Source of the DNA: Acidimicrobiales bacterium
Lineage (GTDB): Bacteria; Actinomycetota; Acidimicrobiia; Acidimicrobiales; VFJN01
NCBI GenBank assembly: GCA_035316325.1
Contig: DATHJB010000050.1
Location: forward strand, 1-59,019
DNA length: 59,019 nt
Direction: 5' to 3'
In this document: piece by piece, positions 1 through 59,019 of the stretch
Position numbering within the stretch: position 1 is the first letter of the stretch
Layout of the letters: every line of letters starts with the position of its first letter
Program-made: the position numbers and the translations under genes
Notes under the pieces: generated by a model
Databases searched by the model: none
What the model saw: only the letters and a program-made list of their open reading frames with translations
What the model was told of the DNA's origin: nothing

Positions 1-78
1 CGCTTCGCCTACGTGCACATCGTCGCCATCGACTACGAGGCGCAGACGATCACCCTCGACCTGATCGTCTGGGAGTGA
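1..78 (+). CDS. C-terminal end of an unknown protein (truncated by window edge)
   Basis: An open frame runs from base 1 to a TGA at 76-78 and gives 25 residues ending in DLIVWE. The high G/C at third positions and the stop just before the next gene's leader support real coding. Too little is present to name a family. About 100 bp separate it from the kinase gene downstream. Confidence 0.55.
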   Translation, partial: RFAYVHIVAIDYEAQTITLDLIVWE

Positions 79-177
79 CCAGGAACACAGTGACTCCGCT
101 TCGTAACCTCGCCACGACCCAACGGCTACGGTGGCCGGTGAGGCAGGCCGGCAGTTCCCGGCGACGAAGGTGGGGCA

Positions 178-2022
178 TTGGGCGAGGCGGAACGGCTTGG
201 CCCGTGGTTCTGCGGCCCGGCAGCGGACCGCCGGGCCTACGTGGTCGACGATGTGGAGGGTGTCGAGGGGGGAGAGGGGCTGGTCGTGCGGGCCCAGCGC
301 CGCACGTTCGCCGGCGACCCCGTGGGCTACGAGGGCATCGTCTCCCTCAAGCTGCTGACCGGCACCTCGCCCCAGCGGGCCGGGGCCCTGCGGCGCCGTT
401 GGGAGCGACTCGCTGCCATCGACCACCCCAACCTCGCCCGCCCGCTGGAGTCGTTCACCGGACCGGGTCTGTCGCGCCGCCCCGATCGGGCAGCACCGCC
501 CGAGGCGAGCAACGACGTCTGCTACGTCGCCACCGTCTGGGTGGACGGCCGGGGCCTCCGCGAGGTCGTCCCCCTCGATCCTGCGACGACCTTCGCGTAC
601 GTCCTCGGCATCGCCCAGGGCTTGTCGGCGCTCCACGAGCGCGACCTCATGCACCGCGACCTGCACCCGGGCAACGTCGTCGTCGACGGGTCGGGCCAGG
701 CGGTGCTGATCGACTTCGGCTCGACGCGGCCGGCCGACGGCCCGATGACCACCACGGTCTCGGGCGTCATGGGCTTCATCGCACCGGAGTGCCTGCACGG
801 CCGGGAGAGCCCGGCCACCGACCGTTGGGGCCTCGGGACGCTCACCGTCCTGATGCTGCTGGGCCATCCGCAGGGGCAGGTCCGTGAGGACCAGCTCCGC
901 TCCGAGCTGGACAACGCCTTGAAGGGCATCGGCCAGCGGCGTCGGGCCGTCGACCTCATCTGCCGGATGGTCGACGCCGACCCCGACGCGCGCCCGGAAG
1001 ACGCCGTCGACTGGGCCCGCGAGCTCCAGGACTGCCTCGCCCGGCGGCAGCAGCGACGGCGACAGGTGATCGCTCTCGTGGCGGCCGGCGTCCTGCTGCT
1101 GGGCGCGGAGTTCGGCCTGCGTGCGCTCGGGGACGACCCGGACGGCGCCGACGACGACACCACGGCCGACGCCTCGGCTGCGCCGGCCCCCGCCGACCCC
1201 GACCCGGCAGCGGCCCCGTCCCCCACGCCTCCGCCGTGCGACCACAGCGTCGCCGGCCGCACGCCGATGGACGAAGCGGTGGCCCAGCTGGCGCCCGAGG
1301 CCTGCCTGTCCGGCGAGCCGGAGGCCGTCGGCGACGCCTCCTTCCAGGCGCTCCTCAGCTCCCAGGGCGACCCGGCGGGCGTCGTCGTCCTGCCCCCCAA
1401 CGGCGAGGCGGTCCGGCTGACGCCGACGATGTGGACGTCGTTCCGGGAGATCTCCGGCCCCTCCGCCCCCGACAACGCGATCCGCTTCGGCGGCTATCCC
1501 GTGGGCGTGCGGCGCATCGGCGGATCGGTGATCGTCCAGCTCAGCGGCCCCGGCATCCTCGTCGGCCCGCGTGAGGACACGCAGCTGTTCTGGGTGCCCG
1601 GCCAGGTGATGCCGATGTGGATGGACGACGGCGGTGGCGCGAGCGAGATCGGGTTCCCCATGTCGAACCCCTACAGCGACGACCGTGGCCTCCACCAGGA
1701 CTTCGAGCGTGGCTCCATGCACGCCTACGCCGACCCGGCCCAGGTCGCCGAGATCCTCGCCGGTGGGCCCTTCACCTCGGTGATCGAGCCCGAGGTCAGC
1801 AGCATCGACCCGACCGGCGACGGCGCCCCGGAGCTGGCCGGCCGCATCGTCCGGCAGTTCAACGGCACCGCCTGGTGGGTCGACGACGACGGGGTGCGGC
1901 ACTGGCTCCCCGACGACGCCACCTGGCGCTGCCTGGGCGGCGACGACGAGCCGGCCCACGACGGCCTCCACGGGTGGGACGTCGCCGTCCTGCCACTCGG
2001 CCCGGTCGCCACCTGCCCCTGA
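178..2022 (+). CDS. Membrane-anchored serine/threonine protein kinase
   Basis: Likely a receptor-type Ser/Thr kinase of 614 aa. The N-terminal kinase domain (about residues 35-285) shows the VSLK lysine (K58), the catalytic loop HRDLHPGN (about 159-166), the DFG motif near 179 and an APE-like segment (IAPE). A single hydrophobic segment at about 295-318 is followed by an Ala/Pro/Asp-rich linker and a roughly 250-residue extracytoplasmic part containing a 'VDDDGVRHWLPDD' stretch, suggesting ligand or cell-wall sensing. The catalytic loop resembles the HxDxHPGN form of ABC1/UbiB-like kinases, but the overall layout is PknB-like without PASTA repeats. The start is TTG at 178 after a GGTGGGG stretch; GTG at 241 is an alternative. 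The kinase call is secure and the ectodomain is unassigned. Confidence 0.85.
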   Translation: MGEAERLGPWFCGPAADRRAYVVDDVEGVEGGEGLVVRAQRRTFAGDPVGYEGIVSLKLLTGTSPQRAGALRRRWERLAAIDHPNLARPLESFTGPGLSRRPDRAAPPEASNDVCYVATVWVDGRGLREVVPLDPATTFAYVLGIAQGLSALHERDLMHRDLHPGNVVVDGSGQAVLIDFGSTRPADGPMTTTVSGVMGFIAPECLHGRESPATDRWGLGTLTVLMLLGHPQGQVREDQLRSELDNALKGIGQRRRAVDLICRMVDADPDARPEDAVDWARELQDCLARRQQRRRQVIALVAAGVLLLGAEFGLRALGDDPDGADDDTTADASAAPAPADPDPAAAPSPTPPPCDHSVAGRTPMDEAVAQLAPEACLSGEPEAVGDASFQALLSSQGDPAGVVVLPPNGEAVRLTPTMWTSFREISGPSAPDNAIRFGGYPVGVRRIGGSVIVQLSGPGILVGPREDTQLFWVPGQVMPMWMDDGGGASEIGFPMSNPYSDDRGLHQDFERGSMHAYADPAQVAEILAGGPFTSVIEPEVSSIDPTGDGAPELAGRIVRQFNGTAWWVDDDGVRHWLPDDATWRCLGGDDEPAHDGLHGWDVAVLPLGPVATCP

Positions 2023-2042
2023 CCACGGTGCGCGCTGGTTTT

Positions 2043-2056
2043 TAGAACCTGTTCCA
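2043..2056. promoter_or_regulatory. KstR-like palindromic operator upstream of the amidohydrolase gene
   Basis: TAGAACCTGTTCCA is an imperfect 14-bp palindrome that matches every fixed position of the published KstR consensus TNNAACMNGTTNNA. It lies 15 nt before the ATG of the amidohydrolase, just upstream of a weak -10-like CACACT (2059-2064), a position suited to repression. Binding by a TetR-type cholesterol or lipid regulator is inferred from the motif alone. Confidence 0.5.
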
Positions 2057-2071
2057 GTCACACTGGGGGGC

Positions 2072-3283
2072 ATGGACGCCACCGGGGACAACGAGCGCTA
2101 CACGATCATCTCCGCCGACTGCCACGCCGGCGGCAGCCACGCCCAGTACCGCGAGTACCTCGACCCCGCCTACCTCGACGACTTCGACGCCTGGCGCGGC
2201 AGGTACAAGAACCCGTTCAAGGACCTGGGCGACCAGCGGCGCTACCGCAACTGGGACAACGACATGCGCAACTCCCAGCAGGAGGCCGACGGCATCGTCG
2301 CCGAGGTGGTGTTCCCCAACACCGTGCCGCCGTTCTTCCCGAGCTTCGTGCTGTTCGCCCCGCCGGCCCGCCCCGAGGAGTACCCGCACCGCCTCGCCGG
2401 CATCCGGGCCCACAACCGCTGGCTGGTCGACTGGTGCGGCCAGTACCCCGAGCGCCGCGCCGGCATCGGGCAGATCTTCCTCAACGACGTGGACGACGCC
2501 ATCGAGGACGTCCGCTGGATCAAGGAGCACGGGCTGCGGGGCGGGATCCTGCTGCCCAACGTCGGCCCCGACGTCGACTGGGTCAAGCCCCTCTACGACC
2601 CGATCTACGACCCGCTGTGGGCCGAGCTGGAGGCCCTCGAGGTGCCGGTCAACGTGCACGGCGGCACCGGTGCCCCGAACTACGGCCCCTACCCGTCGGC
2701 CATGCTGCTCTACATCACCGAGGTGAGCTTCTACTCGCAGCGCCCCTTCGTGCACCTGCTGCTCTCTGGCGTGTTCGAGCGCTTCCCCCGGCTGAAGTTC
2801 GTGATGACCGAGGCCGGCTGCTCCTGGGTCCCGCCGCTGCTGGAGCGCCTCGACGCCACCATCGCCCGCATCCGCGACACCGGGTCGACCGGCGAGATCC
2901 GCTACGGGCAGGAGAGCGTGCTGCCCAAGCTGGCCAGCGAGTACTTCGAGCAGAACTGCTGGATGGGCGTGAGCCAGCCCCGCCCCGCCGATGCCGCCGC
3001 CCGCCACAAGATCGGCCTCCACAAGTGGATGTGGGGCAGCGACTACCCCCACGACGAGGGCACCTACCCGTTCACCCGGGAGCACCTGCGGGCGCTGTTC
3101 CACGACGTCGACCGGGCCGAGATGCAGCAGCTCCTGGCCGGCAACGTCGCCGAGCTGTACGGCTTCGACCTGGCCGCTCTGGCCCCGGCCGCGGCGCAGC
3201 ACGGCCCGACGGCCGCGGAGATCGCCACGCCGCTCGACGCCATGCCCGACGAGCCCAACGAGGCGTTGCTGGCGTCGGTCTGA
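2072..3283 (+). CDS. Amidohydrolase-family (COG2159-type) metal-dependent hydrolase
   Basis: A 403-aa TIM-barrel hydrolase of the amidohydrolase_2 group. Visible family features are an N-terminal D-C-H motif ('ISADCHAGG'), 'VNVHGG' near the middle, a 'TEAGCSW' segment and a C-terminal 'MWGSDYPHDEG' with the conserved aspartate. Members act on ring-fission products or decarboxylate aromatic acids, and the substrate cannot be told from sequence. The ATG at 2072 directly follows a run of G; with the operator just upstream the mRNA may be nearly leaderless. It is a single gene, 86 bp from the methyltransferase. The KstR-like operator suggests a role in steroid or lipid catabolism, which is inference. 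Confidence 0.8.
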   Translation: MDATGDNERYTIISADCHAGGSHAQYREYLDPAYLDDFDAWRGRYKNPFKDLGDQRRYRNWDNDMRNSQQEADGIVAEVVFPNTVPPFFPSFVLFAPPARPEEYPHRLAGIRAHNRWLVDWCGQYPERRAGIGQIFLNDVDDAIEDVRWIKEHGLRGGILLPNVGPDVDWVKPLYDPIYDPLWAELEALEVPVNVHGGTGAPNYGPYPSAMLLYITEVSFYSQRPFVHLLLSGVFERFPRLKFVMTEAGCSWVPPLLERLDATIARIRDTGSTGEIRYGQESVLPKLASEYFEQNCWMGVSQPRPADAAARHKIGLHKWMWGSDYPHDEGTYPFTREHLRALFHDVDRAEMQQLLAGNVAELYGFDLAALAPAAAQHGPTAAEIATPLDAMPDEPNEALLASV

Positions 3284-3369
3284 CCATACGGGCGCGGGTG
3301 GTACCTTCGTCCGATCACGTGGGGTGGTCGGACGGTCACCAGTGGGCACAGAGCGAAGCGAGGCCCACC

Positions 3370-4230
3370 ATGCGACTCACCCCCAGCGCCGTCCTGGCGA
3401 GAGCCGGCCGGGCTGTCGGTCGGCCCCGCGCCGACGAGGCCGCGCCGGCGGGGACCGACATCCTCGACGCCTACGTGCGCGTCGCCCCCTCGCCGCAGGT
3501 GGCGGTCGACGTGTTCGCCGGCGAGTGGTCGTCGGTGCTGCCCGGGCAGCTCGGCGTCGACGCCGGCCACGTCCCCCTGTTCGCCGACCCCCGCATCTCC
3601 TGGCTGCTCGACCAGGTGGAGGACGTCGACGGCTACGACGTGCTGGAGCTCGGGCCCCTCGAGGGCGGCCACACCTTCCAGCTGACCGCGGCCGGCGCCA
3701 AGGTCACCGCCGTCGAGGCCAACACCCGCGCCTACCTCAAGTGCCTGGTCACCAAGGAGCTGCTCGGGATGACCGACTGCCGCTTCCTGCTGGGCGACTT
3801 CGGCGCCTTCCTGGCCGAGAACCCCGACGAACGCTACGACCTCGTGGTGGCCAGCGGCGTCCTCTACCACTCGAACGACCCGCTGCGGCTGCTGGAGCAG
3901 ATCGCCCGGGCCGGCGACCGGCTCGCCCTCTGGACCCACTACTACGACGCCGCGGTGATCGAGGCGAACCCGACCCACGCCCGCCACTTCGCCGCCGAGC
4001 CCCGCACCGTCACCCACGGGGGCCGCGAGATCCGGCTGCACCGGCGTGACTACCTGGAGTCGCTGCAGAGCAACGGCTTCTGCGGCGGCCCCGAGGTCCA
4101 CGCCCTGTGGATGGAGCGCGACGATCTGCTCGACGCCCTCCGCCGGGTCGGCTACACCGACGTCCGCGTCGGCGGCGACGACCCCGACCACGTCAACGGC
4201 CCCAGCATCCTCCTCTACGCCGAGCGCTGA
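3370..4230 (+). CDS. Class I SAM-dependent methyltransferase
   Basis: A 286-aa protein with a Rossmann methyltransferase core. Motif I is 'VLELGPLEGGHT', followed by an acidic strand end ('VTAVEAN') that would bind the SAM ribose, and a 'YDLVVASGVLYHSNDP' segment typical of class I enzymes. The N-terminal 80 residues are outside the core, and the C-terminal part includes a 'HVNGPSILLYAE' segment. Homologues are often annotated as FkbM- or UbiE-like methyltransferases and the acceptor is unknown. The ATG at 3370 is the first good start after the amidohydrolase. The 86-bp gap upstream shows no strong terminator. Confidence 0.75.
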   Translation: MRLTPSAVLARAGRAVGRPRADEAAPAGTDILDAYVRVAPSPQVAVDVFAGEWSSVLPGQLGVDAGHVPLFADPRISWLLDQVEDVDGYDVLELGPLEGGHTFQLTAAGAKVTAVEANTRAYLKCLVTKELLGMTDCRFLLGDFGAFLAENPDERYDLVVASGVLYHSNDPLRLLEQIARAGDRLALWTHYYDAAVIEANPTHARHFAAEPRTVTHGGREIRLHRRDYLESLQSNGFCGGPEVHALWMERDDLLDALRRVGYTDVRVGGDDPDHVNGPSILLYAER

Positions 4231-4308
4231 CCACCGACCACCGACACCGACCGCGCCGGGTAACCGGTTGAGGCGGCCGGCCGGGTGGTCACTACGCTGA
4301 GCGGCCGT

Positions 4309-5580
4309 ATGAGCGTGCTGCCCCGCGACCTCCTGCCCGACAACGCTGCGTACCTGGCCGACGGGTCGCTGTCGATCGCCGGCTGCCGCCTGGACGAGCT
4401 GGCCGGCGAGTTCGGAACCCCGCTGTTCGTCTACGACGAGGCCCACCTGCGGGCCCGCTGCCGGGAGGCCGTCGAGGTGTTCGGCGACGGTGTGGCCTAC
4501 GCCACCAAGGCCTTCCTGTGCCTGGCCATGGCCCGCCTGGCCCACGAGGAGGGCATGTGCCTCGACGTCGCCACCGGCGGCGAGCTGCACGTCGCCCTCG
4601 CCGCCGGGGTGCCGGCCGAGCGCCTGGTGCTGCACGGCAACAACAAGAGCGTCGACGAGCTGCACCACGCCCGCCAGGTCGGGGTCGGGCGCATCGTGGT
4701 CGACAGCTTCGACGAGCTCGACCGGCTCGACCGCCTCCACACGATCGACGGCATCGTCCCGAAGGTGCTGGTCAGGGCCACCCCTGGGGTCGAGGCGCAC
4801 ACCCACGAGTTCGTCCGCACCGGCCAGCTCGACTCCAAGTTCGGCTTCGGGGTCACGTCGGGCGACCTGGCCAAGGCCGTCGAGCGGGCCGCCGGCTCGC
4901 CCTCGGTCGACCTGGTGGGCGTGCACGTGCACATCGGCAGCCAGGTGTTCGTGGTCGACTTCTTCCACCAGGCCGTCGACGTGATCGCGCCCTGGGTGAA
5001 CGACCTGGGCCTGCCCGAGCTGTCGATCGGCGGGGGGCTCGGCGTGGCCTACGTGGAGGGCGAGGAGGCGCCGACGATCTCCCAGTGGGGCCGTACGATC
5101 ATCGACTCCTGTCGCTCGGCCGGCATCGAGACCCGCATCTCCGCCGAGCCCGGCCGGGCCGTCGCCGCCCAGGCCGCGGTCACCCTCTACACGGTCGGCA
5201 CCATCAAGGAGGTGCCGGGGGTGCGCACCTACGTGTCGGTCGACGGTGGCATGAGCGACAACCCGCGCCCGGTCCTCTACGGCAGCGGCTACGAGGCGTT
5301 CCTACCCCGGGCCGCCGACGCCGACCGCCCCCGCACGGTCACGCTGGTGGGCAAGCACTGCGAGTCCGGCGACGTGCTGGTGCGCTCCGCCCAGGTGCCC
5401 GCCGACCTGCGGGTGGGCGACGTCCTGGCCACCCCGGTCACCGGTGCCTACGGCCACTCCATGGGCTCCAACTACAACAAGGTGCCCCGCCCGGCGGTGG
5501 TGTTCGTGCGCGACGGCGATGCCCGCCTGGTCGTCCGCCGCGAGACGCACGACGACCTCCTCCGCTGCGACGTCGGCTGA
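4309..5580 (+). CDS. lysA: Diaminopimelate decarboxylase
   Basis: Decarboxylates meso-diaminopimelate to L-lysine, the last step of lysine synthesis, with PLP. The 423-aa protein has the fold-III signature: K67 in 'YATKAFLC' as the PLP lysine, 'HGNNK', 'GVHVHIGSQ', the Gly-rich 'SIGGGLG' phosphate site, 'EPGRA', and C351 in 'CESGD' supplying the active-site cysteine across the dimer. The ATG at 4309 is preferred over an in-frame GTG at 4285 because TACGCT at 4293-4298 looks like a -10 box and the protein N-terminus then fits the family. The gene is convergent with nadE and shares a strong dyad terminator with it. Confidence 0.93.
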   Translation: MSVLPRDLLPDNAAYLADGSLSIAGCRLDELAGEFGTPLFVYDEAHLRARCREAVEVFGDGVAYATKAFLCLAMARLAHEEGMCLDVATGGELHVALAAGVPAERLVLHGNNKSVDELHHARQVGVGRIVVDSFDELDRLDRLHTIDGIVPKVLVRATPGVEAHTHEFVRTGQLDSKFGFGVTSGDLAKAVERAAGSPSVDLVGVHVHIGSQVFVVDFFHQAVDVIAPWVNDLGLPELSIGGGLGVAYVEGEEAPTISQWGRTIIDSCRSAGIETRISAEPGRAVAAQAAVTLYTVGTIKEVPGVRTYVSVDGGMSDNPRPVLYGSGYEAFLPRAADADRPRTVTLVGKHCESGDVLVRSAQVPADLRVGDVLATPVTGAYGHSMGSNYNKVPRPAVVFVRDGDARLVVRRETHDDLLRCDVG

Positions 5581-5584
5581 CCCG

Positions 5585-5630
5585 TTCTGTCTTCGCTCAG
5601 CCGGCTATGCCGGGCTGAGCGAAGACAGAA
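5585..5630. terminator. Bidirectional hairpin terminator between lysA and nadE
   Basis: A perfect 16-bp inverted repeat (TTCTGTCTTCGCTCAG at 5585-5600 with its complement at 5615-5630) is extended inward by CCGGC/GCCGG. It fills the gap between the two convergent stop codons (5580 and 5635). There is no U-tract, so it would act as an actinobacterial-type hairpin terminator in both directions. Confidence 0.75.
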
Positions 5631-5634
5631 GGCC

Positions 5635-6639
5635 CTACAGCCGGGCGTCGGCGAGGGGGACCTTCTCCACCGTCTCGGCGTCGCGGGCCAGGCGCTCGGC
5701 CATGCGGCGCTTGCCGACGATGTCGCGGTACACCCGCTCGATCTGCTCCGCCTCCAGGCCCATCACCGCGCCCGCTTCGGCGGCCGGCACGCCCTCGTGC
5801 CAGGCCCACAGCAGCAGGTCCATCTCGTGGTACGGGAGGGCGAAGTAGAACTCCTCCTGCGTCTGCGGGAGGGAGTAGGTGTCGGTGCTGGGCAGCTGCG
5901 ACTGGATCGACTCCGGCAGCCCGAAGTGCTTCGCCAGCGCGTACACCTGGGTCTTGAAGATGTGGGCGATCGGCTTGAGGTCGGCCAGCCCGTCGCCGCC
6001 CCGCACGAAGAAGCCGAGCTCGTACTCCAGCCGGTTGGGCGTGCCGAGCACGGCGAAGTTCCGGGCCTCGGCGTGGAAGTACTCGACCAGCTTGCGGGTC
6101 CGCTGCTTCATGTTCGTGGCGGCGACCACCTCGAGGTACACGTCGGTGGGCATCCGCTTGGTCTGCAGCTCACCGTCGGGTGACGCCACCGTGAGGTTGA
6201 AGTAGCTCACCCGGTCGGTGTCGAGCAGGCCCTCGGCCAGCGTGATCTTCTGGCGCCAGTCCTCGCCGTACTCGGGGAACACCCGCCGGATCGCGGCGTC
6301 GCGACGCCGGTAGCACCCGGCCGCGGCCAGCGTCGGGGCGATGTCCTCGAACTCGTACTTGAGGCCGAGCTGGTCGCACAGCTCGCGGCCGCGGGTCGTG
6401 GAGTCGGGGTCGCTGTCGGCCTCGGGCATCAGCAGGGCGACGACGCGGTCGGGGCCCAGCGCCCGGGTGGCCAGGGCGGCGCACACCGCCGAGTCGATCC
6501 CGCCGCTCACACCGACGGCGATGCCGCGGCGCTTCAGCTCGCGGCCCACCAGGCGGGTCACGGCCGACTCGATGCTGGCGGCCAGCTCGTCGAGCTGCGC
6601 GCTGTCCAGGTCGAGCACGTCGCGCGTGAAGGTGGTCAT
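5635..6639 (-). CDS. nadE: NAD+ synthetase family protein, ammonia-dependent type
   Basis: The 334-aa protein belongs to the NadE amidotransferase family, which adenylates nicotinate adenine dinucleotide and amidates it. The PP-loop ATP site SGGIDS is at residues 45-50; 'GTPNRLEYELGFFVRGGDGLADLKPIAHIFKTQVYALA' type segments match NadE. It lacks the N-terminal CN-hydrolase glutaminase domain found in the roughly 680-aa glutamine-dependent enzymes usual in actinobacteria. Its ATG overlaps the asnB stop by 4 bp (ATGA), so the two are translationally coupled. Being last in an ACP-asnB-nadE cluster suggests a specialised amidation role as an alternative to housekeeping NAD synthesis; this is inference. 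Confidence 0.85.
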   Translation of the reverse strand: MTTFTRDVLDLDSAQLDELAASIESAVTRLVGRELKRRGIAVGVSGGIDSAVCAALATRALGPDRVVALLMPEADSDPDSTTRGRELCDQLGLKYEFEDIAPTLAAAGCYRRRDAAIRRVFPEYGEDWRQKITLAEGLLDTDRVSYFNLTVASPDGELQTKRMPTDVYLEVVAATNMKQRTRKLVEYFHAEARNFAVLGTPNRLEYELGFFVRGGDGLADLKPIAHIFKTQVYALAKHFGLPESIQSQLPSTDTYSLPQTQEEFYFALPYHEMDLLLWAWHEGVPAAEAGAVMGLEAEQIERVYRDIVGKRRMAERLARDAETVEKVPLADARL

Positions 6640-8663
6640 CGGTCTCCTCCCACGGTCGCCGCGGCCGAGGCGATCCGGTCGACCTGTACGGTCGGTTCCA
6701 CACCGTCGAGCCGGCGGCGGGCCGCCGTGGCCCGCTCCCGAAAGTCCACCAGGTACGCCTGGGCCAGGCCCTGCAACGTCAACGCGCCCACGAGCGCCAT
6801 CTCCTCTCGTTCGCCTGCCATCTGTCCCTGCCGGTCGAACGCCCTGGCGGTGAGCACCCGGGTGGCCTTGGGGTCGAGCACGCCGAGGCGCTCGACCGCG
6901 GTCTCCGACAGCAGGTCACGTACGTAGTCGGGAGCCTTGGGGCCGAACAGCGCCGTGGCCATCGGGGCCCGGTACGGCTGCTTCGGCCGGTTCCAGATCT
7001 CCTCGGGGAGCGTGCGCGACGCCAGCCGCCGCAGCGTCACCTTGTCGCGCAGGCCCGGCATCTTCAGCCGGCCCGGCAGCCGCCCGCACCAGGCGATCAT
7101 CTCGGGGTCGAGGAACGGGTACCGCACCTCGATGCCGTGCGCCATCGCCACCCGGTCGCCCTGGTAGGACAGCAGGTACGACGACATGAACGTGGCGATC
7201 TCGATCCACTGTGCCCGGGCGAGCGGCTCCCAGTCGGACCAGCCGGGGGGCATGCTCGCCGCCAGGTCGCCCTCGTCGGGCGCGACCCGCCAGTCGGGCG
7301 CCAGCATCCGCTGCGACCAGGCGGTGTTCTGCCAGCGGATCAGGTGTGAGTAGAAGGGGTTGTCGGTGGCCTCGAGGTCTCGCCCGAAGAACCGGGCCCA
7401 CATGTCGGTGCCGCGGGTGCCCTCGGCGCCGGCGATCTCGGGGTGGAGCCTGCCGGCGAGCGCCGGTCGCCACGACGACTTCGGGTCGCGGGCCCAGAAC
7501 CGCCGCAGGGCGTCCTCCTTGAACACCGAGTAGCCCGACAGGAGCTCGTCGGCGCCCTCGCCGGTGAGGACCACCTTCATCCCCGCCTCCCGGACCAGGC
7601 CCGACAGCAGGTACAGCGGCACCGGCCCGGTCCTGAGCTGGGGCGCCTCGCAGTGCCAGACGACGTCGAGCAGCGCGGCGGCGATCTCGTCGGGACCGCA
7701 CACGATCTCGTGGTGCTGCGTGCCCAGCAGCCCGGCCATGCGGCGCTGCTCGGCGGTCTCGTCGAAGGTGGGGTCGGCGAAGCGGACGGCGAACGTCTCC
7801 AGGGGTGCGTCGCCCTGGTCGACCAGCGAGGCGATCACCGACGAGTCGAGCCCACCGCTGAGGTAGGCGCCCACGGGGACGTCGGCCCGCAGCCGCAGCC
7901 GGACGGCCTCGCCCAGGCGGTCGCCGAGGAGGTCGGCGGCGTCGTCGAGGGAGAGGTCGGCGAGCGTCGGGTCGACCGTGAAGTCCGGCTGCCACCAGAC
8001 GTGCTCGACGCAGCGCAGGTTCTCGTCGACGTCGACCCGCACGGCCGTGCCGGGGCGGACCGAGCTCACGCCTGCGAACACCGTGCGGGGAGCGGCTGCC
8101 GACCAGCGGGTGAAGACCTCGCCGAGGCCGACGGCGTCGAAGCTCGGCGTCAGGTGTCCTGACGCGAACAGCGCCTTGGCCTCGGAGGCGAACAGCAGCC
8201 GACCGTCGGCGATGGCGTAGTGCAGGGGCAGGATGCCGACGCGGTCACGGGCCAGCCACAGGCGGCGCCGCCGACGGTCCCACAGGGCGACCGCGAACTG
8301 TCCGTTGAGCCGGGCCCAGGTCGCCTCGCCCCACTCCTCGTAGGCGTGGACGATGACCTCGGAGTCGCCCTGCGTGACGAAGCGGTGGCCCCGGTCGCTC
8401 AGCTCGCGGCGCAGCTCCAGGTAGTTGAAGATCTCGCCGTTGAACGTGAGCCAGACCGTGCCGTCCTCGTTGGTGAGGGGCTGGTCGCCGGTCGAGAGGT
8501 CGATGATGCTCAGACGGGCGTGGCCCAGGCCGACGTGCTCGTCGCGGTAGAAGCCGTAGCCGTCGGGGCCGCGGTGCTGCAGCAGCGCCACCATCGACCG
8601 CAGCTCGTCGAGCTCCACCGGCGCCCGCCCCGGGCCGTTCAGCACCCCTGTGATCCCGCACAT
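6636..8663 (-). CDS. asnB: Asparagine synthetase (glutamine-hydrolysing) family protein
   Basis: A 675-aa two-domain amidotransferase. The N-terminal Ntn glutaminase starts MCGITG, with Cys2 exposed after Met removal as nucleophile, and contains 'RGPDGYG' and 'FNGEIFNY'. The C-terminal synthetase domain has the PP-loop SGGLDSS at residues 269-275 and 'LTGEGADELLSGY'. Enzymes of this family make asparagine or amidate other carboxylates, including carrier-bound intermediates in secondary metabolism and exopolysaccharide clusters. Start is ATG at 8663 with GGGGCAG as ribosome site. The gene lies between an ACP gene and nadE, so a substrate carried on the ACP is plausible. The natural substrate is unproven. 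Confidence 0.9.
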   Translation of the reverse strand: MCGITGVLNGPGRAPVELDELRSMVALLQHRGPDGYGFYRDEHVGLGHARLSIIDLSTGDQPLTNEDGTVWLTFNGEIFNYLELRRELSDRGHRFVTQGDSEVIVHAYEEWGEATWARLNGQFAVALWDRRRRRLWLARDRVGILPLHYAIADGRLLFASEAKALFASGHLTPSFDAVGLGEVFTRWSAAAPRTVFAGVSSVRPGTAVRVDVDENLRCVEHVWWQPDFTVDPTLADLSLDDAADLLGDRLGEAVRLRLRADVPVGAYLSGGLDSSVIASLVDQGDAPLETFAVRFADPTFDETAEQRRMAGLLGTQHHEIVCGPDEIAAALLDVVWHCEAPQLRTGPVPLYLLSGLVREAGMKVVLTGEGADELLSGYSVFKEDALRRFWARDPKSSWRPALAGRLHPEIAGAEGTRGTDMWARFFGRDLEATDNPFYSHLIRWQNTAWSQRMLAPDWRVAPDEGDLAASMPPGWSDWEPLARAQWIEIATFMSSYLLSYQGDRVAMAHGIEVRYPFLDPEMIAWCGRLPGRLKMPGLRDKVTLRRLASRTLPEEIWNRPKQPYRAPMATALFGPKAPDYVRDLLSETAVERLGVLDPKATRVLTARAFDRQGQMAGEREEMALVGALTLQGLAQAYLVDFRERATAARRRLDGVEPTVQVDRIASAAATVGGDR

Positions 8664-8680
8664 GGGCTGCCCCGGGGTTA

Positions 8681-8841
8681 GGGCCTGTCCTGTGGATCAT
8701 GGCGCACGTCTCTCCGGCCAGATGACGCCGCTCGCCGCACCGTGCCGACATTGAAACCCTGGTGGGTTCCTGCGTCGTCCCGGCACGCCGAGCGACGCCC
8801 CTGACTCGGAGATCCGTACACCTGACCCACAGGACAGGCCC
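8681..8841. mobile_element. MITE-like non-autonomous element, 161 bp, with TA target duplication
   Basis: Two perfect 15-bp outer repeats (GGGCCTGTCCTGTGG at 8681-8695 and its complement at 8827-8841) extend inward to 19 bp with one mismatch. Each end is flanked by TA (8679-8680 and 8842-8843), consistent with a 2-bp target duplication as made by IS5/IS427-group or IS630-type transposases. The interior has no open reading frame worth naming. It lies between the ACP gene and asnB; its first base supplies the G of the ACP stop codon TAG. Confidence 0.75.
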
Positions 8842-9140
8842 TACGTGCGCTTACGGGCGACGAAGGCGGCGAGTCGCTCGACGGAGTCGAGGTTGTCGGC
8901 GACCAGCTCGTCGTCGTCGACGACGATGCCGAACGACTCCTCCAGGAACGCCACGACCTCCATCACCCCGGTCGAGTCGACGATGCCGCTGTCGAGCAGC
9001 GACACGTCGGTCGCGAAGCCGTCGTCGTCGCCGAGCAGGAAGGTGTCGACGAGGAATGCCCGCACCCGCTGTGCGATCTCGCCGGTCGTGCCGCCGGTCT
9101 GGGTTGTCGCCGTCTCGGTGGAACCCGAGATCGAGGTCAT
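8841..9140 (-). CDS. Acyl carrier protein
   Basis: A 99-aa carrier protein. After a Thr/Ser-rich N-terminus of about 20 residues it shows the carrier helix pattern, with the phosphopantetheine serine S56 in 'SGIVDSTGVMEVV', a DST variant of the usual DSL. The motif 'VVAFLEESFGIVVDDDEL' resembles stand-alone ACPs that work with AMP-forming ligases or amidotransferases more than the fatty-acid AcpP. The ATG at 9140 is preceded by GGAGGGCGG, a strong ribosome site. It is the first gene of an ACP-asnB-nadE cluster. Its stop codon TAG is formed at the junction with the MITE-like element. Confidence 0.85.
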   Translation of the reverse strand: MTSISGSTETATTQTGGTTGEIAQRVRAFLVDTFLLGDDDGFATDVSLLDSGIVDSTGVMEVVAFLEESFGIVVDDDELVADNLDSVERLAAFVARKRT

Positions 9141-9306
9141 TTCCGCCCTCCGCCTGGTGGTTGTCGTATTCCGCCCGCCCAGCTCGCCGCCAAGTCTGCC
9201 ACCCGGCCGAGGAGCTCTCCAACAGTGCGGAGGAAGGGCGCACGCACTGTAGTGCCTGCCCGAAAGTCGCGGGACCGCCTTCCGCCGGCTCGTAGCATGA
9301 CCCTCT
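9141..9306. promoter_or_regulatory. Divergent promoter region between the ACP gene and hom
   Basis: This 166-bp gap separates two divergent genes. On the plus strand TAGCAT (9293-9298) lies 8 nt before the hom GTG and suits a leaderless start. On the minus strand TTGGCG-17 nt-AATACG precedes the ACP gene, followed by a strong ribosome site. No leader peptide, T-box or threonine attenuator was found. Confidence 0.4.
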
Positions 9307-10599
9307 GTGACCTCCCCTGCTCCTGTCCGTGTCGGCGTTCTGGGCTGCGGCAACGTCGGCGCGGCGTTGGTGGAGCTGGTGCGCGGTCGTGCCGACGACG
9401 TCGCCGCCCGCACCGGCCTGCACCTCGAGGTCACCAAGGTGGCGGTGCGGAGCACGACCAAGGATCGGGGCGTCGACCTGGCGCCGGGCGTCCTCACCCA
9501 CGACGCCGCCGGCCTGGTGGTCGACCCGGAGATCGACGTGGTGGTCGAGGTGATCGGCGGCATCGAGCCCGCCCGTGAGCTGATCCTGGCTGCCATGAAG
9601 GCCGGCAAGCCGGTGGTCACGGCCAACAAGGAGCTGCTGGCCAACGTGGGGGCCGAGCTGTTCGTCGCGGCCGAGGAAGCCGGGGTCGACCTGCTGTTCG
9701 AGGCCGCGGTCGGCGGGGGCATCCCGGTGATCCGGCCGCTGCGGGAGTCGCTCGTCGGCGAGGAGATCCGCCGGGTGATGGGGATCGTCAACGGCACCAC
9801 CAACTACATCCTCACCCGCATGACCGAGGCGGGCGTGGCCTACGCCGACGCCCTCGCCGAGGCGCAGAGCCTGGGCTACGCCGAGCGTGACCCCACCGCC
9901 GATGTCGAGGGCTTCGACGCCGCCGCCAAGGCCGCCATCATCGCCTCGATCGCCTTCGGGTCGCGGGTCGTGGCCGGCGACGTCTACCACGAGGGCATCT
10001 CCGGCATCACCCCGACCGACGTCGCCTACGCCGCCAAGATGGGCTACGTCCTCAAGCTGCTCGCCATCGCCGAGCGGACGGCGGGCGGGGCGCTCGGCGT
10101 GCGGGTGCACCCGGCGATGGTGCCGGTGTCGCACCCCCTGGCCGCCGTGCGCGACAGCTTCAACGCCGTCTTCGTGGAGGGCGACGCCGTGGGCGAGCTG
10201 ATGTTCTACGGGCGGGGCGCGGGCGGGTTCCCCACGGCGAGCGCCGTGCTGGGCGACCTGGTCGACGCCGCCGTCAACCGTCACAAGGGCAGCCACGCCA
10301 GCATCGGCGCCCTGGCCAAGGCGGTGATCAGCCCGATCGACGAGGTGGAGAGCGCCTACTACCTCAACCTCGACGTGGTCGACCGACCCGGTGTGCTGGC
10401 CGCAGTGGCGGGGGTGTTCGGCGAGCACGGCGTGTCGATCCGCTCGATGGAGCAGGAGGGCCTGGGCGGGGAGGCCCGCCTGGTGTTCATCACCCACCTG
10501 GCCCGGGAGGCCGCCGTGCAGGCCACCCTGCGTGACCTCCACCACCTCGACGCCGTCGACCGCATCACGTCGGTGCTGCGGGTCATCGGGACCGACTGA
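9307..10599 (+). CDS. hom: Homoserine dehydrogenase
   Basis: Reduces aspartate semialdehyde to homoserine in the threonine/methionine branch. The 430-aa, monofunctional form (no aspartokinase domain) has the nucleotide site VGVLGCGNVG (residues 9-18), 'VTANKELLA', 'EAAVGGGIPVI' and the 'GIVNGTTNYIL' segment, with the substrate loop around 'GYAERDPTADVEG'. A C-terminal ACT domain (about 350-430, beginning 'YYLNLDVVDRPGVLA') implies feedback control by threonine. GTG at 9307 follows TAGCAT by 8 nt. thrC begins 8 bp downstream of its stop, so the two are one operon. Confidence 0.95.
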   Translation: MTSPAPVRVGVLGCGNVGAALVELVRGRADDVAARTGLHLEVTKVAVRSTTKDRGVDLAPGVLTHDAAGLVVDPEIDVVVEVIGGIEPARELILAAMKAGKPVVTANKELLANVGAELFVAAEEAGVDLLFEAAVGGGIPVIRPLRESLVGEEIRRVMGIVNGTTNYILTRMTEAGVAYADALAEAQSLGYAERDPTADVEGFDAAAKAAIIASIAFGSRVVAGDVYHEGISGITPTDVAYAAKMGYVLKLLAIAERTAGGALGVRVHPAMVPVSHPLAAVRDSFNAVFVEGDAVGELMFYGRGAGGFPTASAVLGDLVDAAVNRHKGSHASIGALAKAVISPIDEVESAYYLNLDVVDRPGVLAAVAGVFGEHGVSIRSMEQEGLGGEARLVFITHLAREAAVQATLRDLHHLDAVDRITSVLRVIGTD

Positions 10600-10607
10600 G
10601 GGGCGTG

Positions 10608-11972
10608 ATGAAGTACGTCTCCACTCGTGGGCAGGCGCCGGCGCTCGACTTCGCCGACGTGCTGCTGGCGGGGCCGGCCGTCGACGGCGGCTTGTACGTG
10701 CCGGAGTCGTGGCCGTCGCTGCCGGCCGACTGGGCGACGCCGCGGCCGTATCCGGCGCTGGCGGCCGACGTGGTGTGGCCCTACGTCGAGGGCGCTTTCG
10801 GGCGGGCCGACTTCGACGCCATGGTCGACTCGGCCTACGCCACCTTCGCCCACCCCGACGTGGTGCCGCTGGTCGAGGTGGAGCCCGGACTGTTCCTGAT
10901 GGAGCTGTTCCACGGGCCGACGCTGGCGTTCAAGGACGTGGCGCTGCAGCTCGTCGGCCGGATGTTCGACGCCGAGCTGTCCCGGCGGGGGGAGCGGGCC
11001 ACGATCGTGGTGGCGACGTCGGGCGACACGGGCTCGGCTGCCATCGCCGCCTGCGCCGGCCGCTCGACCCTCGACATCGTGGTGCTGCACCCGGCCGGCC
11101 GGGTGTCGGAGGTGCAGCGGCGGCAGATGACCACGGTCGACGCCCCCAACGTGGTGAACATCGCCGTCGAGGGGACGTTCGACGACTGCCAGGACCTGGT
11201 GAAGGCCCTCTTCGCCGATGCGGGGTTGCGTGAGCGGCTGCGGCTGTCGGCGATGAACTCCATCAACTGGGCGCGCATCGCCGCCCAGATCCCCTACTAC
11301 GTGGCCGCGGTGGCGGCGCTGGGGCCGTGCCGGGTGGCGGTGCCGAGCGGCAACTTCGGCAACATCCTGGCGGGCTGGATCGCCCGGCGGGGCGGAGCGC
11401 CGATCGAGCAGCTGATCGTGGGGTCGAACCGGAACGACATCCTGGCCCGGTGGGTGACGACCGGAGCCCTGGTGGCCGAGACCGTCGAGCCGACGCTCAG
11501 CCCGAGCATGGACATCCAGGTATCGTCGAACCACGAGCGCCTGCTGTTCGAGCTCTCGGGGCGTGACGGTGCGGCCACGGCCGAGTGGATGACCCGCTTC
11601 CGTCAACTGGGCTCGGTGGAGGTGCCGGTCGACCCGGTGTTCGCCGCCGCGTCGATCGACGACGCCGCCACCATCGCCGAGATGCGCGACCTCCACCGCC
11701 GCACCGGCTACCTGGCCGACCCCCACACGGCGGTCGGCGTGGCCGCGGCCCGCGCTGCTGGCGCCTACCCCGGCGACCTGCCGGTGGTCTGCATGGCCAC
11801 CGCCCACCCCGCCAAGTTCCCCGACCCCGTCGAAGCCGCTACCGCCACCCGCCCCCGGTTACCCGACCACCTTGCCGACATCCTGACCCTCCCCGAGCGC
11901 TACGACGTCCTCCCCGCCGACCTCGAGGCGCTCAAGTCCTTCCTCGCGGCCCGCCTGACCCCCCGTGAGTGA
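10608..11972 (+). CDS. thrC: Threonine synthase
   Basis: Converts O-phosphohomoserine to threonine with PLP. The 454-aa protein has the long-form N-terminus ('KYVSTRG'), the PLP lysine K109 in 'LAFKDVALQL', the 'VATSGDTGSAA' phosphate loop and 'VPSGNFGNILAG'. Length fits the E. coli/yeast-like class and not the short plant-like class. ATG at 10608 has GAGGGG just upstream, so it is preferred over GTG at 10605. It follows hom by 8 bp and overlaps the next gene. No thrB-type GHMP homoserine kinase is nearby; see the ApgM-family gene downstream. Confidence 0.94.
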   Translation: MKYVSTRGQAPALDFADVLLAGPAVDGGLYVPESWPSLPADWATPRPYPALAADVVWPYVEGAFGRADFDAMVDSAYATFAHPDVVPLVEVEPGLFLMELFHGPTLAFKDVALQLVGRMFDAELSRRGERATIVVATSGDTGSAAIAACAGRSTLDIVVLHPAGRVSEVQRRQMTTVDAPNVVNIAVEGTFDDCQDLVKALFADAGLRERLRLSAMNSINWARIAAQIPYYVAAVAALGPCRVAVPSGNFGNILAGWIARRGGAPIEQLIVGSNRNDILARWVTTGALVAETVEPTLSPSMDIQVSSNHERLLFELSGRDGAATAEWMTRFRQLGSVEVPVDPVFAAASIDDAATIAEMRDLHRRTGYLADPHTAVGVAAARAAGAYPGDLPVVCMATAHPAKFPDPVEAATATRPRLPDHLADILTLPERYDVLPADLEALKSFLAARLTPRE

Positions 11973-12477
11973 CCGGCTCACCGCCCGGCTGATGCCCACC
12001 TCATCGAGCCCGGACGAGCTGACGCGAGGGTGGGAGGCGGCATTCGACCTGGTGGTCGACCTCATGGCGTTCGCGCACATCGGCCTCGTCGGGAGCCGGA
12101 AGGTGGACGTCGACCTTCGAGCCGACTTCCGCCTGCTCCGGCAAGCTGCGGTGACGAGCGCTCCCGAGCAGCTACCGGCGCTCGACGGTCCCCGGCCGCT
12201 AGGGACCCATGTCGAGCTCGACGATGCGCAGGTCATCGCCGCTCTGCGTGGACTCGGACCCCACGTCCTGAACGTGTGCATCTACTCCGAGCCGGACCGA
12301 GCCCTCATCCAGGCCTCAGGCATCGCCGCAGCGTCACCGTTGGTCGACTTCGACGATTTCGGCGACGTCCTGCATCTCGACGTCCCCCGCGGCGTCGTCA
12401 CTCGATCGCTCGGTGGTGAGTGGACCTCGCCGGCTCTCCAAGTGTGGCTCGACCGGGCTGCTGTCGGGACTGTCTGA
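11965..12477 (+). CDS. Hypothetical protein in the threonine gene group
   Basis: An unrecognised 170-aa protein that starts at GTG 11965, overlapping the thrC stop by 8 bp; ATG at 11992 is an alternative. It appears soluble with no signal peptide or membrane segment, and has a C-terminal acidic stretch ('VDFDDFGDVLHLDVP'). Codon choice is less GC-biased than in neighbours (cga, tca and gat codons appear), which may mark later arrival. Position between thrC and the ApgM gene suggests co-transcription, but no functional motif is visible. Confidence 0.55.
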   Translation: MSDRLTARLMPTSSSPDELTRGWEAAFDLVVDLMAFAHIGLVGSRKVDVDLRADFRLLRQAAVTSAPEQLPALDGPRPLGTHVELDDAQVIAALRGLGPHVLNVCIYSEPDRALIQASGIAAASPLVDFDDFGDVLHLDVPRGVVTRSLGGEWTSPALQVWLDRAAVGTV

Positions 12478-12508
12478 GGTCGGCGTGCGAGCTGCGAGAC
12501 TGCGGAGC

Positions 12509-13669
12509 GTGAAGTACGTGATCTGTGTGCCGGACGGGTGTGCGGACGAACCGATCGAGGAGCTGGGTGGGCGGACGCCGTTGGAGGCGGCGGCGATGCC
12601 GAACCTGGCGAAGCTGGCCGCCCGGGGGGAGGTCGGACGGGCCGCGGTGATCCCGGAGGGGATGCCGCCGGGGAGCGACGTGGGCAACATGTCGATCCTC
12701 GGGTACGACCCCGCCGGCTACCACACCGGCCGGGCGCCGATCGAGGCCGCCGCCATGGGCCTTCGACTGCGCCCCGACCAGGTCGCCTACCGCTGCAACC
12801 TCGCCACCGTCGACGCCGCCACGGGCACCATGGTCGACTTCGCCGGCGGCCACCCCTCCACCGAGGCCGCCGCCGAGGTGGTCCGGGCGCTCGACGCCGA
12901 GATCGGCCAGGGCGCCGGCGCCGAGGTCGCCTTCCACCCCGGCGTCCAGTACCGCCACATCATGGTGGCGCCCGCCGCGCTGGGCGACGCCGAGTGCGTC
13001 CCGCCCCACGACCTCACCGGCAAGCCGATCGTCCTCCCCCAGGGCCCCGCCGCCCCCCGCCTCACCGAGCTGATGGACGCCAGCCGCCCGGTCCTCGAGC
13101 GCTTCGACCTGGCCGCCAACCAGATCTGGCTCTGGGGCCAGGGCGCCCAGCCGCAGCTCCCGTCGTTCGCCGAGGCGAACAGGGGCCTGACCGGGGCGCT
13201 GTGCACCGCGGTCGACCTGATCCGGGGCCTCGGCGTGCTCACCGGCATGGAGGTGGTCGAGGTGCCGGGCGCCACCGGCTGGTTCGACACCGACTACGAG
13301 GGCAAGCGCGACGCTGCGCTCCGCACCCTGGCCGACGGCGCCGACGTGTTCCTCCTCCACGTCGAGGCCACCGACGAGGCCGGTCACGCCGGCAACCTCG
13401 AGGAGAAGGTGGCGGCGCTCGAGGCCTGGGATCGGCGCATCCTGGCGGGTCTCGTCGAGGGCCTCGACGACCTGGGGGAGTGGCGTCTCCTGCTCCTTCC
13501 CGACCATCCGACGCCCGTCCGGCTGCGCACCCACACGTCCGATTCCGTCCCGTATCTGTTGGTGGATCGCGACCTCGACGGCCCCGGCGGGGTGTATTCC
13601 GAGCCCGCCACGGCATCGGCGGAAACGGTCCCCGGTCACCACCTCCTGGGGCGGTTGCTGGCGCGCTGA
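12509..13669 (+). CDS. ApgM-family phosphoglycerate mutase / putative homoserine kinase analogue
   Basis: A 386-aa member of the archaeal-type cofactor-independent phosphoglycerate mutase family (COG3635, alkaline-phosphatase fold). The N-terminal 'PDGCADEP' supplies a metal aspartate and 'GSDVGNMS' the nucleophilic serine (S56); 'HVEATDEAGH' near 290 carries further metal ligands. COG3635 members next to hom and thrC have been predicted to be functional analogues of homoserine kinase, and here the gene closes the hom-thrC group while no thrB is present. GTG at 12509 is chosen because the product then begins MKYVICVPDG as in the family; GAGACT lies 7 nt upstream. Glycolytic mutase activity remains possible. 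Confidence 0.82.
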   Translation: MKYVICVPDGCADEPIEELGGRTPLEAAAMPNLAKLAARGEVGRAAVIPEGMPPGSDVGNMSILGYDPAGYHTGRAPIEAAAMGLRLRPDQVAYRCNLATVDAATGTMVDFAGGHPSTEAAAEVVRALDAEIGQGAGAEVAFHPGVQYRHIMVAPAALGDAECVPPHDLTGKPIVLPQGPAAPRLTELMDASRPVLERFDLAANQIWLWGQGAQPQLPSFAEANRGLTGALCTAVDLIRGLGVLTGMEVVEVPGATGWFDTDYEGKRDAALRTLADGADVFLLHVEATDEAGHAGNLEEKVAALEAWDRRILAGLVEGLDDLGEWRLLLLPDHPTPVRLRTHTSDSVPYLLVDRDLDGPGGVYSEPATASAETVPGHHLLGRLLAR

Positions 13670-13911
13670 GTGGGGTACCGAGGCTGATGCGAATGTTTCG
13701 ACGTCGAGGTGGGTCGCGCTACAGTGCTGATGTTCTGCCGGGGGGCACCGCTCCTGACTCAATGATGAGCGGGTAACCGAGCGCTCGCCCTCGGACGTGG
13801 AGCAGCCCCTCTTCCGGACCCCCGTTAGCGGCTGCACAGGTTTCCCGTTCCCAGCAGCTCACCGGCGTCCGAAGTCGGTTCCCCACAAAGCCAAGTGAGG
13901 TACGTCCCCTG
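13670..13911 (+). promoter_or_regulatory. Promoter and long leader of rho
   Basis: This 242-bp gap contains TTCGAC (13697-13702), a 17-nt spacer and TACAGT (13720-13725), a plausible housekeeping promoter giving a leader of about 180 nt. The leader has C-rich, G-poor stretches such as CAGCCCCTCTTCC that could bind Rho itself, consistent with known rho autoregulation. A possible 11-codon upstream ORF runs from ATG 13730 to TGA 13765. Confidence 0.5.
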
Positions 13912-15834
13912 ATGAGCGTGGAGTCCACGACGCTCGAACGGTCGGCCCTTGAGGGCAAAGACCGTGATGAGCTCACGACCATCGCCCAAGCGCTCGGTGG
14001 CCAGATCCGGCCGAGAGCGCGCAAAGCCGAGATCGTCCAGTTGATCCTCGAGCTGACCGGCGTCGAGTCCCGCGCCGCCGCGCCCGACGGAGGTACGCCT
14101 GTGCCCCAGGACACCGCTCCCGACAGCCCGGCCGAGGCGACACCCACCGAGGCGTCGACCACGGCCGACAGCGCCGAGACCTCGTCCCCGGCACCTCCCG
14201 AGGCGGCTGCACCGGCCGAGCCCGATGCCGCCGACGCGGAGACGCCGGACGCGGGCGACGAGAAGGCCAACGGCAAGACCGAGGTCGAGGCCGACAACCC
14301 CGCTCCCGCCGACGCCAACCTGTTCAGCGACGCCGGGGCGAGCGACAGCGACAGCGACACCGCCAATGAAGTCGACGCCGGCACCGCCAGCGAGGCCAAG
14401 CCCACCGAGCGGAAGCCCGAGGGGCGCAACGGAGGCCGGGCGGAGCGCAACGGCCAGGGCCAGAAGGCCGAGTCCCAGAAGCCCCAGGGCGCCCAGCCCC
14501 AGCCGCAGTCCCAGAGCCAGCCGCAAGGCCGAGGCCAGGGTCAGAGCCAGGGCGGCGACCAGGGTGGCGACCAGGGCGACGGGGATCAGGGCAACCGCCG
14601 TCGCCGTCGCCGGGGACGCAGCCGGGGTGAGACGGGTAGCGGTGGTGGCAGCGGCAGCCCGCAGGTGGAGGAGTACTCGGGCGAGCCGGTCGAGGTCGAG
14701 GGTCTGCTCGACCTGCGCGACGACGGCTACGGCTTCCTGCGGGTGAAGGGCTCGCTGCCCTCCAAGGACGACATCTACGTGTCGGTCAAGCAGGCCCGCC
14801 AGTTCGGCCTGCGCAAGGGCGACCAGCTCAAGGGCGCCAGCCGCCCGGCGCTGCGCAACGAGAAGAACCCGGCGCTGCTGCGGATCGACCAGGTGAACGG
14901 CGTCGATCCCGAGCAGGCCAAGAAGCGGCCCAAGTTCGAGGACCTCACGCCGCTGTTCCCCGACGAGAAGCTCAGCCTCGAGCTGTCCGACGACCCGGGC
15001 AACATGACCGCCCGCATCATCGACCTCATCTCGCCCATCGGGAAGGGCCAGCGCGGCCTCATCGTGTCGCCCCCCAAGGCCGGCAAGACGCACATCGTCA
15101 AGCAGATCGTCCGCTCGATCGAGGTGAACAACCCCGAGGTCAAGCTGATGGTGCTGCTGGTCGACGAGCGGCCCGAAGAGGTCACCGACATGCGTCGCTG
15201 GCTGCGCAACCCCACCAGCGAGGCCGTGGCGTCCACGTTCGACCGCCCGGCCGACGAGCACACCCAGATCGCCGAGCTGACCATCGAGCGGGCCAAGCGC
15301 CTGGTCGAGGACGGCAAGGACGTCGTCATCGTGCTCGACGGCATCACCCGCCTGGCCCGGGCCTACAACCTGGCGGCCCCGGCGACGGGCCGGATCATGT
15401 CCGGCGGCGTCGACTCGGGCGCCCTCTACCCGCCGAAGAAGTTCTTCGGTGCGGCCCGCAACGTGGAGGAGGGTGGCTCGCTCACCATCCTGGCCACGGC
15501 CCTGGTGGAGACCGGCTCGAAGATGGACGAGGTGATCTTCGAGGAGTTCAAGGGCACCGGCAACATGGAGCTGCGGCTCGACCGCCGGCTCGCCGAGCGA
15601 CGGGTGTTCCCGGCCATCGACGTCGACGCCAGCTCCACCCGCCACGAGGAGCTGCTCTTCCAGCGCAACCAGCTCCAGCTGGTGTGGGCGCTGCGCCGGG
15701 TGCTGTCGGGGCTCGCCTCGAGCGACGGCGGGAATTCGGCGGCGTTGGAGCTGTTGAAGGACCGGATGAACACGTTCCGCACGAACGACGAGTTCCTCGC
15801 CGAGGTTGCGAAGAACCGCCTGGCAGCGGGATAA
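13912..15834 (+). CDS. rho: Transcription termination factor Rho
   Basis: Hexameric RNA helicase that ends transcription. The 640-aa protein has an N-terminal Rho_N helical domain (about 1-50), then roughly 190 residues of low-complexity sequence: first Ala/Glu/Asp/Pro-rich, then Gln/Gly-rich, ending in an Arg cluster (NRRRRRRGR). The cold-shock RNA-binding domain begins near 260 ('[15 protein letters not shown]'). The ATPase core has Walker A PKAGKT (388-393), Walker B '[13 protein letters not shown]' (aspartate at 476) and the Q/R-loop region '[14 protein letters not shown]'. The insertion makes it far longer than the 419-aa E. coli protein, as in other actinobacteria. It is followed by rpmE. 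Confidence 0.95.
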
Positions 15835-15869
15835 CCTGCGAGACCCCTGTAGATCGAAAGACGGACATC

Positions 15870-16079
15870 ATGAAGGCTGGCATCCATCCCAACTACGTGG
15901 TCGCAACCGTGAAGTGCTCCTGCGGCAACACGTTCGAGACCCGCTCCACCCAGGCCGACCTGCACGTCGAGCTGTGCAGCGAGTGCCATCCCTTCTACAC
16001 CGGCAAGCAGAAGCTGGTCGACACCGGCGGTCGCATCGACCGCTTCGAGCGTCGCTACGGCAAGCGCAAGTCGGCATAG
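15870..16079 (+). CDS. rpmE: 50S ribosomal protein bL31, zinc-binding form
   Basis: A 69-aa ribosomal protein that helps bridge the subunits. C16, C18, C36 and C39 form the zinc ribbon (CSC...CSEC), so this is the C+ type and not the zinc-free paralogue made under zinc starvation. The N-terminus MKAGIHPNY and the C-terminal '[12 protein letters not shown]' are typical. It lies 35 bp downstream of rho, a common arrangement. Confidence 0.96.
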
Positions 16080-16104
16080 TCGTCAGTTCGTAGAAGTTCC
16101 TTCG

Positions 16105-17085
16105 CTGAACACCGAGCTGAAGCTCCAGGCGCTGGTTGCAGCGCGCTGGGGTGCGGGCAACCGGCGTAGCGAGTCGTTCCCCCTGGGTGCGGCCCTGCTG
16201 GAGCTCGCCGACGACGAGTACGAGACGGCCGCCTGGGTCTACCTCGCCGAGTCCCCCGACCGGGGGCTCGGCATGGCGCTGGCCTGGGCGGAGCGTCACG
16301 ACATCGACGACCTGCACGTCGTCGCCGACGCCGAGGCCGGCCTCCTGGCCCGCCGCGCCGCGCTGTTCGCCGAGAGCGTGCCCGTCGTGTGGCAGGTCAC
16401 GAAGACGGGCCTGGTCGAGGCCGAGCCGTCGCCACCCGAGCCGCGCAAGCCGTCGTCGGCCGCGCCCGAACTGGTCGACCTGCTGATCGACCAGGGACTG
16501 GAGCTGGTGGTCGAGCAGGGCATCGTGCGGGGCGAGGTGAACGGCCTCGAGCTCGCCCGCATCACCGGCGACCGGCTGGAGGTGGGCGTGGGCGCCGCCG
16601 ACCGGGAGCTGACGTCGATGGTCCACGGCGACTCGCCGCTGTCCGACCAGCTGGAGCGGGTGGCGAAGCTCGTGCGCGACCTGCGGCGCCCCGACGCCGA
16701 CCGGCACCCGCTCAACCAGCTGGTGCCCGAGCGCTGGCTGCGGGCCGAGCTGTGCCGCACCCCGAAGGCGATCGGGCTCACCAACCTGCGCCCTACCGAG
16801 AGCGCCCGTCCCCGCCGGGGGCTGCGGGAGCTCGACATCGCCGTCGCCGTGGGTGAGTCCGACGACGACGGCCGCCCGGTCGTGATCGCCTGCTCGGTCG
16901 GCATCGACCTCGACCTGGTCCCCGCCGCCGCCGACGCCCGCGCCGCCCTCGACCCCGACGCCGACCTGTGGCTGGTCCTCCCCGAACGCGACGACCACCC
17001 GTCGTCCCTGCGCATGGCGGCCCGCCTCCACGACCCCGCCCGCATCCTGAGCATCCCCGACACCTGGCGTTCCGGACTGGGTTGA
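16105..17085 (+). CDS. Conserved hypothetical protein with probable CTG start
   Basis: A protein of about 326 aa without a recognised domain. Coding frame and codon bias continue upstream of the first ATG (16273) without a stop, and the only start-like codon there that fits is CTG at 16105. TAGAAG (16091-16096) lies 8 nt before it, the same spacing as at hom and prfA. The N-terminal part is helical with tryptophans ('RWGAGNRRSE', 'AAWVYLAESP'), the middle has a Pro-rich hinge near 108-118, and the C-terminal part alternates strands and helices. It sits between rpmE and prfA and may be cotranscribed. Function unknown. Confidence 0.7.
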   Translation: MNTELKLQALVAARWGAGNRRSESFPLGAALLELADDEYETAAWVYLAESPDRGLGMALAWAERHDIDDLHVVADAEAGLLARRAALFAESVPVVWQVTKTGLVEAEPSPPEPRKPSSAAPELVDLLIDQGLELVVEQGIVRGEVNGLELARITGDRLEVGVGAADRELTSMVHGDSPLSDQLERVAKLVRDLRRPDADRHPLNQLVPERWLRAELCRTPKAIGLTNLRPTESARPRRGLRELDIAVAVGESDDDGRPVVIACSVGIDLDLVPAAADARAALDPDADLWLVLPERDDHPSSLRMAARLHDPARILSIPDTWRSGLG

Positions 17086-17104
17086 CCCGGTACCGTGGCG
17101 CGTT

Positions 17105-18166
17105 GTGCTTGAACGACTCGACGAGCTGGAACGGGAGTACGGCGACGTCGAGGCGCGCCTGGCCGACCCGGACCTGATCGCCGACCAGGCGCGGTACCGG
17201 CCGCTGGCGAAGCGCTTCCGGGAGCTGGAGGCGATGGTCACCCGCATCCGGGACCTGCGCCAGAGCGAGGACGACCTGGCGACCGCCCGGGAGATGCTGT
17301 CGAGCGCCTCGGGCGACGACCGGGAGACGATGCGGGCCGAGGTGGAGGAGGCCGAGGCCGCCATCGCCCGGCTCACCGACGAGATCCGCCTGCTGCTCCT
17401 CCCCAAGGACCCCAACGACGAGCGCAACGTGATCGTGGAGATCCGCGGCGCCGAGGGCGGCGAGGAGGCCAACCTCTTCGCCCGCGACCTGTTCGAGATG
17501 TACCGGGCGTTCGCCGGCCGCCAGGGCTGGAAGGTGGAGGTGCTGGGCACCGACGCCTCGGAGCGGGGCGGCTTCAACGAGGTCGTCTTCCTGCTGCGGG
17601 GCGACGGCGTGTGGTCGCGCATGCAGCACGAGGCCGGGCCCCACCGGGTGCAGCGGGTGCCGGTCACCGAGAGCCAGGGCCGCATCCACACGTCGTCGGC
17701 CACGGTGACCGTGCTGCCCGAGGCCGAGGAGGTCGACGTCGACCTCGACCCGAACGACCTGCGCATCGACGTGTATCGCTCGTCGGGTCCCGGTGGTCAG
17801 AGCGTGAACACCACGGATTCGGCGGTCCGGGTGACCCATGTGCCTACCGGTTTGGTCGTAGCGATGCAGGACGAGAAGAGCCAGATCCAGAACCGGGCCA
17901 AGGCACTGCAGGTGCTGCGCTCCCGGCTGCTCAAGCTGGCGCAGGACGAGCAGGCGGCCGAGGCGTCGGCGGCCCGCCGGGGCCAGGTGGGCGGCGGCGG
18001 GCGCTCCGAGAAGGTGCGCACCTACAACTTCAAGGAGAACCGGGTCACGGACCATCGCATCGGCCTCACCCTCCACAAGCTCGACAAGGTGCTCGCCGGG
18101 GAGCTCGACGACGTCAGCGACGCCCTCGTCGCCGACGACCAGGCCCATCGTCTGGCGGACGCATGA
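17105..18166 (+). CDS. prfA: Peptide chain release factor 1
   Basis: Recognises UAA and UAG and triggers peptide release. The 353-aa protein has the GGQ motif at 230-232 in 'SSGPGGQSVNTTDSAV' and PVT at 186-188 in the codon-recognition loop, the RF1 form (RF2 has SPF). Domain 1 is the helical N-terminus. Start is GTG at 17105, with TACCGT 8 nt upstream. Its stop overlaps the start of prmC, which modifies the GGQ glutamine, so the two are coupled. Confidence 0.96.
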   Translation: MLERLDELEREYGDVEARLADPDLIADQARYRPLAKRFRELEAMVTRIRDLRQSEDDLATAREMLSSASGDDRETMRAEVEEAEAAIARLTDEIRLLLLPKDPNDERNVIVEIRGAEGGEEANLFARDLFEMYRAFAGRQGWKVEVLGTDASERGGFNEVVFLLRGDGVWSRMQHEAGPHRVQRVPVTESQGRIHTSSATVTVLPEAEEVDVDLDPNDLRIDVYRSSGPGGQSVNTTDSAVRVTHVPTGLVVAMQDEKSQIQNRAKALQVLRSRLLKLAQDEQAAEASAARRGQVGGGGRSEKVRTYNFKENRVTDHRIGLTLHKLDKVLAGELDDVSDALVADDQAHRLADA

Positions 18167-19026
18167 ACGCAGTGACCACGTGGCGGCAGCTGCTGCGGGA
18201 GGTGACCGCCCAGCTGGCCGGCGGCGACAACGCCGACCAGGAGGCCCGCTGGATGCTCGAGCGGGCCACCGGGTTCGACGCCGGCGAGCTGCAGGTCGCC
18301 CTCGACCGGCCGGCGACCGTGCGGGGCGCCACCCACGTCAACCACATGCTGGAGCGCCGGGTGTCGGGCGAGCCGCTGCAGTACGTGCTCGGCCGCTGGG
18401 GGTTCCGCAGCCTCGACCTCTACGTCGACCGCCGGGTGCTGATCCCCCGCCCCGAGACCGAGGTGCTGGCCGAGCTGGCCCTGGCCGAGGTCGACCGGTT
18501 GGGCGCCCAGATGGCGATCGACCTGGGCACCGGCTCCGGCGCGATCGCCCTGGCCCTGGCCGTCGAGCGGCCCAAGCTCGACGTGTGGGGCACCGAGCTG
18601 TCGCCCGAGGCCCTGGCTGTCGCCCGGGCCAACCTGGCGGGGCTGGGTCGGGCCGCCGTCCGGGTGCGGCTGGCCGAGGGCGACTGGTTCCGGGCGCTGC
18701 CGACCGACCTCCGCGGCCGGGTCGACGTGATCGTGTCGAACCCGCCCTACGTCGCCCAGCACGAGGTGCCCGACCTGCCGCCCGACGTGCGGGAGTGGGA
18801 GCCGGAGCTGGCGCTGGTGTCGGGCGGGCCCGCGGGGCTCGACGACGTGGCGGCCATCGTCGCCGAGGCGCCGTCGTGGCTGACCCGGCCGGGCTCGCTG
18901 CTGGTGGAGATGGCCCCGCACCAGACCGACGCCGCCCGCGACCTGGCCCGGGCCGCCGGCTTCACGTCGGTGTCCGTCTGGCCCGACCTGACCGGCCGCG
19001 ACCGCATCCTCCAGGCCCGCCTGTGA
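18163..19026 (+). CDS. prmC: Release factor glutamine methyltransferase
   Basis: N5-methylates the GGQ glutamine of release factors using SAM. The 287-aa protein has an N-terminal helical substrate domain ending in 'GEPLQYVLG', SAM motif I 'AIDLGTGSGAIALALA' and the catalytic NPPY at 193-196. 'LIPRPETE' is also characteristic. The ATG overlaps the prfA TGA (ATGA), and the stop overlaps the GTG of tsaC, making a tight prfA-prmC-tsaC operon. Confidence 0.95.
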   Translation: MNAVTTWRQLLREVTAQLAGGDNADQEARWMLERATGFDAGELQVALDRPATVRGATHVNHMLERRVSGEPLQYVLGRWGFRSLDLYVDRRVLIPRPETEVLAELALAEVDRLGAQMAIDLGTGSGAIALALAVERPKLDVWGTELSPEALAVARANLAGLGRAAVRVRLAEGDWFRALPTDLRGRVDVIVSNPPYVAQHEVPDLPPDVREWEPELALVSGGPAGLDDVAAIVAEAPSWLTRPGSLLVEMAPHQTDAARDLARAAGFTSVSVWPDLTGRDRILQARL

Positions 19027-19625
19027 CCCTCGCCTCTGTCGACGACGCCGTGGCGGCGTTGCTGGCCGGCGAGGTGGTGGTGCTGCCCACGGAGACCGTC
19101 TACGGCCTCGCGGCGCTCCCCACTGCCACCGAGCGGATCTTCGCACTGAAGGGGCGAGGCCCCGACGTCCCGCTCGCCGTCCTCTGCGCCGACGGCGACC
19201 AGGCGCTGGCGCTCGTGGACGACCCGAGCGACGCCGTGGCCCGGGTGGCCAAGGAGCTGTGGCCCGGGCCGTTGACGCTGGTCCTGCCCCGTCGACCCGG
19301 CCTCGGCTACGAGCTGGGCGAGCCGGCGACGACGATCGGTGTCCGCTGCCCCGACCACGCGTTGGTGCAGGCGATCACCGCCCAGGTCGGACCCATCGCC
19401 GCCAGCAGCGCCAACCTCCACGGCCAACCGACGCCCGACACCGCCGCCGAGGCCGCCCGGGTGTTCGGCGACGGCGTGGCCGCGGTGGTCGAAGGGGGCC
19501 CCTGCAAGGGCGAGCCGTCGACGGTGGTCGACGCCACCGACCCCGACCCGGCCCGCTGGCGGGTCCTGCGCCAGGGGGCCCTGACGATCGACGACGTCCT
19601 GGCTACAGGTCGAGACCGCCCGTAG
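19023..19625 (+). CDS. tsaC: L-threonylcarbamoyladenylate synthase (TsaC/Sua5/YrdC family)
   Basis: Makes threonylcarbamoyl-AMP for the t6A37 modification of ANN-decoding tRNAs. The 200-aa protein consists only of the YrdC domain, with 'VVLPTETVYGLA', the KxR motif (K43, R45) in 'FALKGRG', 'WPGPLTLVL' and 'IAASSANLHGQ'. There is no C-terminal Sua5 domain, so it is the short form. GTG 19023 overlaps the prmC stop. The 3' end overlaps the convergent thiolase-like gene by 23 bp. Confidence 0.92.
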   Translation: MTLASVDDAVAALLAGEVVVLPTETVYGLAALPTATERIFALKGRGPDVPLAVLCADGDQALALVDDPSDAVARVAKELWPGPLTLVLPRRPGLGYELGEPATTIGVRCPDHALVQAITAQVGPIAASSANLHGQPTPDTAAEAARVFGDGVAAVVEGGPCKGEPSTVVDATDPDPARWRVLRQGALTIDDVLATGRDRP

Positions 19626-21102
19626 GGGTGATCTTCACCGAGCGGCCGATCTGCTCGGCCCCGGAGACCAGCTCGGCCAAGGCCTCGGGCACCGTCGAGT
19701 CGGCCCAGGCGCGGCGGCCGTCGTCCAGCAGCACCGTGGCGATGGCCCGTTCGGGCGCCCCGGCTCGGTCGTGCGCCACCGACCACGACTCCACCAGGCC
19801 CGACACGCCCGACGGCCCCGGGTCCTCGCACAGCTCCCGGGCCGGGAGGGCGTCGACCTCGGCCTGCACCGACGACAAGCGGAACTCGCCCGCCGGCGGC
19901 GGCTCGGTGGAATAGAGCCCCACGGCGTGCTTCGTGAGGTAGCCGCCGTTGGCCGACACCAGCCCCAACGACCCCGGATCCGACCGCAGCACCCCCACCA
20001 TCGCCGCCAGCGAGTGGCTCACGTAGTTGTTCCACGGGCCCCCGGCGAACGACAGCCCGCCGGTGACGGTCAGGTCACGACCGGTCGACAGCCCCAGCTC
20101 GGCGGCCGCCACCTCCACCGCCGAGGGGAAGCACGAGTACAGGTCGGCGTGGGCCACGTCGTCGGCGCTCCGTCCCGCCAGGCCGAACAGCGCCCGACCC
20201 GCCAGCCGTATCGCCGGCGACGACGCCAGGTCGGCCCGGTGCGAGACGGCGTAGTGGTCGTGGGCGTCGGTGACGGCCCACGGGAACACCCAGCGATCCG
20301 ACGGCACCCCCAGCGCCCGGGCCCGCTCGACCGACGTGAGGATCAGCCCGGCGCCCTGGTCGACGGCGTTGTTGGCGTTCATCACCTTCGTGTACGGCCA
20401 CGAGATCCAGCGGTTCGACTCCGACGGCGTGCGCACCTCGGAGGGCGTCAGCGCCTGCTGCACCCAGGCGTGCGGGTTGGCGGCGGCCACCTCCGAGAAC
20501 CGGGACCACAGCCGGCCGACGTGGTCCAGGTGCTCGTCCACCGACCGTCCCAGCCGGTGCCGGAAGGCCTGCTCGAACAGCGGGTAGACCTGCGTCGGCA
20601 TGACGACGCCCCGGGCCACCTCGCCCGGGTGGTTGAGCTGCATCTCGTCGGCCGTCCGCCGGGCCGGAGCGTCGTCGGCGGACCACGGCGTCCACCCCAG
20701 CTCCTTGCCGCCCCCGAACGCGGACCGCGACCGCCACGCCTCGGCACCCCCGATCAGCACGAGGTCGTGCGCCCCCGAGGCGATGTCGCGGCACGCCTGG
20801 GCCACCAGCGCCTGCGGCTCGTTACCGCCCATCGGGCTGAGCGCGGTGTCCCGCGGCGACGCCCCCAACCGGGCCGCCACCAGGGCCGCGGGGTCGGCGT
20901 AGCGCCACGACAGCAGCTGGACGACCCACACCGCGTCGGCCTCGGTCAGGAGCCGGTCGCCCGCCGCCCCCGAGTCCGTCGCGGCCCGTCGCAACGCCTC
21001 CGTGAGGAGGTCGACGGGTTCCACAGGTGACTCTCCGCGGTCGACCCGGTTGCTCCACTGACCCCCGCCGACGATGACGGGGAGACGGGGATCCAGTGCC
21101 AC
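19603..21102 (-). CDS. Thiolase-like protein lacking the canonical nucleophile
   Basis: A 499-aa protein of the thiolase fold, usually annotated acetyl-CoA acetyltransferase. The segment 'QACRDIASGAHDLVLIGGAEA' aligns with the thiolase core, but the position of the catalytic cysteine is occupied by Gly (G93 in 'MGGNEPQ'). The GHP motif appears as 'AGGPWNNY' and the final CxG motif as 'SANGGYLTKH'. The C-terminal 110 residues look like an OB-fold extension. It may bind acyl-CoA or act as a partner subunit and not condense or cleave. GTG at 21102 has GGGAGG upstream. It interrupts an otherwise plus-strand housekeeping series. Confidence 0.78.
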   Translation of the reverse strand: MALDPRLPVIVGGGQWSNRVDRGESPVEPVDLLTEALRRAATDSGAAGDRLLTEADAVWVVQLLSWRYADPAALVAARLGASPRDTALSPMGGNEPQALVAQACRDIASGAHDLVLIGGAEAWRSRSAFGGGKELGWTPWSADDAPARRTADEMQLNHPGEVARGVVMPTQVYPLFEQAFRHRLGRSVDEHLDHVGRLWSRFSEVAAANPHAWVQQALTPSEVRTPSESNRWISWPYTKVMNANNAVDQGAGLILTSVERARALGVPSDRWVFPWAVTDAHDHYAVSHRADLASSPAIRLAGRALFGLAGRSADDVAHADLYSCFPSAVEVAAAELGLSTGRDLTVTGGLSFAGGPWNNYVSHSLAAMVGVLRSDPGSLGLVSANGGYLTKHAVGLYSTEPPPAGEFRLSSVQAEVDALPARELCEDPGPSGVSGLVESWSVAHDRAGAPERAIATVLLDDGRRAWADSTVPEALAELVSGAEQIGRSVKITPTGGLDL

Positions 21103-21156
21103 GCGGCCTCCCGAATGCTTGCGATCTGGTGAACTTGACCCGGCGGTCAACTGTAG

Positions 21157-21765
21157 GTGGGGCACTTCACCCCTACAATCCCGAGCATCAAGATCCTCCT
21201 GGTCTGCACGGCCAACCAGTGCCGCTCCCCCATGGCCGAAGGCCTCCTCCGCGCGCAGCTCGCCGCGGCGGGCATCGGCGCGCAGGTGGGCTCGGCCGGT
21301 CTGCTGCCCGGCGGATCCCCCGCCCAGCCCGAAGCGGTGGCGGTGATGGCGGAGCGTGGCATCGACATCACCCGCCACGTGAGCTGCCAGCTCACCCCCG
21401 AGATCGCCCGGTCGGCCAACCTGGTGCTGGGCATGGCGCGGCAGCACGTGCGGGAGGCCTGCGTCGGTTACGGCGCCCTCCTGCAGCGGGCGTTCACGCT
21501 CAAGGAGCTGGTGCGCCGGGGCGAGGACGTCGGCCCCCGCCGGGTGGACGAGACCCTCTACACGTGGCTCGGCCGCGCCGGCAGCGGCCGCCGCCCCAAC
21601 GACCTGGTGGGCGATTCCGAGTTCGACGACATCGCCGACCCGATCGGCAAGTCGCGGGCCTTCTACGAGCAGACGGCCGAGGAGCTGGACGAGTTGCTGC
21701 GACGCTTCGTGGATCGGGTGGTGGGCGCGGAGAGGCGCAGCGGTGCGGGTCAGCATCGGTTCTGA
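21157..21765 (+). CDS. Low-molecular-weight protein-tyrosine-phosphatase family protein
   Basis: A phosphatase or arsenate-reductase-like protein with the CX5R P-loop 'CTANQCRS' at its N-terminus and a late aspartate in 'DIADPIGKS' as general acid (DP motif). Actinobacterial members next to rpiB are thought to dephosphorylate tyrosine in signalling or exopolysaccharide control; the substrate is unknown. The only normal start codon is GTG at 21157, but TACAAT (21174-21179) is a good -10 box and would place transcription near 21187, where an ATC codon begins the family-typical sequence (I/M)KILLVCT. Start is therefore uncertain. It overlaps rpiB by 23 bp. Confidence 0.85.
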   Translation: MGHFTPTIPSIKILLVCTANQCRSPMAEGLLRAQLAAAGIGAQVGSAGLLPGGSPAQPEAVAVMAERGIDITRHVSCQLTPEIARSANLVLGMARQHVREACVGYGALLQRAFTLKELVRRGEDVGPRRVDETLYTWLGRAGSGRRPNDLVGDSEFDDIADPIGKSRAFYEQTAEELDELLRRFVDRVVGAERRSGAGQHRF

Positions 21766-22186
21766 CCACGCCGGGTTCCTGCTCAAGCAGCATCTCGTCG
21801 AGACACTGACGCAGCTGGGGCACGAGGTGGTCGACATCGGCACCGACAGCGAGGCGTCGGTCGACTACCCGCCGATCTGCGCCGCGGTGGGCCGCATGGT
21901 CGCCAAGGGCGAGGTCGAGCGGGGCATCGTGCTCGGCGGCTCCGGTCAGGGCGAGCAGATCGCGGCCAACAAGGTGCACGGCGTGCGGGCGGCCCTGTGC
22001 AACGACCTGTACCTCGCCCGGATGTCGCGCCAGCACAACGACGCCAACGTCCTCTCGCTGGGCGGGCGCATCGTCGCCCCGGCCCTGGCCGACGAGATCG
22101 TGCAGCTCTGGCTGGACACGCCGTTCGACGGCGGACGCCACGAGCGTAGGATCGGCCAGATCGCCGACATCGAGCGCGAGTCCTGA
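21743..22186 (+). CDS. rpiB: Ribose-5-phosphate isomerase B
   Basis: Interconverts ribose-5-phosphate and ribulose-5-phosphate in the pentose phosphate pathway. The 147-aa protein begins [12 protein letters not shown] with the family Asp-His pair. It has '[14 protein letters not shown]' where E. coli has a catalytic cysteine; the Glu in this loop serves as base in the mycobacterial enzyme, so this is the actinobacterial type. GTG 21743 lies inside the phosphatase gene, indicating coupling. glyA follows after 50 bp. Confidence 0.94.
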
Positions 22187-22236
22187 GCCCTCCGGGCCAC
22201 GCACCGCGCGCGACACGTACCACCGAGGAAGCCGCC

Positions 22237-23481
22237 ATGCCCTGGCCCACCGTCAACGACGACGAGCTGTTCGGCTTGATCGACCGCGAGGTCGAGCGCC
22301 AGAACACCACGCTCCAGCTGATCGCCAGCGAGAACTTCACCTCGCCGGCCGTGCTGCGGGCCACCGGCTCGGTCCTCACCAACAAGTACAGCGAGGGCTA
22401 CCCGTCGAAGCGCTACTACGGCGGCAACGAGGTGATCGACCAGGTGGAGGAGCTGGCCCGCACCCGGGCCCGCGAGCTCTTCGGCGCCGAGCACGCCAAC
22501 GTGCAGCCCCACTCCGGCGCCAACGCCAACATGGCGGTGTACATGGCGCTGCTGGAGCCGGGCGACACCGTGCTGGGCCTGCGCCTCGACCAGGGCGGCC
22601 ACCTCACGCACGGCTCCCCGGTGAACGCCAGCGGCCGGCTGTACCACTTCGTGTCGTACGGGGTGACCCCCAGCGACGAGCGCATCGACGTCGACCAGAT
22701 CCGCGACCTGGCGCTCGAGCACCGGCCCAAGCTGATCGTCACGGGGGCCACGGCGTACCCCCGGATCATCGACCCCGAGCCCTTCCGGCAGATCGCCGAC
22801 GAGGTGGGCGCGCTGTTCATGTTCGACGCGGCCCACATCGCCGGGCTGATCGCCGGCGGCGTCCACCCCAACCCGGTGCCGTTCGCCGACGTCGTCACGT
22901 TCACCACCCACAAGACGCTGCGGGGACCCCGTTCCGGGTGCATCCTGTCGACGGCGGCGCTGGGTACCCAGATCGACAAGGCCGTGTTCCCCGGCTTCCA
23001 GGGTGGTCCGCTCGACCACGTGATCGCCGCCAAGGCCGTGGCCTTCCACGAGGCCGTCCAGCCGGAGTTCAAGGTCTACGCGCAGCAGATCGTGGCCAAC
23101 GCGGCGGCGCTGGCCGAGGCGCTGGCGGGCCAGGGGCTGCGGCTGGTGTCGGGCGGCACCGACAACCACCTGATGCTGGTCGACCTGCGCAGCTTCGACC
23201 CGGAGCTGTCGGGCAAGAAGGCCCGCCTGGTGCTCGACCGGGCCGGCATCAGCCTCAACGAGAACACCGTGCCCGACGATCCGCGGCCGCCCTACATCAC
23301 CAGTGGCCTGCGCATCGGCACGCCGGCGGTCACCACCCAGGGCCTGCGCGAGGCCGAGATGGCGGACGTCGCAGCGCTCATCCACCGGGTGCTGACCCAC
23401 CGGGACGACGATGCCGAGCTGGCCGCGGTGCGCGACGAGGTGCTGGCGCTCTGCTCCAAGTTCACGCCGTACCCCTCCTGA
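22237..23481 (+). CDS. glyA: Serine hydroxymethyltransferase
   Basis: Converts serine and tetrahydrofolate to glycine and methylene-THF with PLP. The 414-aa protein has '[12 protein letters not shown]', '[12 protein letters not shown]', '[13 protein letters not shown]' and the PLP lysine K226 in '[10 protein letters not shown]'. Length and motifs are standard. It lies between rpiB and the WecA-like gene, the usual actinobacterial order. Confidence 0.96.
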
Positions 23482-23506
23482 GCCTGAGTTCGAGTCCGAG
23501 TCGTAA

Positions 23507-24631
23507 GTGGAAGGGCTGACGGAGAGCGGGTACCTGCCTGTCGTCGGGATCGCGTTCGCCGTCTCGTTCCTGAGCATGCCGCTGTTGCGGGCGCTGTCGT
23601 TCCGCTGGGGCGTGGTCGTGAACCCCGACCCCCGCCGGGTCCACAAGCACCCGACGGCGCTGCTGGGCGGTGTCGGCATCCTGGGCGGCTTCCTGGCAGG
23701 GATGGTCGTGGCGTGGGCGGGCGGCGACTTCGACGCCACCTTCCAGACGATCACGCCGCCCCTGGGCGTGGCGCTGGCGGCGATCGCCATGTACCTGGTG
23801 GGCCAGCTCGACGACCTGCGCGACGTGTCGGCCCCCGCCAAGATGGCCGGGATGGTGCTCTCGGGCAGCATCCTGTCGCTGGCCGGCGTCACCATCCTGT
23901 TCTTCCGGGTGCCGTTCTTCGGCCTGTTCTCGCTGTCGCCCGACCTGTCGGCCTTCGTCACCGTGGTGTGGGTGGTGGGGATGGCCAACGCCATCAACCT
24001 GATCGACGGGCTCGACGGCCTGGCGGGCGGGATCGTGGCGATCGCCGCCGGCGCGTTCCTGCTCTACGGCGAGCGGCTCAACGACCAGGGGATCATCGAC
24101 AGCGGCAACATCGGCCCGCTGATCGCCGCCTGCGTGCTGGGGACGTGCCTGGGCTACCTGCCCTGGAACGTCCACCCCGCCCGGATCTTCATGGGCGACG
24201 CCGGGGCGCTGCAGCTGGGCCTGCTGATGGCGGCGGCGACGATCGCGGTGGGCGGCAACACGCCTCCGGACGTGGAGTTCTCCGGTCAGGCCTTCTTCTT
24301 CTTCGCCCCGCTGTTCCTGCCGCTGGTGATCCTGGGCGTGCCCATCCTCGACACGCTGTGGGCGATCCTGCGCCGGGCGTCGAAGCGCTCGGGCGTGTCG
24401 GTCGCCGACAAGGGCCACCTGCACCACCGGCTGATGGCCCTGGGTCACGGCCAATGGCGCAGCGTGCTCATCCTGTGGACGTGGACCGCCCTCCTGTCGG
24501 CCCTGGTGCTGTACCCCGCCTACACGGGCCGGGGCAACGCGGCGGTCCCCATCGGGATCGCCGCCCTCGCGCTCCTCCTGTTCACCCTGTTCGCCCCCGG
24601 GATCCGGGCCCGGCGGACGAACGGGGAGTGA
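23507..24631 (+). CDS. WecA/TagO-type undecaprenyl-phosphate sugar-1-phosphate transferase
   Basis: Integral membrane enzyme that puts a HexNAc-1-phosphate on undecaprenyl (or decaprenyl) phosphate to begin a cell-surface glycan. The 374-aa protein has about ten membrane segments and the family's cytoplasmic motifs: 'GQLDDLRDV', 'NAINLIDGLDGLAGG', 'FMGDAGALQLG' and the sugar-recognition 'HLHHRL'. GTG start at 23507. It sits immediately before the ATP synthase operon, as in many actinobacteria. Whether the donor is UDP-GlcNAc is inferred from the family. Confidence 0.9.
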   Translation: MEGLTESGYLPVVGIAFAVSFLSMPLLRALSFRWGVVVNPDPRRVHKHPTALLGGVGILGGFLAGMVVAWAGGDFDATFQTITPPLGVALAAIAMYLVGQLDDLRDVSAPAKMAGMVLSGSILSLAGVTILFFRVPFFGLFSLSPDLSAFVTVVWVVGMANAINLIDGLDGLAGGIVAIAAGAFLLYGERLNDQGIIDSGNIGPLIAACVLGTCLGYLPWNVHPARIFMGDAGALQLGLLMAAATIAVGGNTPPDVEFSGQAFFFFAPLFLPLVILGVPILDTLWAILRRASKRSGVSVADKGHLHHRLMALGHGQWRSVLILWTWTALLSALVLYPAYTGRGNAAVPIGIAALALLLFTLFAPGIRARRTNGE

Positions 24632-24715
24632 CGGTCGGGTGGCGATCTTTCGCTGGGGAGAACTCTTGCTCGCGAGGTTGCTAACCTCCGGCGCCGACCG
24701 GTGACGACGGGGAAT

Positions 24716-24745
24716 TTGCCCACGCACATTCCTGTTCCCTAGATT
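24716..24745 (+). promoter_or_regulatory. Candidate promoter of the ATP synthase operon
   Basis: TTGCCC (24716-24721), an 18-nt spacer and TAGATT (24740-24745) lie in the 151-bp gap before the first atp gene. The transcript would have a leader of about 30 nt containing an ACGGGGA ribosome site. Nothing else is evident in this gap. Confidence 0.45.
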
Positions 24746-24782
24746 GGGAAACAGTTCACAAGCTCGCCAGACGGGGACAACG

Positions 24783-25070
24783 GTGTTCGATCTCACTGCG
24801 AGGCAGAAGCTGAATCGGGGTTACTCCGACGGACTGGCGCGGGCCCTGGAGATCGTGGTCACGCCCCTGCTCCTCGGCTTTCTCGGCCGGGTGGTCGACG
24901 GCTGGCTGGGTACGGAGCCCTTCCTGATGATCGCCTTCGGCTCCTTCGGTGCCGCCGGCATCGTCGTCAAGCTGTGGCTCGGCTACGACCGTGAGATGCG
25001 CAAGCACGAGGCCGCGCTGCCCGGCGCCCGCCCGCCGAAGGAAGGCAGCCTGAAGGAAGGCACGACATGA
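24783..25070 (+). CDS. AtpZ/AtpI-type glycine-zipper protein of the ATP synthase operon
   Basis: A 95-aa protein with two predicted membrane helices ('TPLLLGFLGRVVDGWLG' and 'LMIAFGSFGAAGIVVKLWLG') rich in small residues. It fits the ATPase_gene1/AtpZ-AtpI families found at the start of atp operons, which help c-ring assembly or act as Mg transporters. GTG 24783 has a GGGG ribosome site at suitable spacing; a TTG at 24744 would lie in the promoter. The stop overlaps the next ATG (ATGA). Confidence 0.8.
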   Translation: MFDLTARQKLNRGYSDGLARALEIVVTPLLLGFLGRVVDGWLGTEPFLMIAFGSFGAAGIVVKLWLGYDREMRKHEAALPGARPPKEGSLKEGTT

Positions 25071-25525
25071 GCGCGGCCTACTTCACCGGCGGCCCTCCGG
25101 GCGACGCCGAGGCGCCCGAGCGTCAGGTGGCGCTCGACATGACGAAGCGGGCCCTGCCGTTCGCGCCGCTCCCCGTCGCCGTGTGCGCCCTCGTGTGGGG
25201 CACGGCCGGTGCCGCCTCGGCGCTGTTCGCCGTGGTGCTCGTGCTGGTGAACTTCGCGGCGGCGGCCTGGTCGCTCGGCGTCGCCGCCCGCATCAACTAC
25301 GCCCTTTTGATGGGCGTGGCCCTCTTCGGTTATCTCTTGCGGCTCGCCCTGATCTTCGCCGCGGTCTTCGCGGTGAAGGATGCGTCCTGGGTCGAACCGA
25401 CGGCGCTCGGCGTCACGCTGGTCGTCACCCACCTCGGGCTCCTGGTCTGGGAGACCCGCTACGTCTCTGCATCGCTCGCCTTCCCGGGCCTGAAGCCCGC
25501 CGCCAAGGAGAACGCATCCCGGTGA
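25067..25525 (+). CDS. ATP synthase subunit I-like membrane protein
   Basis: A 152-aa protein with about four membrane helices, first after 'TKRALPFAPLPVAVCALVWG'. Size, position between the AtpZ-like gene and atpB, and the closing helix 'LGLLVWETRYVS' fit the AtpI/subunit I group implicated in c-ring assembly. Sequence conservation in this family is weak, so the call leans on context. It is coupled to both neighbours by 4-bp overlaps. Confidence 0.72.
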   Translation: MSAAYFTGGPPGDAEAPERQVALDMTKRALPFAPLPVAVCALVWGTAGAASALFAVVLVLVNFAAAAWSLGVAARINYALLMGVALFGYLLRLALIFAAVFAVKDASWVEPTALGVTLVVTHLGLLVWETRYVSASLAFPGLKPAAKENASR

Positions 25526-26280
25526 TCCTCGGACTCGACTTCCCGCCGCTCAGCCACATCGTCAACTGGCCGGAGCTCTTCGGCGACGACACGTACGGGA
25601 TCAACAAGGTCATCCTCGTCTACGCGGCCGCCGCCGCCCTGACGATGGCGATCTTCATCGTCGGCAACAAGAAGCAGCTCGTACCGAGCGGTGCTCAGAA
25701 CCTCGCCGAGATGTCGGTGGAGTTCGTCGAGGAGCAGATCGTGCTCCCGACCATCGGCCCCAAGGGCCTGCGCTACGCGCCTCTGTTGACGTCGTTCTTC
25801 TTCTTCATCCTCTTCTGCAACATCTTCGAGATCGTGCCGTTCATCCAGATGCCGGCCACGGCCCGCATCGCCCTGCCGGCGTTCCTGGCGATCCTTGCCT
25901 ACGTCATCTACCACGGCTCCGGGTTCAAGGAGCACGGGCTCGGCTACATCAAGCACGCCCTGGTGGTGCCCGACCTGCCGCTGCCGATGCACATCCTCGT
26001 GGTGCCGATCGAGTTCATCTCGAAGTTCCTGGTGCAGCCCTTCTCGCACGCCGTACGACTCTTCGCCAACCTGCTGGCGGGCCACATCCTGCTGGTCACC
26101 TTCGGCATCCTCAGCGCCTCGCTGTGGACGCTCGACTGGTATGCGATCTTCCTGCCGCTCCCGGTGATCGCGGTGGTCTTCTTCACCGCCTTCGAGATCC
26201 TCGTCTCGTTCCTCCAGGCCTACGTGTTCGCCCTGCTGGCCGGCGTGTACATCGGCTCCGCCATCAGCCACGAGCACTGA
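25522..26280 (+). CDS. atpB: ATP synthase subunit a
   Basis: Membrane stator subunit forming the proton half-channels. The 252-aa protein has five to six helices and the essential arginine R179 in 'SHAVRLFANLLAGH', with partner residues in the last helices ('FEILVSFLQAYVFALLAGVYIGSA'). GTG 25522 overlaps the preceding stop; AAGGAG lies 11 nt upstream. First core gene of atpBEFHAGDC. Confidence 0.95.
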   Translation: MILGLDFPPLSHIVNWPELFGDDTYGINKVILVYAAAAALTMAIFIVGNKKQLVPSGAQNLAEMSVEFVEEQIVLPTIGPKGLRYAPLLTSFFFFILFCNIFEIVPFIQMPATARIALPAFLAILAYVIYHGSGFKEHGLGYIKHALVVPDLPLPMHILVVPIEFISKFLVQPFSHAVRLFANLLAGHILLVTFGILSASLWTLDWYAIFLPLPVIAVVFFTAFEILVSFLQAYVFALLAGVYIGSAISHEH

Positions 26281-26583
<303 letters not shown>

Positions 26584-26599
26584 GAGGGAGACGCATCCC

Positions 26600-27280
26600 A
26601 TGCGACGTAGACGACTTCGCCTGGTGCTGTTCGCCGCCCTCGCCGGGGCGCTGCTGTTCGGGCTCGCCCGTCCGGCCAGCGCTCAGGAGGGCGAGGAGGG
26701 TGGGGACTTCGCCGACCACGCCACCGAGGAGTGCGCGCACCTGCTGGAGGAGGGCGGCGCGATCGACGACTGCCAAGAGGCGCCGAACCCGCTGCTCCCC
26801 GAGACCAACGAGATCATCTGGGGCGCCATCGGCTTCGGTGTGGTGTTCTTCTTCCTCGCCAAGTTCGGCATGCCCGCCATCAAGTCGACGATGGACGCTC
26901 GCACCGAGCGCATCCGCAGTGACCTGGCGTCGGCCGAGGAGCAGCGCGGCGAGGCCGAGCACATCCTCGCCGAGTACCGGGCGCAGCTGAACGACGCCAA
27001 GTCCGAGGCCGGGCGCATCATCGAGGAGAGCCGCCAGGCGGCCGACCAGATCAAGCGCGACCAGGAGGTCCGCCTCCAGGAGGAGCTGGCCGACCTGCGG
27101 ACCCGGGCGGTCGCCGACATCGACGCCGCCAAGAACCAGGCGATGTCCGACCTGCGGGGCGAAGTCGCCCAGCTGGCCATCGGCGCCGCCGAGGCGATCG
27201 TGCAGCGCAACCTCGATGCGTCGACGCAGCAGCAGCTCGTCGACCAGTACATCGACCAGATCGCGACCCGACGGTCGTAA
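26600..27280 (+). CDS. atpF: ATP synthase subunit b with an N-terminal signal peptide
   Basis: Peripheral stalk subunit of 226 aa. Residues 72-89 form the usual membrane anchor, followed by a long charged helix (about 95-210) with typical Ala/Glu/Arg content. Unusually, the protein starts with a classical signal peptide (MRRRRLRL, hydrophobic 9-21, cleavage after ASA near residue 28) and then about 40 acidic residues containing C45 and C58 before the anchor. These would lie outside the membrane. Normal b subunits have only a few residues there. ATG at 26600 is the only good start after GAGGGAG. Confidence 0.93.
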   Translation: MRRRRLRLVLFAALAGALLFGLARPASAQEGEEGGDFADHATEECAHLLEEGGAIDDCQEAPNPLLPETNEIIWGAIGFGVVFFFLAKFGMPAIKSTMDARTERIRSDLASAEEQRGEAEHILAEYRAQLNDAKSEAGRIIEESRQAADQIKRDQEVRLQEELADLRTRAVADIDAAKNQAMSDLRGEVAQLAIGAAEAIVQRNLDASTQQQLVDQYIDQIATRRS

Positions 27281-27292
27281 GGGGAGATCGCC

Positions 27293-27820
27293 ATGGCAGA
27301 CGATCGCATCGAGGCCTACGCCGAGGCTCTCTTCGGCGTGGCGCGGGCCGAGGGCTCGCTGGGCGAGGTCGAGGACGAGCTGTTCCGCTTCTCCCAGACG
27401 CTGCAGGGCTCCGACGAGCTGCGGGGTGCGCTCACCGACGAGCACATCCCCGCGGCGCGCCGCCAGCAGATCGTGGAGGACCTGCTCGACGGCAAGGCGT
27501 CGCGGGTCACCACCGCGCTGGTGTCGCTCGTGGTCGGCACGGGCCGGGCGCGTGACCTGCCGGCGATCATCCGCCAGCTGGTCGAGCGCAGCGCAGCCGA
27601 GGCCAACAAGGAGGTGGCCGAGGTGCGCACCGCGGTCAACCTCACCGCGGCGCAGCGCAAGAAGCTCACCGCGGCCCTCAACCAGGCCACCGGCAAGCAG
27701 GTCGAGCTGAAGGTCGTGGTCGACCCCTCGGTCCTGGGCGGCATCGTCGCCCAGGTCGGCGACACGGTGATCGACGGTTCGGTGCGCTCGCAGCTCGAAC
27801 AGCTCAAGCAGGCTCTCTAA
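27293..27820 (+). CDS. atpH: ATP synthase subunit delta
   Basis: A 175-aa soluble subunit that joins the stalk to the top of F1. The N-terminal helical bundle ('IEAYAEALFGVARAEG') and the C-terminal 'VDPSVLGGIVAQVGDTVIDGSVRSQLEQL' signature are both present. Delta is separate from b here, unlike the b-delta fusion of mycobacteria. It lies 12 bp after atpF. Confidence 0.95.
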   Translation: MADDRIEAYAEALFGVARAEGSLGEVEDELFRFSQTLQGSDELRGALTDEHIPAARRQQIVEDLLDGKASRVTTALVSLVVGTGRARDLPAIIRQLVERSAAEANKEVAEVRTAVNLTAAQRKKLTAALNQATGKQVELKVVVDPSVLGGIVAQVGDTVIDGSVRSQLEQLKQAL

Positions 27821-27839
27821 GGACGACTGAGGAACCGAC

Positions 27840-29381
27840 ATGGCAGAGCTGACCATCAACACCGCCGACATCACGGCGGCGCTCCGCAAGAACCTCGACG
27901 ACTTCAAGCCCGGCATCGAGACCGCCCAGGTCGGCCGGGTCAAGGAGGTCGGCGACGGCATCGCCACCGTCGTCGGGCTGCCCGAGGCGGCCGTCAACGA
28001 GCTGCTCGAGTTCGAGTCGGGCGTGCTCGGCCTGGCCCTCAACCTGGACGAGGAGTCGATCGGCGCCGTGGTGCTGGGCGAGGCGTCCGAGGTCCGCGAG
28101 GGCGAGGCCGTCAAGGCCACCCACCGCATCCTCGAGGTGCCGGTGGGCGACGGCCTGCTCGGACGGGTCGTCGACGGCCTCGGCCAACCGGTCGACGGGA
28201 AGGGTCCGCTCGCCAACACCCAGCCGCGCCGCATGGAGATCCAGGCGCCCGGCATCATGGGTCGCAAGCCGGTGCACGAGCCGTTGCAGACCGGCATCAA
28301 GGCCATCGACTCGATGACCCCCATCGGCCGGGGCCAGCGCGAGCTGATCATCGGCGACCGCAAGACCGGCAAGACCACGATCGCCATCGACACGATCCTC
28401 AACCAGCGTGGCCTGGGCGTGAAGTGCATCTACGTGGCGGTGGGCCTCAAGGAGTCGACCGTCGCCAACACGGTCGCCACCCTCGAGGAGCACGGCGCCC
28501 TGGAGTACACGGTGGTCGTCGTGGCCGGTGCGTCCGACCCGTCGCCGTTCAAGTACCTGGCGCCCTACGCCGGCTGCGCCATGGGTCAGCACTGGATGGA
28601 GAACGCCGAGCACGCCCTGGTCGTGTACGACGACCTGTCCAAGCAGGCCGAGGCCTACCGCCAGATCTCGCTGCTGCTGCGCCGCCCGCCGGGCCGCGAG
28701 GCCTACCCGGGCGACGTGTTCTACCTGCACAGCCGGCTGCTGGAGCGGGCCGCCAAGCTGAGCGACGAGCTGGGCGCCGGCTCGCTCACCGCGCTGCCGA
28801 TCATCGAGACCAAGGCCGGCGACATCTCGGCCTACATCCCGACCAACGTGATCTCGATCACCGACGGCCAGGTCTTCCTGCAGGACGACCTGTTCAAGTC
28901 GGGTGTGCGCCCGGCCTTCGACACCGGCCAGTCGGTGTCCCGCGTGGGTGGCGCCGCCCAGATCAAGGCCATGAAGAAGGCCGTCGGCACGCTCAAGGGC
29001 GACCTGTCCCAGTTCCGTGAGCTGGAGTCGTTCGCGGCGTTCGGCTCCGAGCTCGACAAGGTGTCGCAGGCCCAGCTCGACCGCGGCTATCGCCTGGTCG
29101 AGCTGCTCAAGCAGCCGCTCAACAGCCCGATGCCGGTCGAGGAGCAGGTGGTGTCGCTGTACGCGGCCACCAACGGCTACCTCGACCCGGTGCCGGTCGA
29201 CGAGGTGAAGCGCTTCGAGGCCGAGCTCATCGACTGGTTCCGCGGCCGTCACCGCGGTCTGCTCGACGGCATCAAGTCGTCCGGCGACATCGCCGACATC
29301 CCCGCCTTCGAGGCCGCGATCAAGGAGTTCGGCGAGTCGTTCTCCTGGGAAGAGACCGCTGACGCCGAGGCACAGGGCTAG
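27840..29381 (+). CDS. atpA: ATP synthase subunit alpha
   Basis: Non-catalytic F1 nucleotide-binding subunit, 513 aa. The P-loop GDRKTGKT is at 172-179; '[21 protein letters not shown]' and '[11 protein letters not shown]' are standard, and the arginine finger is in '[10 protein letters not shown]'. The N-terminal beta barrel and C-terminal helical domain are complete. Located between atpH and atpG. Confidence 0.97.
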
Positions 29382-29395
29382 GGAGGGATCGTCCC

Positions 29396-30364
29396 GTGGC
29401 TGGAGGTCAGGAGAGGACGCTGCGCCGGCGGATCAAGTCGGTGCAGTCGACCAAGAAGATCACCAAGGCGATGGAGCTGATCGCCGCGAGCCGGATCGTG
29501 AAGGCCCAGCAGCGGGTGGCCGCGGCGCGGCCCTACAGCGAGCGCATCACCGCGGTGATCCGCAACCTCGCGGCTGCCGGCGCCGGTGGCGGTTCGCCGC
29601 TGCTGGTCGAGCGGGAGACCGTGTCGACCATCGCCTACGTGGTCGTGTCGGCCGACCGGGGTCTGTGCGGCGCCTACAACTCGTCGGTGATCCGGGAGGC
29701 CGAGCGCGAGATGCTGGCCCGCCGGGCCGAGGGCGTCGAGACCCGGCTGATCACGGTCGGCAAGAAGGCCGCCGGCTACTTCCGGTTCCGGGGCTGGCAC
29801 ATCGACGAGGGCTTCCAGGGCTTCGCCGACCAGCCCGCCTACGAGGACGCCCGCCGCATCGCCGAGTTCGTCGTCGAGCGGTTCGAGGCCGGCGAGTACG
29901 ACCAGGTCCAGCTCGTCTACACCCAGTTCCTCTCCGCGGCGTCGCAGCGGGTGGTCACCCGGCGGTTCGTGCCGCTCGACCCCTCGATGCTGGAGCAGGC
30001 CTCCGACGGGCCGGCCGCCGACTACGAGTTCGAGCCGAGCCCGCAGGAGATCCTCGACAGCCTGCTGCCCCGCTACGCCGAGGCCCGCCTGTACGCGGCG
30101 CTCCTCGACGGTGCGGCGTCGTTCCTGGCCGCCCAGCAGCGGGCCATGAAGTCGGCCACCGACAACGCCGAAGATCTGATCACCAAGTACACCCGGGCGA
30201 TGAACCGGGCCCGGCAGGACGCCATCACCACCGAGATCATGGAGATCGTCGGTGGTGCCGAGGCGCTGCGGGCCGCCCAGAGCGGTCGCGGCGACCTGCT
30301 CATCGACCACGCCCTGACGTCCGCCGACGTCCTGTCCGCCAACCTCGACCCCGCGCGCCGGTAG
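29396..30364 (+). CDS. atpG: ATP synthase subunit gamma
   Basis: Central rotor shaft, 322 aa. The N-terminal coiled-coil helix ('RRRIKSVQSTKKITKAMELIAASRI') and the C-terminal helix ('SATDNAEDLITKYTRAMNRARQDAITTEIMEIVGGAEAL', described by its 30120-30270 span) are typical. GTG 29396 follows GGGAGGG. Confidence 0.95.
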   Translation: MAGGQERTLRRRIKSVQSTKKITKAMELIAASRIVKAQQRVAAARPYSERITAVIRNLAAAGAGGGSPLLVERETVSTIAYVVVSADRGLCGAYNSSVIREAEREMLARRAEGVETRLITVGKKAAGYFRFRGWHIDEGFQGFADQPAYEDARRIAEFVVERFEAGEYDQVQLVYTQFLSAASQRVVTRRFVPLDPSMLEQASDGPAADYEFEPSPQEILDSLLPRYAEARLYAALLDGAASFLAAQQRAMKSATDNAEDLITKYTRAMNRARQDAITTEIMEIVGGAEALRAAQSGRGDLLIDHALTSADVLSANLDPARR

Positions 30365-31852
<1,488 letters not shown>

Positions 31853-31862
31853 GGTCGTTGCG

Positions 31863-32303
31863 ATGACTCTGCAGGTCGAGCTGGTGTCGCCCGAGCGGAT
31901 CCTGTACTCGGGCGAGGCCGAGTCCGTGCTGTGCCGGACGGTGGGCGGTGGCGACATCGCCTTCTACGGCGGCCACTCCCCGTTCGTGGGGGCGCTCGAC
32001 GTGGGCGTCGTGGTGGTCCGCACGCCGGAGGGCGCCGCCGACGAGACCGTCGCCGTCCACGGTGGGTTCGTGGAGGTGTCGTCCTCCGCCGGTTCGGGCG
32101 ACGAGGGCCCTGCCACCACGGTGACGATCCTGTCGGACGTGGCCGAGCTGCGCAGCCAGATCGACGTCGACCGGGCCCAGGCCGCCAAGGAGCGGGCCGA
32201 GGCCGCCCTGCGCGACGGCGACGACGCCGAGGTGCGGGCGGCGCTCAAGCGGGCCGAGGTACGCCTGTCGGTGGCCGAGGCCGGCACCGCCGTCACCCAC
32301 TGA
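31863..32303 (+). CDS. atpC: ATP synthase subunit epsilon
   Basis: A 146-aa subunit regulating F1. The N-terminal beta sandwich is recognisable ('LQVELVSPERILYSGEAESV', 'GGHSPFVGALDVGVV') and the C-terminal helical hairpin is Ala/Glu/Arg-rich ('RAQAAKERAEAALR'). It contains a short extra Ser/Gly/Asp loop near 75-85. Last gene of the operon, followed by a small tandem repeat. Confidence 0.92.
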   Translation: MTLQVELVSPERILYSGEAESVLCRTVGGGDIAFYGGHSPFVGALDVGVVVVRTPEGAADETVAVHGGFVEVSSSAGSGDEGPATTVTILSDVAELRSQIDVDRAQAAKERAEAALRDGDDAEVRAALKRAEVRLSVAEAGTAVTH

Positions 32304-32311
32304 TCTCCCAC

Positions 32312-32343
32312 CCTCCCGACCTCCCGACCTCCCGACCTCCCGA
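32312..32343. repeat. Four tandem copies of the 8-mer CCTCCCGA
   Basis: Four exact head-to-tail copies (32 bp) lie between atpC and the S4-domain gene. It is a pyrimidine-rich run on the plus strand. It could be a slippage product, a C-rich Rho loading site at the end of the atp transcript, or both; the sequence alone does not decide. Confidence 0.85.
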
Positions 32344-32361
32344 CCCTGGCACGATGGTGCC

Positions 32362-32730
32362 GTGGAGGTGACGAGGGTCGACCGGTGGCTGTGGGCGGTC
32401 CGGGTGTACAAGACCCGGTCGGCGGCCACCGACGCCTGCCGGGGTGGGCACGTGCGGGTGAACGGGTCGTCGGCCAAGCCGGCGACGTCGGTGCGGGTCG
32501 GCGACCGGGTCGACGCCACCGTCCCCGGTGGCCGGCTGCGGATGCTGGAGGTCGCCCGGGTGATCGACAAGCGGGTCGGCGCCCCGGTGGCGGCCGCGTG
32601 CCTGGTCGACCACAGCCCGCCGCCGGAGCGTGAGGACGGCCCCCGGCTCGTCCCGTTCGCCCGTGATGCGGGCACAGGACGTCCGACCAAGCGCGACCGC
32701 CGCCGCCTCGACCGCTTCCGCTCGAACTAG
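32362..32730 (+). CDS. S4-domain RNA-binding protein (Hsp15/RqcP-like)
   Basis: A 122-aa protein with an N-terminal S4 domain (about 4-55: 'RVDRWLWAVRVYKTRSAATDAC', 'VRVNG') and a basic, Arg-rich tail. Hsp15 family members bind 50S subunits that carry nascent chains after stalled translation; RqcP-type relatives assist ribosome quality control. GTG 32362 lies 7 nt after CACGAT. It is monocistronic and convergent with a hydrolase gene. Confidence 0.85.
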   Translation: MEVTRVDRWLWAVRVYKTRSAATDACRGGHVRVNGSSAKPATSVRVGDRVDATVPGGRLRMLEVARVIDKRVGAPVAAACLVDHSPPPEREDGPRLVPFARDAGTGRPTKRDRRRLDRFRSN

Positions 32731-32739
32731 AGCGACCGA

Positions 32740-32792
32740 CCGAAACTTCGACGGAGATGGCGCCATAGCGACGCGCTCTGTCGAGGTTTCGG
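32740..32792. terminator. Dyad terminator between the S4 gene and a convergent hydrolase
   Basis: A 17-bp inverted repeat with two mismatches (CCGAAACTTCGACGGAG at 32740-32756; partner at 32776-32792) separates two converging genes and abuts the hydrolase stop at 32795. Its GAAACTTCGAC core recurs in the dyad at 34446-34496. Confidence 0.7.
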
Positions 32793-32794
32793 GA

Positions 32795-33595
32795 TCAGGC
32801 GAGGCCCATGAAGCCGCTGACCAGGCGGGGCCAGTCGCGGATCTGGCGCAGGGTGCGGGCGACGTGGAGGTCGGCGCGGGGGAGGATCTCGGCCAGCGCC
32901 TCGGCGGTGCCCAGCGGGTGGGCGGGGTCGGTGTCCCAGGCGAGGATCAGCGCCGGCTGCTGCAGCTGGGCCAGCTGGTCGGCCGACGGCAGGTCCGACG
33001 CCGCCGCGCCCCGCAGCACCGCCGGCAACAGGTCCGGGTGGACCGCCGGGAGGTTCGAGCCGCTGTTGGGCATGCTCATCAGGATCGGCGGGCGGACGTC
33101 GACGCCCACCGCCAGCAGGCCCTCGTCGTCGCCCTGGGAGCGGACGTAGGCGGCGTTGGTGCGGTAGTGCTCGGCCACGGCGGCGTGGTTCTCCCAGGCG
33201 GCCGGGGGTGTGACCAGCACGAGCCGGTCGATGCGGTCGGGGGCGGCGAGCGCGGCCTCGATCACGGTGGCGCAGCCCATCGAGGCGCCCCCGGCGGCGA
33301 AGCGGGGGATGCCGAGGGCGTCGGCCAGGCCCACCAGGTCGCGCCCCAGCTCGCCCCACGAGTACGCCGCCACGTTGTTGGTGCCGCGCGACTCGCCGTG
33401 GCCCCGGGCGTCGTAGCGGACCCAGCGCCAGCGCTGCTCGACCACCGCGCTCCAGTCGAACAGCCCGTCCTGGTCCTCATGGGCGCGGCTGCTCATCAGC
33501 CCGTGGCACCACACGAAAGCGGGACCGTCTGCGCCGATGATCTCGACCATCAGGTCCGCGCCCCGCACGGCGACTCGCCCAGCATGAGCGGACAT
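32795..33595 (-). CDS. Alpha/beta-fold hydrolase
   Basis: A 266-aa hydrolase with the oxyanion 'CHGLMSS', 'YDARGHGES', the nucleophile S105 in 'GGASMGC', an acid in 'AWDTDPAHP' and a late His in 'ADLHVA'. Family members hydrolyse esters or ring-cleavage products; the substrate is unknown. The ATG at 33595 has GGGGAG five bases upstream and is preferred over an earlier ATG at 33616. It is divergent from an SDR gene, sharing a compact promoter region. Confidence 0.82.
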   Translation of the reverse strand: MSAHAGRVAVRGADLMVEIIGADGPAFVWCHGLMSSRAHEDQDGLFDWSAVVEQRWRWVRYDARGHGESRGTNNVAAYSWGELGRDLVGLADALGIPRFAAGGASMGCATVIEAALAAPDRIDRLVLVTPPAAWENHAAVAEHYRTNAAYVRSQGDDEGLLAVGVDVRPPILMSMPNSGSNLPAVHPDLLPAVLRGAAASDLPSADQLAQLQQPALILAWDTDPAHPLGTAEALAEILPRADLHVARTLRQIRDWPRLVSGFMGLA

Positions 33596-33639
33596 GCTGC
33601 TCCCCGCGGCAGCCATAGCCGGGAGTTTATGCTCACGCA
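33596..33639. promoter_or_regulatory. Overlapping divergent promoters of hydrolase and SDR genes
   Basis: In this 44-bp gap TAAACT on the minus strand (33624-33629) and TATGCT on the plus strand (33628-33633) overlap as back-to-back -10-like boxes. The plus-strand box is 6 nt from the SDR start, implying a leaderless mRNA; the minus-strand one gives a leader with a ribosome site. Mutually exclusive firing is inferred. Confidence 0.4.
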
Positions 33640-34443
33640 ATGCCCAGGACGTGGTCTTCTGCGTTGGTGACCGGAGCTTCGTCGGGGATCGGGCGGGCGA
33701 TGGCACGTCAGCTCGCCGCCGAGGGCACCGGGCTCGTGGTGGTGGCGCGCGACACGGCGCGGCTGGAGGAGCTGGCCAAGGAGATCGCCGGCGCCTCCAC
33801 GACAGCGCCGTCGGTCGACGTCGAGGTCGAGGTCCTGACCGCCGATCTGGCCGACCCCACCCAGCTGGCGGACGTCGAGGCCCGGCTGCGTGACGCCGGC
33901 CGTCCCGTCGATCTGCTGGTGAACAACGCCGGCTTCGGCACCTACGGCCCGTTCGCCGACCTGTCGATCGACGGGGAGGAGCGGGAGATCCGGGTGAACG
34001 TGCTGGCCGTGGTGCGGCTGGCCCACGCCGCCTTGGGTGCGATGCGGGAACGGGGGAGCGGCACGATCCTCAACGTCTCGTCGGTGGCGGGCCTGCAGGC
34101 GACGCCGGGCAATGCCACCTACGGCGCCACCAAGGCGTTCGTCGCCAGCTTCAGCGAGGCGCTGCACGAGGAGACGTTGGGCTCCGGCGTGCAGGTGAGC
34201 ATGGTGCTGCCGGGCTTCACCCGCACCGAGTTCCAGGAGCGGGCCGGCATCGGGGGCCGGAAGATCCCGTCGTTCGCCTGGCAGGACGCGGAGACCTGCG
34301 CCCGCCAGGCCCTCGACGCGGCCCGCTCCAACAAGCCCTTCTTCGTCCCCGGCCTCCTCAACCGCACCGCCGCCGCCACGCTCGACCTGCTCCCCCGCGG
34401 CCTCACCCGCCGCGCCGCCGCCCGCTTCGCCCAACGCCTCTAA
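33640..34443 (+). CDS. Short-chain dehydrogenase/reductase
   Basis: A 267-aa classical SDR. It has the cofactor motif TGASSGIG near residue 12, 'NNAGFG' and the catalytic Ser (NVSSVAG), Tyr and Lys (YGATK). An Arg just after the second strand ('VVARD') suggests preference for NADP(H). The C-terminal part resembles the DltE/YqjQ-like group that reduces acyl or keto groups of lipids. The gene is convergent with the DUF4143 ATPase and ends at a perfect dyad. Confidence 0.9.
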   Translation: MPRTWSSALVTGASSGIGRAMARQLAAEGTGLVVVARDTARLEELAKEIAGASTTAPSVDVEVEVLTADLADPTQLADVEARLRDAGRPVDLLVNNAGFGTYGPFADLSIDGEEREIRVNVLAVVRLAHAALGAMRERGSGTILNVSSVAGLQATPGNATYGATKAFVASFSEALHEETLGSGVQVSMVLPGFTRTEFQERAGIGGRKIPSFAWQDAETCARQALDAARSNKPFFVPGLLNRTAAATLDLLPRGLTRRAAARFAQRL

Positions 34444-34445
34444 CC

Positions 34446-34496
34446 CGAAACTTCGACAGAAACGGTCGCTATAGCGCTGTTTCTGTCGAAGTTTCG
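34446..34496. terminator. Perfect 18-bp dyad terminator between SDR and ATPase genes
   Basis: CGAAACTTCGACAGAAAC at 34446-34463 is exactly complementary to 34479-34496, with a 15-nt loop containing CGCTATAGCG, itself palindromic. It fills the gap between two converging genes and lacks a U-tract on either side, so it would serve both directions. Confidence 0.75.
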
Positions 34497-34500
34497 TCGT

Positions 34501-35766
34501 CTAGGCGAGCTCCCAAAGAGCGCTCACCGGCATCGCCCGGAGACGGGGGCCGAAGGAGAGGGTTTCGGGCCCGGTGTAGAGGACGACGCCGACGACGAGA
34601 TCGTCCCCGATGCGGTCGGCGAGGTGGCGGAGGCCGGCGAAGTCGTCGGAGCGAACGGTGGATGACGCCTTGACCTCGATGCCGACGACCTGCCCTCGCC
34701 GGTTCTCCAGCACGGCGTCGACCTCGACCTTGTCCTTGGTGCGGTAGTGGAACAGCTCGGCCCGCTCCTCCGACCACGTCAGCTGGCGCGCCAGCTCCAT
34801 CAGGACGAATCCTTCGAGGAGCGGGCCGAACTGACCTCCTGGTCGGACGAGGGCGCGATCGTCGGCGCCGAGGAGGTTCGTCGCGACGCCCGAGTCGACG
34901 AAGGCGACCTTCGGGGTCGCAACGGAGCGACGACTCACGTTGCGCGACCACGCCGGGATCCGCTTGATGAGGAAGACCTCCTCCAGGAGGCTCAGATAGC
35001 GACGCACCGTGCTGGCGGAAAGCCCGATGTCGCTGCCCAGAGGATGCTCCACCAACAGTTGGCCGGAGCGTGCCGCGACCAGGCGCAGCAGTGCCTGCAT
35101 CTCCCGGGTCCGCTCGATCTCCGACAGCTGGCTCACGTCACGGGCGATGAGGTCCGTCGTGTAGGCGTCGAAGAACCGCTCCCGCCGCCGGGCGTTCGTT
35201 CGTGCCACGGCCTCGGGGAAGCCACCGCGCACGACACGCTCCGCATACTCGTGCCGCGTCACCGACGACGAGTGCCGGAGCTTCTCGCCGTCGGAGAACA
35301 GGGCGTCGACGAACCTCTCCGGCCGACCGTCGATCTCACCCTGGGAGAAGGGCCAGAGCTCGATCGTCTCCATGCGGCCCGGTAGAGCGTCGGGGAGGGC
35401 TCGCAGGCCGAGGACGCGTGCCGAGCCGGTCAGGAGGAAGCGCCCGGGCCGTATGTCGGTGTCGACCTGCTCCTTGATCGCCAGCAGTAGCTCCGGCGCC
35501 CGCTGGATCTCGTCGATCACCATGAGGTCGGAGAAGGCGACGAACCCGGCTGGGTCCGATTGGGCGGACTGGAGCGTCGCCGACCGGTCGAGGTTGCGCC
35601 ACTCGGCGTCGTCCCCCTTGGCGACCTGGCGGACCAAGGTGCTCTTGCCGGACTGCCGTGCCCCGGCCACCAGCACCACGCGCGTGTCGGCCATGGCGTC
35701 GGCGACGAGCTGCTCGGCGCGTCGAGGGACGACCCTGCCGAGCGGGGTGGTGGCGTCCGGCTTCAC
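34501..35766 (-). CDS. AAA ATPase with DUF4143 domain
   Basis: A 421-aa protein. The N-terminal AAA_14 domain has Walker A 'GARQSGKST' (35-43), Walker B 'LMVIDEIQ' and sensor 'LLTGSARV'. A winged-helix segment follows ('LGLSASTVRRYLSLLEEVFLI'-type, roughly 245-275), and the C-terminal DUF4143 part ends with a PD-(D/E)xK-like core ('KVEVDAVLE...GIEVKA'). Such proteins are scattered, laterally mobile and of unproven role; links to genome defence or toxin control have been suggested. Codon use is somewhat less biased than in neighbours, in line with transfer. Confidence 0.88.
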   Translation of the reverse strand: MKPDATTPLGRVVPRRAEQLVADAMADTRVVLVAGARQSGKSTLVRQVAKGDDAEWRNLDRSATLQSAQSDPAGFVAFSDLMVIDEIQRAPELLLAIKEQVDTDIRPGRFLLTGSARVLGLRALPDALPGRMETIELWPFSQGEIDGRPERFVDALFSDGEKLRHSSSVTRHEYAERVVRGGFPEAVARTNARRRERFFDAYTTDLIARDVSQLSEIERTREMQALLRLVAARSGQLLVEHPLGSDIGLSASTVRRYLSLLEEVFLIKRIPAWSRNVSRRSVATPKVAFVDSGVATNLLGADDRALVRPGGQFGPLLEGFVLMELARQLTWSEERAELFHYRTKDKVEVDAVLENRRGQVVGIEVKASSTVRSDDFAGLRHLADRIGDDLVVGVVLYTGPETLSFGPRLRAMPVSALWELA

Positions 35767-35801
35767 CTCGTCAGGATGGCACGGGACCGTGATGTGGTGG
35801 T

Positions 35802-35835
35802 GAATTGGTCGCCATGTCGCTGACGAATTGGTCGC
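35802..35835. repeat. Direct repeat GAATTGGTCGC (two exact copies) upstream of the ATPase gene
   Basis: Exact 11-mers at 35802-35812 and 35825-35835, followed by degenerate relatives (CTTGGACGCC, GTTGGCGTC) up to about 35870. They occupy the 138-bp gap between the glpX stop and the ATPase start, so they could be an operator array for the ATPase gene or traces of the insertion that brought it. No gene is seen in the gap. Confidence 0.6.
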
Positions 35836-35904
35836 TGGTCCGTCGGCGACTTGGACGCCGAGTTGGCGTCTGCGCTGCGGCGGCGTTGCGGTAGGGGTTC
35901 TCTG

Positions 35905-36897
35905 TCAGGCGAAGTCGATGGAGGAGAAGTTGGCGAGCTTCGCGAGGCGGTGGGTGGCGCTCACGAGGCGGACGGTGCCGGACTTCGAGCGCATGACCAG
36001 CGACTGCGTGGTGGCGCTGTCGGCGGCGTAGTGCACGCCCTTGAGCACCTCGCCGTCGGTGATGCCGGTGACGGCGAAGAAGCAGTTGTCGCCCGCCACC
36101 AGCACGTCGGTGGTGAGCACCTGCTCGAGGTCGTAGCCGGCGTCGAGGGCGGCCCGGCGCTCGCCGTCGTTGCGGGGCCACAGCCGCCCCTGGATCTCGC
36201 CGCCCATGCACTTCAGCGCCGCCGCGGCGATGACGCCCTCGGGGGTGCCGCCGATGCCGAAGAGGACGTCGGCGCCGGTGTCGGGCCAGGCGGTGGACAC
36301 GGCGCCGATCACGTCGCCGTCCTGGATCAACCGGATCCGGGCCCCGGCGGCCCGTACCTCCTCGATGAGCGGCTGGTGGCGCTCGCGGTCGAGGATCACG
36401 GCGGTGACGTCGCGCACCGACTCGCCCTTGGCCTTGGCCACCGCGTGCAGGTTCTCGGTGGGCGTCTTGGCGATGTCGACGGAACCCACGGCCTCGGGCC
36501 CGACGGCGATCTTCTCCATGTAGACGCACGGGCCGGGGTTGAACATCGTGCCCCGCTCCGACACGGCGATCACCGAGATGGCGTTGCCGCGCCCCAGCGC
36601 GGTGAGCGTGGTGCCCTCCACCGGATCGACGGCGATGTCGGTGGCCGGGCCGGTGCCTCCACCCACCTGCTCGCCGTTGAACAGCATCGGGGCCTCGTCC
36701 TTCTCGCCCTCGCCGATCACGACGATCCCGTCCATCGGCACGCTGTCGAGCACGATGCGCATCGCGTCGACGGCGGCCCCGTCGGCCCCGTTCTTGTCGC
36801 CCCGCCCCATCCAGCGTGAGGCGGCGAGCGCGGCTGCCTCCGTCACCCGGACGAGCTCGAGGGCGAGGTTCCGGTCCGGGCGCTGCTTGTCGGTCAT
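35905..36897 (-). CDS. glpX: Fructose-1,6-bisphosphatase class II
   Basis: Hydrolyses fructose-1,6-bisphosphate in gluconeogenesis. The 330-aa protein shows GlpX motifs: '[11 protein letters not shown]', '[15 protein letters not shown]', '[10 protein letters not shown]' and '[16 protein letters not shown]'. Metal ligands are in the first three. The ATG at 36897 fits the family N-terminus. It is divergent from the acidic-protein gene, with a small inverted repeat between them. Confidence 0.95.
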
Positions 36898-36899
36898 GC

Positions 36900-36946
36900 C
36901 CTCGGACCCTAGTTGCGGGCGCGATGCTCTCCCCAGTGGTCCGAGG
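36900..36946. promoter_or_regulatory. Inverted repeat in the glpX / acidic protein divergent promoter
   Basis: CCTCGGACC (36900-36908) and GGTCCGAGG (36938-36946) form a 9-bp interrupted dyad with a 29-nt centre, just upstream of glpX and before TTGAAT (36951-36956), which is 8 nt from the plus-strand GTG. It could be an operator pair or the stem of a leader hairpin. Confidence 0.4.
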
Positions 36947-36964
36947 CTGCTTGAATGAACCCCC

Positions 36965-37747
36965 GTGGGCCAACTCTCCGACCCGTACGACGAAGACGCC
37001 GAGAACAACCTCGGCATCTCCATCTCCGGCCTGCCCGACGAGCCCGAGGAGCCGGACGACGTCGTGCAGACCGGCCCCGAGGAGCCCGAGGGTGACTTCG
37101 ACGCCGAGGCGGTGGAGCTGGCCGCCGGCGACATCGTCCCGGTGGAGGGCACCGGGCTCGACACCGAGGAGACCGACGAGACCGACCTCGATGTCGACGA
37201 CTCCGACGCCGACGACCCCGACCTCGACGACGAGGACGACGAGGACGCCGACGACGAGGGCGGCGAGTCACCCGGCGACGAGGTCGCCTACGACCTCACC
37301 GAGTGGGACGACGACCAGCTGTCGAGCCTGTTCGACAAGCTGACCGACGGCGGCATCGACTACCTGTGGGACGGCGAGGAGCTGTTCGTCCGGGCCGAGG
37401 ACGAGGTGGCCGCCGACGTGGTGATCGAGCAGGTCACCTTCCCCGACCAGCTCGACGAGGAGGACGACGACGGCGACGCCGGAGCGACCCTCCTGGGCGA
37501 CCTCTACATCGCCGCCGACCGCCTGCAGCACGACCCGGAGGAGCACGAGGCCGTGGCGTCGCTGCTCACGCTGGCCGACACGGCCGACGACGCCTCGGTG
37601 CCGTACGGCCTGTCCGACGAGGAGTGGAAGCACCTCCACGAGAAGGTCGACGTCCTCGCCGTCCTGCTCGAGGCCGAGAACATCGCGATCGACGAGTCGA
37701 TCGAGGCGGCGCGGGACCTCCGCAACGCGATCAGGCCCTACGTCTGA
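36965..37747 (+). CDS. Highly acidic conserved hypothetical protein
   Basis: A 260-aa protein. Residues 1-105 are very rich in Asp and Glu, including long DD/ED runs, and look disordered. The rest appears folded, with a motif '[20 protein letters not shown]' (about 115-140) and a helical C-terminus ('[30 protein letters not shown]'). This resembles uncharacterised actinobacterial acidic proteins. GTG 36965 lies 8 nt after TTGAAT. A J-domain protein gene follows after 21 bp, hinting at a joint role in protein handling; function unknown. Confidence 0.75.
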
Positions 37748-37768
37748 CCCGGCGTTAGCCTGACGGCG

Positions 37769-38470
37769 ATGATCCTGGCCGAGCTGGAGCTGTTCCATTC
37801 TCGGCCGATCGCACCCACCCGGCGGGTGGCGCTGGGGCACCTCGACCTCCCGGTCGACTCGGCTCCCGGCTTCGGTGGGCTGCTGCTGGGAGGGGTCGTC
37901 GCCGCCAAGGTGGGCGACCTCGACCCGGACCTGTTCGACGACCTGCACACCCTCACCGTGCAGCTCGAGCGGGGCCAGCGGGTGCCGCAGCCCCGGCTGC
38001 GCCACCGCCTGCAGTCCGACCGGGTGGGCCTGCAGCGCAGCGTCCACCGGCTCGTCGGCGAGGGCGAGCGGCTGTCGTTCGAGCTGGAGGACGAGAGGGG
38101 CTCGGCGGCCCAGCACATCCTCGCCGCCGTGTACGCCGCCTCGCTGCTGCCCCACGGCCCCCGGAGCCCGGTGATGGCCGTGATCCGCAAGGCGATGCGG
38201 TGGGCCGGCGCCATGGACCACAGCCTGGTCACCTACCTGTCGGGGCTGACGCACGACCAGGCGTGGTCGGTGCAGGCCCACCAGGACCCCGTCGGCTGGG
38301 CGCTCCGGGTGCTGGAGCTCGAGGCTCGGTGCAGTCGCCGCACGGTCCAGCGCCGCTTCCGCGACCTGGTGCGCCGGGCCCATCCCGACCACGGCGGCGA
38401 GACGGTGGGCGCCGCGGCCCGCATCGCCGAGCTGACCGAGGCCCGCCGGGTCCTCCTCCAGAGCCGATGA
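37769..38470 (+). CDS. Protein with C-terminal J-domain-like segment
   Basis: A 233-aa protein. The first 165 residues form an unrecognised alpha/beta region beginning 'LAELELFHSRPIAPTRRVALGHL'. The C-terminal 50 residues carry 'RRFRDLVRRAHPDHGG' with the HPD motif at 205-207 that stimulates DnaK ATPase, plus a following helix. It lacks the Gly/Phe and zinc regions of DnaJ. ATG 37769 is 7 nt after TAGCCT. It is 7 bp upstream of a hydrolase gene and likely co-transcribed. Confidence 0.75.
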   Translation: MILAELELFHSRPIAPTRRVALGHLDLPVDSAPGFGGLLLGGVVAAKVGDLDPDLFDDLHTLTVQLERGQRVPQPRLRHRLQSDRVGLQRSVHRLVGEGERLSFELEDERGSAAQHILAAVYAASLLPHGPRSPVMAVIRKAMRWAGAMDHSLVTYLSGLTHDQAWSVQAHQDPVGWALRVLELEARCSRRTVQRRFRDLVRRAHPDHGGETVGAAARIAELTEARRVLLQSR

Positions 38471-38477
38471 GCGGCCG

Positions 38478-39044
38478 ATGACGTCGCCGCAGGCCGTGCT
38501 GCTGTTCCCCGGGGCGGGGAGCGACCGGAACCAGAAGTCGTTGGTGCTCCTGGAGGAGACGTTGGCGCCGCTGCCGGTGGCCCGGGCCGACTTCTACTAC
38601 CGGCGGGAGGGCCGGCGAGCGCCGGACCGGCCGCCGAAGCTGGTCGCCGCGGTGGAGGAGGAGGCGGCGGCACTGGTCGAGCGGACCGGGGTCGACCCGG
38701 CGAGCGTCGTCCTCGGCGGTCGGTCGATGGGCGGGCGCATCTGCTCGATCGTGGTGGCCGACGGACTGCCGGCGGCGGGCCTGGTGCTGATCGCCTATCC
38801 GCTGCACCCGCCGGGCAGGCCGGAGAAGCTGCGCATCGAGCACCTGCCCCGCATCGAGGTGCCGTGCCTGTTCATCTCGGGCACCCGCGACCCGTTCGGC
38901 TCGCCCGACGAGCTGGAGGCCCACACCGAGGTCATCCCCGGCCCGGTCACCCACGTGTGGGTCGACAAGGTGGGCCACGAGCTCAAGAACTCCGACCAGC
39001 TCATCGCCGAGACCGTCAAGAGCTGGCTCGCCGACCTGGGCTAG
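38478..39044 (+). CDS. Small alpha/beta hydrolase (dienelactone hydrolase / KANL3-Tex30-like)
   Basis: A 188-aa minimal alpha/beta hydrolase. It starts with an oxyanion-type 'LLFPGAGSDRN', has the nucleophile in 'GGRSMGGR', the acid in 'ISGTRDPFGS' and the catalytic His in 'VDKVGHELK'. The short length without lid fits the Tex30/KANL3 group. Substrate unknown. The gene ends 3 bp before the convergent lipoprotein gene. Confidence 0.85.
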   Translation: MTSPQAVLLFPGAGSDRNQKSLVLLEETLAPLPVARADFYYRREGRRAPDRPPKLVAAVEEEAAALVERTGVDPASVVLGGRSMGGRICSIVVADGLPAAGLVLIAYPLHPPGRPEKLRIEHLPRIEVPCLFISGTRDPFGSPDELEAHTEVIPGPVTHVWVDKVGHELKNSDQLIAETVKSWLADLG

Positions 39045-39047
39045 CGG

Positions 39048-39827
39048 TCAGTCGACGATGTCGACCGGGGTGCCCAGGGGCAGGGTCATGCCGGAGGTCA
39101 GGCGGGCCAGGATGGCCGGGTCGATGCCGATCGAACCGGCCAGCGCCGGCTTGCCCAGGGTCGTCACGTCGACCGGGTGGATCGCGACCACGCCCTTGCC
39201 GGCCTTGAAGTCCTCGGCCTTGTTGGCCGCACCCGCCAGCCCGTAGACGGGGCTCCCGTAGAGGTTCATGAACTCGGGCGCCCGCAGCTCCTTGATGAAC
39301 GTCGCCGTGCCGGCCGGCGGGGCGTCGGGGCCGAGCGCCACCGGCGCCCTCAGCGCTTCCAGCGGGCCGGCGTAGACGGTCATCTCGTGCTTCGAGAGGG
39401 ACACCTCGATCCGGAAGCGGTGCCGGCTGAGGAACACGTCCTCCGTGTGGACGAAGCCGGTGCTGCCCGCGGGAGCGGTCGGCAGCAGGACCTCCAGCCA
39501 GCCGTCGTCCCGGCGGTCGATCACCAGGAAGGTGAGCAGCTCGCTGCCCTCGTCGGTCGACGACAGGGTGGTCGACTCCGAGCTGTTCGCGTGCTGCCAG
39601 ACCTTCACGTCGCCGCGCACCTGGGCCACGTACGACGTGCGGGGTGGTGGTGCGCCGTCGGCGCCCGTCGTGGTGCTGGTCGTCTCGGCCGAATCGGGGG
39701 CGATGGTCGGCCCCGTCCCGGGCGACTCGTCGTCCGAGCAGGCAGCAACAGCGCCGCCGCCGATCACCACGACGAGCGCCACGAGGAACGCAGCAGGGAA
39801 GGGACGCCTGACCCCCCAGGAGAACAT
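39048..39827 (-). CDS. Lipoprotein with degenerate YkuD (L,D-transpeptidase-like) domain
   Basis: A 259-aa exported protein. A signal with lipobox VAAC places the lipidated cysteine at C30, followed by a Thr/Ser/Pro linker and an SH3-like part (about 65-130). The C-terminal part (137-259) follows the YkuD outline: 'RIEVSLSKHEMTVYAG', 'IHPV' in place of IHGT (216-219), and closing 'LGTPVDIVD'. The catalytic SHGCIR motif reads LAGSIG, so His becomes Ala230 and Cys becomes Ser232. Peptidoglycan cross-linking is therefore doubtful and a binding role likely. It lies 12 bp downstream of the MFS gene. Confidence 0.75.
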   Translation of the reverse strand: MFSWGVRRPFPAAFLVALVVVIGGGAVAACSDDESPGTGPTIAPDSAETTSTTTGADGAPPPRTSYVAQVRGDVKVWQHANSSESTTLSSTDEGSELLTFLVIDRRDDGWLEVLLPTAPAGSTGFVHTEDVFLSRHRFRIEVSLSKHEMTVYAGPLEALRAPVALGPDAPPAGTATFIKELRAPEFMNLYGSPVYGLAGAANKAEDFKAGKGVVAIHPVDVTTLGKPALAGSIGIDPAILARLTSGMTLPLGTPVDIVD

Positions 39828-39839
39828 GGCGGCGCGACC

Positions 39840-41405
39840 TTAGCCAGAATCCCGCACGGGACTCGTCTTCTCCTGTGGCGAAGCTGTTGCGATCGCAGGA
39901 CTTTTGTCGTCCGGGTTCAGGTCCTCCAGCTCGCGCCGGGCCGTCTCGGGGAACCGCAGGGCGATCAGCAGCGCCATCGCCAGGGGGGCGATCGCCAGGA
40001 GCGTCATCGTGGTGCCGAACGAGTCGTACCGGTCGACCAGCACCCCGGCTGTCACCAGCCCGACCACGCTGCCGGCCATGGCGGTGATGCTGACGATCCC
40101 GTTGGCCCGCCCCCGCAGCGACGTGGGGAACAGCTCGGGGCCGTAGACGGTGACCGACGGGACGTGCGCGGCGAAGATGATCGCCCCGACCGTCGCCGCC
40201 ACCCACATCCACAGGCCGGTCACGTCGAACTGGAGGGCGATCAGCGCCGTCCCGGCCGCCGTGGCCACCGCGCCCACGACGCGCCGGCCCACCGTGTCGG
40301 CCAGGCGGCCGCCGGCGATGATGCCGAGGCCCGCCGGCGTCGACGTGAGCACCGCGAACAGCGACAGGCCCGCGGCCGAGAAGCCCCGGTCGTCACGCAG
40401 GAACTCGGCCCGGAGCTGGGTGACCGGCCCGATGAAGATGTTGAGCAGGAACGCGCTGCCGGCCAGCAGGGCGAGCCGGCGGTAGTGCCCCCGCATCGAC
40501 AGCGCCGCGTGGGCCCGCTCGAAGCGGCGGCTCTCGGGCAGCCGCCGGCAGCACCGCACCACCAGCGGCAGCATCAGCAGCGGCACCGCGTAGAGGATCC
40601 GCCAGGCCCGCAGGCCGGTGTCGGCGACGGGGAGGACCCACAGGGCCATGCCGGCACCCAGGGCCCCCGTCATAGACAGCAGGCTGATGGCGTAGGCCCG
40701 GGCGCCGGCCGGCATCTCCTCGGCGACCACGATGCCCAGCAGGATGGCCGCCGCCGCCCACGCCCCCCGGTTGACGACCTGGCTCAGCGTGAGGCCCAAC
40801 AGGTTCGGGGTCACCGCGGCGAGCGCGTCGGACCCGATGCAGATCAGCAGCGTGAGGCGCAGGAGCTTGCGGCGGCCCCGCCGGTCGGCGAGCGCCGTGA
40901 GGGCGATCGACAGGATGCCGCCCACCCGGGCGGTGGCCAGCACGTTGCTCTGGGTGGCGTCGCTGATGCCGAACTCGTCGGCGGCGAAGGTCATCGTCTG
41001 GCTGAGCAGGGTGCCGACGTAGCCGGTCACCATCGCCAGGGCGGCGCAGAGGCCCAGCACCTGGGCGGCCCGCGGGTCGGGGCGCTGCGACGGCGCCCAC
41101 CAGGGCATCCGGCCGCCGGCCCGGGGTGGGCGCCGCAGGGTGGAGCGCACCGCGGCGTTGAGCAGGAGTCGCCAGGTGCCGGGCGGGAGGAGGAAGTCGA
41201 CGGACTCGCGCACGGTCCCGTCGGCGAGGGGGACGACCCGGCGCTCGTAGTGCTCGAAGGGGCCCTCGACCTGGACGAACTGCCGCTCGTCCTCGTGCTC
41301 GCCGTTGGTCGACTCGAGGTGTTCGAGGACGATGTCGTTCCGGGGTGTGAGCAGGACGGCCAGCTCGTCGGCGTCGAGTGATCTCGTGCGTGTGAACCCC
41401 GCCAT
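39840..41405 (-). CDS. Major facilitator superfamily transporter with N-terminal soluble extension
   Basis: A 521-aa transporter with twelve predicted helices and an MFS loop motif 'ADRRGRRKLLRL' after TM2 and 'GGRLADTVGRRVVG' after TM8, the sugar/metabolite-porter pattern ('PELFPTSLRGRANGI' also appears). The first 100 residues are soluble ('DADELAVLLTPRNDIVLEHL', 'YERRVVPLADGTVRES') and absent from ordinary MFS proteins. Substrate unknown. A 33-codon membrane smORF lies 13 bp upstream and the YkuD-like lipoprotein 12 bp downstream, so the three form an operon. Confidence 0.86.
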   Translation of the reverse strand: MAGFTRTRSLDADELAVLLTPRNDIVLEHLESTNGEHEDERQFVQVEGPFEHYERRVVPLADGTVRESVDFLLPPGTWRLLLNAAVRSTLRRPPRAGGRMPWWAPSQRPDPRAAQVLGLCAALAMVTGYVGTLLSQTMTFAADEFGISDATQSNVLATARVGGILSIALTALADRRGRRKLLRLTLLICIGSDALAAVTPNLLGLTLSQVVNRGAWAAAAILLGIVVAEEMPAGARAYAISLLSMTGALGAGMALWVLPVADTGLRAWRILYAVPLLMLPLVVRCCRRLPESRRFERAHAALSMRGHYRRLALLAGSAFLLNIFIGPVTQLRAEFLRDDRGFSAAGLSLFAVLTSTPAGLGIIAGGRLADTVGRRVVGAVATAAGTALIALQFDVTGLWMWVAATVGAIIFAAHVPSVTVYGPELFPTSLRGRANGIVSITAMAGSVVGLVTAGVLVDRYDSFGTTMTLLAIAPLAMALLIALRFPETARRELEDLNPDDKSPAIATASPQEKTSPVRDSG

Positions 41406-41418
41406 CGCCGCCGCGGCC

Positions 41419-41520
41419 TCAGCGCCGGTTGGCGAAGGCGAGGAGCGCTGCGAACGCGGCCACCGGCACGAGCACGAACAGCGCCTCGTCCCAACCGCCC
41501 TGGTGTGCCAGCAGCATCAT
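41419..41520 (-). CDS. Small single-span membrane protein (33 aa)
   Basis: ATG 41520 to TGA 41419 encodes a protein beginning MMLLAHQGGWDE, then one hydrophobic span ('ALFVLVPVAAFAALLAFA') and an NRR end, giving an N-out or N-in topology by the positive-inside rule with Arg inside. On the minus strand TAACCT lies 8 nt before the ATG, the leaderless spacing seen elsewhere here. It is the first gene of the smORF-MFS-lipoprotein group and might be a transporter accessory subunit. Shortness limits certainty. Confidence 0.5.
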   Translation of the reverse strand: MMLLAHQGGWDEALFVLVPVAAFAALLAFANRR

Positions 41521-41608
41521 GGGTGGGAAGGTTACGTCGGTGGCTGTTGTTGCCCTGAGAGCGGCTGGTCCGCGAGCATGCCCTGATGTGCCACGAGCGA
41601 GGAGTCAC

Positions 41609-41887
41609 GTGGTCGAGACAGTGAAGGTCGAGATCGAGAAGGTCGAGCAGGTCATCGAGGTCATCCGTCCGGCCATCCAGGCCGACAACGGTGACATCCA
41701 CCTGCGGGGCGTCGACGTCGACACCGGCGTCGTGAGCGTCGAGCTGGTGGGGGCCTGTGTGTCGTGCCCGGCGTCGACCGTCACCCTCAAGGCCGGCATC
41801 GAGCGGATCCTCAAGGACCGGGTTCCGGGCGTGACCGAGGTGGTCGACGCGAGCGCGGGCGTCGAGACAGCCGTCTCGCTGGGGTAG
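41609..41887 (+). CDS. NifU-like C-terminal domain Fe-S scaffold protein
   Basis: A 92-aa protein consisting only of the NifU C-terminal (Nfu) domain. 'VIEVIRPAIQADNGDIHLRGVD' and the cluster ligands C50 and C53 in 'GACVSCPAS' are diagnostic. It would carry or transfer a 4Fe-4S cluster. GTG 41609 has GAGGAG upstream. Its stop overlaps the start of the MeaB-type GTPase by one base. Confidence 0.92.
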   Translation: MVETVKVEIEKVEQVIEVIRPAIQADNGDIHLRGVDVDTGVVSVELVGACVSCPASTVTLKAGIERILKDRVPGVTEVVDASAGVETAVSLG

Positions 41888-42846
41888 TGGCCGTCGCCAG
41901 CCGCCGTTCGCCGTCGGAGCTCCTGGAGGCGGCGCGGGACGGCGACCGGGCGTCGCTGGCGCGGGTGCTGTCGCTGGTCGAGCGGGGTGGCGAGCCCGCC
42001 CGTGAGATCGGCCGGCTGGTGGTGCGGTCGCCGGGCGACGCCGCCACCGTGGGCATCACCGGCGCTCCGGGGGCGGGGAAGTCGACGCTGACCAACGCCC
42101 TGCTCGACGTCATCCGGGCGCAGGGCCAGCGGGTGGCGGTGCTGGCGGTCGACCCGTCGTCGCCGTTCACCGGCGGCGCCATCCTGGGCGACCGGGTGCG
42201 CATGGGCGACCACGCCCTCGACGACGACGTGTTCGTCCGCTCGATGGCCACCCGCGGCCACCTGGGCGGCCTGGCCGTCGCCGCTCCCGAGGCGGTGCGG
42301 GTGCTGGGCGCGGTGGGCTTCGACTGGGTGCTGGTGGAGACCGTGGGTGTCGGGCAGGTGGAGGTCGAGGTCGCCGGTCAGGCCGACTGCACGGTCGTGG
42401 TGGTGAACCCGGGCTGGGGCGATGCGGTGCAGGCCGCCAAGGCCGGACTGATGGAGATCGCCGACGTGTTCGTGGTCAACAAGGCCGATCGTCCGGGCGC
42501 CTCGGAGACCCGTGGCGACCTGGAGCGGATCCTCGACCTGTCGGTCACGTCGCACGACGAGGCGGCGCGGCCGCCGGTGCGGCTGTCGGTCGGGACGACC
42601 GGCGAGGGCGTGGCCGACGTGTGGACCGCGGTCGGCGCTCGCCTCGACCACCTGCGGACGTCGGGCGAGCTGGACGAGCGCCGCCGACGCCGGGCGTCCG
42701 AGGAGATCACCCGCCTCGTGGCCGTGCGCCTCATGGAGCAGGCGCACGCCACCACGTCGGGCCCCCGGGCCGCGGCGCTGGCCGCCGACGTCGCCGCCGG
42801 CAAGATCGACCCCTGGACCGCGGCCGACGACCTGCTCAGCTCGTAG
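41887..42846 (+). CDS. meaB: MeaB/ArgK-family P-loop GTPase
   Basis: A 319-aa G3E-type GTPase. Walker A GAPGAGKST is at 59-67; 'VLAVDPSSPFTGGAILGDRVRM', 'RSMATRGHLGGLA', 'VETVGVGQVEVEVA' and the base-recognition 'VVNKADRPG' are all typical. MeaB protects and loads cobalamin into methylmalonyl-CoA mutase, but no mutase gene is in the window, so the partner enzyme must be elsewhere or different. GTG 41887 overlaps the upstream stop; the 3' end overlaps a convergent gene by 11 bp. Confidence 0.92.
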   Translation: MAVASRRSPSELLEAARDGDRASLARVLSLVERGGEPAREIGRLVVRSPGDAATVGITGAPGAGKSTLTNALLDVIRAQGQRVAVLAVDPSSPFTGGAILGDRVRMGDHALDDDVFVRSMATRGHLGGLAVAAPEAVRVLGAVGFDWVLVETVGVGQVEVEVAGQADCTVVVVNPGWGDAVQAAKAGLMEIADVFVVNKADRPGASETRGDLERILDLSVTSHDEAARPPVRLSVGTTGEGVADVWTAVGARLDHLRTSGELDERRRRRASEEITRLVAVRLMEQAHATTSGPRAAALAADVAAGKIDPWTAADDLLSS

Positions 42847-45223
42847 TGGCCAGCTCCGGGACGGCGTCGGGCTCGTCGGGCTCGTCGGTGTCGCCGGGCG
42901 GCTCAGCCTCCACCGACTCCGACCAGCGGCCGGTGGCGGAGTGGACCAGGGCGAACACGTAGCAGGCGGCGGCCACCAGCGAGGCGACCACGTAGCCGAA
43001 GTTGAGGGCGATCGTGACGCCCAGCACCGACGCCAGCACCGAGGCGATGCCGTTGACGCCCCAGGCGTAGGGGATCGACGACGGGTACAGCGCCGAGAAC
43101 CGGGTGAGCCCGATCGGCATCGGCATGCCCAGGATCAGCCCGGTCGGCGCCAGCAGCACGATCGTCAGCAGCACCCGCACCGAGAACGGCTGGTCGATCA
43201 GCACGCGCACCAGCGGCTGCAGGGCGAAGGCGCTCACCACGATCAACGCCACCGCCCCGCCCAGCACCGCGGTCAGCGACCGCCGGGTGTGGGCCAGCCG
43301 GCCGGAGATGGCCGAGCCGATGCCGGTGAAGATCAGCAGGGCGAACAGCACCACCGACAGGGCGTAGGTCGGGAAGCCGAGGAACAGCACGAACCGCTGG
43401 ATGAGCACGGTCTCCAGCAGCATGAAGCCCATGCCGATCGCCGCGAAGTAGAAGAGGCTGGGCAGGCGGGGCCGCTCGGTGCCCCGGGCCAGCCACAGCG
43501 GCAGCATGAACCCCACCACCGACAGCACGGCCAGGATCAGCAGCGTGACCATCAGCAGCTGGTAGGGATCGACGCCGTAGTGGTAGCCGCTGTTCTCGCC
43601 GACGATGTCGCCCGGGCGCCGCATGTTGAAGAAGAACGGCTTGTTGTCGGTGGGCGGGCAGACGTCCAGCTCGTAGCCCTCGCAGAAGGACTTCCAGCCG
43701 TCGGCGTCGGCGAGGTCCTGCCAGGCGGAGTAGTAGGGGCCGCCGGGGGCGTAGGCCACGCCGTCGCCCCGCTCGTCGGCCAGCCGGCGGATGTCGTCCA
43801 GCTCGGCGTCGGTCCAGGGCTCCAGCCGGGCCAGCACCGTGGCGTAGGGCGCCGCGATCGCGGCCGCCGGGTCGATGCCCCGGATCACCACCACGTTGCG
43901 GTACGGGTCCTCCACGCCGTGGTTCTCCAGGGCCGCCATCGTCAGGACCGTCGCCCGGATGGCCTCGTCGCCCACCAGCCGCTCCAGGCGCGACACGTTG
44001 AGGACGCCGCCCGGCTCCAGGTGGTCGAGGTACTCCTCGAACGCCTCCAGCGTGTACAGGTTGTTCTCGGTGAGGGCGAAGCCCTGGGCCGAGTTGGCGC
44101 TCAGCGTGTCGGTGAACCCGATGTGGATCTGGTCGTAGGTCGTGTCGCGGCTCGCCAGGATCGCCCGGCCGTCGCCGATGGTGGTCGACACGCCCTCGCG
44201 GCTGTACGGCGACCCGGACAGCTCGCCCAGGCCGTCGTCGACCACGTCGCGGATGGCGGAGTTCAGCTCGATCACGTCGACGGTCTGGTCCGACGTGAGG
44301 GCGTTGTAGATGTCGCGGCCGCCGCCCCCGCCGATCACCAGGGCGTGGCCGGGGCCGGTCATCTCGTAGCCGATCGACGCCGGGCCGAGGCTGAGCTGCT
44401 CCCAGGTCGGCAGGTCGTCGCCGTCGGCGACGGCGGGCACCGGGGCGTACACCCGGTCGTAGAACAGGAGGCCCTGGCCGCCGCCCGCGGTGAAGCCCTG
44501 CACCCGGCTGAGGGGGTGCCAGGTGTCGGCGACCTGGCCGTCGTGGATCTCGTAGCCGGAGGGCAGGTACAGCAGCGACGAGAGCGAGGCGACCGCCAGC
44601 AGCGCCACGGCGCCCCCGGTCAGGATCGCGCCCACGCGACGGACGCCGGCGTCGGACCAGGCGAACAGCACCGCGGCGAACAACGCCAGCACGCCCAGGC
44701 CCACGAGGAGCTCGGGCGCCGGGAAGCGCAGCAGCGGGACGACGGCGAGCGCTCCGATGCCGGCGCCGACCAGGTCCCAGGCGTAGACCCGGCCGACCCA
44801 GGGGGCGTAGCCGCGGATCGCCAGGGCGACCACGGCACCGGCGGCCAGCGACGGCGCCGCCGCCAGGATGCAGACGGCCGTGAGGCTCAGGGCGAAGTGG
44901 AGCGTGATGCCCCGGTCGATCGAGTAGTCGAGCTGCACCAGGCCGAAGGGGCTGGCCACCAGTAGCACGCCGTAGGCCGCGGCCCAGCGGGCCAGGTTGA
45001 CCTCCAGCGGCCGGCCGTCGAACCACTGCGGGCGCACGTAGATCAGCAGGGCGCCCGCCCCCGTGCCCAGCAGCGCCAGCGATACCGCCAGGAAGCTGAA
45101 GTGGTACGCCATCACCGAGGAGATCAGGCGCGTGAAGATGACCTGGAACCCCAGCGTGCACGCAGTTACGAGGCCCAGCGCGAGCAAAACACGCGAGGCC
45201 GGCGGTCTGTCCACCCCCAGCAT
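42836..45223 (-). CDS. Polytopic membrane protein with spermidine-synthase-like methyltransferase fold domain
   Basis: A 795-aa protein with three parts: about seven N-terminal membrane helices (10-230), a soluble domain (about 235-560) with the nucleotide motif 'VIGGGGGRDIYNAL' followed by 'VDVIELN' as in spermidine synthase-type SAM folds, and six or so C-terminal helices. It ends with a Glu/Pro/Asp-rich tail. Such giant spermine/spermidine-synthase-like proteins are common in bacteria but uncharacterised. ATG 45223 is 8 nt after minus-strand TACGGT. The polyamine synthase activity is not established. Confidence 0.8.
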   Translation of the reverse strand: MLGVDRPPASRVLLALGLVTACTLGFQVIFTRLISSVMAYHFSFLAVSLALLGTGAGALLIYVRPQWFDGRPLEVNLARWAAAYGVLLVASPFGLVQLDYSIDRGITLHFALSLTAVCILAAAPSLAAGAVVALAIRGYAPWVGRVYAWDLVGAGIGALAVVPLLRFPAPELLVGLGVLALFAAVLFAWSDAGVRRVGAILTGGAVALLAVASLSSLLYLPSGYEIHDGQVADTWHPLSRVQGFTAGGGQGLLFYDRVYAPVPAVADGDDLPTWEQLSLGPASIGYEMTGPGHALVIGGGGGRDIYNALTSDQTVDVIELNSAIRDVVDDGLGELSGSPYSREGVSTTIGDGRAILASRDTTYDQIHIGFTDTLSANSAQGFALTENNLYTLEAFEEYLDHLEPGGVLNVSRLERLVGDEAIRATVLTMAALENHGVEDPYRNVVVIRGIDPAAAIAAPYATVLARLEPWTDAELDDIRRLADERGDGVAYAPGGPYYSAWQDLADADGWKSFCEGYELDVCPPTDNKPFFFNMRRPGDIVGENSGYHYGVDPYQLLMVTLLILAVLSVVGFMLPLWLARGTERPRLPSLFYFAAIGMGFMLLETVLIQRFVLFLGFPTYALSVVLFALLIFTGIGSAISGRLAHTRRSLTAVLGGAVALIVVSAFALQPLVRVLIDQPFSVRVLLTIVLLAPTGLILGMPMPIGLTRFSALYPSSIPYAWGVNGIASVLASVLGVTIALNFGYVVASLVAAACYVFALVHSATGRWSESVEAEPPGDTDEPDEPDAVPELATTS

Positions 45224-45343
45224 GGAAGGGAACCGTAGTCCGTGGACTATTGCGCCTGCCCGGCCGCCGGATACCCCATGCCAACCACCCCGCCGCCGCC
45301 CCAAGCGGTCTCGGGCTTCGCCGAGCCGATACTTTCTCTGACG

Positions 45344-46129
45344 ATGACCTCTGACGAGAGCGCCCTGGTCCACCTCGAACGTCGTGACGACGGTGTCGCC
45401 GTGCTGCGACTCGACAACGGGAAGGTCAACGCCCTGTCGACGGCGCTCCTGGCGGAGCTGGAGGGTGCGGCGACGGCGCTGCACGACGACCCGCCGGGCG
45501 CCGTGGTGCTCACCGGCGGCGACCGGATCTTCGCCGCCGGCGCCGACATCAAGGAGTTCGGTGGCCGGGAGGAGGCCCGCCGCGTCGGCCGGGCGTTCAG
45601 CCAGGCCCTCGACGCCGTGAGCGCCATCCCCCGGGCGGTGATCGCGGCGATCACGGGGGCGGCCCTCGGCGGTGGCTGCGAGCTGGCCATGGCCTGCGAC
45701 CTGCGGATCGCCTCCGACCGGGCCAAGCTCGGTCAGCCCGAGATCCTCCTGGGGATCATCCCCGGCGGTGGCGGCACGCAGCGGCTGCCCCGGCTGGTCG
45801 GGGTCTCCCGGGCCAAGGATCTGATCCTGACGGGGCGTGCCGTCTCGGCGGAGGAGGCGCTGCGCATCGGTCTGGTCGACCGGGTGGTGCCGCACGACGA
45901 GGTCAACTCGGCGGCGTTGGCGCTGGCCGCCGAGCTGGCGCAGGGGCCGCTGGCCGCCCACAGCATGGCCAAGCTGGCGATCGACGAGGGCCTCGAGGTC
46001 ACGCTCGCCAAGGGGCTCGCCCTGGAGCAGGACCTGTTCGCCGAGATCGCCGGCACCGAGGATGCCGGGATCGGCGTGCGGTCGTTCCTCGAGCACGGCC
46101 CCGGCGAGGCGAAGTTCGTCGGCCGTTAG
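45344..46129 (+). CDS. Enoyl-CoA hydratase/isomerase family protein
   Basis: A 261-aa crotonase-fold enzyme. The oxyanion hole is formed by 'AAGADIKEFGG' and 'GAALGGGCELAMACD', and both glutamates of true hydratases are present (GGGCELA and GQPEILLGIIPGGGG), so hydration of 2-enoyl-CoA in beta-oxidation is expected. ATG 45344 lies 8 nt after TACTTT (45330-45335) and is preferred over upstream GTG 45242. Convergent with glgP and followed by a nested dyad. Confidence 0.92.
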   Translation: MTSDESALVHLERRDDGVAVLRLDNGKVNALSTALLAELEGAATALHDDPPGAVVLTGGDRIFAAGADIKEFGGREEARRVGRAFSQALDAVSAIPRAVIAAITGAALGGGCELAMACDLRIASDRAKLGQPEILLGIIPGGGGTQRLPRLVGVSRAKDLILTGRAVSAEEALRIGLVDRVVPHDEVNSAALALAAELAQGPLAAHSMAKLAIDEGLEVTLAKGLALEQDLFAEIAGTEDAGIGVRSFLEHGPGEAKFVGR

Positions 46130-46141
46130 GCCGGGAACCGC

Positions 46142-46192
46142 CGAAATGTGCACCGAAACGCACGGAATCCGTGCATCCCAGTGCACATTTCG
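46142..46192. terminator. Nested dyad terminator between enoyl-CoA hydratase and glgP
   Basis: CGAAATGTGCAC (46142-46153) pairs exactly with 46181-46192. Inside the loop GCACGGA/TCCGTGC (46160-46174) forms a second 7-bp hairpin with a one-base centre. The element fills the gap between the two converging genes. Confidence 0.7.
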
Positions 46193-46199
46193 TTGAGAG

Positions 46200-48731
46200 T
46201 CAGGCCCAGGAGGCCACGCCGAGCTCCGACGGGCCGACGAGGTCGGGGTGGTGGGGGACCACCCGGACCGTGAAGCCGTAGCGGCCGGCGCGGGCGGCGG
46301 CGAACGTGCCGCGGTAGCGGGCGTGGTGGTCGTCGACGGCGCCGACGTGCTCCATCGACACCGCCGCGGCGTAGGCCAGCTCGTCGTCCTGGCCCACGGG
46401 CCCGTGCAGCAGCTGCACGTCGACGTCGTCGGCTGACAGCTCGCCCAGCGCCACCGACGCCTCGACCGTGCGCGACGCGCCCAGCTCGGCGACCGTGTCG
46501 TCGGCCTCGATCCACTCGATGTGCACCTGGTGCCAGGCGGCCGACACCCGCTGCTTCCACGCCGCCAGCGCCTTCGCTCCACCCGCCCCGTCGCCGAGCA
46601 GCTTCGTGGCGCGGGCGGCCGTCGGCTCGTAGAGCTCCTCGACGTAGTCGCGCACCATCCGCGCCGCGCTCACCTGGGGCCCGAGGGTGGCGAGCGAGTG
46701 CTTCACCTTGCCGATCCAGCGCCGCGGCGCGATGTCGTCGCCGTTGCGGTCGTAGAACAGCGGCACCACCTGGTGCTCCAGGATGTCGAACAGCGAGCTG
46801 GCCTCGATCTCGTCGCGCCGCTCCAGGTCGTCGACCATCTCCGCCGACGAGATGGCCCAGCCGTTCTCGCCGTCGAACATCTCGTCCCACCAGCCGTCGA
46901 GGATCGACAGGTTCAGGCCGCCGTTGAGCGCCGCCTTCATGCCGGAGGTCCCACACGCCTCCTGGGGGCGCCGCGGGTTGTTCAGCCACACGTCGGCACC
47001 GTGGTAGAAGGCCCGGGCGACGGCGATGTCGTAGTCGTCGACGAACACGAAGCGGTGGCGTATCTCCAGCTCGGCGCAGGCGGCGACGATCTGGCGGATC
47101 ATCTCCTTGCCGGCCTCGTCGGCGGGGTGGGCCTTGCCGGCGAACAGGAACTGCACCGGCCGGTCCGAGTCGAGGAGGAGCGCCCGCAGGCGCTCGGGCT
47201 GCGACAGCAGCAGGTTGGCCCGCTTGTAGGTGGCGAAGCGGCGGGCGAAGCCGATCGTGAGGATCCGCGGGTCGAGGGCGTCGTCGACCCACGACACGCT
47301 CGACACCGACGCACCCCGGGCCAGGGCGCTGTCACGCAGGCGGCGCCTGACGAAGGACACCAGGCGCTCGCGGCCCTGCTCCCGGGCCCGCCACAGGTCG
47401 TCGTCGGGGGCCTCGACGATGCGGGCCCAGGCCTCGGCGTCGGCCTCGGACCACTCGGGCCGCACGTAGCGGCGCAGGCAGTCGGCGATCTCCGGCGACG
47501 TCCACGTGTCGGCGTGGACCCCGTTGGTGACCGACGTGATCGGCACCTCCTCGGCCGGGAAGTCGGGCCACAGGTCGCCGAACATCTCCCGGCTGACCTC
47601 GCCGTGCAGCTTGGCCACGGCGTTCGACCGGCCGGCCAGGCCCAGGCCCATCACCGCCATGTTGAAGCGCTCCTCGCCGGCGTCCGACGGGCGGTGGCCC
47701 AGGGCCATCAGGTCGTCGAAGGAGATGCCGACGTCGTGGCACCAGCCGCTGAAGTACTTCTCCATCAGCTCCCGGGGGAAGCGGTCGATGCCGGCCGGCA
47801 CCGGGGTGTGGGTGGTGAAGATGCAGCCGGACCGCACGGCCTCGATGGCCTCGGGGTACGACAGGCCCTGCTCGGTGACCAGGTTGCGGATGCGCTCCAG
47901 GCCCAGGAAGCCGGCGTGGCCCTCGTTGGTGTGGAACACCTGGGCGTCGACGCCCGCGGCGAGCAGCGCCTTCACGCCGCCCATGCCGAGGAGGATCTCC
48001 TGGCGCAGGCGGTGCTCGGAGTCGCCACCGTAGAGGCGGTCGGTGACCGACCGCATGCTCTCGTCGTTCTCCTCCACGTCGGCGTCGAGGAAGTACAGCG
48101 GCACCCGGCCCACGTCGGCCCGCCACACCTGGGCGACCAGCGGGGCGCCGGCCAGGTCGACGCTGATCCGCACGCCGTCGACGGGCGTGAGCGCCATCAC
48201 GTGCGGGTCGAGCAGCGGGTAGCGCTCCTCCTGCCAGCCGTCGAGGTTGAGGCTCTGGCGGAAGTAGCCGTGCCGGTACAGCAGGCCCACGCCCACCAGC
48301 GGGACGCCCAGGTCGCTGCACGACTTGAGGTGGTCGCCGGCGAGGACGCCCAGGCCGCCCGAGTACTGGGGCAGGGCCTCGGCGATGCCGAACTCGGGGG
48401 AGAAGTAGGCGACCAGGTTCAGCGGGCTCTCCTGGCGCGCCTGGAACCAGCGGTCGCCCTCCTGGTAGCGGTCGAGCTCGTCCCACACCTCGCCGAGGAA
48501 GCGTCGGAAGCCGGTGTCGGCCGCCAGGGTGGCGAGCCGGTCGTGGCTGACCAGGCCCAGGAGGCGGACGGGGTCGTGGATGCTGGCGTCCCACAGGTCG
48601 GGGTCGACCCAGCGGAACAGGTCACGGGTCTGGTCGTCCCAGGCCCAGCGGAGGTTGATGGCGAGGTCCTCCAGGGCCGACAGCTCGGCCGGGAGCGACG
48701 GGCGGACTGTGAAGCTGCGCAAGGCCTTCAT
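46200..48731 (-). CDS. glgP: Alpha-glucan phosphorylase
   Basis: Releases glucose-1-phosphate from glycogen or maltodextrin ends. The 843-aa protein is of the GT35 type with an N-terminal DUF3417 region ('LPAELSALEDLAINLRWAWD'), 'YFSPEFGIAEALPQYSGGLGVLAGDHLK', 'FHTNEGHAGFLGLERI' and the PLP lysine in 'ACGTSGMKAALNG'. ATG 48731 is 9 nt after minus-strand TACGGT; an upstream ATG at 48791 is less likely. It is divergent from the solute-binding protein gene and near the GlgE cluster. Confidence 0.94.
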   Translation of the reverse strand: MKALRSFTVRPSLPAELSALEDLAINLRWAWDDQTRDLFRWVDPDLWDASIHDPVRLLGLVSHDRLATLAADTGFRRFLGEVWDELDRYQEGDRWFQARQESPLNLVAYFSPEFGIAEALPQYSGGLGVLAGDHLKSCSDLGVPLVGVGLLYRHGYFRQSLNLDGWQEERYPLLDPHVMALTPVDGVRISVDLAGAPLVAQVWRADVGRVPLYFLDADVEENDESMRSVTDRLYGGDSEHRLRQEILLGMGGVKALLAAGVDAQVFHTNEGHAGFLGLERIRNLVTEQGLSYPEAIEAVRSGCIFTTHTPVPAGIDRFPRELMEKYFSGWCHDVGISFDDLMALGHRPSDAGEERFNMAVMGLGLAGRSNAVAKLHGEVSREMFGDLWPDFPAEEVPITSVTNGVHADTWTSPEIADCLRRYVRPEWSEADAEAWARIVEAPDDDLWRAREQGRERLVSFVRRRLRDSALARGASVSSVSWVDDALDPRILTIGFARRFATYKRANLLLSQPERLRALLLDSDRPVQFLFAGKAHPADEAGKEMIRQIVAACAELEIRHRFVFVDDYDIAVARAFYHGADVWLNNPRRPQEACGTSGMKAALNGGLNLSILDGWWDEMFDGENGWAISSAEMVDDLERRDEIEASSLFDILEHQVVPLFYDRNGDDIAPRRWIGKVKHSLATLGPQVSAARMVRDYVEELYEPTAARATKLLGDGAGGAKALAAWKQRVSAAWHQVHIEWIEADDTVAELGASRTVEASVALGELSADDVDVQLLHGPVGQDDELAYAAAVSMEHVGAVDDHHARYRGTFAAARAGRYGFTVRVVPHHPDLVGPSELGVASWA

Positions 48732-48840
48732 CGTCCGCGCACCGTAGCGACTGCGCAGAGGCCTCCGTGTCAGCCCGACAGTCTTCCGCAAGGCTGCGGC
48801 CCCTCGACCGCGTTACGCAGTGTCGTCACCACGGAGTGTC

Positions 48841-49665
48841 ATGATGCGATCGATGCTCCGTCTGCTCGCCGCGGTTGCGCTCCTGCTGGGGGCGGTCGGG
48901 CTGGTGGTGTGGGCGATCCGTGACGAGGACCAGGGGATCGAGACGGTGACGCCCGACGTGTTGACGGTCGCCACCGCCTTCCCCGCCCCCGGGTTCTGGG
49001 AGGGGCGCGACGTCCGGCACGTCGACGGTGGCTTCGAGGCCGAGTTGGCCAGGGAGCTGGCCGACCAGCTGGGGCTCGACCGGGTGGCGGTGGTGTCCCG
49101 GCCGTTCGACGAGCTCGTGGAGGGCGACGCTGCGGGCTTCGACCTGGCGCTGGCCCAGGTGTCGATCACCCGGGAGCGGGCGAAGGTGGTCGACTTCTCG
49201 CGGCCCTACCTCACGACGCCGGTCGGGGTGGTCGGCCGGGCCGGCGCCGACCCGCTGCCCGACCTGGCCGACGCCCGCGAGCAGCGCTGGGGCGTGGCCG
49301 AGGCGACCACGCAGGTCGACGTGGTCGACGACCTGATCGAGCCCGACACCGATGCCGTCGTGTACCCGACGGTGGCGGCGGCGCTGACGGCGGTGGCCCG
49401 GGGCGCGGTCGACGTCGCCGCGGTCGACTTCCTGCGGGCCCTGGCCGAGGTGGACGAGCAGCCGGCCCTCGCCGTCGCCGCCCAGGTCACCGCCCCGCAG
49501 CACTTCGGCGCTCTGTTGCCCGACGGCTCCGACCTCCTGTCCGACGTCGACGCGGCGCTCCGGGCCCTGGAGGCCGACGGCACCCTCGACGACCTCCGCG
49601 ACGACCTGTTCGACCGCTACGACACCGACCTCTCCGACCTCCCCACCATCCGGGTGACGCCGTGA
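48841..49665 (+). CDS. Orphan family-3 solute-binding protein, membrane anchored
   Basis: A 274-aa SBP_bac_3-type protein. A single N-terminal hydrophobic helix (about 5-25) has no lipobox, so it is probably membrane-tethered. The binding domain shows the family order: 'LTVATAFPAPGFW', 'GGFEAELARELADQLG', 'FDLALAQVSITRERAKVVDFSRPYL' and 'DVAAVDFLRALAEV'. Amino acids are the usual ligands. There is no permease or ATPase nearby; instead its stop overlaps the antiporter start (GTGA). ATG at 48841 or 48844 follows GGAG. Confidence 0.82.
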   Translation: MMRSMLRLLAAVALLLGAVGLVVWAIRDEDQGIETVTPDVLTVATAFPAPGFWEGRDVRHVDGGFEAELARELADQLGLDRVAVVSRPFDELVEGDAAGFDLALAQVSITRERAKVVDFSRPYLTTPVGVVGRAGADPLPDLADAREQRWGVAEATTQVDVVDDLIEPDTDAVVYPTVAAALTAVARGAVDVAAVDFLRALAEVDEQPALAVAAQVTAPQHFGALLPDGSDLLSDVDAALRALEADGTLDDLRDDLFDRYDTDLSDLPTIRVTP

Positions 49666-51620
49666 CCGTGATCGCCACGTTCACCGCGCCCCACGGGCCG
49701 GCGTGGCTGTTCTTCGGCATCGGGGCGGCGCTGGTGGTCGGGCCGGCGCTGGCGACCCGGGTGAAGCTGCCGGCGATCGTCGGGCTGCTCGCCGGCGGCC
49801 TCGCCATCGGCCCGTCGGGGCTGGGGATCGTGACGGCGACCGACACCACCCTGTCGGCCCTCGGGCAGCTCGGCCTGCTGTACCTGATGTTCACGGCCGG
49901 CGCCGAGCTCGACCTGGCACTGTTCAGCCGCTACCGGCGGGCCGCCGCCACCTTCGGCCTCACCACGTTCGCCGCCCCGATGGTGCTCGGGTTCACCGCC
50001 GGCCGGCTGCTCGACTACTCGTTCGCGGCGTCGCTGCTGCTGGGCTCCCTGTGGGCGTCGCACACGCTGGTCACCTACCCGATGGTGCGGGAGGCGGGCC
50101 TGTCGGGGAACCGGGCGGTCGCCACCACCGTCGGCGCCACGGTGATCACCGACACCCTGTCGCTGATCGTGCTGGCCGGGGTCGCCGGCTCCGTGAAGGG
50201 CGACTCGAGCCTGGTGGTCCTGATCGGCAGCCTCCTCCTCGGGCTGGTGCTGCTGGGGGCCTACGCCGGCATGGTGGTCCCGACGGTCACCCGCTGGGCG
50301 TTCACCCACGTGGCCCACAGCCGCACCGAGCGGTTCGCCTTCCTGCTGGCGGCCATGCTGTCGACCGCGGTGCTGGCCGAGGTGGTGGGCATCGAGGGCA
50401 TCGTCGGCGCCTTCTTCGCGGGCCTGGGGCTGAACCGCCTGGTGCCGGCGGGCAGCGCCCTGATGGAGCGGGTGGAGTTCTTCGGCTCGGCCCTGCTCGT
50501 TCCGGTGTTCCTGGTGTCGGTGGGCGTGCTGATCGAGCCGTCGGTGGTGGTCGACCCGTCGACGCTCGGCCTCGCCGCCGTGTTCTGCGCCGCGGTGATC
50601 GGCGGCAAGTCCATCGCCGCCTGGTCGTCCGGACCGCTGCTGGGCTTCACCCGCGGCGAGTCGGAGGTGATGTTCGGCCTCTCCCTGTCGCAGGCGGCGG
50701 CGACGCTGGCCGCCACGTTCGTCGGCTTCGACGTGGGCCTGTTCGACGAGCAGGTGGTCAACGCCGTGCTGGTGGTGATCCTGGTGACGCTGCTGCTCGC
50801 GGCGGTGACCACCAGCCGGGCCATCGAGCGGGTGGAGCCGACGGTCTCCGAGTCGGACGCCGCGCTGGGCCGCAAGGCGGTGCTGGTGGCGGGGCGCGAG
50901 GACCGGCTGGCCGCCCTGGCGCGGGTGGCCCGGAGCCTGGTGGCGGTCGAGGGCGGCGTGGTGGTGCCCACCCGGGTGTGCGTGCGGGGCGAGGGCGTCG
51001 AGGCCGACCGGGCACTGCTGGCGCTGGCCGAGGGCGTGCTGGCCAAGGCCGGGCTCGACGCCGAGGCCAAGCTCCGCATCTCCGACAACCCCGTCTCCGC
51101 CGTCGTCTACACCACCATCGAGGAGGGCGGCACGGTGGTGCTGATGGACTGGTCGGCGTCGAACCGGGCCCAGCCGGCGCTGCGGGGCGAGCGCGACGAC
51201 ACCCTCCTGGCCGCCTCGCCCGTCCCCGTCCTCCTGGCGGCCCTGAGCGACACGCCGCACGAGCGGGTGGTCCTCGCCCTCGACCGGGTCGACGTGGTCG
51301 AGGACAGCGCTGCCGACCTGGCCCTCGCCGTCGACGTCGCCGCCCGGCTCGCCGACGGCGACGTCACGCAGCTCACGGTGGACGAGGACCGGTTGACCTG
51401 GGTGATCGAGCAGGCGCAGCCCGGCGACCTGGTGGTGATCCCGGCGCACCCCGTGTGGGCGGCGTTCGGGCCGACGGCGGTGCGGGCGTCGGCCCACGCC
51501 GGCGTGTCCGTGGTGGTCGTGGCCGGGTCGCGGCGCTGGGCGAGCCAGGGCTCGGTGGTCGACCGGAGCCTCGGCGCCCTGGTCGGCGGTACCAAGGCCG
51601 CCGACGTCCGCTGGGGCTGA
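49662..51620 (+). CDS. Cation/proton antiporter, CPA2 family, with C-terminal cytoplasmic domain
   Basis: A 652-aa protein. Residues 10-385 hold about twelve helices of the Na+/H+ exchanger fold, including 'PAIVGLLAGGLAIGPSGLG', 'LGQLGLLYLMFTAGAELDL' and the ion-site helix 'TVGATVITDTLSLIVLAGV' with its aspartate. The C-terminal 250 residues form a soluble regulatory part, possibly two USP-like halves. GTG 49662 overlaps the solute-binding protein stop. Substrate ion is uncertain. Confidence 0.86.
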   Translation: MTVIATFTAPHGPAWLFFGIGAALVVGPALATRVKLPAIVGLLAGGLAIGPSGLGIVTATDTTLSALGQLGLLYLMFTAGAELDLALFSRYRRAAATFGLTTFAAPMVLGFTAGRLLDYSFAASLLLGSLWASHTLVTYPMVREAGLSGNRAVATTVGATVITDTLSLIVLAGVAGSVKGDSSLVVLIGSLLLGLVLLGAYAGMVVPTVTRWAFTHVAHSRTERFAFLLAAMLSTAVLAEVVGIEGIVGAFFAGLGLNRLVPAGSALMERVEFFGSALLVPVFLVSVGVLIEPSVVVDPSTLGLAAVFCAAVIGGKSIAAWSSGPLLGFTRGESEVMFGLSLSQAAATLAATFVGFDVGLFDEQVVNAVLVVILVTLLLAAVTTSRAIERVEPTVSESDAALGRKAVLVAGREDRLAALARVARSLVAVEGGVVVPTRVCVRGEGVEADRALLALAEGVLAKAGLDAEAKLRISDNPVSAVVYTTIEEGGTVVLMDWSASNRAQPALRGERDDTLLAASPVPVLLAALSDTPHERVVLALDRVDVVEDSAADLALAVDVAARLADGDVTQLTVDEDRLTWVIEQAQPGDLVVIPAHPVWAAFGPTAVRASAHAGVSVVVVAGSRRWASQGSVVDRSLGALVGGTKAADVRWG

Positions 51621-51643
51621 AGCGGCGTGCGTACCCTGACGGG

Positions 51644-53593
<1,950 letters not shown>

Positions 53594-53632
53594 CATGCGC
53601 CACAGGTTCACGCGTGTGCCACATTGTGGGTG

Positions 53633-55327
53633 ATGCCAACCCCCATCGATCCGGACGACGCCCGTTGGTACCAGAGAGCCGTGTTCTACGAGGTCGCCGT
53701 ACGCGGCTTCTACGACTCGGATGGTGATGGCTTCGGTGACTTCGCCGGCCTGACGCAGCGCCTCGACTACCTGGAATGGCTGGGTGTCGACTGCTTGTGG
53801 CTGCTGCCCTTCTACCAGTCGCCGTTGAAGGACGGGGGCTACGACATCAGCGACTTCCTCACGGTGCTGCCGGAGTCCGGGTCGATCGAGGACGTCGGCA
53901 AGTTCCTGCAGGAGGCGCACCGCCGGGGCATCCGGGTCATCGCCGACATGGTGATGAACCACACGTCCGACCAGCACCCGTGGTTCGTCGAGTCGCGCCA
54001 GGACCGCACCAACCCGAAGGCCGACTGGTACGTGTGGGGCGACGACCCTGACCGGTGGTCGGAGGCCCGGGTGATCTTCCTCGACTCGGAGCCCTCCAAC
54101 TGGACCTACGACGCCCAGCGCGAGCAGTACTACTGGCACCGCTTCTTCCACCACCAGCCCGACCTCAACTACGACAACCCCGCCGTGGCCGACGCCATGC
54201 TCGACGTCGTGCGGTTCTGGCTGGAGATCGGCCTCGACGGGTTCCGGCTCGACGCCGTGCCCTACCTGTTCGAGCGCGACGGCACCAACGGCGAGAACCT
54301 GGCCGAGACCCACGAGTACCTCAGGAAGGTCCGCAAGACCGTCGACGCCGAGTTCCCCGGCCGGGTGCTGCTGGCGGAGGCCAACCAGTGGCCCAGCGAC
54401 GTGGTCGACTACTTCGGCACCGGCGACGAGTGCCACATGTGCTTCCACTTCCCCCTGATGCCGCGCATGTTCATGGCGGTGCGCAAGGAGCAGCGGCACC
54501 CCATCACCGAGATCCTGGCGCAGACGCCCGACCCCCCCGACGGGGGCCAGTGGGGCATCTTCCTCCGCAACCACGACGAGCTCACGCTCGAGATGGTCGA
54601 CGACGAGGACCGGGACTACATGTACACCGAGTACGCCACCGACCCCCGGATGAAGCTCAACCTGGGCATCCGGCGTCGCCTGTTCCCGTTGCTCGACAAC
54701 GACGAGCACAAGGCCGAGCTGTTCCACGCCCTGCTGTTCTCCATGCCCGGCAGCCCGATCATGTACTACGGCGACGAGCTGGGCATGGGCGACAACGTCT
54801 ACCTCGGCGACCGCGACGGCGTGCGCACACCGATGCAGTGGAGCCCGGACCGCAACGGCGGCTTCTCGTCGGCCGACTTCGCCCAGCTCTACCTGCCACC
54901 GCTGATGGACCCGGTCTTCGGCTACCAGGCCGTCAACGTGGAGGCGCAGCGTCGTGACCCGTCGAGCTTCCTGCACTGGCTGCAGCGGATGCTGTCGGTG
55001 CGCAGGCAGCACCCGGTGCTGGCCACCGGCAAGTTGGAGGTCCTCCACGCCGAGAACCCCTCCGTGCTGGCGTACCTACGGAGAGACCCGGTTGAGGACG
55101 ACCCCGACGGTGAAGACATGGTGCTGTGCGTGAACAACCTGTCGCGGTTCCCGCAACCGTGCGAGCTGATGCTGGAGCAGCTGGCGGGCAAGGTGCCGAT
55201 CGAGCTGACCGGCCGGGTGCGGTTCCCCCGCATCGGCAAGCTGCCCTACTTCGTCACCCTGGCCCCCTACGGCTTCTACTGGTTCGAGCTGATCGACCAG
55301 AGCGACGAGGAAAACGCAGGCGGATGA
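53633..55327 (+). CDS. treS: Trehalose synthase (maltose alpha-D-glucosyltransferase)
   Basis: Interconverts trehalose and maltose. The 564-aa GH13 enzyme has D207 ('GFRLDAVPYL'), E249 ('LLAEANQWP') and D315 ('FLRNHDELTL') as catalytic triad, and the family N-terminus 'WYQRAVFYEVAVRGFYDSDGDG'. Length matches stand-alone TreS, not the TreS-Mak fusion. ATG 53633 is chosen over a GTG at 53624. It supplies maltose to Mak next door. Confidence 0.95.
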   Translation: MPTPIDPDDARWYQRAVFYEVAVRGFYDSDGDGFGDFAGLTQRLDYLEWLGVDCLWLLPFYQSPLKDGGYDISDFLTVLPESGSIEDVGKFLQEAHRRGIRVIADMVMNHTSDQHPWFVESRQDRTNPKADWYVWGDDPDRWSEARVIFLDSEPSNWTYDAQREQYYWHRFFHHQPDLNYDNPAVADAMLDVVRFWLEIGLDGFRLDAVPYLFERDGTNGENLAETHEYLRKVRKTVDAEFPGRVLLAEANQWPSDVVDYFGTGDECHMCFHFPLMPRMFMAVRKEQRHPITEILAQTPDPPDGGQWGIFLRNHDELTLEMVDDEDRDYMYTEYATDPRMKLNLGIRRRLFPLLDNDEHKAELFHALLFSMPGSPIMYYGDELGMGDNVYLGDRDGVRTPMQWSPDRNGGFSSADFAQLYLPPLMDPVFGYQAVNVEAQRRDPSSFLHWLQRMLSVRRQHPVLATGKLEVLHAENPSVLAYLRRDPVEDDPDGEDMVLCVNNLSRFPQPCELMLEQLAGKVPIELTGRVRFPRIGKLPYFVTLAPYGFYWFELIDQSDEENAGG

Positions 55328-55363
55328 GGCAGATGAGGCGACTGCCGCGACGCGTGCTAGGCA

Positions 55364-56695
55364 GTGTTGGTGCCGTTGGTTGAGGACCTAGCCGCGAACC
55401 TGGCGCCACTGCTCGGCGACTTCCTGCCGCGGCAGCGGTGGTTCGCCAACGAGGGGACGCCCGAGAGCGTCACCGTGACCTCGGTCGAGGTCCACCGCAA
55501 GGAACCCCTGCTCGTGTGGGTGATGGTCGACGTGCTGTCGACCGGCGGCGAGGTGGCGACCTACCAGATGGTGCTCGGCGGTCGTCCCGTCGACGCCCAG
55601 CCCGACTTCCTGCGGGGCAAGGAGCGCGTCACCATCGGGATGGTCGACGGCGTGATCTTCTACGACGCCCTGGTCGACCCGACGCTCGCCCTCGACGTGC
55701 TGGGCGTGGTCGCTCCGGGCGAGCCGGCCGACGTCGCCCGGCCGCTGGTGGTGGAGCAGTCGAACTCGTCGGTGGTGTACGACGAGCGGCTGATCCTCAA
55801 GCTGTTCCGGCGGCTGCACCGCGAGCCGAACCCCGACGTCGAGGTGAACCGGGTGCTCGGCAACCGCGGGTTCCCGCACGTGGTGCCGCAGCGGGCCGAG
55901 CTGCGCCGCGACGGCATGGACCTCGCCGTGGTCCGCGACTACCTGCTGGGCTCCACCGACGCCTGGCAGCTGGCGCACACGTCGCTGCGCGACCTGCTGG
56001 GCAGCCGCCTGCCGCCCGAGGAGGCCGGTGGCGACTTCGGCCCCGAGGCCCTGCGCCTGGGCGAGGTCACCGCCGACCTGCACATGGCGCTCGCCGACGC
56101 GTTCGGCACCTTCGACGCCGACCCCGAGGCCTGGCTGGGCGACATGCGCGCCCAGCTGGCCCGCACCCCCGACGGTGTCCTCGACAACGACCGGATCGAG
56201 GTGGTGCTGGCCGGCCTGCTGAAGGTCGCCGACCCGGGTCGGGCCATCCGCATCCACGGCGACCTGCACCTGGGCCAGTTCCTGCGGGCCGACGCCGGCT
56301 GGTTCGTGATCGACTTCGAGGGCGAGCCGGGGCGTCCGGTGCCCGAGCGGGTGCGTCCCTCGTCGCCGCTGCGAGACGTGGCGGCGATGGTCCGCTCGTT
56401 CCACTACGCGGCCCGGTCGGCCCTGGTGGAGCGGGGCCGCGACATCGACCCGGAGCTGGCCGACCTGGCCGGTGAGTGGGAGGCCCGGGCGGTCGACGCC
56501 TTGTGGCACGGCTACACCGGCGGCACGGGGACGTCGTCGCTGTGGCCCGCCGACGAGTACGACCGGCGGGCGGTGCTGCAGGCCTTCGAGCTCGACAAGG
56601 CCGTGTACGAGGTCAGCTACGAGCTGGCCCACCGACCGACCTGGGTGACGATCCCGACGTCGGCCATCGAGCGCGTGCTCGGCCGCGTCGCCTAG
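55364..56695 (+). CDS. mak: Maltokinase
   Basis: Phosphorylates maltose to maltose-1-phosphate with ATP. The 443-aa protein has the N-terminal cap ('LPRQRWFANEG'), an APH-like kinase core with 'RIHGDLHLGQFL' as catalytic loop and 'FVIDFEGEPGRP' as metal site. GTG 55364 and GTG 55370 are both possible starts; TGCTAG lies upstream. Between treS and glgB, as in other GlgE operons. Confidence 0.94.
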   Translation: MLVPLVEDLAANLAPLLGDFLPRQRWFANEGTPESVTVTSVEVHRKEPLLVWVMVDVLSTGGEVATYQMVLGGRPVDAQPDFLRGKERVTIGMVDGVIFYDALVDPTLALDVLGVVAPGEPADVARPLVVEQSNSSVVYDERLILKLFRRLHREPNPDVEVNRVLGNRGFPHVVPQRAELRRDGMDLAVVRDYLLGSTDAWQLAHTSLRDLLGSRLPPEEAGGDFGPEALRLGEVTADLHMALADAFGTFDADPEAWLGDMRAQLARTPDGVLDNDRIEVVLAGLLKVADPGRAIRIHGDLHLGQFLRADAGWFVIDFEGEPGRPVPERVRPSSPLRDVAAMVRSFHYAARSALVERGRDIDPELADLAGEWEARAVDALWHGYTGGTGTSSLWPADEYDRRAVLQAFELDKAVYEVSYELAHRPTWVTIPTSAIERVLGRVA

Positions 56696-56702
56696 CGGGG
56701 TC

Positions 56703-58868
56703 GTGGTGGGCACGCCGTTCGACGCCCTGGCGTCGGGGCTCCACACCGACCCGCACAGCGTCCTCGGGTTGCACGAGGAGGCGGGCCGGCGGGTGCTGCG
56801 CGCCTGGTGGCCCGGTGCCCGGCAGGCGCGGTACCGCGACCGTCCGATGCGGCGCGTCCACCCGGGCGGGGGGTTCGAGCACGAGCTCCGGTCCGACGAC
56901 CCGGCCCCGGCCCGGGGCTACAGCGTGACGTTCACCCTGGGCGAGGGCTACGACATCACGTCGGTCGAGCCGTGGGGCTTCTGGCCGACGCTGGGCCCGC
57001 TCGACCTCCACCTCATCGGCGAGGGCCGCCACGAGCGGCTGTGGGAGGCACTGGGCGCGCATCCCCGCACCCACGAGGGCGTCGAGGGCACCAGCTTCTC
57101 CGTGTGGGCGCCCGCCGCCCGGGCCGTGCGCGTGGTGGGCGACTGGAACAGCTGGGCCGGCACCGCGCACCCGCTGCGCACGCTGGGCTCGTCGGGCGTG
57201 TGGGAGCTGTTCGTCCCGGGCGTCGGGTCGGGCCAGCGCTACAAGTTCGAGGTGCTGGGCGCCGACGGCGTGACCCGCCTCAAGGCCGACCCGATGGCCC
57301 GGGCCACCGAGCGCCCACCGGCCAACGCCAGCGTGGTGTTCTCGTCGAGCCACGAGTGGAGCGCCGGCGACACCGAGTGGGTGGCACGGCGGGCGGCGTC
57401 GAACCCGATCGACGAGCGCCTGGCCGCGTACGAGGTGCACCTGGGGTCGTGGCGCCGGTTCGGCACGGGCCGGGGCGACTACCTCGACTACCGCGACCTG
57501 GCCGAGCAGCTGGCCGACCACGTCCTGGCGCTCGGCTTCACGCACGTCGAGCTGCTGCCCCCGACCGAGCACCCGTACGACCCGTCGTGGGGCTACCAGG
57601 TGTCGAGCTGGTTCGCCCCGACCGCCCGCCACGGCGACCCCGACGGCTTCCGGGCCTTCGTCGACCACATGCACGAGCGGGGGATCGGGGTGCTGGTCGA
57701 CTACGTGCCGGCGCACTTCCCGAAGGACGAGTGGGCGCTGGCCCGCTTCGACGGCACCGCGCTCTACGAGCACGCCGACCCGCGCCAGGGCGAGCACCCC
57801 GACTGGGGCACGCTGGTCTTCAACTTCGGGCGCAACGAGGTGCGCAACTTCCTCGTCGCCGCGGCCCGCTACTGGGTGGAGGAGCTGCACGTCGACGGCC
57901 TGCGGGTCGACGCGGTGGCGTCGATGCTCTACCTCGACTACTCGCGCAAGGCCGGCGAGTGGGTGCCCAACGTGCACGGCGGCCGGGAGAACCTGGAGGC
58001 GGTCGCCTTCGTCCAGGAGATGAACCGGCTGGTGCACCGCGACCACCCGGGGGTGCTGACGGTCGCCGAGGAGTCGACGGCATGGGACGGCGTGACGCGC
58101 CCCGTGCACCTGGGCGGCCTGGGCTTCTCCCAGAAGTGGAACATGGGCTGGATGCACGACACCCTCGAGTACTTCGGCAAGCGGCCGGAGCACCGGCGGT
58201 GGCACCACCACTCGCTCACGTTCGGGCTGGTCTACGCCTGGACCGAGAACTTCGTGCTTCCCTTGAGCCACGACGAGGTGGTGCACGGCAAGGGCTCGCT
58301 GATCGGGAAGATGCCGGGCGACCGGTGGCAGCGCTTCGCCAACCTGCGGGCGTTGTACGGCTGGATGTGGTCGCACCCGGGCAAGAAGCTGCTGTTCATG
58401 GGGGCCGAGCTGGCCCAGGAGACGGAGTGGAGCCAGGACCGGTCGCTCGACTGGCACCTGCTCGACGACCCCGCCAACCGGGGCGTCCACCACCTGCTGG
58501 CCGAGCTCAACCGGGTCGCCGCGGCGCACCCGGCGCTGTGGGCGCTCGACACCAGCCCGGACGGCTTCTGCTGGATCGACGCCGACGACGCCGACAACTC
58601 GGTGTTCGCCTTCCTGCGCTCGGGTGGTGGTGAGCACGTGGTGTGCGTCGCCAACCTCACCCCGGTGCCCCGCCACGGCTACCGGGTCGGCCTCCCGTCG
58701 GCAGGCCCCTGGTCCGACGTGCTCAACACCGACGACGAGCGCTGGGGCGGCACCAACATGCTCCAACCGGTCGTGACCGCCGAGGACACCCCGTGGCAGG
58801 GCCAGGCCGCCTCCGCGGTGCTCACGCTCCCCCCGCTGTCGGTGCGCTGGCTCGCCCCCGGTCTTTGA
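56703..58868 (+). CDS. glgB: 1,4-alpha-glucan branching enzyme
   Basis: Introduces alpha-1,6 branches into glucan. The 721-aa protein has N-terminal beta modules including CBM48 ('GTSFSVWAPAARAVRVVGDWN'), then the GH13 barrel with 'YEVHLGSWRR', nucleophile D403 ('LRVDAVASMLY'), acid E456 ('TVAEEST') and D524 ('LSHDEVVHGKGSL'). GTG 56703 lies 7 bp after mak. The 3' end is followed within 30 bp by a transposase fragment. Confidence 0.96.
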   Translation: MVGTPFDALASGLHTDPHSVLGLHEEAGRRVLRAWWPGARQARYRDRPMRRVHPGGGFEHELRSDDPAPARGYSVTFTLGEGYDITSVEPWGFWPTLGPLDLHLIGEGRHERLWEALGAHPRTHEGVEGTSFSVWAPAARAVRVVGDWNSWAGTAHPLRTLGSSGVWELFVPGVGSGQRYKFEVLGADGVTRLKADPMARATERPPANASVVFSSSHEWSAGDTEWVARRAASNPIDERLAAYEVHLGSWRRFGTGRGDYLDYRDLAEQLADHVLALGFTHVELLPPTEHPYDPSWGYQVSSWFAPTARHGDPDGFRAFVDHMHERGIGVLVDYVPAHFPKDEWALARFDGTALYEHADPRQGEHPDWGTLVFNFGRNEVRNFLVAAARYWVEELHVDGLRVDAVASMLYLDYSRKAGEWVPNVHGGRENLEAVAFVQEMNRLVHRDHPGVLTVAEESTAWDGVTRPVHLGGLGFSQKWNMGWMHDTLEYFGKRPEHRRWHHHSLTFGLVYAWTENFVLPLSHDEVVHGKGSLIGKMPGDRWQRFANLRALYGWMWSHPGKKLLFMGAELAQETEWSQDRSLDWHLLDDPANRGVHHLLAELNRVAAAHPALWALDTSPDGFCWIDADDADNSVFAFLRSGGGEHVVCVANLTPVPRHGYRVGLPSAGPWSDVLNTDDERWGGTNMLQPVVTAEDTPWQGQAASAVLTLPPLSVRWLAPGL

Positions 58869-58894
58869 AGGAGAACGACCTTGGTCTCAGGGGG

Positions 58895-59019
58895 TCATCG
58901 CAACGCCTGGTCGAGTGCTTCGGATGGTTTCAGCCAGCCGAGGGTTTGTCGAGGGCGTCCGTTGAGCTCGGCGGCGATGGCGTCGAGGTCGTCTTGGGTG
59001 AACGGGGCGAGGCTGGTCC
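58895..59019 (-). mobile_element. 3' end of an IS30-family-like transposase (runs off the window)
   Basis: On the minus strand the frame ending at TGA 58895-58897 encodes a C-terminus with 'FTQDDLDAIAAELNGRPRQTLGW' and 'PSEAL', the closing motif of IS30-type integrase-catalytic transposases. The element end must lie between the glgB stop (58868) and 58895, where TTGGTCTCAGGGGGTCA is seen. Only the last 41 codons are present, so intactness cannot be judged. Confidence 0.7.

Follow-up and report, generated by a model that had tools for sequence, protein, structure and literature searches.

A 161-bp palindromic MITE lies between the genes for acyl carrier protein (ACP) and asparagine synthase (asnB) in the 59,019-nt stretch of Acidimicrobiales DNA analysed here (the window). 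The best explanation of its features, which we hold with high confidence, is that an IS5-family transposase with a YTAR target preference moved this MITE, that its terminal G rebuilt the stop codon of the ACP gene, and that its body, with a conserved hairpin core, has been kept foldable on one strand. The element and its neighbours are laid out as follows.

8681–8841, minus strand: palindromic MITE, 161 bp; its structured strand is the sense strand of the ACP–asnB operon.
8681–8699, plus strand: terminal inverted repeat on the asnB side, GGGCCTGTCCTGTGGATCA (repeat finder and end-motif search).
8823–8841, minus strand: terminal inverted repeat on the ACP side, GGGCCTGTCCTGTGGGTCA (repeat finder and end-motif search).
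8679–8680, no strand: TA flank, presumed target-site duplication (from the sequence; IS copies likewise have TA on both flanks).
8842–8843, no strand: TA flank, which also supplies the T and A of the ACP stop (from the sequence).
8713–8811, minus strand: conserved hairpin core (covariance model R1 from another order, 32.7 bits, E 7e-6).
8841–9140, minus strand: ACP gene, 99 aa, with stop TAG at 8843–8841 (PF00550).
6636–8663, minus strand: asnB, glutamine-hydrolysing asparagine synthase, 675 aa (Pfam GATase_7 and Asn_synthase).
8667–8673, minus strand: GGGGCAG, just past the foot of the hairpin on its downstream side; possible ribosome site of asnB (by inspection).
5635–6639, minus strand: NAD synthase gene, next in the operon (Pfam).

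The element reads as TA, 161 bp (8681–8841) and TA, with 19-bp ends that carry one mismatch (18/19); including the TA, the repeat finder pairs the arms 8679–8699 and 8823–8843, 21 nt that are 95% complementary. These values confirm an earlier note, made from the letters of the window, which had described a 161-bp element with 19-bp inverted ends, one mismatch and TA on both sides. At up to three mismatches, the chance expectation for the end motif within the window is 0.00. The element is short, has inverted ends and is far too small for a transposase gene, as expected of a MITE. On the minus strand the ACP gene ends in ...CGC ACG TA|G, in which the last G is element base 8841, and this reading bears out the proposal that the first base of the element completes the ACP stop TAG and leaves the proteins unchanged. 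Beyond the element, on the asnB side, the sequence continues as TA A CCCC GGGGCAG CCC ATG. Removing the element and one TA reproduces the proposed ancestral junction of TAA, 14 nt and the asnB ATG; this TAA ancestor is a reconstruction, the ACP–asnB junction having been found in no relative.

Copies elsewhere reveal the mobile history of the hairpin. The host assembly (6.37 Mb in 244 contigs) contains four other full copies, 90–96% identical and located at unrelated genes, for a total of five; a search for such 161-bp copies had been suggested in the earlier note. One sister copy (L005) sits at the end of a gene that we take for a class II aldolase, and four relatives from other genera (G001, G002, G004 and G006) have the orthologous empty site, with the identical two neighbouring genes directly adjacent and no element between them. 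The upstream protein ends in QPDLLD in the host and in all four relatives, with TGA as the stop codon in the relatives and the element's TAG in the host. Simple reconstruction does not recover the ancestral stop codon at L005, as the base past the element gives TAC, no stop. Examination of related genomes for empty sites was successful for this sister copy and found none for the window copy. Two candidate sites for the window copy were rejected: in a family relative with an ACP gene (G003) the next gene encodes an adenylate-forming enzyme and not asnB, and Azospirillum has the order ACP–ligase–asnB, so that its junction is not orthologous. The classification as a MITE proposed from the window alone is upheld by the four further full copies, the empty site of the sister copy and transposase-coding elements with the same ends.

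The same observations bear on the idea that no insertion took place and that the hairpin arose at this position as a normal attenuator or structured leader of the operon. Its neat position between two co-directional genes is what such a leader would show, but four near-identical copies at unrelated genes refute this origin, and the empty site of the sister copy and the transposon ends common to IS elements also speak against it, leaving it a vanishingly small probability. Carriage by a phage or plasmid was likewise rejected, with no relevant match. One feature of the copies counts against the insertion model that we favour: three of the five lack TA on both flanks. TA is present on both sides of the window copy and L005, and one or both flanks are altered in L002, L003 and L004; the TA is indistinguishable from terminal element bases. 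The window copy differs from its sister copies at position 5 of the two ends, where both bases of the pair have changed, from G-C to C-G. Several solo ends, about 31 bp long at most, are also present in the host genome. Two 31-bp solo ends (L006 1501–1531 and L007 982–1012) break at about the same element position, and the L007 end lies at the stop of the upstream gene and supplies the ATG of one frame. One contig breaks off within an element end (L032; G000 C20, bases 36146–36164), which makes this a likely place for a longer or collapsed copy to be hidden.

To look for the enzyme that moved the element, we scanned 84,980 species genomes for the end sequence TAGGGCSTGTCCTGTGGATC, with about 1 match estimated by chance. 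The scan returned 33 stretches, nearly all actinobacterial, of which five are elements of 0.87–0.94 kb with both ends; three of these five have two overlapping frames with confirmed DUF4096 (PF13340) and DDE transposase (PF01609) domains. Full-length IS copies in other actinobacterial genera share the ends of the window element and have TA at both flanks. From the PF13340 and PF01609 domains and the frame layout, which is that of the IS5 family, we take these to be IS5-family, IS427-like elements. A check of the repeat ends for full-length IS copies, also suggested earlier, therefore identified transposase-coding partners with TA flanks, in genera other than that of the host. The IS427-like elements (L053, L062, L072 and L076) share the 20-bp ends TAGGGCSTGTCCTGTGGATC and the TA flanks, but carry two overlapping transposase frames, whereas the window element has none and shows no IS sequence inside beyond the ends. 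In the host genome, PF13340, PF13586 and the L072 protein are all absent from the fragmented assembly of 244 contigs; this lack of a cognate transposase or autonomous partner counts against the preferred explanation. Of 395 genomes in the class, the window's genome is the only one with the end motif, a pattern consistent with acquisition of the ends from elsewhere. We infer that an IS5-family (IS427-like) transposase moves the ends in trans and would insert them at YTAR, duplicating TA; the assignment of this transposase to the window element derives from the shared ends. A Glycomyces genome contains a 66-bp almost perfect hairpin (L057 5986–6051) that consists of the same ends and little else.

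Target preference explains the position of the element within a stop codon. In Kineosporia babensis, about 19 full-length MITEs of 163 bp (L088 and others) share the ends of the window element, are similar to it in length, have one strand more stable than the other and have frequently landed in stop codons. We reconstructed their empty sites, 18 of which were usable, and took as background the noncoding TA of nearby element-free DNA. An original stop codon supplied the TA at nine of the 18 sites, compared to 14 of 154 noncoding TA (P 1.2e-5), and 13 of 18 are YTAR compared to 17.5% of noncoding TA (P 5e-7), with genes assigned by our own codon-usage caller and no standard gene finder. Given YTAR, the extra excess at stop codons is slight (P 0.03). 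The window has 19 YTAR sites, 9 of them stop codons and 1 coding. Target choice and gene density together account for landing in stop codons. YTAR is nearly confined to stop codons and intergenic DNA in GC-rich genomes, so that such landings are common and neutral; and the G at the start of the element means that a TAA or TAG stop hit at its TA is rebuilt as TAG, and both flanking proteins survive.

The entire window element folds into one near-perfect hairpin. The surrounding 191 nt have a predicted folding energy of −140.6 kcal/mol (z-score −10.65), and this is the strongest long hairpin in the approximately 1.8 Mb of the host genome read for the hairpin survey. The suggestion that the insertion added a hairpin to the junction is upheld and extended, as the complete element is a single hairpin. 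Folded as RNA, the element is more stable on the operon strand (−132 kcal/mol) than on the other strand (−89 kcal/mol). In all five own copies the strand that is sense to the upstream gene is the more stable, by about 33–43 kcal/mol, with L004 between convergent genes. Under strand-neutral pairing, consensus pairs of three families that are not Watson–Crick comprise 28 G-U compared to 5 A-C. Within families, changes from paired states yield 17 G-U compared to 2 A-C (P 7e-4), together with nine double compensating changes. When elements from other genomes are oriented by homology alone, the same strand is more stable in 27 of 27, and G-U pairs outnumber C-A pairs in 24 of 27 (P 5e-5; the sequences are related and not independent). 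All 30 copies examined are intergenic, with 12 sense and 12 antisense to host genes. This even orientation argues against read-through mRNA as the setting in which the strand bias is maintained. We rejected transcription-associated mutation and selection on host mRNA as its source on the same ground of mixed orientation, and on the second ground that most G-U singletons in K. babensis are in copies antisense to their neighbours.

Sequence conservation is concentrated in the inner part of the hairpin. In an alignment of 27 elements (A1), the ends are near TAGTGCYCTGTCC, the core has GGCGAG-CAGGGGCGTCG, and the core segments AAGGACGCAGGACGAAGGCGCA and TGCGTCGAGGACGAGGACGC are almost invariant. 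GGAC faces GGAC twice in the predicted structure, an arrangement that suggests tandem G-A pairs. Conservation is 92–93% in the GGAC regions, 81–82% in the core stem and 69–71% in the ends. The 27 sequences contain 170 double-changed cells compared to 48.6 in shuffles, and the covariation score is 0.466 compared to 0.178 in shuffles and 0.07–0.11 in slid controls. In helix 2, which is in the core and outside the ends, 14 of 20 pairs change on both sides. Covariance model R1 matches the window at 8713–8811 on the minus strand (32.7 bits, E 7e-6) and matches all five own copies, with a best background score of 24.1 bits in 1.5 Mb of the same genome. The window copy keeps one inner GGAC only, and the GGAC/GGAC pairing of other members is lost from its central loop, which also counts against the preferred explanation; judged by this motif, it is at most a divergent member of the R1 core family.

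The same core occurs behind other ends. In the host genome, a second palindromic element type with ends AGGGCCGTGGCCATGRACGTT (L008 1466–1625; G000 C160, about 18946–19105) has the same core at 77 bits with R1; a TAA immediately precedes this element and an ATG follows it. Another genome of the same order (G123) has a member of the core family with a longer loop (L026 1381–1523, 35 bits). Part of the core is also found in G336, from another family of the class (L148 and L150), and 35 of 138 genomes in the order of G336 carry the core behind different ends. The Kineosporia MITEs, unlike the window element, have cores that R1 does not recognise. One weak local similarity links the Kineosporia and window cores (score 29, shuffle p 0.004), and with this weak match and the failure of R1 we rejected homology and treat the Kineosporia core as a separate family, likewise behind several kinds of ends. 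At L115 and L106 it stands behind at least two further end types, GGTCGTGTTTTGAAATTC and GGGCGCGTCTTGTAAGTC. Rfam at the gathering score has no match in the window or in the elements of 20 loci, with only tRNAs nearby, and we found no description of this core or these ends in openly licensed papers. A strong 246-bp inverted arrangement at L217 (6147–6392) looks like two convergent tRNA genes. Compared across these genomes, the core family appears as a structurally conserved, previously uncatalogued family.

These data bear on whether the fold has a function at all. In a plain MITE the palindrome would be a by-product of origin, the fold would do nothing, and the asymmetry would date back to a single ancestral copy. 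In favour of this view, the copies are randomly oriented to host genes, an old asymmetry could persist through family descent by itself, and transposition needs matching ends, so that outer arms covary; the covariation of the outer arms may stem from both ends matching one transposase, which also weighs against our preferred explanation. By contrast, conservation is higher in the inner core than in the ends and highest in the GGAC region of the core, which is not self-complementary. Core pairs outside the ends change on both sides (the 14 of 20 in helix 2), G-U remains preferred to C-A by 17:2 among the newer changes within families, and the same core stands behind different ends. We consider a functionless palindrome unlikely, although its probability is appreciable. 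In the preferred explanation, the inner approximately 100 nt of the 161-nt hairpin belong to a conserved core family that travels with different transposon ends. As one strand is kept foldable, G-U pairs included, the core most likely works in a folded, single-stranded form, with RNA the probable molecule.

The folded strand could alternatively work as single-stranded DNA, for example in replication or a strand-specific transposition step, as REP and attC hairpins do. Random gene orientation and a one-strand bias would fit a DNA hairpin as well, and G-T pairs are tolerated in DNA hairpins. DDE-type IS5 elements move as double-stranded DNA; the ends match such elements with TA flanks, and inspection revealed no attC-like or REP-like end motifs, which makes a DNA role fairly improbable. 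Function as RNA is what we infer for the core. A broader proposal is tentative, and we place it somewhat short of an even chance: a family of mobile hairpins would extend across the class, and its members would carry a functional single-stranded fold (probably of RNA, with GGAC motifs paired) that passes as a module from one kind of transposon end to another, with the ends as vehicle and the core as conserved cargo.

At the ACP–asnB junction, the insertion would place a very stable hairpin in the message, where it may uncouple translation of asnB from that of ACP and offer a double-stranded cleavage site. A stronger version holds that the element now regulates asnB through attenuation, RNase III processing or uncoupled translation and has been domesticated at this site. 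A hairpin of −132 kcal/mol between an operon stop codon and a ribosome site makes this conceivable, and ERIC and Correia elements affect neighbouring mRNAs (PMC2229807). Against such regulation, no terminator or promoter matches the element, the other copies are at unrelated genes, and no relative is known with the element at this site, which gives no sign of site-specific selection. Domestication is improbable on this evidence. The idea that the insertion added a promoter also lacks support: no promoter-like match was found in the element region, and no promoter-like or terminator-like site was matched at the locus.

Several known elements resemble the MITE in the window. The ERIC (IRU, RU-1) elements of enterobacteria are 127-bp long imperfect palindromes with TA flanks that are intergenic and transcribed, encode no protein and affect mRNA in an orientation-dependent manner (PMC2229807); insertions of ERIC-type elements that fuse genes or alter stop codons are also described (PMC2759123). 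The likeness drawn here is one of architecture and setting; the ends of the window element match IS5-family elements, and its core family with GGAC motifs is common to different ends. The Neisseria Correia (NEMIS) elements and the pneumococcal RUP are likewise MITEs with terminal inverted repeats, TA targets and a presumed IS partner, and RNase III has been proposed to act on the NEMIS hairpins in RNA; for RUP the link is to IS630-Spn1 and not to an IS5-family element, and stop-codon landing through YTAR is not among the features described in the available text (PMC2229807). The very long palindromic MITEs QMITE1 and QMITE2 of Coxiella produce RNA with conserved stems, and some lengthen or end genes at stop codons; they differ in host and sequence, and the accessible part of the report contains no family with exchangeable ends around one conserved core (PMC5896051).

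Together, these results point to a conserved family of hairpins, so far uncatalogued, in which the core persists longer than the transposon ends. They also provide a quantified and simple reason for stop-codon landings, as a YTAR target combined with a terminal G is protein-neutral and GC-rich coding DNA is nearly without YTAR. Whether the hairpins of bacterial MITEs are active as RNA, a long-standing question, becomes testable through a covariance model and dozens of natural copies.

Follow-up and report, generated by a model that had tools for sequence, protein, structure and literature searches.

The window analysed here (the whole stretch of DNA, 59,019 nt) carries the gene P0002, which begins with an ATG codon and encodes 259 residues without interruption, between genes for an MFS transporter and an alpha/beta hydrolase (Table 1). 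Its start lies 12 nt after the stop codon of the MFS gene, and an AAGG sequence, a possible ribosome site, overlaps that stop. The GC content at third codon positions (GC3) of P0002 is 0.95, like that of the neighbouring genes, and its codon use is normal. The lipobox VAAC (residues 27–30) was recognised by eye and corresponds to LALAC in the orthologue of another genus (genome G001), in support of the lipid anchor proposed in the first-pass annotation. The lipobox Cys, C30, is the sole Cys of the whole protein, so no thiol remains in its C-terminal domain.

Two observations concern genes near P0002. The MFS protein has about 100 residues ahead of the MFS match in which no Pfam match was seen, and the MFS orthologue in G001 is of comparable length. 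A further frame (nt 41429–41887) encodes a CVSCP stretch and resembles a NifU C-terminal domain.

Table 1. Features at the P0002 locus (positions in the window).
Feature	Position	Strand	Evidence
Pseudo-YkuD lipoprotein gene P0002, 259 aa	39048..39827	-	Single open frame; family member
Signal peptide and lipobox (V27 A28 A29 / C30)	39738..39827	-	Sequence reading
SH3b-like domain of P0002, residues 65–130	39438..39635	-	Model of residues 60–137
YkuD-fold domain of P0002, residues 138–259	39051..39416	-	Model, Z 15.1 to 1y7m, rmsd 2.0 Å over 107 residues
Codon of H217, retained catalytic-His column (IHPV)	39177..39179	-	His in 252/252 evaluable family members
Degenerate motif L229-A-G-S232-I-G234 replacing (S/T)xGC(I/V)R	39126..39143	-	Alignment; Cys in 247/252 family members
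MFS transporter, directly upstream of P0002 in operon, 12 nt gap	39840..41405	-	PF07690, E 6.9e-23
Alpha/beta hydrolase (Abhydrolase_11), convergent, second syntenic neighbour of P0002	38478..39044	+	PF20408, E 5.5e-37; syntenic in G001

Taken alone, P0002 scores 13.8 bits against the Pfam YkuD model (PF03734), under the gathering cut-off of 23.4, and a phmmer search of the PDB gave no relevant match. The family profile matches solved YkuD structures at 1.2e-20 and the structural model resembles them as well, so the YkuD assignment is invisible to single-sequence tools and clear with homologues. The AlphaFold2 model, built from a 53-row alignment, has a pLDDT of 79.6 and a pTM of 0.71, with weak stretches at residues 181–190 and 201–210 (mean pLDDT only 58). 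In VIA-align, YkuD of Bacillus subtilis (1y7m) ranks first (Table 1), followed by mycobacterial L,D-transpeptidases at Z of about 13, and Foldseek returned 48 matches at E ≤ 0.001, those listed being L,D-transpeptidases. On this model P0002 has the YkuD beta-sandwich fold, which bears out the L,D-transpeptidase outline first read from the letters of its C-terminal domain.

The N-terminal domain (residues 60–137), modelled separately, reached a pLDDT of 91.9, and by Z its best rows (8.2 to about 6.7) were for the most part bacterial SH3 chains or chains of cell-wall hydrolases. Foldseek gave no match with E under 0.1 for these residues, and the Pfam SH3 models fall short of their cut-offs, in the relatives tested as well. 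The predicted domain is therefore likely, but short of proven, to be SH3b-like; the SH3 domain named in the first-pass annotation gains support at Z values of about 7–8, weaker evidence than that for YkuD.

The family alignment confirms that LAGSIG (residues 229–234; codons CTG GCC GGT TCG ATC GGC) occupies the SHGCIR column and IHPV the IHGT column of P0002. In the latter H217 is present and Gly-Thr has become Pro-Val; the G001 orthologue keeps IHGT. Family matches (E ≤ 0.001) were found in 53 of 99 genomes of relatives. A first survey of 160 distinct ORFs found the Cys in 155, the IHGT His in 160 and the Arg in 157. The survey was then enlarged, from matches with loci or fetched regions and with weaker ones left out, to 253 ORFs, 252 of them evaluable; the catalytic Cys is present in 247 and the catalytic His in all 252. 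The ORF set aside (L328) is one in which unrelated sequence begins before the motif; this family member (L328, nt 183–1145) has either a frame break or a fusion. The Arg two residues after the Cys is found in 249 of the 253 rows, one of the remainder being a gap, and is Gly234 in P0002.

Not every departure from SHGCIR is informative. The His of SHGC had been counted as lost because P0002 has Ala230 there, but this column normally varies (in the 253 ORFs H 115, N 50, S 39, A 32 and others), and the motif of B. subtilis YkuD is SKGC. The change carries no weight and was rejected as a sign of inactivation, the catalytic His being that of IHGT (H217), which is kept. Three losses are informative, those of Cys (now Ser), Arg (now Gly) and Ser/Thr (now Leu); with Cys and Arg gone and no Cys in the domain, the proposal of an inactivated motif is supported. 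Four other members are without the Cys, giving five in all: P0002 (LAGSIG), the G001 protein (DRGAVA), L015 of genome G051 (GPGSLR), L070 of genome G124 (TNGGIR) and L191 of Actinotalea subterranea (PTGSIR). All five retain the catalytic-His column. The genome of P0002 (G000) encodes three further family members (C11, C41 and C126), all with SHGCIR, and these are the only ones listed by a search of that genome with the Pfam YkuD model.

The G001 protein, from another genus, is the syntenic orthologue of P0002. It shares 44% identity, has Ala for Cys and has lost the Arg, and in G001 and the window alike the genes run glpX, acidic protein, DnaJ-like, hydrolase, ykuD, MFS. Judged from these two sequences, the inactivation is common to two genera. 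Close homologues with the full motif, which the first-pass annotation took as a possible sign of local decay, were looked for, with a split result: the closest orthologue is without the motif, and it is present in syntenic relatives further off. By match coordinates, the MFS gene and ykuD are at most about 400 bp apart in 12 of the 99 genomes (G000, G001, G002, G004, G006, G008, G011, G018, G032, G045, G081 and G088), in line with the suggested cotranscription with the MFS gene, and ten of these keep the Cys, the exceptions being G000 and G001. The clade of P0002 has only these two known orthologues, and the family of the window is represented by seven genomes. When further members of the clade were sought in 395 genomes sampled from the class, no match besides G001 was better than 1.9e-34, and none of the new loci (L266–L271) belongs among the Cys-less rows.

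Across the order, many genomes have the hydrolase and MFS genes side by side, some with ykuD between them and some without. In G005, of the same family as the window, they adjoin with no ykuD match between. Within this block ykuD seems to be optional. L070, found by the order search, has the same block. At this locus (nt 851–1573) a GGC codon for Gly, one base away from the TGC (Cys) of relatives, stands at the Cys position, and most other conserved positions are intact; the inactivation of L070 is possibly recent. For L191 and L015 no MFS or hydrolase match was seen within the flanking DNA examined.

A phylogenetic tree of the quick kind was inferred without the motif columns from 136 of the first 160 rows, with 24 of the 29 Demequina rows dropped and later-added rows left off, and the column counts below use the same rows; 51 of its 133 inner branches have support under 80. 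The tree unites P0002 with the G001 protein in a clade (SH-aLRT 99) and shows four changes of Cys state, which suggests that the Cys was lost about four times in the SH3b-YkuD family. The six rows in the clade of L191 all have SHGCIR, and the three in that of L070 have TNGCIR or THGCIR. L191 (nt 5001–5489), which reads PTGSIR against the SHGCIR of these six clade-mates, comes from an isolate. Every Cys-less tip is longer than its Cys-containing sisters: 0.50 against 0.07 and 0.11 for L070, 0.54 against 0.16–0.40 for L191, 1.26 against about 0.65 for L015, and, for P0002 and G001, a stem of 0.62 plus 1.1 and 0.89, against about 0.56–0.64 in neighbours.

Other positions were lost together with the nucleophile. 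The conserved set comprised 39 columns that are at least 85% conserved in the 131 Cys-containing rows; these rows keep a median of 38 (minimum 27), and the Cys-less proteins keep 24 (P0002), 27 (G001), 31 (L015), 31 (L191) and 33 (L070). S201 is lost in 5/5 Cys-less rows against 4/131 with Cys, T172 in 4/5 against 2/131, and S229 is not Ser in 5/5 against 7/131, L070 having a Thr that the motif permits. The SH3-like domain has lost N120 in 3/5 against 3/131, and in P0002 the RPNG loop of this domain is degraded (R118A, N120A). Permutation across the four lineages gave 22 co-lost pairs against 14.4 expected with P0002 as representative (p 0.011) and 24 against 12.4 with G001 (p 0.0004), in shuffles that were weighted by background and ignored relatedness among the Cys-containing rows. 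Under the same weighting, the maximum number of lineages sharing a lost position (four) is not unusual (p 0.23 and 0.20). The pattern points to relaxed constraint on a set of catalysis-related positions that includes the SH3-like loop.

If the enzyme had merely become dispensable, P0002 could be a slowly decaying gene whose frame is simply unbroken so far. The longer branches of all four Cys-less lineages relative to their sisters are what such decay would produce, the absence of ykuD between hydrolase and MFS in G005 means that the gene can be lost, and the raw NG86 dN/dS between P0002 and G001 is 1.00. This ratio gives no positive sign of strong constraint on P0002, and at face value it would mean none. 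It is read here as saturation, since the GC-rich synonymous sites (GC3 0.95–0.99) are near their ceiling. Neutral change should saturate both classes of site. In this pair pS is 0.388 against a ceiling of 0.458 from codon-shuffled pairs (85%), and pN is 0.388 against 0.717 (54%). This difference, the open frame and the normal codon use argue against simple decay, as do the high GC3 and the preservation of frame, lipobox and 12-nt operon spacing in two genera. Identity is even over the two domains (SH3-like 29/64, YkuD 57/121). The neighbouring genes are held more tightly, with pN at 19–41% of its ceiling, and no gene of the block is less conserved than ykuD (44% identity against 57–79%). The values are read as weak but real constraint after inactivation, on the assumption that the common ancestor of the pair had already undergone the loss, and slow decay is considered unlikely.

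It had also been suggested that the protein may use serine, Ser232 acting with H217 in a serine-dependent L,D-transpeptidase or hydrolase. Ser does occupy the Cys column in three of the five Cys-less proteins (P0002, L015 and L191), and all five keep the His. However, the alignment of homologues proposed as a check found that the Ser is not conserved: the closest, syntenic orthologue has Ala (codon GCC), so Ser232 (TCG, two changes from TGC) is not a conserved nucleophile. Mutants reported in the literature point the same way. None of four muropeptide substrates was turned into product by LdtMt2 C354S, the authors stating that a potentially nucleophilic Ser cannot stand in for the Cys (PMC11410929), and LdtJ C390S of Acinetobacter baumannii lost its activities while the fitness and shape of the cells were kept (PMC12548408). 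The YafK protein Lpg1514 has a serine-dependent beta-lactam activity, but it relies on Ser132, which lies outside the Cys site (PMC13400389). P0002 has, besides, lost the Arg and other near-invariant positions. A review motif includes HG(S/T) and the Arg column (PMC12729407), and LdtMt2 has Asn356 two residues past the Cys, a residue that contacts mDAP (PMC11410929); this position is Gly in P0002 and Ala in G001. A serine nucleophile was rejected on the orthologue and the mutants, and a serine enzyme is considered very improbable. An assembly or sequencing error at the motif, conceivable in a window that is a contig from a 244-contig assembly, was rejected as having next to no probability, since an independently assembled genome carries an orthologue whose motif has degenerated too, to other residues, and the frame is unbroken.

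The reading preferred here, and held to be probable, is that P0002 is a non-catalytic envelope protein kept after its nucleophile was lost, before the two genera diverged. The ancestor would have been a lipid-anchored SH3b-YkuD L,D-transpeptidase at an MFS – ykuD – hydrolase locus, where other genera of the order still encode an active-looking form. The nucleophile would have been lost prior to the divergence of two genera in the family of the window, and P0002 then retained as a lipid-anchored, non-catalytic envelope protein. Presumably the protein is made and inert. It probably works by binding or as a scaffold, not by catalysis, and it may act on a partner protein, on the neighbouring MFS transporter or, via the SH3-like domain, on the wall. 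Any L,D-transpeptidation in this genome would be supplied by C11, C41 and C126 with their SHGCIR motifs. The original proposal that P0002 may bind peptidoglycan stands in part: the SH3-like fold permits it, but the RPNG loop, the mDAP-contact Arg and other near-invariant positions are gone. The degraded loop (R118A, N120A) weakens a peptidoglycan-binding role, and the loss of other near-invariant positions and of one substrate-contact position makes it doubtful that tetrapeptides bind in the original groove.

A wider and rather improbable reading is that pseudo-L,D-transpeptidases form a recurring class of envelope regulators, marked, in a single actinobacterial family of SH3b-YkuD lipoproteins, by about four Cys losses, convergent co-losses (S201, S229, T172, G209 and the RPNG loop) and retention of the fold and the catalytic His. 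If it were true, these recurring pseudo-YkuD regulators would be the YkuD counterpart of the degenerate LytM regulators EnvC, NlpD and ActS; and if P0002 itself is a regulator, YkuD would, like LytM, be a wall-enzyme fold put to new use in control. Since annotation of L,D-transpeptidases goes by fold, proteins like P0002 would be counted as cross-linkers though very probably unable to act as such. The four separate losses in one family provide natural comparisons of intact and Cys-less sisters, and they mark positions beyond the textbook motif, including the SH3-like loop, whose loss accompanies that of the nucleophile.

One YkuD domain without the Cys has been published before: the second YkuD domain of LdtPae1 of Pseudomonas aeruginosa reads QLGKIR (PMC10434034). 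It was the only case found in literature on Cys-less or pseudo YkuD proteins, drawn mostly from papers outside subscription, in which neither a stand-alone Cys-less YkuD lipoprotein nor repeated Cys loss in one family was found; no paper linking YkuD with Acidimicrobi was found there either.

P0002 is like the YkuD-family L,D-transpeptidases (1y7m; LdtMt1 and LdtMt2) in its predicted fold, the catalytic-His column and the Gly before the nucleophile position, and differs in being without the Cys nucleophile, the (S/T)xGC motif and the Arg/Asn after it, and in having HPV for HG(S/T). In LdtPae1 the Cys-less domain accompanies an active first domain, whereas in P0002 it is the sole YkuD domain of a lipid-anchored SH3-like protein. 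LdtJ C390S is a laboratory counterpart of P0002, the change from C to S killing activity and leaving a non-catalytic function; unlike P0002 it is engineered, and there the YkuD domain itself was dispensable for the remaining function (PMC12548408). EnvC, NlpD and ActS have a fold unrelated to that of P0002. Like P0002, these proteins have a peptidoglycan-enzyme fold that has lost its catalytic residues, NlpD and ActS are lipoproteins, and degenerate LytM proteins activate amidases, so that a dead wall-enzyme fold can regulate (PMC8360153).
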